Both the position numbers and the translations under genes were made by a program. Below, one piece after another: positions 1-51,239 of a stretch of DNA of 51,239 bases. The DNA is from Rhodospirillaceae bacterium (lineage in GTDB: Bacteria; Pseudomonadota; Alphaproteobacteria; SHVZ01): positions 1 through 51,239 of the forward strand of contig JAEULB010000022.1 of NCBI GenBank assembly GCA_016792585.1, given 5' to 3'. The notes below the pieces were generated by a model. The model was not told the origin of the DNA. It saw only the letters and a list, made by a program, of their open reading frames with translations, and searched no databases. Position 1 is the first letter of the stretch. The number at the start of each line of letters is the position of its first letter.

Positions 1-91
1 TGTCGTTGACCGGCAGCAGCTGCTTGGACGTGGCCAAGGTCAGCGGGTGGAGCCGCGTGCCGCTGCCGCCGGCGAGGATGATGCCCTTCAT
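1..91 (-). CDS. rfbA: Glucose-1-phosphate thymidylyltransferase, N-terminal fragment (cut by window edge)
   Basis: Only the first 30 codons lie in the window. They begin [16 protein letters not shown] and continue to SKQLLPV, which is the nucleotide-binding signature of dTDP-glucose pyrophosphorylases (GxGxRL plus the KQLLPV segment). The enzyme joins glucose-1-phosphate and dTTP to make dTDP-glucose, the first step of dTDP-L-rhamnose synthesis in the cytoplasm. Its ATG overlaps the rfbD stop codon (ATGA), so it is the last visible gene of a tightly coupled rfbCBDA operon. The 3' part is outside the window. Confidence 0.93.
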
Positions 92-954
92 GGCTTTTCT
101 TCTAGGAGGATGGCGAGCGTCTCGTCCAGCGCCCGTTCCCACGGACGCCTGACGACGCCGAAGGCGGCGACGGTCTTCGAACAGTCGAGACGCGAGTTCT
201 TAGGGCGCCTGGCGGGGGTTGGATAGCCCGAGGTCGGGATCGGATCGATCTTCGGCTGCCGGCCGAGCCTAAGGCCGGCCTTGGCCCAGATCGCCTGAGC
301 GAAGCCGTGCCAGGTGACCGCGCCTTCGGCCGTGTAGTGATAGGTGCCGGCGTTGCTCGCCGTCAGCGCCTTCGCCATCAGCACCGCCGCCGCGGCGATG
401 TCGTCGGCCAAGGTCGGCGCGCCGGTCTGGTCGGCGACCACTTTGAGTTGGTCGCGCTCCTTGCCCAGACGCAGCATCGTCTTGACGAAGTTGTTGCCGT
501 GAACGGCGTAGACCCAGCTGGTCCGCATGATCGCGTGGCGCGGGTTGGCCTCGCGCACGGCACGCTCGCCGGTCTCCTTGGTGCGGCCATAGACCGACAT
601 CGGGTTGACCGGATCGGTCTCGAGATACGGCTCGGTCTTGGTGCCGTCGAAGACGTAGTCGGTCGAGATCTGCACGATCGGCAGATCGCGCTTCGCCGCT
701 TGGGTCGCCAGCACGCCGGGAGCGATCCCGTTGATCGTCTCGGCCAGCGCCGGTTCGCTCTCCGCCTTGTCGACGGCGGTGTAGGCGCCGGCGTTGATCA
801 CGCCGTCGATGCCGTCGGGCAGTTTGATCGCGCCGGGATTCGCGAGGTCGAGATCGGCGCGGCCGGGCGCGATCACCGTGACGCCGAGCTTCGGCGCCAG
901 GCGCATCAGCGCCTCGCCGACCTGGCCCGTGCCGCCGGTGACCAGCAGCCTCAT
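88..954 (-). CDS. rfbD: dTDP-4-dehydrorhamnose reductase
   Basis: A 288-residue short-chain dehydrogenase of the RmlD family, which reduces dTDP-4-keto-L-rhamnose to dTDP-L-rhamnose with NAD(P)H. It shows the Rossmann motif GGTGQVG (residues 7-13), the STDYVFDG strand (97-104) and the catalytic Tyr122-x3-Lys126 (YGRTK). The reading frame is open further upstream, but the start was placed at the ATG at 954 because the protein then begins MRLLVTGG and the ATGA overlap with the rfbB stop is kept. It is the third gene of the operon, and length is normal for the family. Confidence 0.95.
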
Positions 955-2003
955 GACTTCAAGCCGAGGCGGTCGCCCTGGTAGCGGCCGTCGAGGATCG
1001 GGCGCCACCAGTCCTCGCGGCCGATGTACCACTCGACCGTCTGGCGGATGCCCTGGTCGAATCCGAGCGACGGCTTCCATCCCAGCTCGCGCTCGATCTT
1101 GGAGGCGTCGATCGCGTAGCGCTGGTCGTGGCCCGGGCGGTCCTTGACGTAGGTGATGAGATCCTCGCGCGGGCTGTTGCCCGGGCGAAGCTCGTCGACC
1201 AGCTTGCAGATGGTCTTCACCACCTCGATGTTCTGCATCTCGGCGCGGCCGCCGATGTTGTAGGTCTCGCCGGGCTTGCCGCGCTTAACGACGAGGCGCA
1301 GCGCCGCCGCGTGGTCCTCGACGTAGAGCCAGTCCCTAATGTTGTCGCCCTTGCCATAGACCGGCAGCTTTTCGCCGCGCATGGCCTTCAGCACCATCAG
1401 CGGGATCAGCTTCTCCGGGAATTGGTAGGGCCCGTAATTGTTCGAGCAGTTGGTGACGAGCACTGGCAGCCCATAGGTGTCGCACCAGGCGCGCGCGAGA
1501 TGGTCGGACGACGCCTTCGAAGCCGAATACGGCGAATGCGGGTCGTAGCGCGTGTGTTCGGTGAAGGCGCCGGTGGGGCCGAGCGATCCGTAGACCTCGT
1601 CCGTCGAGACGTGGAGGAAGCGGAACGCGTCCTTCGCCGCACCTTCGAGCGCACGCCAGTGACCGAGCGCCGACTGCAGCAGGTTGAAGGTGCCGATGAC
1701 GTTGGTGTGGATGAAGGCGCCGGGCCCGTCGATCGAGCGGTCGACATGGCTCTCGGCCGCCAGATGCATCACCGCGTCGGGCTTGTGCGTGGCGAACACG
1801 CGCTGCACCTCGGCCGCGTCGCAGATGTCGACCCGCTCCAGCACGTAGCGGGGATTGCCGTCCGTGCCCGGGATCGAGGCGAGGTTGGCCGCATAGGTCA
1901 GCTTGTCCAGGTTGACGACCTTGGACGCGCCTTCCTTGAGGAGCTGGCGGACGACCGCCGAGCCGATGAACCCGGCGCCGCCGGTGACGAGGATCGTGCT
2001 CAT
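951..2003 (-). CDS. rfbB: dTDP-glucose 4,6-dehydratase
   Basis: A 350-residue extended SDR enzyme that converts dTDP-glucose to dTDP-4-keto-6-deoxyglucose. Visible motifs are GGAGFIG for NAD binding (residues 8-14), [10 protein letters not shown] (81-90), the STDEVYG catalytic stretch with Thr-Asp-Glu (134-136) and YSASK with Tyr159 and Lys163. These are diagnostic for RmlB. The start codon overlaps the rfbC stop by four bases, so the two genes are translationally coupled. Length and motif order are as expected. Confidence 0.96.
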
Positions 2004-2566
2004 GACGTTGAGTAGGTGAAATGGACCGGGGCGTTCGCGAAGGTCGGCAGGATCTTGTCCTTGTCCGACAGCAGCGCGTCCGACGGCTTGATCGGCCAGT
2101 CGATGCCGAGGGCCGGGTCGTTCCAGAGGATCCCGAACTCGTCGTCCTTCGAATAGAGCGCCGTCACCTTGTAGAGGACCTCGGTCTCGGGCATCAGCGT
2201 GCAGAATCCGTGCGCGAAGCCGGCCGGCACATAGATCTGGTTCCAGGCATCGGCCGAGATCTCGCAGGCGACGTGGCGGCCATAGGTCGGCGAGCCTTTG
2301 CGGATGTCGACCGCGACATCCAGGATCGCGCCCTTCACCACGCGCACCAGCTTCGCCTGGGCGGTCGGCTCGATCTGGTAGTGCAGCCCGCGCACGGTGC
2401 CCTTCGGACCCGACATCGAATGATTGTCCTGGATCCAGACATCGGTGATGCCGGCGGCATGGAAGGCGCGCTGGTTATAGGTCTCGGAGAAGAACCCGCG
2501 GGCGTCGCCGAACTTCTTGGGCGCGATGATCTTGACCTCGGGGATCGAGGTCGCCTGGATGTCCAT
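2000..2566 (-). CDS. rfbC: dTDP-4-dehydrorhamnose 3,5-epimerase
   Basis: A 188-residue cupin-fold RmlC that epimerises dTDP-4-keto-6-deoxyglucose at C3 and C5. It has the RGLHYQ motif (59-64, catalytic His62), the DVAVDIR strand and the PAGFAHGF turn typical of the family. A TTG lies six codons upstream in frame, but the ATG at 2566 gives the usual MDIQxTxIPEVK beginning and was preferred. It is the first gene of the rfbCBDA operon. A promoter-like pair of hexamers lies 39-68 bases upstream, between it and the toxin gene on the same strand. Confidence 0.95.
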
Positions 2567-2604
2567 GAACCGGCCGGATTTCAAAGGGATTTGAAGGCCG
2601 GCGG

Positions 2605-2634
2605 GCTATATCACGCAGGTGCAATATGGGGCAA
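2605..2634 (-). promoter_or_regulatory. Candidate sigma-70 promoter for rfbCBDA
   Basis: Read on the minus strand, TTGCCC (2629-2634) and TATAGC (2605-2610) are separated by 18 bases, resembling -35 and -10 hexamers. The spot is in the 74-base gap between the VapC-like gene and rfbC. Prediction rests on spacing and partial consensus only. Confidence 0.35.
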
Positions 2635-2640
2635 GGCGGG

Positions 2641-3087
2641 CTAGGCCTGAAACAGCCTCAAGGGCAGCACCGTGGGCAGGTTGGTCTGCTCGGCCGATCC
2701 GGCGCGGACGAAGGCAGCGAGGCGCTCGTCGGCAGTGACCAAGGGGATCTCCAGCAGCCAGGCGGTCGCCAGATAGGCGCAGTCGCGGGTCGGGTGCTTG
2801 AGGGTGCGCGCGAACCCCAGGATCTGCTCGATCAACGAGCGAGTCGGGTGAAGGCCGATATGCGCCTGCTGCAGCAGCTCGGCCGCCTCGTCGACCTGGG
2901 CCTCCGTCATCTCGTGGCGGAGCGCCTTCCGCCACAGGATCTCGGCGCAGTCGGCGGTCAGCAGGTCTGGCGCATGCAGCGGCACGTCGCGGAGCGCGAT
3001 CGCCGCCTGGCTCAGCGGCTCGTCGGCGAACCACTTGATGACGACGCTGGCGTCGACGACGCAGCCTCGCTCGAGCTTGGGTCTCAT
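2641..3087 (-). CDS. PIN-domain toxin, VapC family
   Basis: A 148-residue PIN-domain ribonuclease toxin. The four acidic positions of the family are visible: Asp12 (VVDASVV), Glu49 ([10 protein letters not shown]), Asp102 (RDCAYLATA) and Asp120 (TADERL). VapC toxins cleave RNA, often tRNA, when the antitoxin is lost. The start codon overlaps the stop of the upstream antitoxin gene by four bases, the usual antitoxin-toxin arrangement. It lies directly upstream of rfbC on the same strand but is unlikely to be related in function. The exact RNA target cannot be read from the sequence. Confidence 0.88.
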
Positions 3088-3323
3088 CGTTCCTCCCGCG
3101 ACTCGCGGAGCAGAGCCTCGGCCGGGGTCTGCACGGCCTCGCGCGTCGCCATCCGAAGCTTCGCCGCCCGCTCCCAGAAGTCCCCGCCAGGCTCGGCCAG
3201 GGCGGTAAGCTTAAGGATTTCACGGACTTCCGCCTCCATCGAGCGCCCATGACGGGCCGCGCGGAGGCGAATCTTGAAGGCGACCTCGTCGTCGAGATTG
3301 CGGATGACGATGCTCTTGGGCAT
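3084..3323 (-). CDS. Ribbon-helix-helix antitoxin, VapB/FitA-like
   Basis: A 79-residue protein beginning [18 protein letters not shown], followed by [19 protein letters not shown]. This is the FitA/VapB-type ribbon-helix-helix pattern, with a short beta strand and two helices in the first 40 residues for DNA binding. The C-terminal part ([14 protein letters not shown] and onward) would wrap the toxin. It precedes and overlaps the PIN toxin gene, so it should both neutralise the toxin and repress the operon. Three 9-bp repeats sit just upstream of its start and are a good operator candidate. Confidence 0.85.
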
Positions 3324-3334
3324 GGGTCCAAATC

Positions 3335-3360
3335 GATAGCGTTGATAGCAATGATATCAG
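3335..3360. promoter_or_regulatory. 9-bp direct repeats, probable VapB operator
   Basis: GATAGCGTT, GATAGCAAT and GATATCAGA follow one another with an exact 9-base period (starting at 3335, 3344 and 3353), 12 bases upstream of the antitoxin ATG. The last unit contains the palindrome TGATATCA. Toxin-antitoxin operons are normally autoregulated, and RHH proteins bind short tandem sites, so this is a likely operator. Confidence 0.5.
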
Positions 3361-3449
3361 ACCGGATAGGTTCCGCCAAGCTTCGGTGCGGGCCGAAACG
3401 TCGTCTCGACCGCGCCGGTAGGGTCGCGCCATTCAACGAGGAGACACCG

Positions 3450-3758
3450 ATGACCGTGACCGTGCTGATCCGCTACGCGATCGACCCGTTCAAGCGCGAC
3501 GCCTTCGAGACCTATTCGAGGAACTGGCTCTCGATCATCCCGCGCTGCGGCGGCGGGTTGCTGGGCTACTTCCTGCCGCACGAAGGCACCAACAACGTCG
3601 CCTGGGCGCTGATCACGTGCGACAGCCTCGCCGCCTACGAGGCCTATCGCGCCCGCATCAAGGCCGATCCCGAGGGCAAGGCGAACTTCGAGTTCGCAAG
3701 GAAGGAGCGCTTCATCCTGGCCGAGGAACGGACGTTCCTGCAGCAGGTCGCCGCTTGA
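3450..3758 (+). CDS. NIPSNAP family protein
   Basis: A 102-residue protein of the ferredoxin-like dimeric alpha/beta barrel type. It contains [20 protein letters not shown], then [17 protein letters not shown] and [19 protein letters not shown], the typical NIPSNAP pattern. Function of bacterial NIPSNAP proteins is mostly unknown. The start at 3450 was chosen because GAGGAG lies just before it and homology-like sequence begins there, although the frame is open upstream. The next gene, about 190 bases downstream, is a protein of similar fold, with a long palindromic repeat between them. Confidence 0.82.
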
Positions 3759-3777
3759 GTCTCCCCCTTTAGGAACC

Positions 3778-3927
3778 CTCTCCCGCGAAGCGGGGGAGGG
3801 CAGGGTGGGGGCCCGAGCGGAGCGAGGGTGGCGGCGCAATGAGATCGGCTGTATCCGTCACCGCTCCGCTGCGCGGAGCGGCCCCCACCCCAACCCTCCC
3901 CCGTCGCTGACGCGCCGGGAGAGGGGG
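3778..3927. repeat. Long GC-rich imperfect palindrome (intergenic repeat)
   Basis: The left arm CCCTCTCCCGCG, followed by GGGGGAGGG and AGGGTGGGGGCC, is mirrored on the right by GGCCCCCACCCCAACCCTCC and CGGGAGAGGG, giving an imperfect inverted repeat of about 150 bases. Smaller hairpins lie inside each arm, for example GCTCCGCTGCGCGGAGC. The same sequence family reappears at about 41905-42022. It sits wholly between two genes on the same strand and could act as a transcript stabiliser or terminator, but its role is unknown. Confidence 0.7.
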
Positions 3928-3952
3928 CACGAAGGGAGAAGAGGAACTCGTC

Positions 3953-4297
3953 ATGATCGCCGTCATCTTCGAAGTCTGGCCGGCCGAGGGAAGGCGCGAG
4001 ACCTATCTCGACATCGCCGCGAGCCTGAAGCCGAGGCTCGCGGAGATCGACGGTTTCATCTCGGTCGAGCGCTTCGAGTCGCTCGCCGAACCGGGCAAGC
4101 TGCTGTCGCTGTCGTTCTGGCGCGACGAGGCGGCGGTGGCCGCCTGGCGCAATATCGAGCAGCACAGGCTCGCGCAAGCGGCCGGGCGCGACGGCATCTT
4201 CAGGGACTATCGCCTTCGCATCGCCGGCGTGATCCGCGACTACGGCATGACCGATCGCGACCAGGCGCCCATCGATAGCCGCGGGCGCCACGGCTAG
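3953..4297 (+). CDS. Antibiotic biosynthesis monooxygenase (ABM)-like small protein
   Basis: A 114-residue protein with the ABM dimeric alpha/beta barrel pattern: an N-terminal strand MIAVIFEVWPAEGRRETYL, then LKPRLAEIDGFISVERFESL and LLSLSFWRDEAAVAAWRN. Members range from heme-degrading and quinol-forming oxygenases to proteins with no known activity, so no substrate is proposed. An AAGAGGAA stretch precedes the ATG. The last 20 residues are charged and unlike the fold, suggesting a flexible tail. Confidence 0.8.
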   Translation: MIAVIFEVWPAEGRRETYLDIAASLKPRLAEIDGFISVERFESLAEPGKLLSLSFWRDEAAVAAWRNIEQHRLAQAAGRDGIFRDYRLRIAGVIRDYGMTDRDQAPIDSRGRHG

Positions 4298-4300
4298 ATC

Positions 4301-4858
4301 TCAGGCGCGTTCGATCTCGACTGCCGCCGCGTCGATCGCCGCGGCGACCTTGCGGATGCGCTCCTCGTCGAGCGCGGGCTCGGCGAGCTTCATGCGGAGC
4401 GCCAGCTTCATGTTCTCCATCGCGCGGAGGATCGGCGGGGCGGCGAAGCTGCCGCGCGCGGACTGCATGCGCTGGAAGATCGCCTCGACCGTGTCCTTGT
4501 TCTGGCCGAGGAAGGCGATGCCCTCCGGCGTCGCGGCGTAGAGCTTCTTGCCGCCCTCGGTCTCGGCGACGGTGGCGTAGCCGAGCTCCTCCAGCATGGT
4601 CAGCGTCGGATAGATCACGCCGGGGCTCGGCGAATAGGCGCCGCCCATCCGCTCCTCGATCGCCTTGATCAGCTCGTAGCCGTGGCGGGGTTCCTCGGCG
4701 AGCAGCTTGAGGAGGACGAAGCGGAGCTCGCCATGCTCGAACGGCCGGCCGCTTCCGCCGCGTCCGTGGCGGTGCCGACGGCCGAAGCCGCGCTCGCCGA
4801 AACCGCGCATCTCGCGGCGGTCATGACGATGGCCATGGGAATCGTGTCGATGAAACAT
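4301..4858 (-). CDS. PadR-family regulator with His-rich N-terminus, YqjI-like
   Basis: A 185-residue winged-helix repressor. Residues 1-42 are rich in His, Arg and Gly (eight His, starting MFHRHDSHGHRHDRRE). Residues 43-115 are the PadR wing helix (HGELRFVLLKLL, HGYELIKAIEER, SPSPGVIYPTLTMLEE, EGGKKLYAATPEG). The C-terminal helices form the dimer. This layout closely follows E. coli YqjI, a nickel-responsive repressor of a ferric reductase gene, so metal sensing through the His tail is likely. The start at 4858 is preferred over an upstream in-frame codon because GGAAAG precedes it. No obvious YqjH-like target gene is nearby. Confidence 0.86.
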   Translation of the reverse strand: MFHRHDSHGHRHDRREMRGFGERGFGRRHRHGRGGSGRPFEHGELRFVLLKLLAEEPRHGYELIKAIEERMGGAYSPSPGVIYPTLTMLEELGYATVAETEGGKKLYAATPEGIAFLGQNKDTVEAIFQRMQSARGSFAAPPILRAMENMKLALRMKLAEPALDEERIRKVAAAIDAAAVEIERA

Positions 4859-4902
4859 AGTCTTTCCAATCAGTTGATCGGGCCACGGTGGCTCCGACGT
4901 GT

Positions 4903-4960
4903 CTAAGATAGGTTTAGATATGTCGAAAATCAAGATATATCGAAATATGTCTTCGATGTA
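4903..4960. promoter_or_regulatory. AT-rich repeats upstream of the PadR gene, probable operator/promoter
   Basis: In otherwise GC-rich DNA this block contains AGATATGTCGAAA (4916-4928) and AGATATATCGAAA (4933-4945) as direct repeats with 17-base period, and further ATATGTC and CGATGT motifs after them. It lies 45-100 bases upstream of the PadR start. PadR proteins commonly repress their own genes, so this is a candidate binding region. The exact dyad is not certain. Confidence 0.45.
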
Positions 4961-5038
4961 TTGCGACGCGCGCCAGGGTACATCGAATTTTTTTCAAAGA
5001 AGGCGGAACTGTCCGCCGTATGCGGGGTTTCTCGCCCA

Positions 5039-5269
5039 ATGCCGGTCACCACGCACGACGCCCAGCGGTGCCGAGAGAAGGCGAGCTTCTATCGCCAGCA
5101 GGCAGGGCATGCCGGCGACCCCGAGCTTCGCGACGGCTATCTGAGGCTGGCGATCTCCTACGAGATGCTGGCCGATGCGGTGGCCGAGCTCGACCGCACC
5201 GAAAGCTGGTTCGCGGCGAAGCTCGCCGAGCCCTCGCTCGGCATCGCTGCCGGCGGCGTCAGCGGCTGA
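5039..5269 (+). CDS. Small conserved-looking hypothetical protein
   Basis: A 76-residue soluble protein starting MPVTTHDAQRCREKASFYRQ, followed by AGDPELRDGYLRLAISYEML and an amphipathic C-terminal helix. The pattern of Cys-Arg-x-Lys-Ala, Asp-Pro-x-x-Arg and Tyr-x-x-Leu-Ala resembles small helical proteins common in alphaproteobacteria with no assigned function. The frame is open further upstream, but that part is low-quality and the ATG at 5039 begins the patterned region. I cannot assign a role. Confidence 0.6.
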   Translation: MPVTTHDAQRCREKASFYRQQAGHAGDPELRDGYLRLAISYEMLADAVAELDRTESWFAAKLAEPSLGIAAGGVSG

Positions 5270-5293
5270 CGCACCCGTCGTCTTATTGACCGC

Positions 5294-5857
5294 ATGACGC
5301 GCGACCGCCAAGGTCCGCGCCCCATGCCCACGCCCCCTTCAGTCACCCTGGAAATCGCGCGGCTCGCCCAGCGCCCCGTCTTCGACAACCTGTTCCAGCT
5401 CTACACCCACGACTTCTCGGGGTTCTGGGCGGGGCTGCCGCGCGGCGACGTCGACGAGCAGGGACTCTTTCCGGCCTATCCCCATCTCGACGCCTACTGG
5501 CAGGAAGAAGGCCGCGTGCCGCTGCTGCTTCGCGTCGAGGACAAGATCGCCGGCTTCGCACTGCTGAACCAGCACGGCCATGCGAAGGCGCACGTCGAGC
5601 GCAACATGGCCGAGTTCTTCATCCTGAGGAAATACCGGCGCGGCGGCATCGGGACCCAGGCGGTCAACGCGATCTTCGAGAAGTATCCCGGCGAGTGGGA
5701 GACCGCGGTCGCGCGCAAGAACCTCGCCGCGCTCGCCTTCTGGCGACGCGTGATCTCCAGTCATCCGCGCGTGCGCGACCTCCAGGAGCACGACCTCAGC
5801 ACCGCCGCCTGGAACGGGCCGGTGCTCAGCTATCGGGTCTCGCCCGTGCGGCCTTGA
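5294..5857 (+). CDS. GNAT family N-acetyltransferase
   Basis: A 187-residue protein with the GNAT fold. LLLRVEDKIAGFALL forms the central strands, AEFFILRKYRRGGIGTQAVN is the acetyl-CoA pyrophosphate-binding motif (R/Q-x-x-G-x-G/A), and VARKNLAALAFWRRVI is the usual C-terminal NxxAxxFW segment. The substrate is not evident. A second ATG at 5324 is possible and would trim ten residues. It ends 18 bases before the asparagine-synthase-like gene on the same strand, so the two may be cotranscribed. Confidence 0.85.
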   Translation: MTRDRQGPRPMPTPPSVTLEIARLAQRPVFDNLFQLYTHDFSGFWAGLPRGDVDEQGLFPAYPHLDAYWQEEGRVPLLLRVEDKIAGFALLNQHGHAKAHVERNMAEFFILRKYRRGGIGTQAVNAIFEKYPGEWETAVARKNLAALAFWRRVISSHPRVRDLQEHDLSTAAWNGPVLSYRVSPVRP

Positions 5858-5875
5858 CCGCTTAAGGTCCCGCGC

Positions 5876-7768
5876 ATGTGCGGCGTGGTCGGCATTCTCG
5901 ATCGGCGGGGCGTGTCCAGCGAGGCGCTGAGCGGGTATGTGCGCGCGATGATGGAGGCGATCCGCCATCGCGGGCCGGACGACGATGGCGATTGGGTCGA
6001 CGGGCCGTCGGGCGTGGCGCTGGGATTCCGGCGGCTCGCGATCATCGAACTCTCGCCGGGCGGGCATCAGCCGATGGTCTCGGCCGACGGGCGTTTCGTC
6101 GCGATCTTTAACGGCGAGGTCTACAACTACCGTGAGCTGAAGGCGGAGCTGTCGAGCCTCGGCCATCGCTTCCAGAGCCAGTCCGACACCGAAGTCATGC
6201 TTGCCGCGGCGGCGCAGTGGGGCGCCAAGGCGGCATTGCAGAAACTCGTCGGCATGTTCGCGATCGCGCTCTGGGATCGCGAGACAAGCACGCTGAGGCT
6301 CGCCCGCGACCGTATGGGCGAGAAGCCGCTCTACTATGCCTGGAACGGCGGCCTCCTGCTGTTCGGATCGGAGCTGAAGGGGCTGCGCGCGCATCCCGAT
6401 TGCCCGGGCGCGATCGACCCCGTCGCGCTCTCGCATTTCTTTCGCCGGGCCTATGTGCCTCAGCCGCTGACGATCCATGCGGGCGTGAAGAAGCTCCCGC
6501 CGGCGCACATGATGACCTTGGCGCCGAACGCCGAGCCGGTGATCGAGCCCTATTGGAGCCTGGCCGAGATCGCCGCGCGTCCGCGCGCGACGTTCCCGGA
6601 GGACGAGGCGATCGAGCGGCTGGACGCGATGCTCCGCGACGCGGTCAAGCGCTGCACGATCGCGGACAGGCCGCTGGGCGTGCTGCTCTCGGGCGGCATC
6701 GATTCTTCTTCCGTTGCGGCACTCATGCAGGCGACCTCGACCGCGAAGGCGAAGAGCTTCACCATCGGCTTCGGCGAGGCGAGTCACGACGAGTCCCGGC
6801 ATGCCGAGGCGGTCGCGCGTCATCTCGGCACCGACCACGTGACGCTGACCGCGTCGTCGAAGGACGCGCTGGATCTCGTGCCGGCGATGGCCGGGATCTA
6901 CGACGAGCCCTTCGCGGACTCGTCCCAGATCCCGACCCACATGGTGAGCAGGCTCGCGCGCGAGCATGTGGTCGTCGTGCTGTCGGGCGACGGCGGCGAC
7001 GAGGTCTTCGCCGGATACAACCGCCATGTCGCGATGGCGCAGCTCGCCCCGGTGCTCGAGATCCCAAAGGGCGTGCGGGGATTCGCGGCCGGCCTCGCGT
7101 CGGCGGTGCCGGGCCGCTTCTGGGACGAGGCGGCGTCGTTCCTGCCGGAGTCGGTCCGCCCGCGCGAGCTCGGCGACAAGGTGCAGAAGCTGACATCGGT
7201 GCTCGGCGCCGAGAGTGCGGACCAGATGCACGAGCAGCTGCTGACCCAGTGGGATTCGCCGCCGATGCTGTCGCCCCATCCCCCGCCTCCTGCACCCGGT
7301 GCCGCGCTCGCCGATCCGGTCGAGCGGATGCAGCTTCGCGACAGCCTCGACTACCTCCCCGACGACATCCTCGCCAAGGTCGACCGCGCCAGCATGGCGG
7401 TGGGGCTGGAGGCGCGCGCACCGCTGCTCGATCACCGCGTGATCGAACTGGCATGGTCGCTGCCGCGTTCGATGCGCGTGCGCGGCTCGACCGGGAAATG
7501 GGCGCTTCGCCGCGTGCTCGATCGCTATGTGCCGCGCAACCTGGTCGAGCGGCCGAAGACCGGCTTCGCTCTTCCCCTGGCCGAATGGCTGCGCGGCCCT
7601 CTCCGCGACTGGGCGGAGTCGCTGCTGGCGCCTTCGGCGCTGCATGGCGCGCTCGCTGCCGATCCGATCCGGGCCGCATGGGAGGAGCACCTCGCCGGCA
7701 CGCGCAACCACCAGCACCGGCTCTGGTGCGTGCTGATGTTCCAGGCGTGGGCGAAGCGGTGGGCGTGA
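5876..7768 (+). CDS. asnB: Glutamine-dependent asparagine synthase-like amidotransferase
   Basis: A 630-residue AsnB-type enzyme. The N-terminus MCGVVGILDRRG exposes Cys2, the glutaminase nucleophile, followed by RHRGPDD and FNGEVYNY of the class II glutaminase domain (to about residue 220). The synthetase domain has the ATP pyrophosphate loop LLSGGIDSSS near residue 272 and SGDGGDEVFAGY. Enzymes of this length in polysaccharide clusters are thought to amidate sugar uronates or act as plain asparagine synthetases, and context here favours a surface-polysaccharide role. Its TGA overlaps the GTG start of the next glycosyltransferase by four bases. Confidence 0.93.
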   Translation: MCGVVGILDRRGVSSEALSGYVRAMMEAIRHRGPDDDGDWVDGPSGVALGFRRLAIIELSPGGHQPMVSADGRFVAIFNGEVYNYRELKAELSSLGHRFQSQSDTEVMLAAAAQWGAKAALQKLVGMFAIALWDRETSTLRLARDRMGEKPLYYAWNGGLLLFGSELKGLRAHPDCPGAIDPVALSHFFRRAYVPQPLTIHAGVKKLPPAHMMTLAPNAEPVIEPYWSLAEIAARPRATFPEDEAIERLDAMLRDAVKRCTIADRPLGVLLSGGIDSSSVAALMQATSTAKAKSFTIGFGEASHDESRHAEAVARHLGTDHVTLTASSKDALDLVPAMAGIYDEPFADSSQIPTHMVSRLAREHVVVVLSGDGGDEVFAGYNRHVAMAQLAPVLEIPKGVRGFAAGLASAVPGRFWDEAASFLPESVRPRELGDKVQKLTSVLGAESADQMHEQLLTQWDSPPMLSPHPPPPAPGAALADPVERMQLRDSLDYLPDDILAKVDRASMAVGLEARAPLLDHRVIELAWSLPRSMRVRGSTGKWALRRVLDRYVPRNLVERPKTGFALPLAEWLRGPLRDWAESLLAPSALHGALAADPIRAAWEEHLAGTRNHQHRLWCVLMFQAWAKRWA

Positions 7769-8892
7769 AGACGCTGCTCTTCCTCGTCGCCGAGGACTAC
7801 TTCTTCGTCTCGCACCGGATGACGCTCGCACGTGCCGCACGCGACGCGGGATATCGCGTCGTCGTGGCGACGCGGATCGGCGATCACGCGAAGACGATCG
7901 AGGCCGAAGGCTTCAAGCCGGTGCCGGTCCGGCTCCGCCGAGGGCTTCGCAATCCCTTCGCCGACATCGCGGCCATCCTCGATCTTGTTGGCGTCTATCG
8001 TCGCGAGCGGCCGGACATCGTCCATCACCTGTCGCTGAAGCCGGTGGTGTTCGGCACCATCGCCGCCAGGCTTGCGCGCGTGCCCGTCATCGTGAATGCG
8101 CTGACGGGTCTCGGCCTCCTCTACAGCGACGCGGCCGGGGCCAGCCGGTGGCTGCGCGGGCCGGTCAGCCTGGCGCTCCGTGTCTTGAGCGCAAGCCCAC
8201 GGGTCTGGACGCTGCTGCAGAACAGCGACGACCTCGCGACCCTGCGCGCCGCGCGCGTCGGTGCCGAGGAGCGCTCGGTGCTGATCCGGGGTTCGGGTGT
8301 CGATGTGCGCCGTTTCTCGCCGACGGAAGAGATGCCCGGAACGCCGGTCGCGGCGATGGTGGCGCGCCTCGTGCGCCTGAAAGGCGTCACCGACCTGGTC
8401 GCCGCGGCGCGCCTGTTGAAGCAGCGCGGCACGCCGCTTCGCGTGGCGCTGGTCGGATCGCCCGATCCCGACAATCCGACCTCGGTCACAGAGAGCGAGA
8501 TCCGCGCCTGGGTGGCGGACGGCGTCGTCGAGTGGTGGGGACAGCGGAGCGACATCCCCAGGGTTTGGGCAGAGGCGGCGATCGCGGTGCAGCCCTCGCG
8601 TGGCGGCGAAGGCGTGCCGAAGGCGCTTCTCGAAGCGGCGGCCTGCGCGCGGCCGCTTGTTACCACCGACGTTCCCGGCTGCCGCGAGCTGGTCCGCGAC
8701 GGCGTCAACGGGCTCGTCGTGCCGCCGGAGAATCCGGAAGCCCTGGCCGATGCGCTCGCGCGCCTCGCCGCCGATCCGGAGTTGCGCCGCCGGCTGGGAC
8801 GCGAAGCCCGCAGGATCGTCGAGGCCGAGCACACCGACGTCGCGGTGGCATCGGCGACGCTCGAGATCTATCGCCGCGCGCTCTCGGCCTGA
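7765..8892 (+). CDS. Glycosyltransferase, GT4 family
   Basis: A 375-residue GT-B enzyme starting at GTG (VKTLLFLVAEDYFFVSHR). The N-terminal half has the acceptor-side pattern (DIVHHLSLKPVVFG, NALTGLG). The C-terminal half shows the donor-binding region GEGVPKALLEAAACARPLV with the E-x7-E motif and TTDVPGCRELV. Such retaining enzymes transfer sugars onto lipid-linked or surface glycans at the inner membrane face. The start is fixed by the GTGA overlap with the preceding gene. It ends tail-to-tail with, and overlaps by 25 bases, the next minus-strand gene. Confidence 0.9.
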   Translation: MKTLLFLVAEDYFFVSHRMTLARAARDAGYRVVVATRIGDHAKTIEAEGFKPVPVRLRRGLRNPFADIAAILDLVGVYRRERPDIVHHLSLKPVVFGTIAARLARVPVIVNALTGLGLLYSDAAGASRWLRGPVSLALRVLSASPRVWTLLQNSDDLATLRAARVGAEERSVLIRGSGVDVRRFSPTEEMPGTPVAAMVARLVRLKGVTDLVAAARLLKQRGTPLRVALVGSPDPDNPTSVTESEIRAWVADGVVEWWGQRSDIPRVWAEAAIAVQPSRGGEGVPKALLEAAACARPLVTTDVPGCRELVRDGVNGLVVPPENPEALADALARLAADPELRRRLGREARRIVEAEHTDVAVASATLEIYRRALSA

Positions 8893-9950
8893 CCGGCGAC
8901 CTCGCGGAACAGGTCGATCAGCTTGGGCGCGATCACGTCGGTGCAGTACTTGCGCTCGACCTCGCGCCGCCCGTCCATGCCCATCTTCCGCCTGAGAAGA
9001 CTGTCGGAAACCAGCTTCAGCAGCGCGTCCCACCATTCCTGGCGCGTCGAGGCGAGGAAGCCCGCTCGGGATTCCTTCACCAGCTTGACGTTGACGCCGA
9101 CCGGCGAGGCCACCACCGGGCGCGCCTGCGCCATGTACTGGATCAGCTTGTAGCCGCACTTGCCGCGCTCGAACGGCTCATCGGGGATCGGCATGATGCC
9201 GATGTCGAGATTCGAGATGTCGGAGGCTTCCGACTCCTCGCGCCAGTCGACGCGTTCGGCCGGGACGCCCGGCAGCACGTCGTTGCCGGCACCGATCAGC
9301 ATCAGCCTGGCGGCCCCGGTCTCGGCGAAGCGCGTGAGGGAATCGCGGACTTCCTCGAGATAGCTTCCGGTCAGGGGCGTGCCGATCCAGCCGATCACCG
9401 GCGGCCCGTCGCCCGATGGCGGCGGCGCGCGGTAGCGGTCGAGATCGACGACGGTCGGCAGCACGACGACGCGCCTGGCGCCGGCCTCGCGGGCGCGGTC
9501 GGCGAGATAGTCGTTGCCGGCAACCACCACCGAGGCCGCTTCCATCACCCGGTCGATCTTGTTGTGGAGCAGGCCGCGCACCAGGGGGCTCGGGTGCTGG
9601 TCGTAGCGGTGGAACACCGCGTCGTCGTAGTCGACGATCATCGGCGGGCCGCCGCGGAGCATCCAGGCCTCGAACGAGGCCGGCATCCAGGGCAGCGCCT
9701 CCTTCTCCATCCAGACGAGGTCGTAGTGGCCACGCGTGCGGATCACGCCAAGGCGGTTCGCGTAGGCGGCGAGCACCGCGGTGGTCTTGCGCTTGCCCTC
9801 GCTGTAGAGCGCGGTCAGGTAGTCGTCGTCGAACAGCGGCGCCGACACGACCTCGTGCCCCGCCGCGTTCAGGTGCGGCAGGAACTGCTCGAAGCGGACT
9901 CGGCTGCTAGCGCCCAGCCGGCCGTAGCGCGCGAGCAGAAGTATCCGCAT
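8868..9950 (-). CDS. Glycosyltransferase, GT4-like
   Basis: A 360-residue protein beginning MRILLLARYGRLGASSRVRF, typical of GT4 enzymes of the 'ASSRVR' type. It has VWMEKEALPW and MIVDYDDAVFHRY in the N-terminal domain and the donor-side segment FERGKCGYKLIQYMAQARPV, with PVGVNVKLV after it. The donor sugar is not predictable. The start lies 44 bases inside the 3' end of the upstream GT2 gene, so the pair is tightly coupled. The 3' end overlaps the convergent glycosyltransferase by 25 bases. Confidence 0.88.
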   Translation of the reverse strand: MRILLLARYGRLGASSRVRFEQFLPHLNAAGHEVVSAPLFDDDYLTALYSEGKRKTTAVLAAYANRLGVIRTRGHYDLVWMEKEALPWMPASFEAWMLRGGPPMIVDYDDAVFHRYDQHPSPLVRGLLHNKIDRVMEAASVVVAGNDYLADRAREAGARRVVVLPTVVDLDRYRAPPPSGDGPPVIGWIGTPLTGSYLEEVRDSLTRFAETGAARLMLIGAGNDVLPGVPAERVDWREESEASDISNLDIGIMPIPDEPFERGKCGYKLIQYMAQARPVVASPVGVNVKLVKESRAGFLASTRQEWWDALLKLVSDSLLRRKMGMDGRREVERKYCTDVIAPKLIDLFREVAGQAESARR

Positions 9951-10908
9951 GGTGCCTCAGGGTCCAGGCAAGCGACAGGACGAAGGGAAGATCGCGAAGC
10001 AGCAGCCAATAGGCCTTGATCGTCTCGCCGCCGGTGGTCGGCGAGTTGCCGAGCGCGGCATAGACGAGGCGCGTCACCGGCTCGAGGAACAGCGTGCCGG
10101 CGAGCACGAGGACCGCAATTGCCGGATGGAAATGCTTGAAGGCATAGAGGATGCGGCTCCGGAGCGAGTAGAAGAGACGCGCCGCCTTCACCTGGCGCGA
10201 GACGCCGCCGCCGCGATGGAAGGCCCGGACCTCGGCGAGGAAGTACGAGAGCCAGCCGTTGAGCCGGGCGCGATAGGCCAGGTCGACGTCCTCCAGATAG
10301 ACGAAGAAACGCTCGTCCCAGCCTCCGAGTTCGTCGAGCACGCGCCGGCGCATCAGGAAGAAGGCGCCCATCACCTGGTCGACGACCCGGCTGGTGCGGT
10401 GGTCGAAGTCGATCATGAAGTGATGCGGGAAGACTTTCGGCGCCAGGTGGTTGAGGCCCGTCGTGTGCGCGATGATGTGCCGGGGCCTGAGGAAATTGGC
10501 GCAGCTCCGGCTGATCTCGCCGTCGTCGTCGACAAGCTGGACGCCGAGGATGCCGATCTCGCCGTTTTCCGGCGCCTCCAGGAAGGCGAGCGGCTTCGCC
10601 AGCGAATCCCGGTAGAGCGCCGCATCCGGGTTGAGGAACAGGATGTAGTCGGCGGTCGATCCCGCGGCGCCGGCGTTGCAGGCGGCGGCGAAGCCGGCGT
10701 TGAGGCCGAGCTCGATCACGGTCAGCGGCAGGTCGAGGCTCTGGGTCCCGGCCAGCGAGGCATCGACCGAGCCGTTGTCGACCACCACCACCCGGGCCAG
10801 ATCGAACCCGCTCCGGTCCACGGGCACGATCGATTCGAGGCAGCGACGGAGCTGCGGCCCTGAGTTCCAGTTGACGATGACGATGTCGAGGCGGGGCGGG
10901 GCGGCCAT
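9907..10908 (-). CDS. Glycosyltransferase, GT2 family (rhamnosyltransferase-like)
   Basis: A 333-residue GT-A enzyme. LDIVIVNWNSG starts the nucleotide-binding fold, VVVVDNGSVDAS and ELGLNAGFAAACNAG follow, and LFLNPDAALYRDSL carries the metal-binding NPDA motif. RRRVLDELGGWDERFFVYLEDVDL is the acceptor-side ED motif typical of WbbL-like rhamnosyltransferases. A hydrophobic stretch near the C-terminus (HPAIAVLVLAGTLFLEPVT) suggests membrane contact. With dTDP-rhamnose genes 8 kb away, rhamnose transfer is plausible but unproven. Confidence 0.9.
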   Translation of the reverse strand: MAAPPRLDIVIVNWNSGPQLRRCLESIVPVDRSGFDLARVVVVDNGSVDASLAGTQSLDLPLTVIELGLNAGFAAACNAGAAGSTADYILFLNPDAALYRDSLAKPLAFLEAPENGEIGILGVQLVDDDGEISRSCANFLRPRHIIAHTTGLNHLAPKVFPHHFMIDFDHRTSRVVDQVMGAFFLMRRRVLDELGGWDERFFVYLEDVDLAYRARLNGWLSYFLAEVRAFHRGGGVSRQVKAARLFYSLRSRILYAFKHFHPAIAVLVLAGTLFLEPVTRLVYAALGNSPTTGGETIKAYWLLLRDLPFVLSLAWTLRHHADTSARALRPAGR

Positions 10909-11104
10909 CTGGGCGGAGGATAGGGACCGGGCAGGGGTCCGTCGAGGCGGTTGCCGGATGGCGGTTTCGTTTATTTCTTCACTAATATGACAGATTTAGC
11001 GGGAGTTTCTTTCCTAAAATTGCCGGCGTGCGTCTCCTCAGGGCGTCCCGTCCTGTTAATCTTGCCGGTCCCGGGCCGCGGGGTCGGCCGGCACATAAGG
11101 ACCC

Positions 11105-12403
11105 ATGATCGGATTCGAGCTCGTCGTCGTTTTTCTTCTCATCGTCCTCAACGGCCTGTTCGCGATGTCGGAGCTGGCGATCGTCTCGTCCCGGCGTCCG
11201 CGCCTGGCAGCCATGGCCCAGGCCGGCGACCTGGGCGCCGAGGCGGCGCTCAGGCTCAAGGACGACCCCAGCCGCTTTCTCTCAGCGGTCCAGATCGGCA
11301 TCACCCTGATCGGCATCCTCGCCGGCGCGGTGTCCGGCGCCACGCTCGCGGGAAAGCTGGGCGCCTGGTTCGACACGCTGCCTGTGATTGCACCCTACGG
11401 TCACACCGTCGCCTTCGGCGTCGTCGTCGTCGCCATCACCTATGCCTCGCTGGTGATCGGCGAGCTGGCGCCGAAGCGGATCGCGCTGGTCCACGCCGAC
11501 ACGGTCGCGGCCCGGATCGCCCGGCCGCTGTCCGCCATCGCCGCGTTCGGCCGCCCCTTCGTTGCGGTGCTGACCGCCTCGACCTCCCTCATACTGGCGC
11601 TGCTCCGCGTCCGCGAGACCGACGCCGCGACGGTGACCGCCGAGGAAGTCTCGACGGTGATCGCCGAGGGTGCCGAGGCCGGCGTCATCGATCCCGCCGG
11701 CAAGGACATGATGACGCGGCTGCTGAGCCTCGACGACCGGCCGGTCGCCGGCATCATGACGCCGCGCCGATCGGTCGCCTGGATCGACGTCGCCGACGAT
11801 CCGAAGTCGGTCATTGCCGATCTTCGCACGATCCCCTATTCGCGGATCGTCGTCGCGCGCTCGGGCAATCTCGACGAGCCGCTCGGCATCGTCCAGAAGA
11901 AGGACCTGCTCGACCGCGTCGTCGACGGCGAGACGATCGACGTGGAGCGCGCGATACGACAGCCTCTGTTCCTGCCCGAGAGCAGCTCGATCCTCGATGC
12001 GTTGAAGGCGATGAAGCAGAGTCCCGTGCACATCGCCTTCGTCGTCGACGAGTTCGGCAGCTTCGAAGGGCTGCTGACGCTGACCGACATCGTCGAGTCG
12101 ATCGCCGGCGACCTCGCCGAGGAAGGCGGGCGGATGGCCCCGAGCATCACGCCGAGGGCGGACGGCTCCTATCTCGTCGACGGCACGACGACGATCGACG
12201 AGATCCAGACGACGTTCGGCATCAGGATCGAGAGCGGCGGGCGATTCCACACGGTCGCCGGCCTCATGCTCAACCTGCTCAAGCGGATGCCGGCAGAGGG
12301 AGATGTCGTGGAAGTCAGCGACGGCTGGAAAGCCGAGGTGCTGGACACCGACCTCGGCGGCCGGCGCGTCGACAAGGTGCTGTTCAGCCGCCGCGAAGGG
12401 TGA
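11105..12403 (+). CDS. CorC/HlyC-type membrane protein (CNNM family, CBS pair)
   Basis: A 432-residue protein with three parts. A DUF21/CNNM transmembrane domain covers about residues 1-190 (FELVVVFLLIVLNGLFAMSE, then VAFGVVVVAITYASLVIGEL). Two CBS domains lie at about 205-325 (GIMTPRRSVAWIDV and HIAFVVDEFGSFEGLLTLTD). The C-terminal CorC_HlyC domain includes DGTTTIDEI. The family is linked to magnesium and cobalt export or resistance. It interrupts the polysaccharide genes and overlaps the convergent flippase gene by 20 bases. A short AT-rich promoter-like region precedes it. Confidence 0.9.
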   Translation: MIGFELVVVFLLIVLNGLFAMSELAIVSSRRPRLAAMAQAGDLGAEAALRLKDDPSRFLSAVQIGITLIGILAGAVSGATLAGKLGAWFDTLPVIAPYGHTVAFGVVVVAITYASLVIGELAPKRIALVHADTVAARIARPLSAIAAFGRPFVAVLTASTSLILALLRVRETDAATVTAEEVSTVIAEGAEAGVIDPAGKDMMTRLLSLDDRPVAGIMTPRRSVAWIDVADDPKSVIADLRTIPYSRIVVARSGNLDEPLGIVQKKDLLDRVVDGETIDVERAIRQPLFLPESSSILDALKAMKQSPVHIAFVVDEFGSFEGLLTLTDIVESIAGDLAEEGGRMAPSITPRADGSYLVDGTTTIDEIQTTFGIRIESGGRFHTVAGLMLNLLKRMPAEGDVVEVSDGWKAEVLDTDLGGRRVDKVLFSRREG

Positions 12404-13601
12404 GCAGCCCGCGGCACTGCCAGGCCATGATGCCGGCGACCAGCCACTGGGTCGCCGCATAGGCGACGGCGGTGCCCACGGCGCCGTAGCGCGGCACCAG
12501 CAGCGCCAGCAGGCCTGCGAAGAATCCGAGGCTCATCGCCTCGGCGCGGCCGATCGCGAGCGGACGGCCTTCGACCTTGAGCGCCAGCATGAACACCTCG
12601 CGGCTCGCATGCGGCACGATGCCGATCAGCAGCAGACGCACGAGATCGGCGGCCGGCGCGAAGGCGGCGCCGAACAGCAGCCGGATCACGATCTCCGCCA
12701 GCGCGAACATCAGGATCGCGGCGATCGCGACGCCGCCGAGCACGAGTGCCAGCGTGCGGCGCACCTGACGTGCCTTGGCCGGGCGCTCGGGCAGCGCCAG
12801 CACGCGGGGGAACATCGCCTGCGAGACCGACTGCGCGAGCTGCAGCAATCCCAGCACCAGCGTCATCGCCGCGGCATAGAGGCCGAGCGACGCAGGATCG
12901 AGCAGGATCGCGATCGCGATCTGATCGACGCGCCCGCCGAGCACCTGGATCACGAAGCCGGTATGGAGGCGAAGCCCGAGCGAGACCAGCGGCGCCGCAG
13001 CCGCCTTGTCCGGCACCTCGACCGCGAAGCCGCCGAGAGCGGCGAGCCTGAGACCGGATGTCGCGAGCGCCAGCCCATGCGAGGCGACGAAAGCGAGCGC
13101 GAAGCCGACGAGGCCGCTCCCCAGATGCCAGGCGACCAGCGTGCCGGCGAGATAAGCCAGCGCCTGCACGGTTCGAAGCACGGTCCATCCGCGGTGATCG
13201 AGGCGGCCGCGCAGCGCATCGAGGAAGAACGTGGACAGCATCGTCGCCGGCACCAGCCACAGGCAGAGGCGTCCGGCTTCCTTCACGTCATTGGGCCGAA
13301 GCGCCAGCGCGCTCGGCGCCAGCCAGAACCCGGCGACGATGGCGGCGAGGAGCGCCAGCACCAGCGTGATCCAGAGCCCGGCCGCGAACGACCGCCGCCG
13401 GTCGCCCGATCCGGACGCGGTCAGCACCAGCAGCGCCTCGTTCAGCGACAGGGACGCGATCTGCGCGGCCAGCATCGGCCACAGCACGACCAGCTGCAGA
13501 TCGCCGCGCCCTTCCGGCAGGAGCGCGCGCGCGACGATCATCGCGGTCGCCAGGTTCGCCGCTTGCGTCGCCGCGGTGCCGAGAAGCGCGCCGAAGATCA
13601 C
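12384..13601 (-). CDS. Lipopolysaccharide/polysaccharide flippase-like membrane protein (MOP superfamily)
   Basis: A 405-residue, strongly hydrophobic protein of Wzx/MATE-like character with roughly twelve membrane segments. It opens IFGALLGTAATQAANLATAM and has the ALLPEGRGDLQLVVLWP loop typical of oligosaccharide flippases. It probably moves lipid-linked glycan units across the inner membrane. The start is a GTG at 13601 that overlaps the methyltransferase stop (GTGA). The long open frame upstream is a GC artefact that overlaps the methyltransferase. The C-terminus overlaps the convergent CorC gene. Confidence 0.85.
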   Translation of the reverse strand: MIFGALLGTAATQAANLATAMIVARALLPEGRGDLQLVVLWPMLAAQIASLSLNEALLVLTASGSGDRRRSFAAGLWITLVLALLAAIVAGFWLAPSALALRPNDVKEAGRLCLWLVPATMLSTFFLDALRGRLDHRGWTVLRTVQALAYLAGTLVAWHLGSGLVGFALAFVASHGLALATSGLRLAALGGFAVEVPDKAAAAPLVSLGLRLHTGFVIQVLGGRVDQIAIAILLDPASLGLYAAAMTLVLGLLQLAQSVSQAMFPRVLALPERPAKARQVRRTLALVLGGVAIAAILMFALAEIVIRLLFGAAFAPAADLVRLLLIGIVPHASREVFMLALKVEGRPLAIGRAEAMSLGFFAGLLALLVPRYGAVGTAVAYAATQWLVAGIMAWQCRGLLTLRGG

Positions 13602-14254
13602 CGGGCCTCGGCTCTGACGAAGTAGCGATAGGCGCAGAGGTCGCGGGCGAGCCCCAAGGTCAGCGCGTTCAGCCAGGCCGACTTGCCCATGACCGGCGCG
13701 TCGATGCGGGCGACGCGCAATCCCGCCTGCTGGAACAGGTCGCGGATCGTATCCCGGGTGAAGAAGCGGAGATGGCCGCGGTCGAGGGTTCCCGCCTCGG
13801 CATAGTCGAAACGGCCTTTCAGCAAGAGCGGCATCAAGGTTCCGACGTGACGGATATTCGGGATGCAAGAGATCAGGACGCCGCCGGACCTGAGACACTT
13901 GGAGAGCCGTCGCGTCACCGCCCAGGGATCGACCAGGTGCTCGAGCACGTCGAGGCAGAGGATCAGGTCGAGATCCCGAGGCAGAGTCTCGTCGGCGATC
14001 GCCTCGATGTTGCCGACGAGAACCTGATCGAGCCGAGCCCTGGCCCGGTCGGCCGCCTCGGCGTCGATCTCGATGCCGGCGGCCCAGCGGACGATGCCGC
14101 GTTCCTGCAGTCGTCCAAGGGTTGCGCCGTCGCCGCATCCGAGTTCCAGCGCGCGGTCCGCCGGACGGTTCAGAAGCGGAACCACCTCGGCATCCCGGGC
14201 ATTGGCGAAGTAGCCGGCCGGCTTGGCCGAGTAGAGTTCACGGAGGGGATCCAT
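13598..14254 (-). CDS. Class I SAM-dependent methyltransferase
   Basis: A 218-residue enzyme with LELGCGDGATLGRL as the SAM-binding glycine loop, DLILCLDVLEHLVDPW as the post-II motif and GGVLISCIPNIRH next. The 'DVLEHL-DP' and 'PNIRH' pattern is that of methyltransferases found with O-antigen and glycan clusters. RFFTRDTIRDLFQQAG follows. It starts the minus-strand unit methyltransferase-flippase, with GTGA coupling to the flippase, so methyl capping or decoration of the glycan is a reasonable inference. The ATG at 14254 is used rather than the TTG just before it. Confidence 0.87.
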   Translation of the reverse strand: MDPLRELYSAKPAGYFANARDAEVVPLLNRPADRALELGCGDGATLGRLQERGIVRWAAGIEIDAEAADRARARLDQVLVGNIEAIADETLPRDLDLILCLDVLEHLVDPWAVTRRLSKCLRSGGVLISCIPNIRHVGTLMPLLLKGRFDYAEAGTLDRGHLRFFTRDTIRDLFQQAGLRVARIDAPVMGKSAWLNALTLGLARDLCAYRYFVRAEAR

Positions 14255-14390
14255 CAATGTCGACTATATCCCGCGAAATACCGTTTCGCCCTTCCTAAGC
14301 TCTCGAATCTGTGATGGGATCAACATCGGCTCGACTGAGCCGTGCCGTCCGTCCGGATCCCCCATCGCCGTACGACCGCCGACTCAAAAA

Positions 14391-15032
14391 ATGAACAGCC
14401 TGTCGGTTATCCGCGCCAGCTATCGACGCCTCTCGCCGCTCTATGACGTGCTCGAGGGGGCGATCTTCCATTCCGGGCGCAAGGACGCCGTGGCGCTCGC
14501 CAACAAGCGGGCCAACCAGCGCATCCTCGACGTCGGCGTCGGCACCGGCCTGGCGCTGCCGCTGTACCGCAAGGACTCCTGGGTCGTCGGCATCGACGCC
14601 TCGCCGGAGATGCTGAAGCGGGCCAAGGCCCGGATGCGCCGCAAGCGGCTGACCAACATCGGCGGCCTGCTCGAGATGGACGCGATGAACATGGGTTTCG
14701 CCGACCGCAGCTTCGATGCGGTCGTCGCCATGCACGTGGCCTCCGTGGTGCCCGATCCGATGAAGCTGATCGCCGAGATGAAGCGGGTCTGCGTGCCCGG
14801 CGGCGACATCGTCGTGGTCAACCATTTCGCCTCGTCCGGCGGGCCTTTGCGCATGATCGAGAAGGCCTGCGGGCCTTTCGCCGAGGTCATCGGCTTCCGC
14901 CCCGACGTGCGCCTGATGCATCTCGCCGACGGTGCCCGCCTGCAGATCGTCCAGGTGCGCCGGGTCAATCTCGGCGGCTACTGGCGGCTCATCCATTTCC
15001 GCAACGCGCCGGCCGAGCCGGCCCGCGCGTAA
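14391..15032 (+). CDS. PmtA-like phospholipid/SAM methyltransferase (first of tandem pair)
   Basis: A 213-residue soluble methyltransferase. RASYRRLSPLYDVLEGAIF is the N-terminal lipid-facing segment, ILDVGVGTGLALPLYR the SAM loop, and GIDASPEMLKRAKARMRRK follows. FDAVVAMHVASVVPDPMKL and RVCVPGGDIVVVNHF are typical of Rhodobacter-type phosphatidylethanolamine N-methyltransferases, which make phosphatidylcholine. The next gene is a close paralog starting eight bases downstream. Whether one or both methylate phosphatidylethanolamine cannot be settled here. Confidence 0.82.
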   Translation: MNSLSVIRASYRRLSPLYDVLEGAIFHSGRKDAVALANKRANQRILDVGVGTGLALPLYRKDSWVVGIDASPEMLKRAKARMRRKRLTNIGGLLEMDAMNMGFADRSFDAVVAMHVASVVPDPMKLIAEMKRVCVPGGDIVVVNHFASSGGPLRMIEKACGPFAEVIGFRPDVRLMHLADGARLQIVQVRRVNLGGYWRLIHFRNAPAEPARA

Positions 15033-15039
15033 TACCTCC

Positions 15040-15663
15040 ATGGATCTCGATCTCATCCGTCGCGTCTACGGCAAGGGCGCGACGGTCTACGACGCCGTCT
15101 TCGGTCCGCTGCTGGAGCGCGGGCGCAGGATGGCGGTCGAGGCCGCGAACGCGACCGGGGCCAGGTCTGTGCTCGAGGTCGGCGTCGGCACCGGGCTCTC
15201 GCTGCCCCTCTACCGGGCGGACATCAAGGTGACCGGCATCGATCTCTCGCCCGAGATGCTGGCCCGCGCGCGAAAGCGCGCCGAGGACCTGCCCAACGTC
15301 CAGGACCTGCACGAGATGGACGCGCAGGCCATGAGCTTCGCGGATGCAAGCTTCGAGGCGGTGGTCGCGATGTATGTCGCGGCGGTCGTGCCGAATATGA
15401 CGAAATTGTTTCAGGAGTTGAGGCGCGTCTGCGTGCCCGGCGGCCATGTCATCGTCGTGAACCACGTGGCGGCGGAGACCGGCCTGCTCGGTGCCTTCGA
15501 TCGGATGGTGGCGCCGGCGACGCGCGCCATGGCGATCCGCTCCGACCTCAGGCTGGCGACCGTGGTCGAGACCGCCGGCCTGGACGTGGCTGGCATCGAG
15601 GACGCCGGGATCGGCGGCTATATCAAGCTGATACGCTTCCGGAACCGCCCGCCGGGTAACTAG
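15040..15663 (+). CDS. PmtA-like phospholipid/SAM methyltransferase (second of tandem pair)
   Basis: A 207-residue paralog of the preceding gene with the same motif order: VYGKGATVYDAVFGPLLERG, VLEVGVGTGLSLPLYR, GIDLSPEMLARARKRA, FEAVVAMYVAAVVPNMTKL and RVCVPGGHVIVVNHVAAE. The C-terminal GGYIKLIRFRN matches GGYWRLIHFRN in the first copy. The start at 15040 was chosen because the family N-terminus begins there; the frame is open further upstream but overlaps the first gene. The tandem arrangement implies duplication, perhaps with division of labour over the three methylation steps. Confidence 0.82.
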   Translation: MDLDLIRRVYGKGATVYDAVFGPLLERGRRMAVEAANATGARSVLEVGVGTGLSLPLYRADIKVTGIDLSPEMLARARKRAEDLPNVQDLHEMDAQAMSFADASFEAVVAMYVAAVVPNMTKLFQELRRVCVPGGHVIVVNHVAAETGLLGAFDRMVAPATRAMAIRSDLRLATVVETAGLDVAGIEDAGIGGYIKLIRFRNRPPGN

Positions 15664-15785
15664 CCACCGCGGACTTCCTCAATTTTTCTTAATCCGGCGG
15701 CAAGGCAACGGCGAGGCCGTCGACCCCATTCTCTTCTTCGAGATTTCCGGGCGCGTGGTGCGCCCCAATCGAGGAGAGGATCGAC

Positions 15786-17339
15786 ATGACTGAGTCCACC
15801 GATCGGGCGCGCCGCTCGCCGAAGACGAAGGCGCTGGCGGCGGCCCTTCTGATCACCACCATCCTTGGCGGCGGCATCGCGACCCATGCCTGGTCGCAGG
15901 CGACTGTCGCGCCACCGGTCGCCGCCCCGTCGACCGTGCCGGCGCCTTACGGCATCCCGCAGCTCGGATTCGCCGACCTCGCCGACAAGGTGAAGCCGGC
16001 GGTCGTCAACATCTCGACCCAGGAGCGGGTCGGCGGCGGGACCAGCGCGGACATGCGCAATCTCCCGAAGATGCCGAAGCAGATGGAAGAGATGTTCAAG
16101 CGCTACTTCGAGCAGCAGCAGCGCGGCCAGGGTGGCGATGACGAGAACCGCGGGCGCACCAAGCGCTCCGCCGGCTCCGGCTTCATCATCGACCCGGCCG
16201 GCTGGATCGTGACCAACAACCACGTCGTCGACGGTGCCACCAAGATCACCGTGACGATGGACGACGGCTCCAGCTATCAGGCGACGGTGAAGGGCCGCGA
16301 CGACAAGGTCGACCTGGCGCTCTTGAAGATCGAGGCCTCGCGCCCGCTGCCGTACCTGCCCTTCGGCAACTCGGATGCGGCGCGCGTCGGCGACTGGGTG
16401 ATCGCGGTCGGCAATCCGTTCGGTCTCGGCGGCTCGGTCACTGCCGGCATCATCTCGGCGCATAACCGCAACCTGCATGCGGGTCCGTACGACGACTTCC
16501 TGCAGATCGACGCGCCGATCAACCCCGGCAACTCGGGCGGCCCGCTGTTCAACCAGCAGGGCCAGGTGATCGGCATCTCGACGGCGATCTACTCGCCGAC
16601 CGGCGGCAGTGTCGGCATCGGCTTCGCGATCCCGTCGAACCTGGTCTCGAAGGTGGTCTCGGAGCTGCGCCAGCACGGCACGGTCAACCGCGGCTGGCTC
16701 GGCGTGCAGATGCAGCCGATGACCGACCAGCTCGCCCGCGCCGTCGGCCGGCCGAACGCGGACGGCGTGCTCATCAACCGGGTCGAGGAAGACTCGCCGG
16801 CGGCACGCGCCAAGCTGCAGCAGGGCGACGTGATCACCGCCTTCGGCAACCGCCCGATCAAGAGCCCGCGCGATCTCGCGGTCGCGGTCGGCGACACCAA
16901 GGCGGGGCAGAGCGCCCGCATGACGGTGTGGCGCGACGGCAAGGAGCACACGCTCAACGTCACCGTCGGCGCACCGAAGCCGGCCGACAAGCAAGCCTCG
17001 GCATCGAGCAACGACAACGACGACCAGTCGGCCTCGGGCCGGGCTGCCGTCGGCCTGGCACTTGCCCCGCTCTCGAACGAGAAACGCAAGGAGCTCGACC
17101 TGCCGTCGACCGCCAAGGGCGTCGTCGTCCAGCGCGTGACGCCGGACAGCCAGGCCGCCGAGAGCGGCATCGAGCGCGGCGACGTGATCGTCCGCGTCGG
17201 CGACGATGCGGTCTCGACCCCGGCCGAGGCGATCGCGAAGATCCGCAAGGCCCAGGACGAGAAGCGCGCCGCCGTGCCGCTGCTGGTCATGCGCGAGGGC
17301 GCCACCTACTATGTGGCTCTCCAGCTCGCCCAGGGCTGA
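15786..17339 (+). CDS. Periplasmic Do-type serine protease (DegP/HtrA family)
   Basis: A 517-residue protease with an N-terminal membrane/signal segment (about 17-37, ending THAWSQA). The catalytic triad is His146 (TNNHVVDG), Asp176 (DKVDLALL) and Ser250 (INPGNSGGPLFN). Two PDZ domains follow, the first around GWLGVQMQP to SARMTVWRDG and the second around GVVVQRVTPDSQAAESGI. It degrades or refolds damaged envelope proteins. The pair of regulators just downstream is separated by a terminator hairpin, so it is probably a partner under shared envelope-stress control rather than a strict operon member. Confidence 0.94.
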   Translation: MTESTDRARRSPKTKALAAALLITTILGGGIATHAWSQATVAPPVAAPSTVPAPYGIPQLGFADLADKVKPAVVNISTQERVGGGTSADMRNLPKMPKQMEEMFKRYFEQQQRGQGGDDENRGRTKRSAGSGFIIDPAGWIVTNNHVVDGATKITVTMDDGSSYQATVKGRDDKVDLALLKIEASRPLPYLPFGNSDAARVGDWVIAVGNPFGLGGSVTAGIISAHNRNLHAGPYDDFLQIDAPINPGNSGGPLFNQQGQVIGISTAIYSPTGGSVGIGFAIPSNLVSKVVSELRQHGTVNRGWLGVQMQPMTDQLARAVGRPNADGVLINRVEEDSPAARAKLQQGDVITAFGNRPIKSPRDLAVAVGDTKAGQSARMTVWRDGKEHTLNVTVGAPKPADKQASASSNDNDDQSASGRAAVGLALAPLSNEKRKELDLPSTAKGVVVQRVTPDSQAAESGIERGDVIVRVGDDAVSTPAEAIAKIRKAQDEKRAAVPLLVMREGATYYVALQLAQG

Positions 17340-17354
17340 CCTACCAAGCTGAAC

Positions 17355-17389
17355 GGAAAGCGGCCGGGGCGGAAACGTCCCGGCCGTTT
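17355..17389 (+). terminator. Intrinsic terminator after the Do protease gene
   Basis: CGGCCGGG (17361-17368) pairs with CCCGGCCG (17379-17386) around a 10-base loop and is followed by TTTC. It lies 20-50 bases after the protease stop and just before the response regulator gene. The T run is short, so termination may be partial. Confidence 0.6.
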
Positions 17390-17407
17390 CTCCATGTTCG
17401 AGGCGCA

Positions 17408-18085
17408 ATGAAGATCCTGCTGGTCGAGGACAACGAGCGCGTCGCCGACTTCGTGACGAAAGGCCTGAAGGAATCCGGCCACGTCGTCGACCATGCCGCC
17501 AACGGCCGCGACGGATTGTTCCTGGCCTCCAGCGAAACCTACGACGCGATCGTCATGGACCGCATGCTGCCCGGCGGCATCGATGGCCTCGGCATCATCG
17601 AGGCCCTGCGCAAGACCGGCAACAAGACGCCGATCCTGATCCTCTCGGCGCTGGCCGAGGTCGACGACCGCATCCGCGGGCTCCGCGCCGGCGGCGACGA
17701 CTATCTCACCAAGCCCTTCGCCTTCGGCGAGCTCGCGGCGCGCCTCGACGCTCTGGTCCGCCGTTCGCAGCCATCGGGCGCCGAGACAGCGCTCAGCGTC
17801 GGCGATCTCAGGATGGATCTGCTCGCGCGCGAGGTGACGCGCGCCGGCAGGCCGATCGACCTGCAGCCGCGCGAGTTCAAGCTGCTCGAATACCTGATGC
17901 GCCACGCCGAGCAGGCGGTGACGCGCACGATGCTGCTCGAGAACGTGTGGGACTACCACTTCGACCCGCAGACCAACGTGATCGACGCGCACATATCCAA
18001 GCTCCGCCAGAAGATCGACGCGCCCTTCGACAGGCCGCTGCTGCAGACGCTCCGCGGCGTCGGCTACAAGATCTCGGCCGGCTGA
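17408..18085 (+). CDS. Response regulator, OmpR/PhoB family
   Basis: A 225-residue two-domain regulator. The receiver domain starts MKILLVEDNERVADF, with the phospho-acceptor Asp51 (IVMDRMLPGG), Thr/Ser switch region (LILSALAEVDDRI) and Lys in YLTKPFAFGEL. The C-terminal winged helix shows LQPREFKLLEYLMRH and NVIDAHISKLRQKID, with RGVGYKI at the end. It acts as a DNA-binding output for the histidine kinase that starts one base after its stop codon. Linkage to the upstream protease suggests envelope stress or metal stress as input, but this is inferred. Confidence 0.93.
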   Translation: MKILLVEDNERVADFVTKGLKESGHVVDHAANGRDGLFLASSETYDAIVMDRMLPGGIDGLGIIEALRKTGNKTPILILSALAEVDDRIRGLRAGGDDYLTKPFAFGELAARLDALVRRSQPSGAETALSVGDLRMDLLAREVTRAGRPIDLQPREFKLLEYLMRHAEQAVTRTMLLENVWDYHFDPQTNVIDAHISKLRQKIDAPFDRPLLQTLRGVGYKISAG

Positions 18086-18086
18086 C

Positions 18087-19463
18087 GTGAGCGCCTCGCC
18101 GCCGAGCACGCCCGTCCGCCTCCTGCGCTCCACCTCCGTGCGCCTGGCTCTCGGCTACGCGCTGCTGTTCATCCTGTCGTCGGTGGTGCTGGGCGGTCTC
18201 CTGTGGTGGCGCACGACCGACACGCTCGACCAGGCGATCGAAGCGGCGGTCATCGCCGACACCCGCGCGATCGGCGACCGGCTCCGCGACTTCGGCCTCG
18301 CCGGCGCGGTCGAGACGATCAACACGCGCATCCGCCGCGTCGGCGACCAGCGCGCGATCTACCTGCTGACCGACCCGCAGAAGCGATCGGTGACCGGCAA
18401 CCTGAACGCCTGGCCGCCCGATGTCGGCGACCAGACCGGCTGGTACATGGCGAGCCTGGTGCGCGAGGAGCGCCGCCGGGCGACACGGATCCTGCACGTC
18501 CAGCTGCCGAACAACTATCGCCTGCTGGTCGGGCGCGACATCGAGGACCGCGAGGAGCTGCGCGAGCTGGTCTTCAACGCGCTGGGCTGGACCGCGGCGG
18601 CGGCGATCGCGCTCGCGGTCGTCGGCGGCTTCCTGGTGCGCCGCGCCGCGTTGGGCCGGATCGAAGAGATCAACCGCACCGCCTCCGACATCGTGCGCGG
18701 CGATCTGAAGCGCCGCCTGCCGTCGCGCGATTCCGGCGACGAGTTCGACCAGCTGGCCCTGACGATCAACGGCATGCTGGATCAGATCCAGCAGCTGATC
18801 GAGGGTTTGCAGGCAACGACACATGCGGTCGCGCACGACCTCCGCACGCCCCTGGCCGAGCTGCGCGGCAGGCTGGAAGCGCTGCTGCGCGCGCGGCCCT
18901 CGCACGAGGCGACGCTGGAGGAGGTGCAAGAAGCGGTCGACGACGTCGACCGGGTGATCGAGATCTTCAACGCGCTGCTGCGTCTCGCCGAGATCGACTC
19001 CGGCACGCGGCGATCCGGCTTCCGCACCGTCGACCTCGCCGAGATCGCGGCCGAGGCGGCCGAGCTCTATCGCCCGATCGTCGAGGAGCGCGGCGCCGAG
19101 CTCGCGGTCGAGGCGCCGGCGCACCACCGCATCGAGGGCGACCCGTTCCTGATCGCCCAGGCGATCGGAAACCTGCTCGACAACGCCGCCAAGGTGGCGC
19201 CTCGGGGAAGCGTCGTGACGCTGACGGTCGCGGGCGAGGATGGGCGCGCACGAATTACCGTCTCGGATCGCGGCCCCGGCATCCCCGACCATGAGAAGCC
19301 GCGGGTCGTCGAGCGCTTCTTCCGCGGCGACGCCGCCCGCGCGACCTCGGGTGTGGGACTGGGACTGAGCGTCGTTGCCGCCGTCGCCCGGCTGCACGGC
19401 GGCACGCTGACGCTGGAAGACAACGATCCCGGCCTGAAGGCGACGATCAGCCTGGGCGCCTGA
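18087..19463 (+). CDS. Membrane sensor histidine kinase
   Basis: A 458-residue kinase starting at GTG. Transmembrane helix 1 is at about 19-41 (ALGYALLFILSSVVLGGLLW), the periplasmic sensor region follows, and helix 2 is near residue 170-190. A HAMP linker (IEEINRTASDIVRGDLKRRL) leads to the H-box THAVAHDLRTPLAELRGRL with His near 250. ATP-binding boxes are visible as IGNLLDNAAKVA, VSDRGPGIPD and GVGLGLSVVAAV. It forms an operon with the OmpR-type regulator upstream. A strong hairpin with T run follows its stop. Confidence 0.93.
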   Translation: MSASPPSTPVRLLRSTSVRLALGYALLFILSSVVLGGLLWWRTTDTLDQAIEAAVIADTRAIGDRLRDFGLAGAVETINTRIRRVGDQRAIYLLTDPQKRSVTGNLNAWPPDVGDQTGWYMASLVREERRRATRILHVQLPNNYRLLVGRDIEDREELRELVFNALGWTAAAAIALAVVGGFLVRRAALGRIEEINRTASDIVRGDLKRRLPSRDSGDEFDQLALTINGMLDQIQQLIEGLQATTHAVAHDLRTPLAELRGRLEALLRARPSHEATLEEVQEAVDDVDRVIEIFNALLRLAEIDSGTRRSGFRTVDLAEIAAEAAELYRPIVEERGAELAVEAPAHHRIEGDPFLIAQAIGNLLDNAAKVAPRGSVVTLTVAGEDGRARITVSDRGPGIPDHEKPRVVERFFRGDAARATSGVGLGLSVVAAVARLHGGTLTLEDNDPGLKATISLGA

Positions 19464-19467
19464 AAAG

Positions 19468-19493
19468 AAAAGGCCCGCATCTACGGGCCTTTT
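19468..19493. terminator. Bidirectional intrinsic terminator
   Basis: AAAAGGCCCG (19468-19477) and CGGGCCTTTT (19484-19493) form a perfect 10-bp stem with a 6-base loop. It has A and T runs on both sides, so it can stop the kinase transcript on the plus strand and the convergent gene on the minus strand. Confidence 0.85.
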
Positions 19494-19504
19494 CGATCGC
19501 GCTC

Positions 19505-20116
19505 CTACTCCGCCGCCTTGGGCGGGATGTGGCGGTCGCGCTCGCGCTTGACCTCCTCGGGCGTATAGGGCGGCGCGTCGGGATCGAAGGCCGTCCAGCC
19601 TTCGCCCTTGTAGAGGCGCGCGCGCGCGTCCGGATCGACCGCGCCGGTGCGCCGATAGATCGGATCCAGCGTGGAGCCGAGCGTCTCGTCGCCGCGCGCG
19701 GTCACCAGGGTGCCGCCGCGCCGCACGCCCTCGGCGTAGACATGCGCGTGTTCCTCGCTGACGCCGTGCTCGGTCAGCGCGCCGACGATGCCGCCGGTCG
19801 CGGCACCGGCGACGGCGCCGACCGCGGCACCTGCGATCGTGGAGGCGAGCCAGCCGGCGGCGACCACCGGGCCGACGCCCGGAATCGCCATGATGCCGAG
19901 GCCGGTCAGCAGCCCCAGGCCGCCGCCGAGCACGGTGCCGATCTTGGCGCCAGTGCCGGCGGGCGTCGGTTCGGTCGCGACCGGCACGTAGCTCTGGTCG
20001 ACGTTCGAGCGGATCAGGCTGATGTCGTCGGCCGGCACGCCGGCGGCGTGGAGATCGGCGACGGCGCGGCTGGCGTCGTCGTAGCGGTCGTAAAGACCGG
20101 GATAGACTCGAGGCAT
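19505..20116 (-). CDS. Glycine-rich general-stress-protein-like protein
   Basis: A 203-residue protein. Residues 1-45 (YPGLYDRYDDASRAVADLHA, then GVPADDISLI) match the start of the general stress protein 17M / YflT-like alpha/beta domain. A long Gly/Ala hydrophobic middle (GTVLGGGLGLLTGLGIMAIP, then VGAVAGAATGGIVGALTEHG) could be a glycine-zipper membrane hairpin. GVSEEHAHVYAEGVRRGGTLV completes the second half of the alpha/beta domain. The tail is Pro/Glu-rich and soluble. Related proteins are often induced by envelope or osmotic stress. Function is not established. Confidence 0.72.
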   Translation of the reverse strand: MPRVYPGLYDRYDDASRAVADLHAAGVPADDISLIRSNVDQSYVPVATEPTPAGTGAKIGTVLGGGLGLLTGLGIMAIPGVGPVVAAGWLASTIAGAAVGAVAGAATGGIVGALTEHGVSEEHAHVYAEGVRRGGTLVTARGDETLGSTLDPIYRRTGAVDPDARARLYKGEGWTAFDPDAPPYTPEEVKRERDRHIPPKAAE

Positions 20117-20145
20117 GGCTTGAACTCCTTGGAATGGGGTGCCGG

Positions 20146-20565
20146 CTACTCGCCGACCACGTTGCCCTGGTAGTCGAGCGCGACGGACACCTGCTTGCCG
20201 CCCTTGGTCGCGGTGCCGCGCCAGATCGACTGGTCGTCCTTCTTCAGCGCGCTGACGTTGGTGTAGCCGTTGGCCTCGATGCGGGCCTTGGCCTGGGATT
20301 CGGTGAAGCTGTTGGCGCCGGCGACCGGCGCGCCCGGCACGGCTTTCGGCACAATCGGCGCGGTGGCGGTCGAATCCGGCATGCCCGGCTTCAGCGTGCT
20401 GCCGGGGACGGTCGGCGCGGTGCCGGGAGCGGCAGGCGCGGTACCCGTCTGGGCCTGGCCCATCGGGCCGGGCACGGTCGGCGCGGGCGGTCCCGGGGGC
20501 GTGGTCTGCGCGAGGGCGGGAAGAGCAATGGCGAGCACGGCGGCGGCGCCGAGTATCTTGCGCAT
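20146..20565 (-). CDS. Secreted PepSY-like domain protein with proline/alanine-rich linker
   Basis: A 139-residue protein with a signal peptide (RKILGAAAVLAIALPALA, cleavage near residue 19), a low-complexity Pro/Ala/Thr/Gly linker to about residue 80, and a C-terminal PepSY-like module (SFTESQAKARIEANGYTNV, later IWRGTATKGGKQVSVALD and YQGNV). PepSY domains bind peptides or inhibit proteases outside the cytoplasm. The ATG at 20565 is chosen because it begins the signal peptide; the upstream open frame crosses a palindrome and a terminator hairpin. It lies 29 bases upstream of the stress-protein-like gene on the same strand. Confidence 0.75.
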   Translation of the reverse strand: MRKILGAAAVLAIALPALAQTTPPGPPAPTVPGPMGQAQTGTAPAAPGTAPTVPGSTLKPGMPDSTATAPIVPKAVPGAPVAGANSFTESQAKARIEANGYTNVSALKKDDQSIWRGTATKGGKQVSVALDYQGNVVGE

Positions 20566-20673
20566 GGCGCGGTCCTTTCGTGGATGATTCGCATGGGAAG
20601 AACGCGAGCCGCTGCGGTGCGTTGCCGGGCGCGAACGGGTTTTCCGGAGTCGGATCGAGCTACCGCGTCGGCT

Positions 20674-20685
20674 GAACGATCGTTC
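20674..20685. promoter_or_regulatory. Perfect 12-bp palindrome, TetR-type operator candidate
   Basis: GAACGATCGTTC is a perfect palindrome about 110 bases upstream of the PepSY-like gene and just after the terminator of the upstream minus-strand unit. The position suits a promoter region for the PepSY and stress-protein genes. Sites of this shape are often bound by TetR-like repressors, but no such regulator is in the window. Confidence 0.4.
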
Positions 20686-20691
20686 GTTCCA

Positions 20692-20733
20692 GGAAAAGCA
20701 AACCCCCGTGCGGATCACTCCACACGGGGGCGC
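20692..20733 (-). terminator. Intrinsic terminator, minus strand
   Basis: On the minus strand CCCCCGTG and CACGGGGG (20703-20710 with 20723-20730) form an 8-bp GC stem with a 12-base loop, followed by TTTGCTTTT. It ends the transcript from the D-carbamoylase gene or from the structured RNA that precedes it. Confidence 0.7.
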
Positions 20734-20885
20734 TCAGTCGCTTCGGAGCTGGCGACCTCGGCACTGTCCATGGAAGGTGCCGAGCTCTGGCGAGACGCAT
20801 CGCGTCCCGCATGTCATGTCGGAATCCGCTGCCGCGCCGGACTCCAGGCCGGCAGACTACCCGGATGAAGTCGTCACCAGGTGTG
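20702..20885 (-). ncRNA. Candidate structured RNA or structured 3' UTR
   Basis: This stretch has no credible gene. On the minus strand it would fold into a series of stems: GCCGG/CCGGC (20836-20853), GCG-GACGC/GCGTC-CGC (20790-20810), the 8-bp CTCGGCAC/GTGCCGAG (20757-20784) and the terminator stem (20703-20730). An AT-rich stretch lies just upstream at about 20882-20905, near the end of the D-carbamoylase gene. It could be an independent small RNA or only the 3' UTR of that gene. I could not match it to 6S, SRP, tmRNA, RNase P or a known riboswitch. Confidence 0.35.
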
Positions 20886-20919
20886 ATTTTTCGGCAATAG
20901 ATTTGAACCTGGGCGTGCC

Positions 20920-21861
20920 TCAGGCGGGAGGGACCACGCCGACCTGCTGGGCGATCAGGCCGTAGGCGTCGATGCGACGGTGCTGGGCGAAGTCGAACAT
21001 CTTCTCCTTGCCGTGACGGCAGAGGTCGAGATCGATCTCTGCCGTGATCGCCTCGTCCTCCAGCGTCGTCGCTTGTCCGACGATGCGGCCGTTGGGATCG
21101 ACGATGACCGAGCCGCCGATCAACCCCGCCCCGTCCTCGACGCCGGCCTTGGCGACGCAGACCGCGAAGGTCGAGTTCATGTAGGCGTTGGCCTGCGCGA
21201 CCAGCGTCGAATGGAAGGTGCGGAGCGCCTGGTCCTCGCTCTTCCGTCCGTAGGGATCGTAGGCGGCGGAGTTGTAGCCGCAGCAGACCAGCTCGACTCC
21301 CTTGAGGCCCAGCACGCGCCACGCCTCGGGCCAGCGCCGGTCGTTGCAGATCAAGACGCCCATGATCGCGCTCCCGAGATCCTCCGGCGCGCGGAAAGCC
21401 TCGAAGCCGAGATCGCCATACCGGAAGTATCGCTTCTCCAGCTGCTGATACTGGAGTCCCGGCTTCGGCTCGGTCGTGCCCGGCAGATGCACCTTCCGGT
21501 ACTTGGCGAGGACGCTTCCGTCGCGGCCGACGACGATGGCGGTGTTGTAGCGCTTTCCGTCGGGCGTCAGCTCGGCATACCCAACGTGAAAGCCGATCTT
21601 CAATTCCCGCGCGCGGTCGAACAGCGCCTGCGTCTGCGCGGATGGCATATCCCGCTCGAAATACGAAAGCAGCTCCGCGTCGTCCATCGCCCAGCGCGGG
21701 AAGAAGGTGGTGAACGCGAGCTCGGGGAAGACGACGAGGCTCGCGTCGTCCCTCGATGCTCTTTCGAGTAGCGCGATCATGCGCGCGAGGGTGTGCCGTC
21801 TTGAGTCCGCGCGTTGCGTAGGACCCATTTGGAGGGCGGAGATGATGAGGGGGCGTGTCAT
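20920..21861 (-). CDS. N-carbamoyl-D-amino-acid hydrolase (D-carbamoylase), nitrilase superfamily
   Basis: A 313-residue nitrilase-superfamily enzyme. The catalytic triad is Glu47 (VVFPELAFTTFFPRW), Lys123 (KYRKVHLPG) and Cys172 (LICNDRRWPEAWRVLGLKG). These strings closely follow Agrobacterium D-carbamoylase, which hydrolyses N-carbamoyl-D-amino acids to D-amino acids, CO2 and ammonia. The C-terminal TTLEDEAITAEIDLDLCR also fits. No hydantoinase gene is adjacent. A D-arginine-dehydrogenase-like gene 24 kb away could use D-amino acids, but a link is only a guess. Confidence 0.88.
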   Translation of the reverse strand: MTRPLIISALQMGPTQRADSRRHTLARMIALLERASRDDASLVVFPELAFTTFFPRWAMDDAELLSYFERDMPSAQTQALFDRARELKIGFHVGYAELTPDGKRYNTAIVVGRDGSVLAKYRKVHLPGTTEPKPGLQYQQLEKRYFRYGDLGFEAFRAPEDLGSAIMGVLICNDRRWPEAWRVLGLKGVELVCCGYNSAAYDPYGRKSEDQALRTFHSTLVAQANAYMNSTFAVCVAKAGVEDGAGLIGGSVIVDPNGRIVGQATTLEDEAITAEIDLDLCRHGKEKMFDFAQHRRIDAYGLIAQQVGVVPPA

Positions 21862-21900
21862 TCGGGAAGACTACACGGTCTTCGCTTCGCGAAGAACTCA

Positions 21901-22010
21901 CGACGCGAGCCTGGTGGCGTAACGCCTCGCAAGCCGTCCCCGCGTCGCTCCGCCGTCCTGCTGTGCGTTCCGCCGCTCGCGCGAGCGCGAACCGCGCTAA
22001 GCGAGCGTCC
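21901..22010. repeat. Interspersed repeat with inverted ends, copy A
   Basis: About 110 bases that align over their whole length with 45366-45480. Shared blocks include GCCTGGTGGCGTAA, ACGCCTCG, AAGCCGTC and GCGAGCGTC, with small differences and short gaps between them. The 3' end GCGAGCGTCC mirrors the 5' end GACGCGAGC imperfectly. It sits between the divergent D-carbamoylase and hemolysin III genes. No protein is encoded. Confidence 0.7.
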
Positions 22011-22128
22011 GAAAATTCTTTCCGCACACTTTGGTCACACCGCACGCATCGGTCACCGCGTAACTCGGAACGTCGCCCGACACGTCAGGTGTTGGTCCTT
22101 TACGAGCACCGCCTTGAGGACCGCCTAC

Positions 22129-22779
22129 GTGACCATCCAGTTCTGCTCCCGCGAACCGACACCAGCTGAGTTGCGCACCGATGCTGCTGTTCATGTGCTT
22201 GGCCTGGTACTTGCGCCGATCGGGGGCGCGCTTCTCCTTCTCGACGCGTCGTCGCGAGGAGAGCTAGGCGCGTTCGCGTCGATCGCGATCTATGTCGTCT
22301 GCGCGCTCCTGATGATCGCCTGCTCCGCCGCCTACAACATGCGCCCGCACTGTCGCCACCGGCCGCTGCTGAGGCGCATCGACCAGGCGGCGATCTTCGC
22401 GATGATCGCCGGCACCTACACGCCGTTCACGGTGCTGGGCCTCACCGGATACTGGAGCTGGGGGCTGACTGCGATCGTGTGGTCGCTGGCGCTGCTCGGC
22501 ATAACCGCCAAGCTCTGCAACTGGTCGTGGCCCGAGCGGCTGTGGATACCGCTCTATCTCGCGATCAGCTGGCTCGTCGTCGTCGCGGTCGATCCGCTGT
22601 CGGAGACGCTGCCGGAAGAGACGCTGATGCTGATCGGCGTCGGCGGCGTCATCTACACCGTGGGCGTCGTCTTCCACCTGTGGGATCGGCTCAAGTTCGC
22701 GACCGCGGTCTGGCACGTTTTCGTGCTGCTCGGCGCCGGCGCCCATTACGCGGCGGTGGCGAGCGTGATCTCGCCTTAA
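22129..22779 (+). CDS. Hemolysin III / YqfA-like seven-helix membrane protein
   Basis: A 216-residue membrane protein of the PAQR/hemolysin III family. The N-terminal PTPAELRTDAAVHVLGLVLA is the usual 'E-x-x-x-D-x-x-H' entry into helix 1. Conserved histidines and YTPF follow (LLRRIDQAAIFAMIAGTYTP), then AISWLVVVAVDP and, near the end, WHVFVLLGAGAHY. About seven helices are evident. The GTG at 22129 is preferred because GAGGA precedes it and the frame upstream is repeat DNA. Family members may be membrane hydrolases, and the hemolysin name is historical. Confidence 0.88.
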   Translation: MTIQFCSREPTPAELRTDAAVHVLGLVLAPIGGALLLLDASSRGELGAFASIAIYVVCALLMIACSAAYNMRPHCRHRPLLRRIDQAAIFAMIAGTYTPFTVLGLTGYWSWGLTAIVWSLALLGITAKLCNWSWPERLWIPLYLAISWLVVVAVDPLSETLPEETLMLIGVGGVIYTVGVVFHLWDRLKFATAVWHVFVLLGAGAHYAAVASVISP

Positions 22780-22888
22780 AGCGGCTCGTCCTGGAAATAG
22801 ATGGTTTTTGGCGGGCCGCGCCGGTATGGTGCGCCCGACAGGCCGCCGAATGCGGCCCCCAAGCAGACAGCCTGGAGAGACGGCGAAG

Positions 22889-22928
22889 GCCGGGCCCGAA
22901 CGGGCCAGGCCCGGCGCCGTATTTTGCG
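22889..22928 (+). other. GC-rich hairpin in the leader of the small hypothetical pair
   Basis: CCGGGCC and GGCCCGG pair around an 11-base loop, and GTATTTT follows about six bases later. It could terminate read-through from the hemolysin III gene or fold in the leader of the next gene. The rest of 22780-22959 shows nothing I recognise. Confidence 0.35.
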
Positions 22929-22959
22929 CCGCCGCCTCGCTCATGGAGCGGAGGTTCCT

Positions 22960-23364
22960 ATGCCCGAACTCGTGGACGGCTACGAGCTGAAATACCTGAT
23001 GCGCACGCAGACGGCGGAGCGTCGCGTGCATGGCCGCCTGGTCGACACCGTGCCCGTCGCCTGGGCGTCGAGCTGGCGGAGCGCGCCGCCGCCCAAGGAG
23101 GCCGACGCGCTGCCGACCAAGGGCGCGAAGAAGGGGCAGAGGGACGCCTTCGTCGAGATCGACTTCGGCGACGTCGGCGAGATGGCGAAGCGGAAGGCGG
23201 CGTCGGAGCCCTTCGTGGTCGCCGTCGCGCATGCGCGGCCGAAAGGGGAGAAGGGCCGCACGATCGAGTTTCGCGGCGTGTTCGAGGTGACGCCGACCGG
23301 CGTCGAGCTCTCGCCCACCAGCATCGAGACCAGGGTGATACGCCGCATGCAGGGTGAGGGTTGA
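22960..23364 (+). CDS. Hypothetical protein
   Basis: A 134-residue soluble protein starting MPELVDGYELKYLMRTQTAE. GGAGGTTCCT gives a strong ribosome site before the ATG. The middle holds a Lys-rich stretch (PTKGAKKGQ) and the C-terminal half alternates beta strands (FVEIDFGDVGEMAK, TIEFRGVFEVTPTGVELS). I do not recognise the family. The next small gene begins two bases after its stop, so the two are translated together and probably act together. Confidence 0.6.
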   Translation: MPELVDGYELKYLMRTQTAERRVHGRLVDTVPVAWASSWRSAPPPKEADALPTKGAKKGQRDAFVEIDFGDVGEMAKRKAASEPFVVAVAHARPKGEKGRTIEFRGVFEVTPTGVELSPTSIETRVIRRMQGEG

Positions 23365-23366
23365 GA

Positions 23367-23591
23367 ATGACCGCTGCGAAGTCCGACAAGAATGGCGGCG
23401 TGGTGAAGGTGGCGAACGTCAACCGCCGTCGCTTCGTCGTGCTGTGGACCGCGAACCAGCAGGACCGCCGCTCGGCACCGATGACCGAGGAAGAGGCCGC
23501 CCGCTTCCACGAGCGCTTGCAGAAGGAAAAGGTCGCGTCCCTTCGCATCGAGGAAGAGGCGCGCCCCGTGCTGCGCGGCACCGGCCGCTAG
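23367..23591 (+). CDS. Small hypothetical protein, coupled to the previous gene
   Basis: A 74-residue, highly charged protein (VANVNRRRFVVLWTANQQDR, then MTEEEAARFHERLQKEKVAS). The first half suggests a short beta strand, the second an amphipathic helix. Start at 23367, two bases after the upstream stop. No family could be assigned, and no membrane segment or Cys motif is present. Confidence 0.55.
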   Translation: MTAAKSDKNGGVVKVANVNRRRFVVLWTANQQDRRSAPMTEEEAARFHERLQKEKVASLRIEEEARPVLRGTGR

Positions 23592-23603
23592 CGACGCCGT
23601 CGG

Positions 23604-24188
23604 CTACGCCGGCAGCGCGTAGCCGATCGCTTTCTCGATCTCGATCGTCTTCGCCACGGCCGGCCGCTGGATGATGCGGTCATGGTGGCGCGTGAGTCCG
23701 GGGAACGCCGCCGGGTCCGGCTTCAGCGACGATCCGAAGCGCCAGAACAGCCGGAACAGGTGGATGTCGGCGATCGAGTAGCGGTCGCCGACGGCCCAGT
23801 CGCGCCCGCCCAGCCGCTGCTCCGCCAGCGCCCAGATCCCTTGCGCGTATTCGAGGCCCTGGCTCCGCGCCGGGTGCACGCCCGAGGCCAGGAACGACAT
23901 CCACGACACGACCTCCGCCTCCTGCAGCGGATCCCCGTCCGGCAGCAGCTTCGCCGCGGGATAGGCGCGCGCGAGGTAGAACAGGATCCCCGCGACCTCG
24001 GTCAGCGCGTGCCCGTCGACCACCAGCGTCGGCACCTTGCCGCGCGGGTTGATCGCGAGGAATTCCGGCGCCCGCGTCCCCTTGCTGCCCAGCAACACCG
24101 GCCGGCTCTCGAACGCGGCACCGACTTCGTGCAGCGCGATGTGTGCTGCCATCGAGGACGAGCCGGGGGCGAAGTAGAGGGTGAGCAT
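23604..24188 (-). CDS. Glutathione S-transferase
   Basis: A 194-residue GST. The thioredoxin-fold N-terminal domain runs from MLTLYFAPGSSSMAAHIALHE, where the SSS-M turn holds the usual catalytic Ser, through NPRGKVPTLVVDGHALTEVA, which has the cis-Pro and the glutathione-binding region. The helical C-terminal domain has WAVGDRYSIADIHLFRLFW with the N-capping box. It is similar to beta-class bacterial GSTs. It is the last gene of a possible minus-strand unit after the two atypical genes upstream (gap of 9 bases), though it has host-like composition. Confidence 0.88.
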   Translation of the reverse strand: MLTLYFAPGSSSMAAHIALHEVGAAFESRPVLLGSKGTRAPEFLAINPRGKVPTLVVDGHALTEVAGILFYLARAYPAAKLLPDGDPLQEAEVVSWMSFLASGVHPARSQGLEYAQGIWALAEQRLGGRDWAVGDRYSIADIHLFRLFWRFGSSLKPDPAAFPGLTRHHDRIIQRPAVAKTIEIEKAIGYALPA

Positions 24189-24197
24189 GGGCGCGAC

Positions 24198-24392
24198 TCA
24201 GTTCCCCTCAAGCCGACGAAGTTGGCCAATGCGGCACATCAGGATTGCGGGCGCGTCACCTCGTCTTGCATTGGCTCGAATGGATGCTGGGAAAGCTGGG
24301 TGGACGTAGCGAATCTCGCCAGTTCCACGGACGTGTAGAACCTCACCGCCAAGATCGACCCAATTCCGTCGCGCGTCACGATGATTGCTCAT
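24198..24392 (-). CDS. Short hypothetical ORF in a lower-GC island
   Basis: A 64-residue ORF: MSNHRDARRNWVDLGGEVLH, then VRGTGEIRYVHPAFPAS and IRANARRGDAPAIL. Its codon third positions are much less GC-rich than in flanking genes, like the larger gene upstream, and GGGAG lies before the ATG. It lies 28 bases after that gene and 9 before the GST gene, all on the minus strand. No family assigned. The GTGE-RY-HP and ANARR pattern looks like real protein rather than chance, but evidence is limited. Confidence 0.4.
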   Translation of the reverse strand: MSNHRDARRNWVDLGGEVLHVRGTGEIRYVHPAFPASIRANARRGDAPAILMCRIGQLRRLEGN

Positions 24393-24420
24393 GTGCCTTA
24401 CTCCCTGATGCTTTGGCTCG

Positions 24421-25143
24421 CTATTTGCGCTCCAGTGCGCGCTCAAAGTCCCTGACGAGTGCCTCCGGGTCGCGCAATATTCGCTTCACGGCATGCTTGA
24501 GCTTCTTTGCCTCCTGTGTGCCTGGCACATTGTGGGGCTCAATCCAGCAAGACAGCCCGTGCCATTCCTCGGGGAAGACAATTTCCCAGAGGTTATTCTT
24601 CCAATGGCGCTGGGCATGGTCATGCAGGTCGCGAAGGGGATCTCTCAAGAGATCGCGGATCGCCTTCATTGGCGAAATGGGCTCGGATTGGTCCGGTAGC
24701 TCGATCGACCCTTGGTCTTCGTCGTCCACTTGAGGTTCCGTAATCCATTTCAGGATTCGGGGACTGCCGACCAAGAGCAGGAGCAACCTGTTGAAGAAGG
24801 CATCCCGACACATATGCGACTCATCTATTCGACGCTGAAGCTGCTCGGCGATCTCGTCGCTGATTGTCATGTTGACGAGAACCATCGCCTTTGAGTCGCT
24901 GTCCTTTGGACGGCTTTGCCTGTTTGCGTGAAGCTTCTCTGCCCAACTCCGAAGCGACTTCGCAACATATCTGCGGGCTTTGTCCGATAGCGGTGCCTTG
25001 CCGTTCATCGCTCGATCGAGTCGACGTAACTCGGCTTCCAGTATCCCTTCGACAAAAGCGTCTCGCTGCAATCCAGAGGCTTTGACGTAGCTTGCGAAGG
25101 CTTCGTAGAGGACCGACGCGAATTGAATGGTGATCTTTGCCAT
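24421..25143 (-). CDS. Unrecognised protein with two ribbon-helix-helix-like segments
   Basis: A 240-residue protein in lower-GC DNA. Residues 3-40 (KITIQFASVLYEAFASYV, then LQRDAFVEGILEAELRRL) and 87-126 (MVLVNMTISDEIAEQLQRRI, then CRDAFFNRLLLLLVGS) each fit a strand-helix-helix pattern. They share RDAF at the same relative place, 86 residues apart, which suggests internal duplication. The rest is charged and has a Trp-rich patch (HWKNNLWEIVFPEEWHGLSC). DNA binding is a reasonable guess for the repeats; the C-terminal half has no match I know. Base and codon use suggest horizontal transfer. Confidence 0.7.
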   Translation of the reverse strand: MAKITIQFASVLYEAFASYVKASGLQRDAFVEGILEAELRRLDRAMNGKAPLSDKARRYVAKSLRSWAEKLHANRQSRPKDSDSKAMVLVNMTISDEIAEQLQRRIDESHMCRDAFFNRLLLLLVGSPRILKWITEPQVDDEDQGSIELPDQSEPISPMKAIRDLLRDPLRDLHDHAQRHWKNNLWEIVFPEEWHGLSCWIEPHNVPGTQEAKKLKHAVKRILRDPEALVRDFERALERK

Positions 25144-25164
25144 CGATGCCTTCTCTGTTGAGTA

Positions 25165-25195
25165 CGGACCCTAACCCAATCTGTATTTCTTGTAA
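25165..25195 (-). promoter_or_regulatory. AT-rich upstream region of the two-segment gene, candidate promoter
   Basis: The minus strand reads TTTACA, 17 bases, then TAGGGT, about 25 bases before the ATG at 25143, in a markedly AT-rich stretch. Approximate -35/-10 match only. Confidence 0.3.
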
Positions 25196-25222
25196 AGAAA
25201 AAATCTCAGAGAAAAATCCTCA

Positions 25223-25238
25223 ATGCTTGACCAAGCAT
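25223..25238. promoter_or_regulatory. 16-bp palindrome upstream of the thiolase gene, operator candidate
   Basis: ATGCTTGACCAAGCAT is an inverted repeat with 6-bp arms and a 4-base centre, 69-84 bases upstream of the thiolase ATG and next to an AT-rich stretch. Placement and symmetry suggest a dimeric repressor site. The regulator is not in the window. Confidence 0.45.
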
Positions 25239-25306
25239 GCCCCATGCTGCACCGCCGCAACCCCCATGTTAGGGTGATAGCGTCCCCTTTCTCCCCAGGA
25301 GCCCCC

Positions 25307-26476
25307 ATGTCCGCCTGCATCATCGGCTGGTCGCATACCCCGTTCGGCAAGCATGACGCGCTCGACCTCGAGACGCTGATCGTCAAGGTCGCGCGCGAGG
25401 CCGTGGCCGATGCGGGGCTGGAGCCGAAGGACATCGATGCGATCTATCTCGGCCACCTGAACGCGGGCTTCGTGCGCCAGGAGTTCCCGTCGTCGCTGAC
25501 GCTGCAGGCCTACGACGAGTGGCGGTTCAAGCCGGCGACCCGGGTCGAGAACGCGTGCGCGACCGGCTCGGCGGCGATCCATCAGGGGCTGAACGCGATC
25601 GCGGCGAAGAAGGCCAGGCGCGTGCTCGTGGTCGGCGTCGAGAAGATGACCGAGGTCACCGGCCAGCAGGTCGGCGAGTGCCTGATCCGCGCCTCCTACC
25701 TCAAGGAAGAGGGCGAGACCCAGGGCGGCTTCGCCGGCATCTTCGGCGGCATCACCAACCTCTATTTCCAGAAGCACGGCGACCAGTCGGACGCGCTCGC
25801 GCGCATCGCGGCGAAGAACCACAAGAACGGCTCCGTCAATCCGCTGGCGCATATGCGGAAGGAGCTGAGCTACGAGTTCTGCCGCAACGCCTCCGACAAG
25901 AATCCGTTCGTCGCCGGCCCGCTCAAGCGCTCGGATTGCTCGCTGGTCTCCGATGGGGCGGCGGCCGTGGTGCTGGCCGATCTCGACACGGCGCTCGCGT
26001 CCAGGAAGGCGGTCGCGTTCCGCGCGGCCGAGCACGTGAACGACTTCCTGCCGATGAGCCGCCGCGACATCACCCTCTTCGAGGGCTGCGAGGTCGCGTG
26101 GAAGAAGGCGCTGTCGAACGCGAAGCTCGGCCTCTCCGATCTCAGCCTCGTCGAGACGCATGACTGCTTCACCGTGGCCGAGCTGATCGAGTACGAGGCC
26201 ATGGGGCTGACGCCCCGCGGCCAGGGCTTCCGCGCGATCCAGGAGGGCTGGACCGAGAAGACCGGCAAGCTTCCGGTCAATCCCTCGGGCGGGCTCAAGT
26301 CCAAGGGCCATCCGGTCGGCGCCACCGGCGTCTCCATGCACGTCATGGGCGCGATGCAGGTGACGGGCACGGCCGGCGAGATCCAGGTGCCGGGCGCGAA
26401 GCTCGCCGGGATCTTCAACATGGGCGGCGCGGCGGTGGCGAACTACGTTTCCATTCTCGAGCCGCTGCGCACCTAG
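25307..26476 (+). CDS. Thiolase family protein (acetyl-CoA acetyltransferase / SCP-x-like)
   Basis: A 389-residue thiolase-fold enzyme. The acyl-binding Cys is Cys84 (VENACATGSAAIHQGL), the His is in SGGLKSKGHPVGATGVS near residue 334, and CSLVSDGAAAVVLAD lies between. The usual second Cys motif near the end (C-x-G) is replaced by NMGGAAVANYVSIL, which is typical of the SCP-x-like thiolase branch. It probably acts on acyl-CoA in beta-oxidation, sterol or branched-acid breakdown. The start was chosen for AGGAG ahead of the ATG. It ends tail-to-tail with a GNAT gene, overlapping by four bases. Confidence 0.87.
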   Translation: MSACIIGWSHTPFGKHDALDLETLIVKVAREAVADAGLEPKDIDAIYLGHLNAGFVRQEFPSSLTLQAYDEWRFKPATRVENACATGSAAIHQGLNAIAAKKARRVLVVGVEKMTEVTGQQVGECLIRASYLKEEGETQGGFAGIFGGITNLYFQKHGDQSDALARIAAKNHKNGSVNPLAHMRKELSYEFCRNASDKNPFVAGPLKRSDCSLVSDGAAAVVLADLDTALASRKAVAFRAAEHVNDFLPMSRRDITLFEGCEVAWKKALSNAKLGLSDLSLVETHDCFTVAELIEYEAMGLTPRGQGFRAIQEGWTEKTGKLPVNPSGGLKSKGHPVGATGVSMHVMGAMQVTGTAGEIQVPGAKLAGIFNMGGAAVANYVSILEPLRT

Positions 26477-27066
26477 ATCCGCGACAGCGACGCGGCTGGC
26501 GACGCCTGCCATCGGGCGAGCGTCATCAGCATGCGTCGCATCATGCTCTTGTGCACGAGGTTCTCGCCGACCTTCTCGAATCCGAGCCGGAGGGCAACCG
26601 CGAACGAGGCGGCGTTGTCCATCGGCACGAAGGCGATGACGGGATCGACACCGAGAATCTCGAAGGCGAGCAGCAGCATCGCCGCGGCAGCCTCGACGGA
26701 ATAGCCGCGGCCGCGATGCGGCGGGTCGATGGAGTAGGTGATCTCGGCGGCGCGCGCGCCGGTCGCGCGCTCGATCGGCCTCAGCTGCACATGGCCGATG
26801 GCATCGTTGCTGGCGCGCTCCGCCACGACGAGATAGCCCATGCCCGACACGCGCCATTCGCCGGCGTGATGGCGGCAAAGCTCTTCGTATGCGGGACGGT
26901 CCGGCATTCCGCCGAGGACGTCGGCCTCGCCGGTCTTCGGGGCCTCCGAGAGATAGCGCTCGACGTCGCTCTCCAGCATCGGGCGCAGGACAAGCCGAGG
27001 CGTCGCCATCCGGGGAACGACGTCGCCATTGAGCCTGACAAGCTGATAGTCGACCGTGAAGACCAT
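26473..27066 (-). CDS. GNAT family N-acetyltransferase (RimJ/RimL-like)
   Basis: A 197-residue acetyltransferase. RMATPRLVLRPMLESDVERY is the common N-terminal strand-helix of RimJ-like enzymes, YSIDPPHRGRGYSVEAAAAM is the acetyl-CoA loop and NAASFAVALRLGFEKVGEN is the NxxSxxVxxxxGF motif. Its relative at 27819-28436 shares the ARAAEITYSIDP...HRGRGY pattern. A GTG seven codons upstream is an alternative start. The target is unknown. Confidence 0.85.
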   Translation of the reverse strand: MVFTVDYQLVRLNGDVVPRMATPRLVLRPMLESDVERYLSEAPKTGEADVLGGMPDRPAYEELCRHHAGEWRVSGMGYLVVAERASNDAIGHVQLRPIERATGARAAEITYSIDPPHRGRGYSVEAAAAMLLLAFEILGVDPVIAFVPMDNAASFAVALRLGFEKVGENLVHKSMMRRMLMTLARWQASPAASLSRI

Positions 27067-27110
27067 GGGCGAAGATCTCCGCTTCACCCCACCTGATGCA
27101 TGTTACATCA

Positions 27111-27124
27111 TGAATGATCGTTCA
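27111..27124. promoter_or_regulatory. Near-palindrome between divergent GNAT and oxidoreductase genes
   Basis: TGAATGATCGTTCA is a 14-bp inverted repeat with one mismatched pair, in the 150-base divergent gap. The position suits control of either gene by a TetR-like repressor. It resembles GAACGATCGTTC at 20674. Confidence 0.35.
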
Positions 27125-27217
27125 CTCAAGCGGCAAATGTCTCAGATACTTGAATATTCCAAGGCCGCAGCGCGGTAGCCGCGGGAACCGGCTGAGGCTA
27201 AGAACATTGCCGCAAGC

Positions 27218-27799
27218 ATGCGCACCCTCACGATCCTCGCCCATCCGTCACCCCGGGGCTTCAACGCCGAGGTCTTCTCCGCAGCCCTTTCAGGCTTGAA
27301 GGAGGCAGGACACGAGCTCCGCACGCTCGATCTCTACGGGGAAGCGTTCGAAGCTCGGCTCTCGGAGCCGGAGTGGCGTACCAACTCGGACGTGCCGGAT
27401 AACCGGAAGCCGGTGGAGGCGCTGGTCCGGGACCTGGAATGGGCGGAGGCGCTGGTCTTCGTGTTCCCGACCTGGTGGTCGGGTCTGCCGGCGATCCTCA
27501 AGGGCTGGCTCGACCGCGTGTTCCTGCCCGGCGTCGCCTTCGACCTCGCGGAGGGCGGGCCGATCCGCGCCAAGCTGACCGGGCTTCGCGTGTGGGCGGT
27601 GATCACGACCTGCGGCTCGACGCCGCTTCAGGTGCTGGCGTTGTTGGATCCCGTGCGCGTGCACATGCGCGCGCTGAGGCTCGCGGTCGCGCCCAGGGCG
27701 AAGCCGGTGTTCATGCGGCTGTATCGAATGGATTCGGTCAGCGCCGAGGAGAGGGCCCGGTTCCTGTCGCGTGTAAGAGAAAGAATGCGGACGCTTTAG
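27218..27799 (+). CDS. NAD(P)H-dependent oxidoreductase, flavodoxin-like fold
   Basis: A 193-residue flavodoxin-fold protein of the NQO/KefF/MdaB type. MRTLTILAHPSPRGFNAEVF is the FMN phosphate-binding loop, DLEWAEALVFVFPTWWSGLP the flavin-ring loop with the typical P-x-WW motif, and ILKGWLDRVFLPGVAFDL follows. It likely reduces quinones or electrophiles with two electrons, in the cytoplasm. A hairpin shared with the convergent GNAT gene follows its stop. Confidence 0.87.
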   Translation: MRTLTILAHPSPRGFNAEVFSAALSGLKEAGHELRTLDLYGEAFEARLSEPEWRTNSDVPDNRKPVEALVRDLEWAEALVFVFPTWWSGLPAILKGWLDRVFLPGVAFDLAEGGPIRAKLTGLRVWAVITTCGSTPLQVLALLDPVRVHMRALRLAVAPRAKPVFMRLYRMDSVSAEERARFLSRVRERMRTL

Positions 27800-27822
27800 G
27801 GGCTTCGCGGAGCGAAGCCTAA
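27792..27822. terminator. Bidirectional hairpin terminator (19-bp GGCTTCGC element, copy 1)
   Basis: GGCTTCGC (27799-27806) pairs perfectly with GCGAAGCC (27810-27817) around GGA, and CTTTA / TAAAG extend the stem past a two-base bulge. It lies exactly between two converging stop codons. The core 19 bases are the reverse complement of the hairpin at 44303-44321. Confidence 0.6.
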
Positions 27823-28436
27823 AGGTCGGTCGCAATAGGCGACGGCAGCACGCCCATCGCTCGCCTTTGTGCCCGCCACATCGCCAGGGGCAGGATGTAG
27901 CGGCGCATCACGCGGCCATGCATCTTGCCGGTGGAGACCCAGGCGAAGCCGTTCTTCTCGACCACGCGCGCCGCGGCCTCGTCATCCGGATCGATGCAGG
28001 CGACGACGTAGTCCATCCCGGCGCGCTCGAACGCGTCGGCGACCACGACGCCGACGGCCTCCGTCGCATAGCCTTTGTCGCGATGCGCGGCGTCGGTCGC
28101 GAAGGTCAGCTCGGCGGCGCGGCCCGAGGTGCGGTCGGCAATGTATTTGAGACGGACATGACCCACGGTCTCGTCGTCATGACAGACCATCAGGTAACCG
28201 AGGCCGTACCTGTGCCACTCGCCCTCGAACATCCGGCGAAGCTCATCGAGCTTCTCCGGGTCCGGCGGCGGCGAGGCGAGATAGCGGCGGTTGAGGCCGC
28301 GATTGGCCTCGTAGATCCGCTCGACGTCGCCGGACGCCATCGGCCGCAGGCGCAAACGCGGGCTCGCCAGGGCTGGCCCGAAGGCAGCCTGGCGGCCCAA
28401 ACGCATATAGCTGGAGAAGGGTGCGGCAAGGGTCAT
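27819..28436 (-). CDS. GNAT family N-acetyltransferase (RimJ/RimL-like)
   Basis: A 205-residue acetyltransferase related to the one at 26473-27066. ALASPRLRLRPMASGDVERI starts the fold, AELTFATDAAHRDKGYATEA is the CoA-binding loop, and EAAARVVEKNGFAWVSTGKM is the C-terminal motif, followed by MRRYILPLAMW. The two copies flank the flavodoxin-fold oxidoreductase and probably arose by duplication. The substrate is unknown. The frame includes an N-terminal extension of about 25 residues before the RimJ-like part. Confidence 0.85.
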   Translation of the reverse strand: MTLAAPFSSYMRLGRQAAFGPALASPRLRLRPMASGDVERIYEANRGLNRRYLASPPPDPEKLDELRRMFEGEWHRYGLGYLMVCHDDETVGHVRLKYIADRTSGRAAELTFATDAAHRDKGYATEAVGVVVADAFERAGMDYVVACIDPDDEAAARVVEKNGFAWVSTGKMHGRVMRRYILPLAMWRAQRRAMGVLPSPIATDL

Positions 28437-28631
28437 GGTCCCTTTTTAGGACCCGACTAGTGAACAATCCCTTAATACGCTTTTATGTCTATTCTGTCAA
28501 TGAATTAACTCAAATGTGATCTATAGGAAGGTCTGGAGGCGCATTCCGGTCTAGCGGTAGCCGAAATCCTTGATTGCCCTTGCTTCTTCCATCGCCAAAG
28601 ACCATCTCGGATCGACCCCGCCGGAGCCCTC

Positions 28632-29399
28632 ATGGACGACCTTCTTCACCTTGCCGCCGACCCCACCGCCTGGGCGGCGCTCGCCACCCTGATCGTGATG
28701 GAGGTGGTGCTCGGCATCGACAACCTGATCTTCATCTCGATCCTGACCAACCGCCTGCCGGAAGCGCATCGGGCAAAGGCAAGGCGCATCGGCATCGGCC
28801 TCGCGCTGATCATGCGCATCGGGCTGCTCGGCACCATCGCGTGGATCGTGCAGCTGACCAACCCGCTGTTCGAGCTCTTCGGCCACGGCTTCTCCTGGCG
28901 CGACCTGATCCTGATCGCCGGCGGCCTCTTCCTGGTGTGGAAGGCGACGCGCGAGATCCATCACACGGTCGAGCCCGTGCCCGGCGACTCCATGTTCAGC
29001 AAGAAGGCGGCGTCGATCGGGTTCTCTGCCGCGATCGTGCAGATCCTGATGCTCGACCTCGTGTTCTCGGTCGATTCCATCATCACCGCGGTCGGCATGA
29101 CCGACGACGTGCCGATCATGGTGATCGCGGTGCTGGTCGCGGTCGCGGTGATGATGCTCGCCGTCAACCCGCTCTCGGCGTTCATCCAGGCGAACCCCAG
29201 CATCGTGATGCTGGCGCTGGGCTTCCTCCTGATGATCGGCATGGTGCTGATCGCCGACGGCTTCGGCGTGCATGTGCCGAAGGGCTATATCTACGCGGCG
29301 ATGTCGTTCTCGGCGCTGATAGAGGGGCTGAACATGCTCTCGCGCCGTGCGCGGAAGAGGCGGGAGGAGATTCGCCGGGCGCTGGATGAGGTGAGCTAA
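28632..29399 (+). CDS. TerC family integral membrane protein
   Basis: A 255-residue membrane protein with seven or more helices. The duplicated acidic motif of the family is present: [14 protein letters not shown] with Glu24 and Asp30, and [15 protein letters not shown] in the second half. The C-terminus is basic and cytoplasmic. TerC proteins export manganese or load metals during secretion, and some are tellurite-resistance linked. The 195-base upstream gap holds an AT-rich promoter-like stretch (28460-28530), and I see no clear yybP-ykoY manganese riboswitch there. Confidence 0.9.
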
Positions 29400-29405
29400 A
29401 AGAAA

Positions 29406-29443
29406 GGGTCTGCGGACCCTCGCTTGGTGGTCCCGCTCGGGAC
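29406..29443. repeat. Partial, degenerate copy of the 115-bp repeat (left end) with hairpins
   Basis: GTCTGCGGACCCTCGCTTGG and the following TGG match GTCTACGGACGCTCGCCTGG and the following TGG of the copy at 45366 with few changes. The similarity starts just after the stop codon in both places. Within it GGGTC-TGCG-GACCC and GTCCC-GCTC-GGGAC form small hairpins. Confidence 0.5.
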
Positions 29444-29450
29444 AATATGA

Positions 29451-29486
29451 AAAGCCCTCCGTCATCGACGGAGGGCTTTCCTTTTC
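29451..29486. terminator. Strong bidirectional intrinsic terminator
   Basis: AAAGCCCTCCGT (29451-29462) and ACGGAGGGCTTT (29468-29479) form a perfect 12-bp stem with a 5-base loop, followed by CCTTTTCC. It separates the convergent TerC and binding-protein genes. Confidence 0.88.
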
Positions 29487-29532
29487 CCGAGCGTAACGGC
29501 ACGCATCAGGCGAGGGACCGTGGTCTCCTCTC

Positions 29533-31110
29533 CTAGTTCTTGGTCACGTTCCAAAACACCGGCAGGTGCGTCGACACCATGCCCACGACGTTCTTCCGCC
29601 ACGCCTCCGGCGACGCCGCCTGTCCCAGGTTCACCGCCGGCTGCTGCTCCATCAAGGCCCGGTGATAGACCTCGATCGCCGCCTTCCGGGACGCGTCGTC
29701 GGGGGCATTCAGGAACTTGGTCCGGAGCGCCTCCGTCGCTTCGTCGCAGGGCCAGCCGAACCAGTTCTTGCCGTCGCACTGCATCGGCGTGCCGAGGTTG
29801 GTCAGCGGATGGTGGAAGGTCATGCCGGTGCCGTTGGTGGTGAAGAAGTTCCAGCCGCCCTGGTCGATCGGGTCCTTCTTCTGGATGCGGCCGATGAATC
29901 CGCTCCAGTCGACCACCTGCTCTTCGACGTTGAGCCCGATCTCCTTCATCCTCGGGATCGCGACCGAGGTCAGTGCGTAGATGACCGGGATCTCCTTGGT
30001 GTTCACGACGACGATCTTCTCGCCCTTGTAGCCGGACTCGGCCAGGAGCTGCTTCGCCTTGGCGATGTCGCGCTTGGCATAGGGCTCGGATCCCGCTTCG
30101 GTACCGTAGGCGGTGCCGCAGACGAAGTAGGAGCCGCAGGTCCGCCACCAGCGCTGGTCGCCATAGGCCGCCTGCATGAACTCGGTCTGGTCGGCGAAGG
30201 CATAGGCCAGCGCCTGGCGCGCCTTCACGTTGTTGAACGGCGGCAGCAGCGCGTTCGTCCGCCCGATGTTGATCCAGCCCAGCGGATGCAGGATCTGCAG
30301 CGTGATCTCGGGGTTGGCCGAGAGGATCTTCACGAAGTCCGCCGGCGGGTTGTTCCAGTAATCGACCTCGCCGCGGCCGAGTGCCGCCGCGGTGGTGTTG
30401 GCGTCGGGGAGGATGGTCCACTCGACCTTGTCGAGCTTCACCACCTTGCCGCCGGAGAAGAAGCTGGGCGCCTCGCTGCGCGGCACGTAGTCCTTGTTCT
30501 TCTCGTAGAGCACCTTGGCGCCGGGCTTCCATTCGGAGGCAACGAACTTGTAGGGGCCGGAGCCGACCGAGCTCGTGATCGACGTGTTGGGATCGGTCTC
30601 CGCCACTTTCTGCGGCATGAACACGGGACCCGCGAGACCGAGCGAGTAGAGCGTGAGCGCGTAGGGTTCCTTCAGCTTGATCACGAAGGTGTTCGGGTTC
30701 GGCGCCTCCAGCGACGCGATCGACGGCGAGAGCTTCTGGCCGACGGGGGCCCGCGCCATCCAGCGCTTCAAGGACGGCACGAGGTCGGCCGAGGTCACCG
30801 GCGTGCCGTCATGCCACTTGAGGCCCGGACGCAGCGTGAAGGTGTAGGTGAGCTTGTCCGCCGAGACCTCGACGCCCTGCGCCATCTGCGGCTGCGGCGT
30901 CAGGTTGGCGTCCAGCGCCATCAGGCTGTCGTAGATCATCAGCCCGTGGATGTAGGTGATCGCCGCGGTGACGTTGACGGGATCCAGCACCTTGAGGTCG
31001 GCATGCGGCACGACCTTCAGCACCTTTTCCTGGGCGGTCGCCGGCGAGAGCGAGAAGGCTGCCGCGGCGAGCGCGGATGCCGCGAATACCAGACGCGAAG
31101 ACGATTTCAT
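29533..31110 (-). CDS. ABC transporter substrate-binding protein, family 5 (peptide/nickel type)
   Basis: A 525-residue periplasmic binding protein with a signal peptide (cleavage near residue 26, SPATA-QEK). Typical family 5 segments are LRPGLKWHDGTPVTSADLV, GSGPYKFVASEWKPGAKVLY and NNVKARQALAYAFAD. It should deliver peptides or similar small molecules to an inner-membrane permease, but no permease or ATPase gene is adjacent, so it is an orphan here. It is divergent from a prolyl aminopeptidase, with two dyads between, which hints at peptide use. Confidence 0.9.
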   Translation of the reverse strand: MKSSSRLVFAASALAAAAFSLSPATAQEKVLKVVPHADLKVLDPVNVTAAITYIHGLMIYDSLMALDANLTPQPQMAQGVEVSADKLTYTFTLRPGLKWHDGTPVTSADLVPSLKRWMARAPVGQKLSPSIASLEAPNPNTFVIKLKEPYALTLYSLGLAGPVFMPQKVAETDPNTSITSSVGSGPYKFVASEWKPGAKVLYEKNKDYVPRSEAPSFFSGGKVVKLDKVEWTILPDANTTAAALGRGEVDYWNNPPADFVKILSANPEITLQILHPLGWINIGRTNALLPPFNNVKARQALAYAFADQTEFMQAAYGDQRWWRTCGSYFVCGTAYGTEAGSEPYAKRDIAKAKQLLAESGYKGEKIVVVNTKEIPVIYALTSVAIPRMKEIGLNVEEQVVDWSGFIGRIQKKDPIDQGGWNFFTTNGTGMTFHHPLTNLGTPMQCDGKNWFGWPCDEATEALRTKFLNAPDDASRKAAIEVYHRALMEQQPAVNLGQAASPEAWRKNVVGMVSTHLPVFWNVTKN

Positions 31111-31160
31111 AAGTCATCCCTCCTGTGATTTAAGACGACGCCCTTCGTTTTATTGTATTC

Positions 31161-31203
31161 GTCAAGGTTTGTTCTTGACGTTGACTTAGATCGATACGTA
31201 TCG
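31161..31203. promoter_or_regulatory. Two dyads in the divergent binding-protein / aminopeptidase promoter region
   Basis: GTCAAG (31161-31166) and CTTGAC (31174-31179) form a 6-bp inverted repeat with a 7-base gap. Next, CGATACGTATCG (31192-31203) is a perfect 12-bp palindrome. TTGACG and TTGACT lie among them as -35-like hexamers. These are operator candidates for coordinate control of both genes. Confidence 0.45.
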
Positions 31204-31233
31204 TCGCCGCGTTTCATTGAAACGGAGAGCGGC

Positions 31234-32175
31234 GTGAACCCCTATCCCGAGATCGAGCCCTACGCGTCCGGCTTCCTCGACGTGGACCCGCCGCACCGGC
31301 TCTACTGGGAGCGCGTCGGAAAGAAGGGCGGCGTGCCGGCCGTCCATCTGCATGGCGGCCCGGGTCGCGGCTGCACGCCGGCCAACCGCCGCACCTTCGA
31401 TCCGGCGTTCTACGACCTCGTGCTGTTCGACCAGCGCGGCGGCGGCCGCTCGCTGCCCTTCGGCGAGCTCTCCTGCAACGATACCGACGCCCTCGTGCTC
31501 GACCTCGAGCGCCTGCGCCGTCATCTCGGCATCGAGCGCTGGGTGGTCAGCGGCGGGTCCTGGGGAAGCCTGCTGGGCCTCGCCTATGCCGAGGCCTATC
31601 CGGAGGCGATCGCCGGACTGATCCTTCGCGGCGTCACCACCGGCGCCGACCAGGCGATCCGCTGGTGGTCGACCGACGTCCGCAACCTCTTCCCCGACCT
31701 CTGGGCGCCGTTCGTCGCGTTCATTCCCGAGGCCGAGCGCGGCGACATCGTCGAGGCCTACCGCAGGCGCATCACTGATCCCGATCCCAAGGTCTGGCAG
31801 CCGGCGGCGGAGGCGTTCTGGGAGTACTCGACCCGCCTCTCCAGCTTCAAGACGCCGGCGAAGTCGCCCGACGCCACGGTCGAGCAGAAGCGCCAGGGGA
31901 CGCTGATGTTCTTCCACTACGTCCACAACAAGTTCTTCGTGAAGCCGGGGCAGCTGCTCGCCGACATCCCGAAGATCCGCCACATCCCCTGCATCATCGT
32001 GCATGGGCGCTACGACGTGGTGACGCGGCCGTTGAACGCCTGGGAAGTCAAGGAGCGCTGGCCCGAGGCCGAGCTCCGCTTCGTCCATGCTGCCGGCCAC
32101 GACGCCAGCGAGCCCGAGCTGATGACGGCGCTCACCCAGGCCTGCGAGGACATGAAGAAGCGCAGGCGAGGGTAG
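31234..32175 (+). CDS. pip: Prolyl aminopeptidase (proline iminopeptidase)
   Basis: A 313-residue alpha/beta hydrolase that removes N-terminal proline from peptides. The oxyanion HGGPGRGCTP is the diagnostic prolyl-iminopeptidase motif, followed by FDQRGGGRSLPFGELSCNDT. The nucleophile is Ser109 in SGGSWGSLLGLAYAE, with Asp near 260 (HGRYDVVTRP) and His near 289 (AAGHDASEPE). The start is the GTG at 31234, preceded by GGAG; it gives normal family length. Cytoplasmic location is expected. Confidence 0.93.
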   Translation: MNPYPEIEPYASGFLDVDPPHRLYWERVGKKGGVPAVHLHGGPGRGCTPANRRTFDPAFYDLVLFDQRGGGRSLPFGELSCNDTDALVLDLERLRRHLGIERWVVSGGSWGSLLGLAYAEAYPEAIAGLILRGVTTGADQAIRWWSTDVRNLFPDLWAPFVAFIPEAERGDIVEAYRRRITDPDPKVWQPAAEAFWEYSTRLSSFKTPAKSPDATVEQKRQGTLMFFHYVHNKFFVKPGQLLADIPKIRHIPCIIVHGRYDVVTRPLNAWEVKERWPEAELRFVHAAGHDASEPELMTALTQACEDMKKRRRG

Positions 32176-32180
32176 CGCGC

Positions 32181-33173
32181 TCACGCAAACTCTCCGCCGA
32201 GCATCGGGGACTTGAGGGCCTCGATCATGATCTCCGGCACCGCGTTCGCGCCAGAGACGACGAGGACGACGCGCTTGCCCCTGGTCTCGGCGCGCCGGTT
32301 GTAGGCCGCGGCGAGCGGTGCCGCCGAGCCCAGCTCGATCAGCACATGGGCGCGCGCGAGATAGGTGTGGACCGCCGACAGCATCTCCTTGTCGGAGACG
32401 GTGGCCGCGTCGTCGACGCTCTGGATCAGCGTCGACAGCGCCTGCGCCGCCGGGATCCGGCAGACGAGGCAGTCGGCGCGGGTGTCGATCGGCCGCTCGA
32501 TCGCGCGTTTCGCATGGAAGCTCTCGACCATCGCCGGCGCGCCGGTCGCCTGCACGGCGACCACCCTGACCTTCGGCTGCACGTGCTTGACGCCGGTTCC
32601 GGTGCCGCTGGCGAGCGAGCCCGAGCCCATCGGCACGTAGAGGACGTCGATGTCCTTGAGCTGCCGGCCGATCTCGAGCCCGACCGTGCCGGCGCCGGCG
32701 ATCAGGTCGGCGTTCTCGCCGTCGTCGACGAAGGTGCCGCCGTGCCTGGCCTGGTAGGCGTAGGCGCGTTCCTTGGCGGCGTCGATGTCGTGCCCGCCGA
32801 CATGCACTTTGCCGCCGAGCAGCTCGATCATCCGGACCTTCACCGGGTTCGGATCGTCGGGGACGAAGATGTCGGCGCCGATGCCGAGCCTCTTGGCCGC
32901 GAGCGTCACACCCTGACCGTGATTGCCGGTGGACGAGGTCAGCGCGCTGTCCCGGGATCCCGCCAGCAGCAGCGCGTTGAGCGCGCCGCGGAGCTTGAAG
33001 CTGGCGATCTCGGAGGCGGTCTCGAGCTTGAGCCAGACCTCGGCGCCGAGCAGGTCCGAAAGCGCGGCCGAGAAGACCAGCGGGGTCTGGGACATGTGCG
33101 GCGCCAGCCGCCCGGCGGCGGCCTCCACATCCGCGCCCGTCACCGTCCGCACGCCCGGGGGATCCCCTGCCAT
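32181..33173 (-). CDS. PLP-dependent threonine/serine dehydratase-like enzyme
   Basis: A 330-residue fold-type II PLP enzyme. The cofactor Lys is Lys60 (SEIASFKLRGALNALL). STGNHGQGVTLAAKRLG binds the substrate carboxylate, and GSGSLASGTGTG the phosphate, in place of the usual GGGGL. It lacks a C-terminal ACT domain, so it resembles catabolic dehydratases or serine racemase-like enzymes. The gene is divergent from an Lrp/AsnC regulator, a common arrangement for amino acid catabolic enzymes. The exact substrate is uncertain. Confidence 0.85.
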   Translation of the reverse strand: MAGDPPGVRTVTGADVEAAAGRLAPHMSQTPLVFSAALSDLLGAEVWLKLETASEIASFKLRGALNALLLAGSRDSALTSSTGNHGQGVTLAAKRLGIGADIFVPDDPNPVKVRMIELLGGKVHVGGHDIDAAKERAYAYQARHGGTFVDDGENADLIAGAGTVGLEIGRQLKDIDVLYVPMGSGSLASGTGTGVKHVQPKVRVVAVQATGAPAMVESFHAKRAIERPIDTRADCLVCRIPAAQALSTLIQSVDDAATVSDKEMLSAVHTYLARAHVLIELGSAAPLAAAYNRRAETRGKRVVLVVSGANAVPEIMIEALKSPMLGGEFA

Positions 33174-33197
33174 GCCTGGATGCTAGACAAAGGCGCT

Positions 33198-33215
33198 TTG
33201 CGGCGGATTTCGCAA
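33198..33215. promoter_or_regulatory. Candidate Lrp-type dyad in the dehydratase/regulator gap
   Basis: TTGCG (33198-33202) and CGCAA (33211-33215) form an inverted repeat with an 8-base centre, in the 84-base gap between divergent dehydratase and Lrp genes. Weak but well placed. Confidence 0.3.
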
Positions 33216-33257
33216 TCGGGTGGATTTCGTGCGGGATATTCCAGAAACTGCCCGCCC

Positions 33258-33746
33258 ATGAAATCCATGATCGAGCTCGACGCCACCGACCGGCGGATTC
33301 TGGAACAGCTCCAGAAGAACAACCTGCTGACCAACCAGGACCTGGCCGAGGTCGTGGGCATCTCGCCGCCCGCCTGCCTCCGGCGCGTCCGGCGGCTCCG
33401 CGAGGGCGGGGTGATCCTCGGCGACGTGGCGGTGCTCAACCCGGCCTATGCCGGCCGGTATATGACCGCTCTGGTCGAGGTGACGATGGAGCGCGACCGC
33501 ATCGACATGATCGACAACTTCAAGCGCGCGGCGCTGGCCGAGCCGGTGGTCCGCCAATGCTACTTCGTCACCGGCGACCCGGACTTCGCGCTGGTGGTTC
33601 AGGTGCCGGATGTCGCCGCCTACGAGAACTTCACCCGCCGCTTCCTCTACTCGAACCCCGACGTCGCCAAGTTCCGCACCATGGTCGTGCTCGATCCGGT
33701 CAAGTTCGAGTTCCGCTACGACCTGCCGGAGGAGAAGGCGGAGTAG
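33258..33746 (+). CDS. Lrp/AsnC family transcriptional regulator
   Basis: A 162-residue regulator. ELDATDRRILEQLQKNNLLT and DLAEVVGISPPACLRRVRRL form the helix-turn-helix at about 10-50. The C-terminal RAM ligand-binding domain includes YMTALVEVTMERD and CYFVTGDPDFALVVQVPDVA. It likely controls the divergent dehydratase in response to an amino acid. The ATG at 33258 is used; a second in-frame ATG three codons on is possible. Confidence 0.92.
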   Translation: MKSMIELDATDRRILEQLQKNNLLTNQDLAEVVGISPPACLRRVRRLREGGVILGDVAVLNPAYAGRYMTALVEVTMERDRIDMIDNFKRAALAEPVVRQCYFVTGDPDFALVVQVPDVAAYENFTRRFLYSNPDVAKFRTMVVLDPVKFEFRYDLPEEKAE

Positions 33747-33838
33747 ATTCTTTCGGAGCCCCTGTCGAAACCGGCCTGGCCCGCGCGTCATCCATGTCGG
33801 CGGCGCATGAGGCCCGCCTCAAGCTCAAGGGAACCGAC

Positions 33839-34186
33839 ATGAAGTACATGCTGCTGATCCACACCAGGGAATCCGACTACGCCGAGATGAGCAAGGCCGA
33901 GGGCGAGAAGCGGACCGGTGCCTACATGGCCTATGCCCAGGCGATGCAGAAGGCGGGCGTGATCCGGGCAGGCGACCGCCTGAAGCCGGTCTCGACCGCC
34001 TCCACCGTCCGCGTCTCGAACGGCAAGACCAAGGTGCTCGACGGTCCCTATGCCGAGACCAAGGAGCAGCTCGGCGGCTACTTCATCATCGAGGTTCCGG
34101 ACCTGGACGAGGCGCTCTCCTGGGCGGCGAAGTGCCCGGGCGCCTCTCACGGCGCGATCGAGGTCCGCCCGATCTGGGAGATGTGA
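33839..34186 (+). CDS. YciI-related (DGPF-type) protein paired with ECF42 sigma factor
   Basis: A 115-residue YCII-like protein. MKYMLLIHTRESDYAEMSKA begins the ferredoxin-like fold and KTKVLDGPYAETKEQLGGYF contains the DGPY/DGPF signature. ASHGAIEVRPIWEM ends it. Genes of this family are the conserved neighbours of ECF42 sigma factors. Its TGA overlaps the sigma factor ATG by one base (TGATG), so the two are coupled. Its biochemical role is not known. Confidence 0.86.
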   Translation: MKYMLLIHTRESDYAEMSKAEGEKRTGAYMAYAQAMQKAGVIRAGDRLKPVSTASTVRVSNGKTKVLDGPYAETKEQLGGYFIIEVPDLDEALSWAAKCPGASHGAIEVRPIWEM

Positions 34187-35427
34187 TGGCGAGCGGCGGC
34201 GAGACGGCGCGCGCGGCCGCGGAAGCGGTCGCCCGCCGCAGCTACGGCAAGCTCGTCGCCTTCCTCGCCTCCCGCTCGCGCGACGTCGCGGCGTCCGAGG
34301 ACGCGCTGGCCGATGCGTTCGCGTCGGCGGTTGCGACCTGGCCGGAAACCGGCGTTCCCGACAATCCGGAAGCCTGGCTGCTCAAGGCGGCACGCCGCAG
34401 GCTGATCGACGCGCGGCGCCGAAGGAAGACCGCCGACGACGCCGAACCCCATGTCCGGCTGATCGCCGAGGAACTGGACTCTCATGCGATGGACATCCGC
34501 TTTCCCGACGAGCGACTGGGACTGATGTTCGCCTGCGCCCATCCGGCGATCGATCCTGCGGTGCGCGCGCCGCTCATCCTTCAGACGATCCTGGGATTCG
34601 ATGCGGCGGCCATCGCCTCCGCTTTCTTGGTGTCGCCAACGACGATGGGCCAGCGGCTGGTGCGCGCGAAGACGCGGATCCGCGAGGCCGGGATCCCGTT
34701 CCGCGTGCCTGACCCGGCCGACCTGCCGGAGCGGCTGGGGGCGGTGCTCGATGCGATCTACGCCGCCTTCGCCGAAGGCTGGTCCGATCCCGCCGGCACC
34801 GAGGCGAGGCGCCGCAATCTCGCCGAGGAGGCGATCTGGCTCGGCCGCCTGGTCGCCACGCTGCTGCCGGACGAGCCGGAAGCGCAAGGCCTGCTCGCGC
34901 TGATGCTGCATGCGGAGGCGCGGCGATCGGCGCGTCGCAGTTCCCAGGGCGACTACGTGCCGCTCGCCGAGCAGGACATCGTTCAGTGGAATCACGCGAT
35001 GATCGACGAGGCGGAAGCGCTGCTGCACCACGCGAGCCGCCGCGGGATCGCCGGCCGCTACCAGCTCGAAGCCGCGGTGCAGTCGGCGCACAGCATCCGG
35101 CGGCGCGGCGGCGATGCCGACTGGTCGGCGATCGTTTCCCTCTACGACGCGCTGATGACGATGACGGAGTCGCCGGTGGTCGCGATCAACCGCGCGGTCG
35201 CCATCGCTGAAGTCGAGGGTGCAGAGGCAGGCCTGGCCGCGCTCGACACGCTCGCCGACGATCCTCGCCTTCGCGACTATCAGCCCTACTGGGCGGCGCG
35301 GGCGGGACTGCTCGCCCGCACGAACAATGCGTCCGCGGCCGACGAGGCCTACGAACATGCGATCGGCCTCGAATCCGATCCGGTTGTGCGGCGCTTCCTG
35401 CAGCAGCGCCGTAGCGCGCTCGGATAG
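34186..35427 (+). CDS. ECF sigma factor with C-terminal helical repeat domain (ECF42 type)
   Basis: A 413-residue sigma factor. Region 2 lies at about 10-75 (RSYGKLVAFLASRSRDVAAS, then EDALADAFASAVATWP and NPEAWLLKAARRRLID). Region 4 lies at about 115-165 (ILQTILGFDAAAIASAFLVS, then MGQRLVRAKTRIREAG). The long C-terminal half is TPR-like (AIYAAFAEGWSD, LLALMLHAEARRSAR, RYQLEAAVQSAHSI, VAINRAVAIAEVEG). This is the ECF42 layout, in which the C-terminal domain replaces an anti-sigma factor. The upstream YciI gene is the usual partner. Confidence 0.9.
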   Translation: MASGGETARAAAEAVARRSYGKLVAFLASRSRDVAASEDALADAFASAVATWPETGVPDNPEAWLLKAARRRLIDARRRRKTADDAEPHVRLIAEELDSHAMDIRFPDERLGLMFACAHPAIDPAVRAPLILQTILGFDAAAIASAFLVSPTTMGQRLVRAKTRIREAGIPFRVPDPADLPERLGAVLDAIYAAFAEGWSDPAGTEARRRNLAEEAIWLGRLVATLLPDEPEAQGLLALMLHAEARRSARRSSQGDYVPLAEQDIVQWNHAMIDEAEALLHHASRRGIAGRYQLEAAVQSAHSIRRRGGDADWSAIVSLYDALMTMTESPVVAINRAVAIAEVEGAEAGLAALDTLADDPRLRDYQPYWAARAGLLARTNNASAADEAYEHAIGLESDPVVRRFLQQRRSALG

Positions 35428-35462
35428 CGCAACGCGCGGGGCGGTCGCGGCGTTTAAACGGC

Positions 35463-35819
35463 ATGATCCGGGTCGTGCTCGCCACCGCCATGGTTCTAGG
35501 GATCGTCAGCCCAGCCTTTGCAGCGAGCGACACCGCGCGCGCCGCCGGCGTGCTCGGCATCCTGAGCCCGGCGCGGGCCGCTTCCGACCAGAACCAGCCG
35601 CCGGCGCGCATCCAGCAGCATCTGGATACCTATGAAAGCGCGATGCGGACTGCGCTCAGGATCTCCGATCCGAACAGGCGCAACACTGCGATCGGCGTTG
35701 CCCGCACGAACCTGGCGCTGCATGCCAACCGGCAGCTGACGCCGGTCGCGATCATGCGGATCGACAGCATCCTGGGCCTGCCGGACTCGCCGCCGCTGCT
35801 GGGAACGACGAGCCGCTAG
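35463..35819 (+). CDS. Small secreted hypothetical protein with a repeated signal-like motif
   Basis: A 118-residue protein with a signal peptide (MIRVVLATAMVLGIVSPAFA-ASD, cleavage near residue 20). Directly after it the segment VLGILSPARAASD repeats VLGIVSPAFAASD, as a 17-18 residue tandem unit with changed bases. The mature part is helical (QHLDTYESAMRTALRISDPN). Function unknown. It follows the ECF42 gene by 35 bases on the same strand and could be in the same transcript. Confidence 0.6.
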   Translation: MIRVVLATAMVLGIVSPAFAASDTARAAGVLGILSPARAASDQNQPPARIQQHLDTYESAMRTALRISDPNRRNTAIGVARTNLALHANRQLTPVAIMRIDSILGLPDSPPLLGTTSR

Positions 35820-37304
35820 TCAGTCGCCGCAGCAGGACGAGCCGCCGGCGGGGACCTTCACACGCGGCTTCGCCGCAACCACGACGACCGCCGCAGGGGT
35901 GGAGGTCGGGCAGCCGCAGCCGGCCGCGCCTTCGGCCTTGGCTTCCGCGTCGGCGACGCAGCAGGCATCCGCCTCGGCCGGCGCGGGGCCGCCGCAGCAG
36001 CCGGCGGCATTCGCCTCGACGACGTTCTCCTCGCCGGGGACGGCCTTGCCGATCTTCGGCGTGACGTTGCACACGCCCGTCTCCGGCAGCTCGAGCTCGA
36101 CGCGGGCCGCGGCCTCGTGGTCGCCGGCCAGCATTGCCGCGATCGAGCGCACCTGCTCGTGCCCGGTCGCCAGAAGGAAGGTCGGCGCGCGGCCATAACT
36201 CTTCATGCCGGCGATGTAGAAGTCCTTTTCCGGATGCGCCAGTTCCTTGGCGCCGTGCGGGCGCACGGTGCCGCAGCTGTGCAGGTTCGGATCGATCAGG
36301 GGCCCGAGCGCGCGCGTCGACTCCAGCCACGGATCGAGATCGAGGCGGATCTCGCGCAGCGGATCGAAGTCGGGGCGGAAGCCGGTCGCGACGATCAGCC
36401 GGTCGACCTCGACGGTCGTCTCATGGCCGCGCAGCGAGCCGGTGACGGCGACCTTGCCGTTCGGCCGGGACGCCAGCGACGAGATGCGGAACGGCGTCAA
36501 CACCTCGATGCGGTCGTCGGCGATCGCCTGCTTCGCGCGGATGCCGAGCGCGCCGCGTGCGGGCAGCGCATCGGCCGCGCCGCCGCCAAGCGCGCTCTCC
36601 ACCTGCTCGCGCCGCATCGCCCAGAGGATACGCGTCGCCGGTGCCGACTCCTGAAGCTCGGTCAGCTCCAGGAGCGCGTTCAGCGCCGAATGCCCGCTGC
36701 CGACCACCATCGCCGCCTTGTCGCGATAGAGATCGCGGACTCGGCCGAGCACGTCGGGAATGCCGTAGGCGATGCGATCGGCCGAGGCCGCCTCGCCCGG
36801 CACCGGCAGGCCGCCGGAGCCGATCGGGTTGGGCATCGCCCAGGTGCCGGACGCGTCGATGACGGCGGATGCCTCGATCGTCTCGCGCGCGCCGTTCGTC
36901 TCGACCTGCAGCACGAAGGGCTGCGTGTCGCGGCCGGCGGTCTTCACCTTGTCGTAGTCCTTGCGGCCGACGGCGACGACGCGCGTGTTGAAGCGAAGAT
37001 GCGGCGAGATCGACGGCAGCTTCGCCAGCGGCTCGAGGTAACGCGAGACCAGGTCGCCGCCGGTCGGCACCTCGTCGCCCGCGGGCGCGGTCCATCCGGT
37101 GGCTTCGAGCAGGCGCCTGGCGACGCGATCCATCGTGAACGACCAGGGCGAGAACATCGACACATGCGCCCACTGGCGGACGGCATGGCCGACCTTCGGC
37201 CCCGCTTCGAGCACGAGCGGCGTGAGGCCGCGCTCCTTGAGGTGGACGGCGGCGGCGAGGCCGACCGGACCGGCGCCGATCACGGCGACAGGAAGGTTCG
37301 TCAT
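35820..37304 (-). CDS. ArsO-like flavoprotein monooxygenase with cysteine-rich C-terminal tail
   Basis: A 494-residue FAD/NAD(P)-binding protein. VIGAGPVGLAAAVHLKERG is the FAD loop (8-26), AMVVGSGHSALNALLEL the NADPH loop, and RLIVATGFRPDFDPL plus DFYIAGMKSYGRAPTF complete the oxidoreductase pattern. Proteins of this sort are found beside ArsR in arsenic islands; their reaction is not settled. The last 83 residues hold nine cysteines (412, 436/437, 448/449, 463/465 and 491/492) in Ala/Pro/Glu-rich spacers, suggesting soft-metal binding. It follows arsR by 11 bases as an operon. Confidence 0.8.
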   Translation of the reverse strand: MTNLPVAVIGAGPVGLAAAVHLKERGLTPLVLEAGPKVGHAVRQWAHVSMFSPWSFTMDRVARRLLEATGWTAPAGDEVPTGGDLVSRYLEPLAKLPSISPHLRFNTRVVAVGRKDYDKVKTAGRDTQPFVLQVETNGARETIEASAVIDASGTWAMPNPIGSGGLPVPGEAASADRIAYGIPDVLGRVRDLYRDKAAMVVGSGHSALNALLELTELQESAPATRILWAMRREQVESALGGGAADALPARGALGIRAKQAIADDRIEVLTPFRISSLASRPNGKVAVTGSLRGHETTVEVDRLIVATGFRPDFDPLREIRLDLDPWLESTRALGPLIDPNLHSCGTVRPHGAKELAHPEKDFYIAGMKSYGRAPTFLLATGHEQVRSIAAMLAGDHEAAARVELELPETGVCNVTPKIGKAVPGEENVVEANAAGCCGGPAPAEADACCVADAEAKAEGAAGCGCPTSTPAAVVVVAAKPRVKVPAGGSSCCGD

Positions 37305-37315
37305 GGGACTCTCCG

Positions 37316-37630
37316 TCAGGCGGCGCGCGCGAGGGGCGCCGGTGGGGTCGCAAGCGGATTGAGGAAGGCGACGAGCGCGGCGAAGGCGCCCGCTTCCAGG
37401 CGGTAGTACATCCAGCGGCCCTGCTTCTCGCCGCTGACCAGGCCTGCCTGGGTCAGGATCTTCATGTGATGGCTGACCGCCGGCTGCGAGAGACCGAGCA
37501 GCCGCTCGACGTCGCAGGCGCAGACGCGGTCGGGAAGCGTGCAGCAGCCGGCGTCGGGGCGACGCAGGAACTCGACGATGCGAAGCCGGGCCGGGTCGGC
37601 GAGCGCCTTGAGCGGGAGGCTGATGTCCAT
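37316..37630 (-). CDS. arsR: ArsR family repressor, Cys-x-Cys type
   Basis: A 104-residue winged-helix repressor (MDISLPLKALADPARLRIVE). The arsenite site is CACDVERLLGLSQPAVSHH in the DNA-recognition helix region, with Cys-Ala-Cys-Asp in the place of E. coli ArsR Cys32-Val-Cys34-Asp. Extra cysteines precede it (GCCTLPDRVCAC). An in-frame ATG at 37642 is an alternative, but the dyad and -10-like box overlap it, so 37630 is preferred. It should be released from DNA by trivalent arsenic, freeing the flavoprotein gene and probably the divergent oxygenase gene. Confidence 0.9.
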   Translation of the reverse strand: MDISLPLKALADPARLRIVEFLRRPDAGCCTLPDRVCACDVERLLGLSQPAVSHHMKILTQAGLVSGEKQGRWMYYRLEAGAFAALVAFLNPLATPPAPLARAA

Positions 37631-37634
37631 GCCC

Positions 37635-37665
37635 TCAAACATATCGATAGATTTGAATGTGTCAA
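37635..37665. promoter_or_regulatory. ArsR promoter/operator between arsR and the divergent oxygenase gene
   Basis: On the minus strand TTGACA (37660-37665), 16 bases, then TATGTT (37638-37643) look like -35 and -10 boxes, ending 7 bases before the ATG at 37630. TCAAAC and TTTGA (37635-37656) with an ATCGAT centre form an inverted repeat of the ArsR operator type across the -10 box. The position implies autoregulation and a nearly leaderless mRNA. Confidence 0.55.
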
Positions 37666-37702
37666 TATGAGAAGATTTTCCATGATAGTAGAGGAGGCGG
37701 CG

Positions 37703-38779
37703 ATGGACGGAGTCGAGACGGCGATGCCGACAGCCCCCGTCGGCGGCAGCTTTGCCTGGACTGCACGCGACGTGGCGAGGCGCGACGACTGGATCTGGCG
37801 CCTCGGCGAGAGCGACGTCGCCGAGATCGAGGCGGCGGTCGCTGCCACGCGCGGGCTGGCGATCCCCGAAATCGGCCGCGACGACTTCGCGCTCGATCGC
37901 CTGACCACGAGGCTCGGCGCGCTCCGGGCGCAGATCCGCTCGGGCCTGGGCTTCGGCTACATCAAAGGTCTTCCGGTCGAGCGCTACGATCGCGAGACGC
38001 TCTTGCGCATCTACTGGGGGCTCTGCCGTCACATCGGCGATCCGGTGACGCAGAACCGCAACGGCCACCTCGTGGGCCATGTGATCGATGTCGGCGACAC
38101 GGTCGCGGATGCCAACAAGCGCATCACGCAGACGAATGCCGAGCTCTGCTTCTACGCCGACTCCTGCGACGTGGTGGCGCTGCTCTGCATCAACCGCGCG
38201 CTCAGCGGCGGCGAGAGCATGATCGTCAGCGGCGTCGCCGTGCATGACGAGATGATGCGCCGGCGCCCCGACCTGCTGCCCGAGCTTTACAGGCCCGTCC
38301 ACATGGATCGCCGCGGCGAGGTCCCGCCGGGCAAGCTCCCGTGGTTCGGCATGCCGCTCTTCACCTGGCATCGCGGCGCGCTCAACGGCTACGCGCCGGT
38401 GCGCCAGTACATCGATTCCCTGTCGCGCTTTCCCGAGGCGCCGCGGATGTCGAACGCGCAGAAGGCGGCGCTCGATCTCTTCTACGAGATCTGCGAGGAC
38501 GAGGCCTATTGCCTCAAGCTCCACTTCGAGCCGGGCGACATCCAGTTCCTGCAGAACCATGTCGTCTTCCACTCTCGCACCGCGTACGTGGATGGCCCCG
38601 ACCCCGGGCGACGTCGCCACCTGATGCGGATCTGGATGTCGCTGCCGGACGGCCGCGCGCTGCCGCCTGCCTATGCCGAGAAGTGGATCAACATCGAGCT
38701 CGGCACGCGGCGCGGCGGCGTTCCCACGGACAAGCCGCCGGTGATCCCGCTCGACCCGTTCACCCGCGCCTACGCCTGA
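37703..38779 (+). CDS. TauD/TfdA-like Fe(II)/2-oxoglutarate oxygenase with altered iron site
   Basis: A 358-residue protein with the double-stranded beta-helix pattern. GLGFGYIKGLPVERYDRETL opens the fold, NAELCFYADSCDVVALLC is where the H-x-D motif should be, and NHVVFHSRTAY supplies the distal His (His290), with RHLMRIWMS giving the 2-oxoglutarate Arg (Arg309). In this family the first motif is normally F-H-T-D; here it is F-Tyr151-Ala-Asp153. The start at 37703 has GAGGAGG before it. It is divergent from arsR, sharing its operator region, so arsenic control is plausible. Substrate unknown. Confidence 0.82.
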   Translation: MDGVETAMPTAPVGGSFAWTARDVARRDDWIWRLGESDVAEIEAAVAATRGLAIPEIGRDDFALDRLTTRLGALRAQIRSGLGFGYIKGLPVERYDRETLLRIYWGLCRHIGDPVTQNRNGHLVGHVIDVGDTVADANKRITQTNAELCFYADSCDVVALLCINRALSGGESMIVSGVAVHDEMMRRRPDLLPELYRPVHMDRRGEVPPGKLPWFGMPLFTWHRGALNGYAPVRQYIDSLSRFPEAPRMSNAQKAALDLFYEICEDEAYCLKLHFEPGDIQFLQNHVVFHSRTAYVDGPDPGRRRHLMRIWMSLPDGRALPPAYAEKWINIELGTRRGGVPTDKPPVIPLDPFTRAYA

Positions 38780-38793
38780 AGCCGCCGCGCCGC

Positions 38794-38829
38794 TTGACGC
38801 CGGGATGATATTTCGATATTTCCAAAATT
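38794..38829 (+). promoter_or_regulatory. Promoter for second arsR, with start site at or near the ATG
   Basis: TTGACG (38794-38799), 17 bases, then TATTTC (38817-38822), with the ATG seven bases later. The block GATATTTCGATATTTCC carries direct repeats of ATATTTC and is probably bound by the ArsR itself. Geometry matches the first arsR promoter (7 bases from -10 box to ATG). Confidence 0.5.
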
Positions 38830-39171
38830 ATGGAGTCAAGCAGCATCGTCGCCGCCTTGTCGTCGCTGGCGCAGGAGACGCGGCTCGCGGTCTTCCGCAC
38901 GCTGGTCGAGGCAGGCCCCGACGGCATGGCGGCGGGTGCGATCGCCGAGCGCCTGAAGCTGCCGGCGCCGACGCTCTCCTTCCACATCGCCCAGCTCGAG
39001 CGAGCCGGGATCGTCGCGTCGCGCCGCGCCGGGCGCTCGATCATGTACGCGGCGCACTTTCCGGCGATGCAGGCGCTGATCGAGGCGCTCACCGAAAGCT
39101 GCTGCGCCGGCAATCCGGAGGCTTGCGGCTTTCCGAAGCCGAAATCCAAGCGTCGCAAGGTTGCGGCCTAG
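38830..39171 (+). CDS. arsR: ArsR family repressor, C-terminal Cys-Cys type
   Basis: A 113-residue winged-helix repressor. LAQETRLAVFRTLVEAGPDG and LKLPAPTLSFHIAQLERAGI form the DNA-binding part. No cysteine lies in the recognition helix; instead Cys91, Cys92 and Cys99 (ESCCAGNPEACG) lie near the C-terminus. This resembles the site of Acidithiobacillus ferrooxidans ArsR (Cys95, Cys96, Cys102). The tail is basic. It begins the plus-strand unit arsR-arsC-aqpS (gap of 9 bases to arsC), typical of rhizobial arsenic operons. Confidence 0.9.
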   Translation: MESSSIVAALSSLAQETRLAVFRTLVEAGPDGMAAGAIAERLKLPAPTLSFHIAQLERAGIVASRRAGRSIMYAAHFPAMQALIEALTESCCAGNPEACGFPKPKSKRRKVAA

Positions 39172-39180
39172 AGGGCGATC

Positions 39181-39681
39181 ATGGCCGATCCCTACGACGT
39201 CATGTTCCTTTGCACGGGCAACTCGGCACGTTCGATCCTGGCCGAAGCGCTGCTCAACCGGATCGGCGGCGATCGCTTCGTCGCCTACAGCGCCGGCAGT
39301 CATCCGAAGGGCCAGGTCCATCCGCTGGCGATCGAGCTGCTTGAGGCGCAGGGCTTCCCGACCGAGACGCTTCGAAGCAAGAGCTGGAACGAATTCGACT
39401 GCGCCGACGCGCCGAAGATGGATTTCATCTTCACCGTCTGCGACTCCGCCGCAGCCGAAAGCTGCCCGGTCTGGCCCGGCCATCCGATGACCGCGCATTG
39501 GGGAGTTCCCGACCCGGCGGCGGTCGAGGGTCCGATCGAGGTGCGGCGGAAGGCATTCCGCGATGCCTTCCTGGCGATGCAATCCCGGATCCGGCTGTTC
39601 GTCAGCCTGCAGATCGCCAAGCTCGACCGGATGAGCCTCAAGCACGAGCTCGACGCGATCGGCCGCACGACCGATGCCTGA
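39181..39681 (+). CDS. arsC: Arsenate reductase, LMW phosphatase-like (thioredoxin-type)
   Basis: A 166-residue enzyme that reduces arsenate to arsenite. The active-site loop is Cys11-TGNSA-Arg17 (FLCTGNSARS), the acid is Asp111 (GVPDPA), and Cys87 and Cys95 (FTVCDSAAAESCPVWPG) are the relay cysteines that form a disulfide to be reduced by thioredoxin, as in the Staphylococcus pI258 type. It overlaps the aquaporin gene by eight bases. Length is somewhat above the 130-140 of the smallest members owing to a C-terminal helix. Confidence 0.93.
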   Translation: MADPYDVMFLCTGNSARSILAEALLNRIGGDRFVAYSAGSHPKGQVHPLAIELLEAQGFPTETLRSKSWNEFDCADAPKMDFIFTVCDSAAAESCPVWPGHPMTAHWGVPDPAAVEGPIEVRRKAFRDAFLAMQSRIRLFVSLQIAKLDRMSLKHELDAIGRTTDA

Positions 39682-40327
39682 CCTGTCGCGTCGCCTCGCG
39701 GCGGAGGCGATCGGCTCGGCCTTCCTGCTGGCGACGGTGATCGGCTCCGGGATCATGGGCGAGGCGCTCGCCGGCGGAAACGCGGCGCTGGCCCTGCTCG
39801 GCAACACGGCCGCGACGGGGGCGATCCTCTATGTGCTGATCGTGCAGCTGGGGCCGGTCTCCGGTGCGCATTTCAATCCGGCGGTGACGCTGGTTTCAGC
39901 GATGCGTCGTGAGATCGGGTGGTCGGAAGGCGCCGCCTATTCCGCTGCCCAGCTCGTCGGCGCGGTCGCCGGGGTGCTTGCCGCCCATGCGATGTTCGAC
40001 CAGCCGCTGATGCAGGCTGCGACCAAGATCCGTACCGGCCCCGGCCAGTGGTTCGCCGAATGGGTCGCGACCTTCGGCCTGGCGCTGGTCGTGCTGATGA
40101 CGAGGCAGGCCGTCGCTGCCTCGGTCGCGCTCTACATCACGGCGGCCTACTGGTTCACTGCGTCGACATCCTTCGCCAATCCGGCCGTCACATTGGCGCG
40201 AAGCCTCTCCGACAGCTTCGCCGGCATCCGCCCTGTCGACGCACCGGGGTTCGTCGCCGCGCAGGTCGTCGGTGCCCTGTCGGCGCTGGTCGTCGCCCGA
40301 TGGTTCCGCGCTAGCTCTCGCGCTTGA
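39674..40327 (+). CDS. aqpS: Aquaglyceroporin-like channel (AqpS type)
   Basis: A 217-residue MIP-family channel with six membrane helices and two re-entrant loops. The two NPA boxes are GAHFNPAVTLVSAM (68-70) and TSFANPAVTLARSLSD (169-171). In Sinorhizobium the AqpS channel replaces the arsenite pump and lets arsenite made by ArsC flow out down its gradient. Here the arsR-arsC-aqpS order and the 8-base overlap with arsC suggest the same role. No ArsB or Acr3 pump is present in the window. Confidence 0.92.
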   Translation: MPDLSRRLAAEAIGSAFLLATVIGSGIMGEALAGGNAALALLGNTAATGAILYVLIVQLGPVSGAHFNPAVTLVSAMRREIGWSEGAAYSAAQLVGAVAGVLAAHAMFDQPLMQAATKIRTGPGQWFAEWVATFGLALVVLMTRQAVAASVALYITAAYWFTASTSFANPAVTLARSLSDSFAGIRPVDAPGFVAAQVVGALSALVVARWFRASSRA

Positions 40328-41129
40328 TCGCGCTTTCGTGCCAGCGGCGGAGCAGCAGGTGCGAGAGGCCGGTGAAGAACAGGAAGATCACGATCCCGGT
40401 GCCGGAGATCAGGAAGAGCGCCGCGTACATGCGCGGGATCTCGAGGCGGTAGCTCGCCTCCAGGATGCGGAAGGCGAGGCCGGAGCCCGAGCCCGCGCCG
40501 CCGGCGACGAACTCGGCGACGATCGCGCCGATCAGGGCGAGGCCGCCCGAGATCCGAAGGCCGCCCAGGAAGAACGGCAAGGCCCCTGGGATGCGGATGA
40601 ACCACAGCACCTGCCAGCGCCTGGCGCCGTAGAGACGCATCAGGTCGAGCAGGTTGTGGTCGGCGGAGTTGAGCCCGATCGTGGTGTTCGAGAGGATCGG
40701 GAAGAACGCGACGATCCAGGCGCAGATCAGGAGCGCCACGGTCAGGTTGTCGACATAGACGATGATGAGCGGGGCGATGGCGACAATGGGCGTCACCTGC
40801 AGGATCACGGCATAGGGAAACAGGCTGAGCTCGATCCAGCGGGCGGAGGCGAACAGGACCGCGAGCGAGAAGCCGCCGACCACCGCGACGCCCAAGGCGA
40901 GCGCCGTCACCTGCAGCGTGTTCACCAGCGACGGCCACAGCATGTGCCAGTCGCGCACCAGTGTCTGGGCGATCGAGACGGGACCCGGAAGGATGTACCA
41001 GGGGATCTGGTAGACGGTGACCATCGCTTCCCAGCCGGCCAGCACGAGGATGCCGATCGCGATCGGCGCGCCGAGCTTGAGCCACAAGGACTCGCGGCGC
41101 GGCCGCGGTTGCGGGGTCTCGGCGCTCAT
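40311..41129 (-). CDS. ABC transporter permease (SsuC/TauC/ThiX-like)
   Basis: A 272-residue permease with about six membrane helices. The EAA-type cytoplasmic loop is LMRLYGARRWQVLWFIRIPG, followed by ALPFFLGGLRISGGLALIGA. It matches the nitrate/sulfonate/taurine/thiamine-precursor group. Its start overlaps the stop of the ATPase gene by four bases. The 3' end overlaps the convergent aquaporin gene by 17 bases. It pairs with the ATPase and the binding protein upstream. Confidence 0.9.
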   Translation of the reverse strand: MSAETPQPRPRRESLWLKLGAPIAIGILVLAGWEAMVTVYQIPWYILPGPVSIAQTLVRDWHMLWPSLVNTLQVTALALGVAVVGGFSLAVLFASARWIELSLFPYAVILQVTPIVAIAPLIIVYVDNLTVALLICAWIVAFFPILSNTTIGLNSADHNLLDLMRLYGARRWQVLWFIRIPGALPFFLGGLRISGGLALIGAIVAEFVAGGAGSGSGLAFRILEASYRLEIPRMYAALFLISGTGIVIFLFFTGLSHLLLRRWHESAIKRES

Positions 41130-41893
41130 GCCGCGATCGCCTGGTGCAGGCTCAGGGATACCGCGCGGCAGAGATCGCCGTAGGTGTCGGACACACGGAA
41201 GCTGTCGTCGCGCGGATAGGGCGCCGGGATCGCCACGTCCTCGACGATGCGGCCTGGGCGCGCCGACATCACCAGGATGCGGTTCGAGAGGTAGACGGAT
41301 TCGAAGACGCTGTGCGTCACGAAGATCACCGTCCAGCCGAAGCGCTGCCAGAGCTGGAGCAGGTCGTTGTTGAGCTTGAAGCGGGTGATCTCGTCGAGCG
41401 CGGCGAAAGGCTCGTCCATCAGGAGGAGCTTCGGCCGCGTGACCAGGGCGCGGGCGATCGAGACGCGCATCTTCATCCCGCCGGAGAGCTCGCGCGGGAA
41501 GGCCTCAGCGAAGCCCTCGAGCCCGACCATCGAGATCGCCTCGGCGATGCGCGCCTCCGCGTCGGCCTTCGCCACGCCGGCGACCTTGAGCGGCAGGCGG
41601 ATGTTGTCGGCGACCGATGCCCAGGGCATCAGCGTCGGTTCCTGGAAGACGAAGCCCAGCTCGGGATGCGCGCCGGTCCGTGCCGCTTCCGGCAGTCCCG
41701 GCCAGTCGATGCGGCCCGCGCTCGGCTGCACCAGTCCCGCGATCATCCGGAGGATCGTCGACTTGCCGCAGCCGGACGGGCCCAGCAGCGAGACGAAGCT
41801 GCCTTGGCTGATCGCGAGGTCGACGCGGTCGAGCGCCAGCGTGCCGTTCGGAAAACGCTTGGCGACGCCGGAGAGGGTGACGAGAGGTGTCAT
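41126..41893 (-). CDS. ABC transporter ATP-binding protein (SsuB/TauB-like)
   Basis: A 255-residue ATPase. Walker A is LLGPSGCGKSTILRMIAGL (near 37-55), the Q-loop is FVFQEPTLMPW, the signature ELSGGMKMRVSIARAL and Walker B LLLMDEPFAALDE, followed by the H-loop VIFVTHSVFESV. This is the importer type that powers the permease next to it. It lies 149 bases downstream of the binding protein gene, with a repeat element in the gap. Confidence 0.93.
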   Translation of the reverse strand: MTPLVTLSGVAKRFPNGTLALDRVDLAISQGSFVSLLGPSGCGKSTILRMIAGLVQPSAGRIDWPGLPEAARTGAHPELGFVFQEPTLMPWASVADNIRLPLKVAGVAKADAEARIAEAISMVGLEGFAEAFPRELSGGMKMRVSIARALVTRPKLLLMDEPFAALDEITRFKLNNDLLQLWQRFGWTVIFVTHSVFESVYLSNRILVMSARPGRIVEDVAIPAPYPRDDSFRVSDTYGDLCRAVSLSLHQAIAA

Positions 41894-41904
41894 CGAGCGG
41901 GAGT

Positions 41905-42022
41905 GAAGAGATCACCCCCATCCCAACCTTCCCCCATCAAGGGGGAAGCGGCACGAGAAGAGGGTGACGGGCGCGTGTCGTGTTCCCTCCCCCCGGCGTG
42001 GGGGAGGGTTAGGGCGGGGGGC
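41905..42022. repeat. GC-rich palindromic repeat, second copy
   Basis: The left arm CACCCCCATCCCAACCTTCC with CCCATCAAGGGGGAAG, and the right arm CCCTCCCCCC with GGGGGAGGGTTAGGGCGGGG, form an imperfect inverted repeat of about 118 bases. The CCCCCAYCCCAACCYTCCCC block is the same as in the repeat at 3778-3927. It separates the binding protein and ATPase genes of one operon, where it may lower downstream expression by folding in the mRNA. Confidence 0.65.
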
Positions 42023-42042
42023 AGCAGCACGCTTGCTGCGGC

Positions 42043-43020
42043 TTACATCCCGACCTTCTTGTTCACGAACCTGGTCGTATAGGCCTTGGTGTAGTCGGTG
42101 CCCGGCGCGTAGACGCCGAGCGCCTGGGCGTCGTCGAAGGCTTCCTTCCAGCGCTTGTCGGTCATGGCGCCGATGCCGAGCGTCTTGGCGTCGCCCGAGT
42201 CGACGATGCCGTACTTCTTCATCGCCTCGATCGAGAACGCGATCTGGTCGTCGGTCATGTCCGGGTTGTCCTTCTTGATGAGGGCATTGCCCGGCGCCGG
42301 ATTGCCGTAGAGATAGTCCTTCCATCCGAGGATCGAGGCGTCGACGAAGCGCTGGACCAGGTCGGGCTTCTCGTCGATCAGCTTCTGGCTGACCTCGATC
42401 GTGGTGGAGTAGGTGCGATAGCCGTTGTCGGCGAGCAGGTGCACGACCGGGTTCACGCCGGCCTTGATCGCGGCATAGGGCTCGGATGTGGCGTAGCCCT
42501 GCTGGCTGATCTGCTTGTCGGCGAGGAACGGTGCGATGTTGAAGGTGTAAGGCACCACCATGTCGTCGGTGAAGCCGAACATCTTCTTCAGGTACGGATA
42601 GTAGCTGACGACGCCGGCCTTCGAGACCAGGACCTTCTTGCCCATGAGCGCCGCCAGGCTGTCGTTGCCGACGCCGGGATGCGACATCAGGATCTGCGGA
42701 TCCTTCTGGAAGATCGCGGCGACGGCGCGGAACGGGATGTTCTTCTCGGCAAAGGCGAAGACGCTGTCGGAGTTGCCGCCCATGTTGAAGTCGATGCGGC
42801 CGGCGAGCATCAGGAGGTTGTTGTCGATGTTCGGTCCGCCCTGGCGGATCGTCACGTCGAGACCGTACTTCGCATAGATGCCGGTGGCGACGGCCTGGTA
42901 GTAGCCGCCGTGCTCGGCCTGGGCTTTCCAGTTCGTGGCCTTGGTGACCTTGTCCTGCGCGGACACGGGAGAGGCGAACAGCGCGGCGAGCGCCGCGACG
43001 ACGATCAACGAGCGGGTCAT
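42043..43020 (-). CDS. ABC transporter substrate-binding protein, NMT1/THI5-like
   Basis: A 325-residue periplasmic binding protein with signal peptide (cleavage after SPVSA, residue 21). VTKATNWKAQAEHGGYYQAV, then ATGIYAKYGLDVTIRQGGP is the NMT1/THI5 start, typical of binding proteins for pyrimidine precursors of thiamine, sulfonates or nitrate. GRIDFNMGGNSDSVFAFAEK and KKVLVSKAGVVSYYPYL follow. It heads the importer genes, and adenine phosphoribosyltransferase lies upstream on the same strand, so a nucleobase-like or HMP substrate is possible. Not certain. Confidence 0.87.
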   Translation of the reverse strand: MTRSLIVVAALAALFASPVSAQDKVTKATNWKAQAEHGGYYQAVATGIYAKYGLDVTIRQGGPNIDNNLLMLAGRIDFNMGGNSDSVFAFAEKNIPFRAVAAIFQKDPQILMSHPGVGNDSLAALMGKKVLVSKAGVVSYYPYLKKMFGFTDDMVVPYTFNIAPFLADKQISQQGYATSEPYAAIKAGVNPVVHLLADNGYRTYSTTIEVSQKLIDEKPDLVQRFVDASILGWKDYLYGNPAPGNALIKKDNPDMTDDQIAFSIEAMKKYGIVDSGDAKTLGIGAMTDKRWKEAFDDAQALGVYAPGTDYTKAYTTRFVNKKVGM

Positions 43021-43144
43021 AGTGCCTCCATGGGGGAGCATGGGTCGGGTGATGACCGCGCGGCGCGGGTGGGTCACCGTCGCGGGGTTCTCAGGCGAGA
43101 GTTATCGCCGGTATCGCGGGGCCAATCAATCGACAGTAGGGGAA

Positions 43145-43660
43145 TCAGTTGTCGTAGGCGACGAGCGCGGAGAAGGGCACGTCGAGACGCTTCCTGCCGT
43201 TGAGGAAGGTGAGTTCGATGATGCAGGCCGCTGACGGAACGATGCCGCCCATGTCGCGCACCAGCCCGATCGCCGCTGCCAGGGTGCCGCCGGTCGCCAG
43301 CAGGTCGTCGAGCACGACGACGCGCTGGCCGGGCGAGACCGCATCGGCCTGCACCTCCATCGTGTCGGAGCCGTACTCGAGCTTGTAGGTGAAGGACTTC
43401 GTCTTGCCCGGAAGCTTGCCCTTCTTGCGCACCATGACGAAGCCGCATCCCAGCTTGAGCGCCAGCGGTGCTGCGACCAGGAACCCGCGGGACTCGATGC
43501 CGGCCAGCAGGTCCGGCTTGTGCGGGGCGATCTGCTGGGCGAGGCGGTCGACCGTCTCCTTCCAGGCAGGCGGATGCTTCAGGAGGGTCGAGATGTCGTA
43601 GAAGAGAATCCCCGGCTTCGGGAAGTCCGGGATGCCGCGGATATGGGCTTTCAGGTCCAT
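43145..43660 (-). CDS. apt: Adenine phosphoribosyltransferase
   Basis: A 171-residue enzyme that makes AMP from adenine and [24 protein letters not shown] is the typical N-terminus, [19 protein letters not shown] the substrate hood, [12 protein letters not shown] the flexible loop and [18 protein letters not shown] the PRPP-binding motif. The start is placed at 43660 since the fold begins there; the open frame further upstream is not needed. Length and motifs are standard. It lies 124 bases upstream of the binding protein gene. Confidence 0.96.
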
Positions 43661-44037
43661 GATCTGTCCGGTTGATGGGCCCAGGTGACGAGCGCCGGGC
43701 ACCCTACAAGCCGATGCTGCACCGCGCCAGACCGTCCGGCCCCTCCGGACGAGAATCTTCGCGGTTGCAGCGAATCGAAAACCTACGCCGATAGCCTGCA
43801 CCTCTCAGAGTGGCTCCTGAGCTTATGCTTGTAACTATTTGTATTTGCTTAATTAAATATCCATTTCTCATACAATAGGTGACAATACAAGAATAACCTC
43901 ATAGGAATGTTGACACTTTTGGGCTCGTTCACAGGCGTCGACGACCATCTTGACCGGAAACGCGACCTGAGTATGAAAGACAGAGGGAGCGAGACCCATT
44001 CCGGAACCGACGCCCAATGGGGAGGGCAAGGCCGCGA
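43661..44037. other. Intergenic region with AT-rich core, no gene seen
   Basis: About 377 bases without a credible gene. The first 150 bases are GC-rich. The core at about 43825-43920 is strikingly AT-rich for this genome, with TTGTAA, TTAATTAAATAT, ATACAA and TTGACA motifs. Promoters for apt (minus) and for the small membrane protein (plus) probably lie here, but I cannot fix them. No repeats or tRNA-like fold were found. Confidence 0.5.
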
Positions 44038-44298
44038 ATGACGGACTTGGCACATCGGGCTGACGACATCGGCGGCCGTTTCGGCCGCCTGGCCCTTCGC
44101 GTCCTCCTGATTGCGATCCTGGCGAGCCCGGTCGCCGTCGGCTTCCTGCTGGCGCCGAAGGCCGACGACATGCCGCCGCCGCCGGAGCTGACCGCGCCGC
44201 CCGCGGTCACCAACCTGCCGGACGCGATGAGACGTGCGCTGCCGGCTGGCGACGTGCAGTCGCAGACGACGAGCGTAACGGTGTCGTCGGGCGGATGA
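44038..44298 (+). CDS. Small single-span membrane or secreted protein, hypothetical
   Basis: An 86-residue protein. One hydrophobic helix (LALRVLLIAILASPVAVGFL, about residues 17-36) follows a short charged N-terminus, and the rest is a Pro/Thr/Ser/Ala-rich tail (PPPPELTAPPAVTNLPDAMR). It looks like a membrane-anchored periplasmic tail. No family recognised. A hairpin follows its stop. Confidence 0.5.
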   Translation: MTDLAHRADDIGGRFGRLALRVLLIAILASPVAVGFLLAPKADDMPPPPELTAPPAVTNLPDAMRRALPAGDVQSQTTSVTVSSGG

Positions 44299-44302
44299 TG
44301 TC

Positions 44303-44329
44303 GGCTTCGCTCCGCGAAGCCCTTATTTT
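44303..44329. terminator. Hairpin terminator (19-bp GGCTTCGC element, copy 2)
   Basis: GGCTTCGC (44303-44310) and GCGAAGCC (44314-44321) with a TCC loop, then CTTATTTTG. It lies between the convergent small membrane protein and SnoaL-like genes. The 19-base core is the exact reverse complement of the one at 27799-27817. Confidence 0.6.
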
Positions 44330-44757
44330 GCGACCTTGTACACAGTCGCGAAAATGCACCGCCACTTGCCGTCGATGCGCCGGTAGACATCCGCATATCG
44401 CGATTCCACCGCGACCCATTGACCGTTGATCTGCCGCTCGCAGCGATTGCGGGCGCAGACCGTCGCGGTGTCCCCGCTGATCTTGGTGTGCACCTGATCG
44501 TGGACCAGGTTGCGGAACGGCGCCTGGTTCAGGCAGGTGCGATCGTACTCGTCCCTCGGCATCTCGCGGCCGGTGGCGCCGTCGACATAGGCGAAGTCGG
44601 CGGCGAAGAAGCTGTTGAGCCCGTCGATGTCGCGGCCGTAGTAGCTGCGGATGAAGAAGTCGTCGAGCCCGCGAAGCTCCGGATCGAGGGCCGCATTGTC
44701 GAGGTCGTGGTTGACCATCTCGACGGTCTGCCAGCCGGACTTGGGTTGGGCGGTCAT
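44323..44757 (-). CDS. SnoaL-like / NTF2-fold protein (paralog 1)
   Basis: A 144-residue NTF2-like protein. HDLDNAALDPELRGLDDFFI, RSYYGRDIDGLNSFFAADFA and YVDGATGREMPRDEYDR are followed by NLVHDQVHTKISGDTATVCA and KWRCIFATVYKV. It is clearly a paralog of 45502-45909, with the same blocks in order. The fold can hold small enzymes or binding proteins; no substrate is known. It is divergent from the Lrp-type gene. Confidence 0.8.
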   Translation of the reverse strand: MTAQPKSGWQTVEMVNHDLDNAALDPELRGLDDFFIRSYYGRDIDGLNSFFAADFAYVDGATGREMPRDEYDRTCLNQAPFRNLVHDQVHTKISGDTATVCARNRCERQINGQWVAVESRYADVYRRIDGKWRCIFATVYKVAK

Positions 44758-44886
44758 GAGCTTGGTTCCCCGTTCCTGTTTTTCGATGCCGCGAGGCTAG
44801 CAAAGGCCCGCGCGGCGAAACCGCGTGTTTTTGGAAACCGGCGTCGCTATCGTGCGGCCTCAGTCTCCAGAACGCGGGAGTTCCGC

Positions 44887-45351
44887 ATGCCCGACCTCGA
44901 TCGCGCCGACCGCCGGATTCTCAGGGAAGTGCAGGAGGACGCCGAGCGCACCAGCGAGGCGATCGCGGATGCGGTCGGCCTCTCGCCGTCGGCGGTGCAG
45001 CGGCGGATCCAGCGCCTGAAGAAGGACGGCGTGATCGACCGGGTGGTGGCGCTGGTCGATCCCAGGGCGGTCGGCCGCACCGTCACGGTCGTGGTCGAGA
45101 TCGAGGTCGACAACGAACGCCGCCCAGCGCTCGCGGGGTTCTACAAGTGGGTCGCGGTGCAGCCCGAGGTGCAATGCTGCTGGGGCGTCACCGGCGACAT
45201 CGACTACGTGATGCTGGTCGTGGTCCGCGACCTCGATGCGTACGCGGCGTTCATCGATCGCATGATGGAGGAGCAGCCGTTGGTGAGGCGGTACCAGAGT
45301 CGTATCGCGATCAAGACGATCAAGAGAGGCTTAGTAGTCGAGACTGACTGA
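44887..45351 (+). CDS. Lrp/AsnC family transcriptional regulator
   Basis: A 154-residue regulator with the HTH at the N-terminus (MPDLDRADRRILREVQEDAE, then EAIADAVGLSPSAVQRRIQR) and a RAM domain (CCWGVTGDIDYVMLVVVRDL). It lies between two SnoaL-like paralogs and near a D-amino acid dehydrogenase-like gene. In Pseudomonas the dauBAR unit also has a regulator with the dehydrogenase, though of its own type. A role in amino acid sensing here is inferred from position. The ATG at 44887 is used because the fold starts there. Confidence 0.9.
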   Translation: MPDLDRADRRILREVQEDAERTSEAIADAVGLSPSAVQRRIQRLKKDGVIDRVVALVDPRAVGRTVTVVVEIEVDNERRPALAGFYKWVAVQPEVQCCWGVTGDIDYVMLVVVRDLDAYAAFIDRMMEEQPLVRRYQSRIAIKTIKRGLVVETD

Positions 45352-45365
45352 GAAAAAGAGTCTAC

Positions 45366-45480
45366 GGACGCTCGCCTGGTGGCGTAAACGCCTCGTAAGC
45401 CGTCTTCGCTTCGCTTCGCCGTCTTACTGTGCGCTTCCGCCGCGAGCGCGGGCGTAGCGAGCCGCACTCAGCGAGCGTCT
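45366..45480. repeat. Interspersed repeat with inverted ends, copy B
   Basis: A 115-base element with ends GGACGCTCGC and GCGAGCGTCT that are inverted repeats (9 of 10 match). It aligns throughout with 21901-22010, and its left end with 29408-29430. It begins 15 bases after the Lrp stop and ends 21 bases before the SnoaL-like gene. No protein is encoded. The form resembles a small non-autonomous (MITE-like) element. Confidence 0.7.
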
Positions 45481-45501
45481 AAAGTCCCGAGCGACGCGAG
45501 G

Positions 45502-45909
45502 TCAGGAAACCTTGTAGACCGTGGCGAAGAAACACCGCCACTCGCCGTTCACGCGGCGAAAGACGTCGACATACCTCGTGTTGAACGCGACCCACTTCCC
45601 CTCGATCTCGCGCTCGTAGCGATTGCGCGCGGTGACCACCGCGGTGTCGCCTTCGATGCGGGTCGCGACCTGGTCGTGCACGAGGTTGCGGTAGGGCGGC
45701 TGCGCGAGGCAGCCGCGATCGAACTCGGCGCGCTCGACCTTGCGGCCGTCGGCTCCGTCCATGAACACGAAGCTGGGGTCGAAGATCTTCGACCACAGCG
45801 TCTCCAGATCCTTGCCATAGTAGCTGCGGACGAAGATATCGTCGATCCGGCGGAGCTCGGGATCGAGCGCGGGATTGTCGATGTCCAGGTTGTCCATCTC
45901 CGCCGCCAT
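45502..45909 (-). CDS. SnoaL-like / NTF2-fold protein (paralog 2)
   Basis: A 135-residue NTF2-like protein. LDIDNPALDPELRRIDDIFV, RSYYGKDLETLWSKIFDPSF and FMDGADGRKVERAEFDR lead to NLVHDQVATRIEGDTAVVTA and EWRCFFATVYKV. More than half of the positions seem to match paralog 1. Its ATG follows the dehydrogenase stop with no gap, so the two are translated together. Substrate unknown. Confidence 0.82.
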   Translation of the reverse strand: MAAEMDNLDIDNPALDPELRRIDDIFVRSYYGKDLETLWSKIFDPSFVFMDGADGRKVERAEFDRGCLAQPPYRNLVHDQVATRIEGDTAVVTARNRYEREIEGKWVAFNTRYVDVFRRVNGEWRCFFATVYKVS

Positions 45910-47046
45910 CTAAGCGACCTCGAGGCTGAGCCGGTCGGGCGAGAGATCGGAGGCGTCGACGCCGCGGTCGGCAACGTCGGACGGGAATGCGCGGCCCCGC
46001 GCCAGGTCGGCGGCGATCCTCGCCATGCCGGGGCAGGTCTGGATGCCGTAGCCACCTTGCCCCGCGAGCCAGAAGAAACCCGGTGTCTTCCGCGCGAAGC
46101 CCGCGACCATCGTCTTGTCGGCGACGAAGGAACGGAGCCCCGCCCACTTGGAATGAAGCCGGCCGATGCCGAAGGACATCGCCTGCTCGATGCGGTCGAT
46201 GGCGATCGCGAGGTCGAGTTCCTCGGGCTGCGCATCGCAGGGTTCCGACGGCGTCTCGTCGGCGGGGCTGCCGAGGAGGCGGCCGGACTCCGGCTTGATG
46301 TACCAGGTCTCGTCGACGTCGATCACCGCCGGCACCCCTTCGACATGCGTGCCCTGGGGCACGTCGAAGGTGAAGGCGGTGCGCCGCTTCGGCACCAGGC
46401 CGACGGTCCTGGCGCCGGCCATCCTCGCGATCACGTCGGCCCAGGCGCCGGCGGCGTTGATCACCACGGGGGCGCGGAAGCTGCCGGCGCGGGTCTCGAC
46501 CGTCCAGTCGCCGCCCGAGGAAGAAAGCCCCAGCACCTCGGCGTCGGTGATCACCTTGCCGCCGCGGGCGCGAAGCCCCTTCAGGAAGCCGTGATGGATC
46601 GCATGCACGTCCATGTCGCGCGCATCCGGCTCCCAGACCGCGGCCTTGGCATAGCCGGGCTTCAGGAACGGAACCTTCGCCGCGAGCTCGTTGGCGCCGA
46701 TCATCGTGACCGCATCGACGGTGCGGCGGCCTTCGTCGAGCGCCATCGCCAGGGATGCTTCCTGGTCGTCGCGGCCGATCAGCAGCGTGCCGCGCGGCGT
46801 CAGCAGCGGATGCTCGGTGAAGCCCTCGGGCGGTGCCTCGAAGAAGGCGCGGCTGGCGCTGGTGATCGCGCGGATCGCCCGGTTGCCGTAGACCTCGGTG
46901 TAGAGCGCGGCCGAGCGGCCGGTGGTGTGGTAGCCCGGCTGGGACTCGCGTTCGAGCACGATCACCTTCGAGTCGCTGGCGAGCTCGTAGGCGGCGGAGG
47001 CGCCGGCGATGCCGGCACCGATCACGATGAAATCGGCGGTTTCCAT
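45910..47046 (-). CDS. FAD-dependent D-amino acid (D-arginine) dehydrogenase-like protein
   Basis: A 378-residue DAO-fold flavoprotein. ADFIVIGAGIAGASAAYELA is the FAD loop, then VLERESQPGYHTTGRSAALY, YGNRAIRAITSASRAFF, and near the end WAGLRSFVADKTMVAGFA with GFFWLAGQGGYGIQTCPGMA. These strings closely follow Pseudomonas D-arginine dehydrogenase (DauA), which oxidises D-arginine and other D-amino acids to keto acids. The start at 47046 is preferred over one 17 codons upstream, because the fold begins there. It is followed without gap by SnoaL-like paralog 2. Confidence 0.85.
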   Translation of the reverse strand: METADFIVIGAGIAGASAAYELASDSKVIVLERESQPGYHTTGRSAALYTEVYGNRAIRAITSASRAFFEAPPEGFTEHPLLTPRGTLLIGRDDQEASLAMALDEGRRTVDAVTMIGANELAAKVPFLKPGYAKAAVWEPDARDMDVHAIHHGFLKGLRARGGKVITDAEVLGLSSSGGDWTVETRAGSFRAPVVINAAGAWADVIARMAGARTVGLVPKRRTAFTFDVPQGTHVEGVPAVIDVDETWYIKPESGRLLGSPADETPSEPCDAQPEELDLAIAIDRIEQAMSFGIGRLHSKWAGLRSFVADKTMVAGFARKTPGFFWLAGQGGYGIQTCPGMARIAADLARGRAFPSDVADRGVDASDLSPDRLSLEVA

Positions 47047-47090
47047 GGGCGCGCGTGATAGCATCTTTTGCGCGCACGAGGGAGGGGCCG

Positions 47091-47501
47091 ATGGCATCCG
47101 GGAAATGCTTCTGCGGGACCGTCCGCTTCGAGGCGACGGGTACCCCGAAATGGGTGGCGCATTGTCACTGCACCATGTGCCGACGCGCGCATGCCGCGGG
47201 CTACGTCACGTGGGCCGGATATCCGAAGGAGGCGATGCGGCTCGTTTCCGGCACCGACAACATCTCGACCTACAAGTCCTCGCCGCCGGCGAGTCGCGAG
47301 TTCTGCCGGACCTGCGGCAGCCAGCTGTTCTTCCGGCATGAAGCCTACGCCGACGAGATCCATATCCCGCTGGCCCTGTTCGACGGCGACGTCGGCATGA
47401 AACCAAAAGCGCACATCTACTTCTCGGACCGCGTCGACTGGGTGCCGGTGCACGACGACCTGAAGAAGAAGGGCGGGAGTGGCGGGTTAGAGCCTCTATA
47501 G
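47091..47501 (+). CDS. GFA family zinc protein (glutathione-dependent formaldehyde-activating-like)
   Basis: A 136-residue protein with the GFA zinc pattern: KCFCGTVRFEATG, AHCHCTMCRRAHAAG and FCRTCGSQLFF. The C-terminal half has IYFSDRVDWVPVHDDL, common in the family. Only a few members act on S-hydroxymethyl-glutathione; the rest are unassigned. GGAGGGG lies just before the ATG. It is divergent from the D-amino acid dehydrogenase-like gene by 44 bases. Confidence 0.88.
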   Translation: MASGKCFCGTVRFEATGTPKWVAHCHCTMCRRAHAAGYVTWAGYPKEAMRLVSGTDNISTYKSSPPASREFCRTCGSQLFFRHEAYADEIHIPLALFDGDVGMKPKAHIYFSDRVDWVPVHDDLKKKGGSGGLEPL

Positions 47502-47536
47502 GGAATCGCTTCGGGAATTCTTCGCCGAAGTCGAGG

Positions 47537-47944
47537 TCAACCCTGGGCCGTCTTGAGCACGGCGTCGACCCGGCTCTTGAGCGCGGTCAATGACACCGGC
47601 TTCACCAGGTAGCCATTGACGTGGTGCTCCTTGGCGAAGAGCACGGTGTCGGTCTGTGCGTCGGCGGTAAGGAAGATCACCGGCGTGGTGGCGAGGTCCC
47701 GCACCTTGAGCCCGCGCAGGGTCTTCAGGAACTGGCGGCCGTCGACCGGCTCCATGTGCACGTCGCAGAGGATGACCGTCGGCCGGGTCCGCATCGCCTC
47801 ATCGAGCCCGGCCTTGCCGTCTCCGGCCTCGAGCACCGAGATGATGCCGATCTGCAGCAGGAGGCGCTTGATCAGGAGCCGCGTGTTCGACTCGTCCTCG
47901 ATCACGAGGACGGTCACGCCGGCATAGGGACTCTTCTCGGCCAT
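47537..47944 (-). CDS. Single-domain response regulator (CheY-like)
   Basis: A 135-residue receiver domain without an output domain. VLVIEDESNTRLLIKRLLLQ has the acidic pocket, Asp61 (VILCDVHMEPVDGRQFL) is the phosphorylated residue, and FLTADAQTDTVLFAK and GYLVKPVSLTALKSRV supply the Thr and Lys. It starts 12 bases after the large hybrid kinase on the same strand and is probably its partner, carrying phosphate from the HPt domain to a further target. Confidence 0.92.
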   Translation of the reverse strand: MAEKSPYAGVTVLVIEDESNTRLLIKRLLLQIGIISVLEAGDGKAGLDEAMRTRPTVILCDVHMEPVDGRQFLKTLRGLKVRDLATTPVIFLTADAQTDTVLFAKEHHVNGYLVKPVSLTALKSRVDAVLKTAQG

Positions 47945-47956
47945 TGGGGAGAACCT

Positions 47957-51239
<3,283 letters not shown>

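Follow-up and report, generated by a model that had tools for sequence, protein, structure and literature searches.

The rhizobial ars operon with aqpS, of Sinorhizobium meliloti, joins ArsR, ArsC and an aquaglyceroporin in a single unit, and flavin monooxygenases such as ArsO are also encoded in ars operons. According to a review, the flavoprotein ArsV oxidizes methylarsenite, and export is attributed to ArsW or ArsK (PMC10080717). The breakage of carbon-arsenic bonds is ascribed, in a further source, to ArsI, a non-haem Fe(II) dioxygenase (PMC12607644).

The window, that is, the whole stretch of 51,239 nucleotides analyzed here from a Rhodospirillaceae bacterium (contig JAEULB010000022.1), holds six genes between positions 35820 and 40327. 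A check of its open reading frames and Pfam matches found all six present, contiguous and on the strands given in the original prediction, which had described an arsR-flavoprotein pair (minus) and a TauD-like gene followed by arsR-arsC-aqpS (plus) as one block:

35820..37304, minus strand: likely ArsV-like flavoprotein monooxygenase (FAD/NAD(P)H) of 494 aa, whose C-terminal tail is rich in Cys (Pyr_redox_3, 8.5e-17)
37316..37630, minus strand: ArsR1, a repressor of the ArsR/SmtB family whose sensor region contains CC and CAC (HTH_metalloreg, 86.8 bits against a cut-off of 55; HTH_5, 7.6e-12)
37635..37656, no strand: palindrome TCAAACATATCGA/TCGATAGATTTGA, likely ArsR1 operator, conserved upstream of arsR1 in L001, L077 and L078
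37638..37665, minus strand: sigma-70-like promoter TTGACA-16-TATGTT of arsR1-arsV (shuffle test; similar hexamers in L001, L077 and L078)
37703..38779, plus strand: TauD/TfdA-type Fe(II)/2-oxoglutarate oxygenase, 358 aa (PF02668, 1.4e-33; predicted model with pLDDT 94.6)
38830..39171, plus strand: ArsR2, a second ArsR repressor, in which CCAGNPEAC provides a Cys pair and a Cys near the C-terminus (HTH_20, 1e-15)
39181..39681, plus strand: ArsC-like arsenate reductase with a low-molecular-weight phosphatase fold (LMWPc, 2.1e-18)
39674..40327, plus strand: aquaglyceroporin-type (AqpS-like) channel (MIP, 1.5e-21), overlapping the arsC-like gene by 8 bases

As in the rhizobial operon, ArsR, ArsC and a MIP channel (the 39674..40327 gene, an AqpS by its place within the ars unit) are encoded together, but here their unit comes immediately after the oxygenase gene and the arsR-arsV unit. 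With the arsC_pI258 family model the ArsC-like protein scores 64.7 bits, under the cut-off of 174.3. A SsuABC/TauABC-like transporter adjoins the block at 40311-43077. The same six genes are found in identical order and orientation in a congener (L001), at 70-87% protein identity (86.7% for ArsR1), and the retention of the whole block makes it more than a chance arrangement. The unusual part of the locus is the TauD/TfdA-type oxygenase; its singling out in the original prediction has held up, and no paper among those listed by our literature searches appeared to describe an arsenic locus with a TauD-like gene.

The cysteine-tailed flavoprotein had also been put forward as new, a reading that is now corrected, since the tail is a family-wide feature and linkage to arsR is common in what is likely a widespread ArsV-type family. 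The window protein carries nine Cys from residue 412 onward, in a tail (about residues 412-494) predicted to be disordered (pLDDT below 50 at 414-494), and four or more Cys occur in the tail of 67 of 75 family rows, some of which are cut short and among which two genes are counted twice (L129/L154, L122/L167). Its Pyr_redox_3 match is that of an FAD- and NAD(P)H-binding monooxygenase fold, as in ArsV, and in the flavoprotein alignment GxGP is invariant and the GSGHS stretch near-invariant. Among 33 sampled loci (L077-L109, the class sample minus the window and G178, some of them cut by contig ends), an ArsR or PadR gene lies within 1.5 kb of the flavoprotein gene in 30, and an MFS gene of one cluster does so in 24. 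Seven MFS proteins of this cluster were compared with the ArsK model (NCBIfam NF033733, cut-off 400), and all scored below the cut-off, six at 196-258 bits and the seventh at 36; on two Ensifer plasmids the gene following the flavoprotein is annotated as arsK. The likeness to the ArsV system of Paracoccus sp. SY, with its ArsW or ArsK, consists in a flavoprotein beside an ArsR gene and in the clustered MFS genes of relatives, and is judged from genomic context; among the NCBIfam matches of the window flavoprotein there is no ArsV model. The window differs from that system in having a TauD-type gene and no MFS exporter gene; its ArsR gene is adjacent, and the congeners L001, L077 and L078 have an MFS gene adjoining. 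An identity with ArsO was rejected, the ArsO model (NCBIfam NF040505) giving only 45 bits against a cut-off of 425.

The pairing of oxygenase and flavoprotein recurs in other genomes, which renders plain chance very unlikely. Out of 32 loci of close oxygenase relatives, 15 have a flavoprotein gene adjacent or one regulator gene away, and the 12 Reyranella-type loci all carry arsR-arsV-tauD in this order on one strand, with an in-frame ATG overlapping the arsV stop in six (L122, L124, L126, L129, L130 and L133). This count treats L003 as linked, although a PadR gene separates its oxygenase and flavoprotein genes and a divergent LysR gene is also present; L010 and L135 are close to the ends of their contigs, and the L127 oxygenase, masked by an overlapping MFS match in the neighborhood scan, was seen in the other two comparisons. 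Repeat contigs, recognized by their lengths, were dropped beforehand (L002, L004-L009, L011-L013 and L112, sharing contigs, respectively, with L115, L126, L127, L129, L124, L125, L130, L133, L128, L137 and L001). The remaining 17 loci are without flavoprotein linkage, and 14 of them have a LysR gene instead. The original prediction had named homologs lying mostly away from ars genes as a sign of chance linkage; by number they do lie away, but the linked copies do not form a single clade, a grouping of the 15 linked rows being rejected (AU p 0.00025; 0.00075 without L003). Related oxygenase loci were observed to share neighbors. A visual inspection of the opening residues of every neighboring reading frame at 15 loci, mostly LysR-linked, showed no theme shared by all of them.

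Wider sampling depicts a rare family. Across 76 genomes of G280's order there are 26 oxygenase and 62 flavoprotein copies; 11 of the oxygenases, forming one clade, adjoin a flavoprotein, and 51 of the flavoproteins have no oxygenase beside them. In the class sample, with at most five candidates scored per genome, just two of the TauD matches listed, in the window and in G178, are near a flavoprotein match. A phylum sample of 398 genomes contained no close oxygenase relatives beyond the window's own genome, and a plasmid search for close oxygenases returned three records, all at 40% identity or less. The linkage of oxygenase and ArsV is not due to chance, in a family of which half is not arsenic-linked. 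Starred branches of the oxygenase tree force at least two changes of linkage state, and both repeated gain and an old linkage with losses fit that tree; apparently, the oxygenase gene joined ars genes in a few alphaproteobacterial lineages through at least two separate events.

Both sequence and fold place the window oxygenase in the TauD/TfdA superfamily (PF02668, 117.3 bits against a cut-off of 27). Its nearest solved structures by Foldseek are hydroxylases, one of them acting on phosphonates: TtnM (7n7v; 33% identity, E 2.5e-27), of the tautomycetin pathway, and FrbJ (5eqn; 25% identity, E 2.3e-23), the phosphonate enzyme. The likeness, distant at these identities, extends to fold and motif positions; both enzymes act on other substrates, whereas the window oxygenase belongs to an ars locus and has Tyr where the first metal-binding His would stand. 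It keeps Asp153, His290 and Arg309, but position 151 is Tyr, so that the metal triad reads YxD...H in the window copy as opposed to HxD...H in its relatives, where the first iron-binding His is present in all 118 sequences with letters at that position. With a Tyr at the first iron ligand, the window's own copy is not classed as an active enzyme; its activity may be lost or altered, or the sequence may have been misread. The oxygenase genes of the window and L001 show a Ka of 0.095 and a Ks of 0.503, which we read as constraint. The substitution H151Y does not characterize the ars-linked oxygenases, for it occurs in the window alone among the sequences examined. When the two ars-linked groups were compared for residues that they have in common, only a weak signature at position 48 came out.

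The palindrome at 37635..37656, likely the ArsR1 operator, spans the arsR promoter, and the oxygenase gene starts 46 bp away, divergent from arsR, in the window and one congener. The most likely oxygenase start is the ATG at 37703, preceded by GAGGAGG, and ArsR1 has a further in-frame ATG at 37642. One TTGACA-16-TATGTT promoter was found, against a mean of 0.1 in shuffles. Palindrome and promoter are also common to congeners without an oxygenase at that place (L077 and L078, with none within the fetched stretch). ArsR1 is predicted to control both divergent units, the oxygenase presumably among them.

Most likely, the oxygenase works together with ArsV on organoarsenicals. We propose, tentatively and as a possibility somewhat short of even, that the divergent arsR-arsV and oxygenase genes encode enzymes that work one after the other on trivalent organoarsenicals, for example methylarsenite. 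Trivalent arsenic would release ArsR1 from the palindrome that covers its promoter, and both divergent units would then be expressed. The flavoenzyme would convert the trivalent organoarsenical by oxidation into its pentavalent acid, an activity published for ArsV, and the TauD-type enzyme would hydroxylate the carbon adjoining arsenic, as TauD does the carbon adjoining sulfur; such a hydroxylation is our best guess for its reaction. The product would collapse into an aldehyde and arsenite, which would exit via AqpS in the window and via ACR3 or ArsK-like exporters elsewhere. Against the series scheme, a search of seven linked genomes, not all of them complete, found no match above cut-off to ArsH or to PRK11873 (ArsM), and so no sign of an internal source of methylarsenite. 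The full form of this proposal, which we consider unlikely, would make the TauD-type enzyme the first oxygenase of the Fe(II)/2-oxoglutarate class in arsenic metabolism, cutting carbon-arsenic bonds by hydroxylating the carbon next to pentavalent arsenic. Together with ArsV it would make up a route of two oxygenases that leads from the trivalent organoarsenical to arsenite, and ars operons would have recruited it on two or more occasions. It would resemble ArsI in being a non-haem Fe(II) dioxygenase and in the proposed cleavage, but ArsI has another fold, and its substrates are trivalent organoarsenicals, among them MAs(III) and Rox(III).

If true, this would add a new enzyme class to the arsenic cycle and a route for pentavalent organoarsenicals via a common oxygenase fold. 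It would be relevant to methylarsenical herbicides and natural organoarsenicals, the described C-As lyase, ArsI, working on trivalent species (PMC12607644). Even if it is not true, the repeated pairing of arsV with tauD is a defined, testable operon in Reyranella-type bacteria.

Two readings that depart from this proposal strike us as quite improbable. That the oxygenase is a chance neighbor unrelated to arsenic would accord with the 17 relatives located elsewhere and with the metal ligand lost in the window copy, yet the linked copies fall in separate parts of the tree, relatives keep same-strand order and stop/start overlap, 11 of the 26 copies in G280's order are adjacent (albeit as one clade), and the class sample holds just two TauD matches near a flavoprotein among those listed. 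To a similarly low degree, the enzyme might detoxify or tailor a larger organoarsenical (an arsenic antibiotic, arsenosugar or arsenobetaine) instead of methylarsenicals: TtnM serves tautomycetin biosynthesis and FrbJ phosphonate hydroxylation, and with the ArsM cut-off unreached in all seven genomes substrates may come from outside; the resemblance to both enzymes is distant, however, and general inspection of the surroundings brought no recognizable genes for organoarsenical biosynthesis or uptake.

Rather unlikely, but less so than these two, is the view that the substrate of the oxygenase is an ordinary organic compound (a sulfonate, a phosphonate or other), and that its control by ArsR serves to supply sulfur or carbon, or to spare thiols, under arsenic stress. 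Two unlinked oxygenases are 79% and 82% identical to that of the window, so the chemistry need not concern arsenic; moreover, the 14 LysR-adjoining relatives among the 17 unlinked ones are without ars genes, the TauD family is named for taurine, and the SsuABC/TauABC-like transporter lies beside the window block. Yet in L078 these transporter genes also lie next to the ars locus (in L077 the permease does), without an oxygenase in the fetched stretch, and no such transporter set accompanies the 12 Reyranella-type loci within theirs. Transporter and oxygenase are hence not a fixed unit, and a TauABC-like transporter plus TauD was rejected as a fixed sulfonate unit on the recurrence of the former at congener ars loci. 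As a separate observation, generic ABC ATPase and PstS-like matches lie near the Reyranella-type loci L014, L124 and L128.

Six genes, each backed by a Pfam match, occupy positions 35820-40327 of the window, in the contiguous arrangement and on the strands that the original prediction had assigned to them:

35820-37304, minus strand, flavoprotein
37316-37630, minus strand, ArsR-type regulator (arsR1)
37703-38779, plus strand, TauD/TfdA-type Fe(II)/2-oxoglutarate oxygenase
38830-39171, plus strand, second ArsR-type regulator (arsR2)
39181-39681, plus strand, ArsC-like protein
39674-40327, plus strand, aquaglyceroporin-like (AqpS-like) channel

Both regulators score above the NCBIfam cut-off as ArsR/SmtB type, and the matches of ArsC, channel and flavoprotein fall under their model cut-offs. 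The oxygenase most likely starts at the ATG at 37703, which has GAGGAGG ahead of it. In a congener locus (L001, genome G178) all six genes recur with their order unchanged, at protein identities of 70-87%, and an additional MFS gene follows the flavoprotein. We read the block as an arsenic locus of probable ArsV type to which the oxygenase, an enzyme that is rare but recurs in such loci, has been added; this enzyme is what is new in the locus, the rest being a known kind of arsenic locus. Among the papers listed in searches of a mainly open-access literature, none was seen to describe a TauD-type oxygenase in an ars locus; this does not amount to proof of novelty.

The arsV gene usually adjoins arsK or arsW. 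Among the 33 flavoprotein loci of the class sample (L077-L109), an ArsR-type or PadR-type gene lies within 1.5 kb of the flavoprotein in 30 and an MFS gene of one cluster within the same distance in 24; in 12 the fetched stretch holds ACR3 or ArsJ-like genes. Six of the seven MFS-cluster proteins scanned reach 196-258 bits with the ArsK model (cut-off 400); the seventh, the second MFS copy of L096, scores 36 bits. Two Ensifer adhaerens plasmids show the order arsR, FAD-dependent oxidoreductase, arsK, with aioR and genes annotated as azurin-type arsenate reductase a few genes off. These neighbourhoods fit the published context of ArsV, an enzyme that oxidises methylarsenite and is accompanied by the exporter ArsW or ArsK (PMC10080717, PMC11719878). 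We thus call the flavoprotein ArsV-like, a likeness drawn from gene context; assignment to ArsO was ruled out at the ArsO model cut-off. The MFS gene (ArsK/ArsW-like) beside arsV in the congeners (L001, 186-1373; L077, 7433-8680; L078, 5685-6881) is absent from the window at 35430-35820, and its best match elsewhere in the window's genome has 32% identity. Both the window (35463-35819) and L077 (5082-5507) encode, close to their ars genes, a small secreted-looking protein without Pfam match.

The flavoprotein is one member of a large family, with relatives at E 1e-90 or better in 33 of the 385 genomes sampled in the class and 122 plasmid records at E 1e-60 or better, mostly from Streptomyces and Rhodococcus and some from Bacillus-like and rhizobial genera. 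Originally it had been put forward, as a cysteine-tailed flavoprotein, as new. The tail, predicted to be disordered, is a family-wide feature: at least four Cys follow the catalytic part in 67 of 75 family rows. At eight loci (L003, L080, L085, L087, L089, L101, L104 and L109) a PadR-family regulator, possibly a PadR-type arsenic sensor, takes the usual place of ArsR just before the ArsV-like gene; the L104 protein, a PadR match, has two Cys pairs. In one relative of 598 residues (P0218), an ArsR-type HTH_20 domain is joined to the flavoprotein within a single chain; regulator and ArsV-like enzyme thus appear to be naturally fused there.

Sequence and fold place the oxygenase in the TauD/TfdA superfamily. 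Its structure is modelled with high confidence (mean pLDDT 94.6), and among solved structures TtnM, at 33% identity, and FrbJ, a phosphonate hydroxylase, at 25%, come closest. Close relatives are rare: a phylum sample of 398 genomes yielded one at E 1e-100 only in the window's own genome, and one scan of genome contigs gave 14 loci. Several searches were pooled into a comparison set of 32 loci with distinct oxygenase copies. A flavoprotein gene is adjacent or one regulator gene away in 15 of them, namely the window, L001, L003 and 12 loci here termed Reyranella-type, most named records among these being of the genus Reyranella and one bearing the title Asaia bogorensis; of the 17 others, 14 have a LysR gene that is divergent from the oxygenase gene or neighbours it. 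All 12 Reyranella-type loci present arsR, flavoprotein and oxygenase in this order on one strand, followed by an ArsK-like MFS gene in at least five, and in 10 the fetched stretch includes one or more genes of ACR3, ArsC, GAPDH or ArsJ-like type. The ArsJ of L004 (contig of L126) scores 518 bits (cut-off 400). Six of them (L122, L124, L126, L129, L130 and L133) have an in-frame ATG overlapping the flavoprotein stop. Use of this start would point to translational coupling; some loci have other in-frame starts.

The test originally proposed, under which TauD-like homologs lying mostly away from ars genes, together with a lack of response to arsenic, would indicate chance linkage, gave a divided answer as to neighbourhood, with 17 of 32 copies away from a flavoprotein on one side and, on the other, 15 linked copies that are rejected as one clade. 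In a tree of 39 sequences the linked copies occupy separate positions: 12 make up one clade (support 100/100), and the window and L001 (96/86) sit among LysR-associated copies that lack the linkage and share 75-82% identity with the window oxygenase. Constraining all 15 linked copies to one clade is rejected (p 0.00025; p 0.00075 without L003). A set of 76 genomes from a single order contains 26 oxygenase and 62 flavoprotein copies, and in 11 cases the two kinds of gene are adjacent; as these 11 all fall in one clade, they do not represent independent events. Among the matches listed (no more than five candidates scored for each genome), TauD relatives lie near a flavoprotein match only in the window and G178, and both genes share a contig, more than 1 Mb apart, in G066, G182, G203 and G358. 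Taken together, the sequences make chance a very unlikely cause of the linkage. The tree cannot separate gains from losses, and the pattern may therefore also stem from an old linkage lost several times.

Upstream of arsR1, the window, L001, L077 and L078 share TTGACAyATTCrAATyyATCkATATrTw. The window's TTGACA-16-TATGTT scored promoter-like (mean 0.1 in shuffles), and a palindrome at 37635-37656 overlies its -10 hexamer. No oxygenase was found in the fetched stretches of L077 and L078, which share the site; hence, palindrome and promoter site belong to arsR1-arsV. The window's oxygenase starts 46 bp from the site, on its other side, and we infer that ArsR1 controls the oxygenase as well. A search of 37600-37720 found no promoter-like site pointing toward the oxygenase. 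The arsR1 start codon lies just 7 bases past the -10 hexamer (window 37630-37643; likewise in L001, L077 and L078), a spacing that suggests a leaderless or nearly leaderless message. The ArsR of the Reyranella-type loci is of another type, three examined sequences of which carry a C-terminal CC...C, and the upstream stretch in these loci differs from that of the window and is palindrome-like.

TauD hydroxylates the carbon beside sulfur, and the product breaks down to aldehyde and sulfite. If ArsV turns trivalent organoarsenicals into pentavalent ones, the oxygenase would, by analogy with TauD, act on these beside arsenic to give aldehyde and arsenite, the latter leaving through AqpS in the window or ACR3 elsewhere. 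Some role of the oxygenase in the response to arsenic or antimony is probable; carbon-arsenic hydroxylation as such, drawn from the TauD analogy, we regard as rather unlikely, and three findings count against it. Half of the oxygenase relatives lack arsenic linkage. A search for a residue signature common to the linked oxygenase groups gave a single weak one, at position 48. None of the seven linked genomes searched gave a match above the cut-offs of ArsH or of PRK11873 (ArsM), so that the cell may take up the substrate rather than make it; in a control set of 14 genomes, one lay above the ArsH cut-off and one above that of PRK11873, and an ArsM-like match in G405 reaches 214 bits, under the cut-off of 263.

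The window copy itself has Tyr (TAC, codon 38153-38155; CAC in L001) at position 151. All 118 relatives whose sequence covers this position have His, the first metal ligand, so that the window copy lacks the full metal-binding triad expected of an active Fe(II)/2-oxoglutarate oxygenase, which its relatives retain. This is its sole deviation among 61 columns at least 97% constant. The same test on 60 relatives gave 47 with none, 10 with one, two with two and one with three; a single deviation is thus not rare, but the window's strikes a metal ligand. Ka of 0.095 and Ks of 0.503 between the window and L001 genes indicate past constraint. Tyr151 may reflect a loss of recent date, a genuine shift in chemistry or an assembly error, the assembly comprising 236 contigs at 88.8% completeness.

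An SsuABC/NMT1-type ABC transporter adjoins the block at 40311-43077; it also lies beside the ars locus in L001 and L078, and is hence a genus-shared feature and not a partner of the oxygenase. A TerC-family membrane protein is encoded upstream of the block, at 28632-29399.
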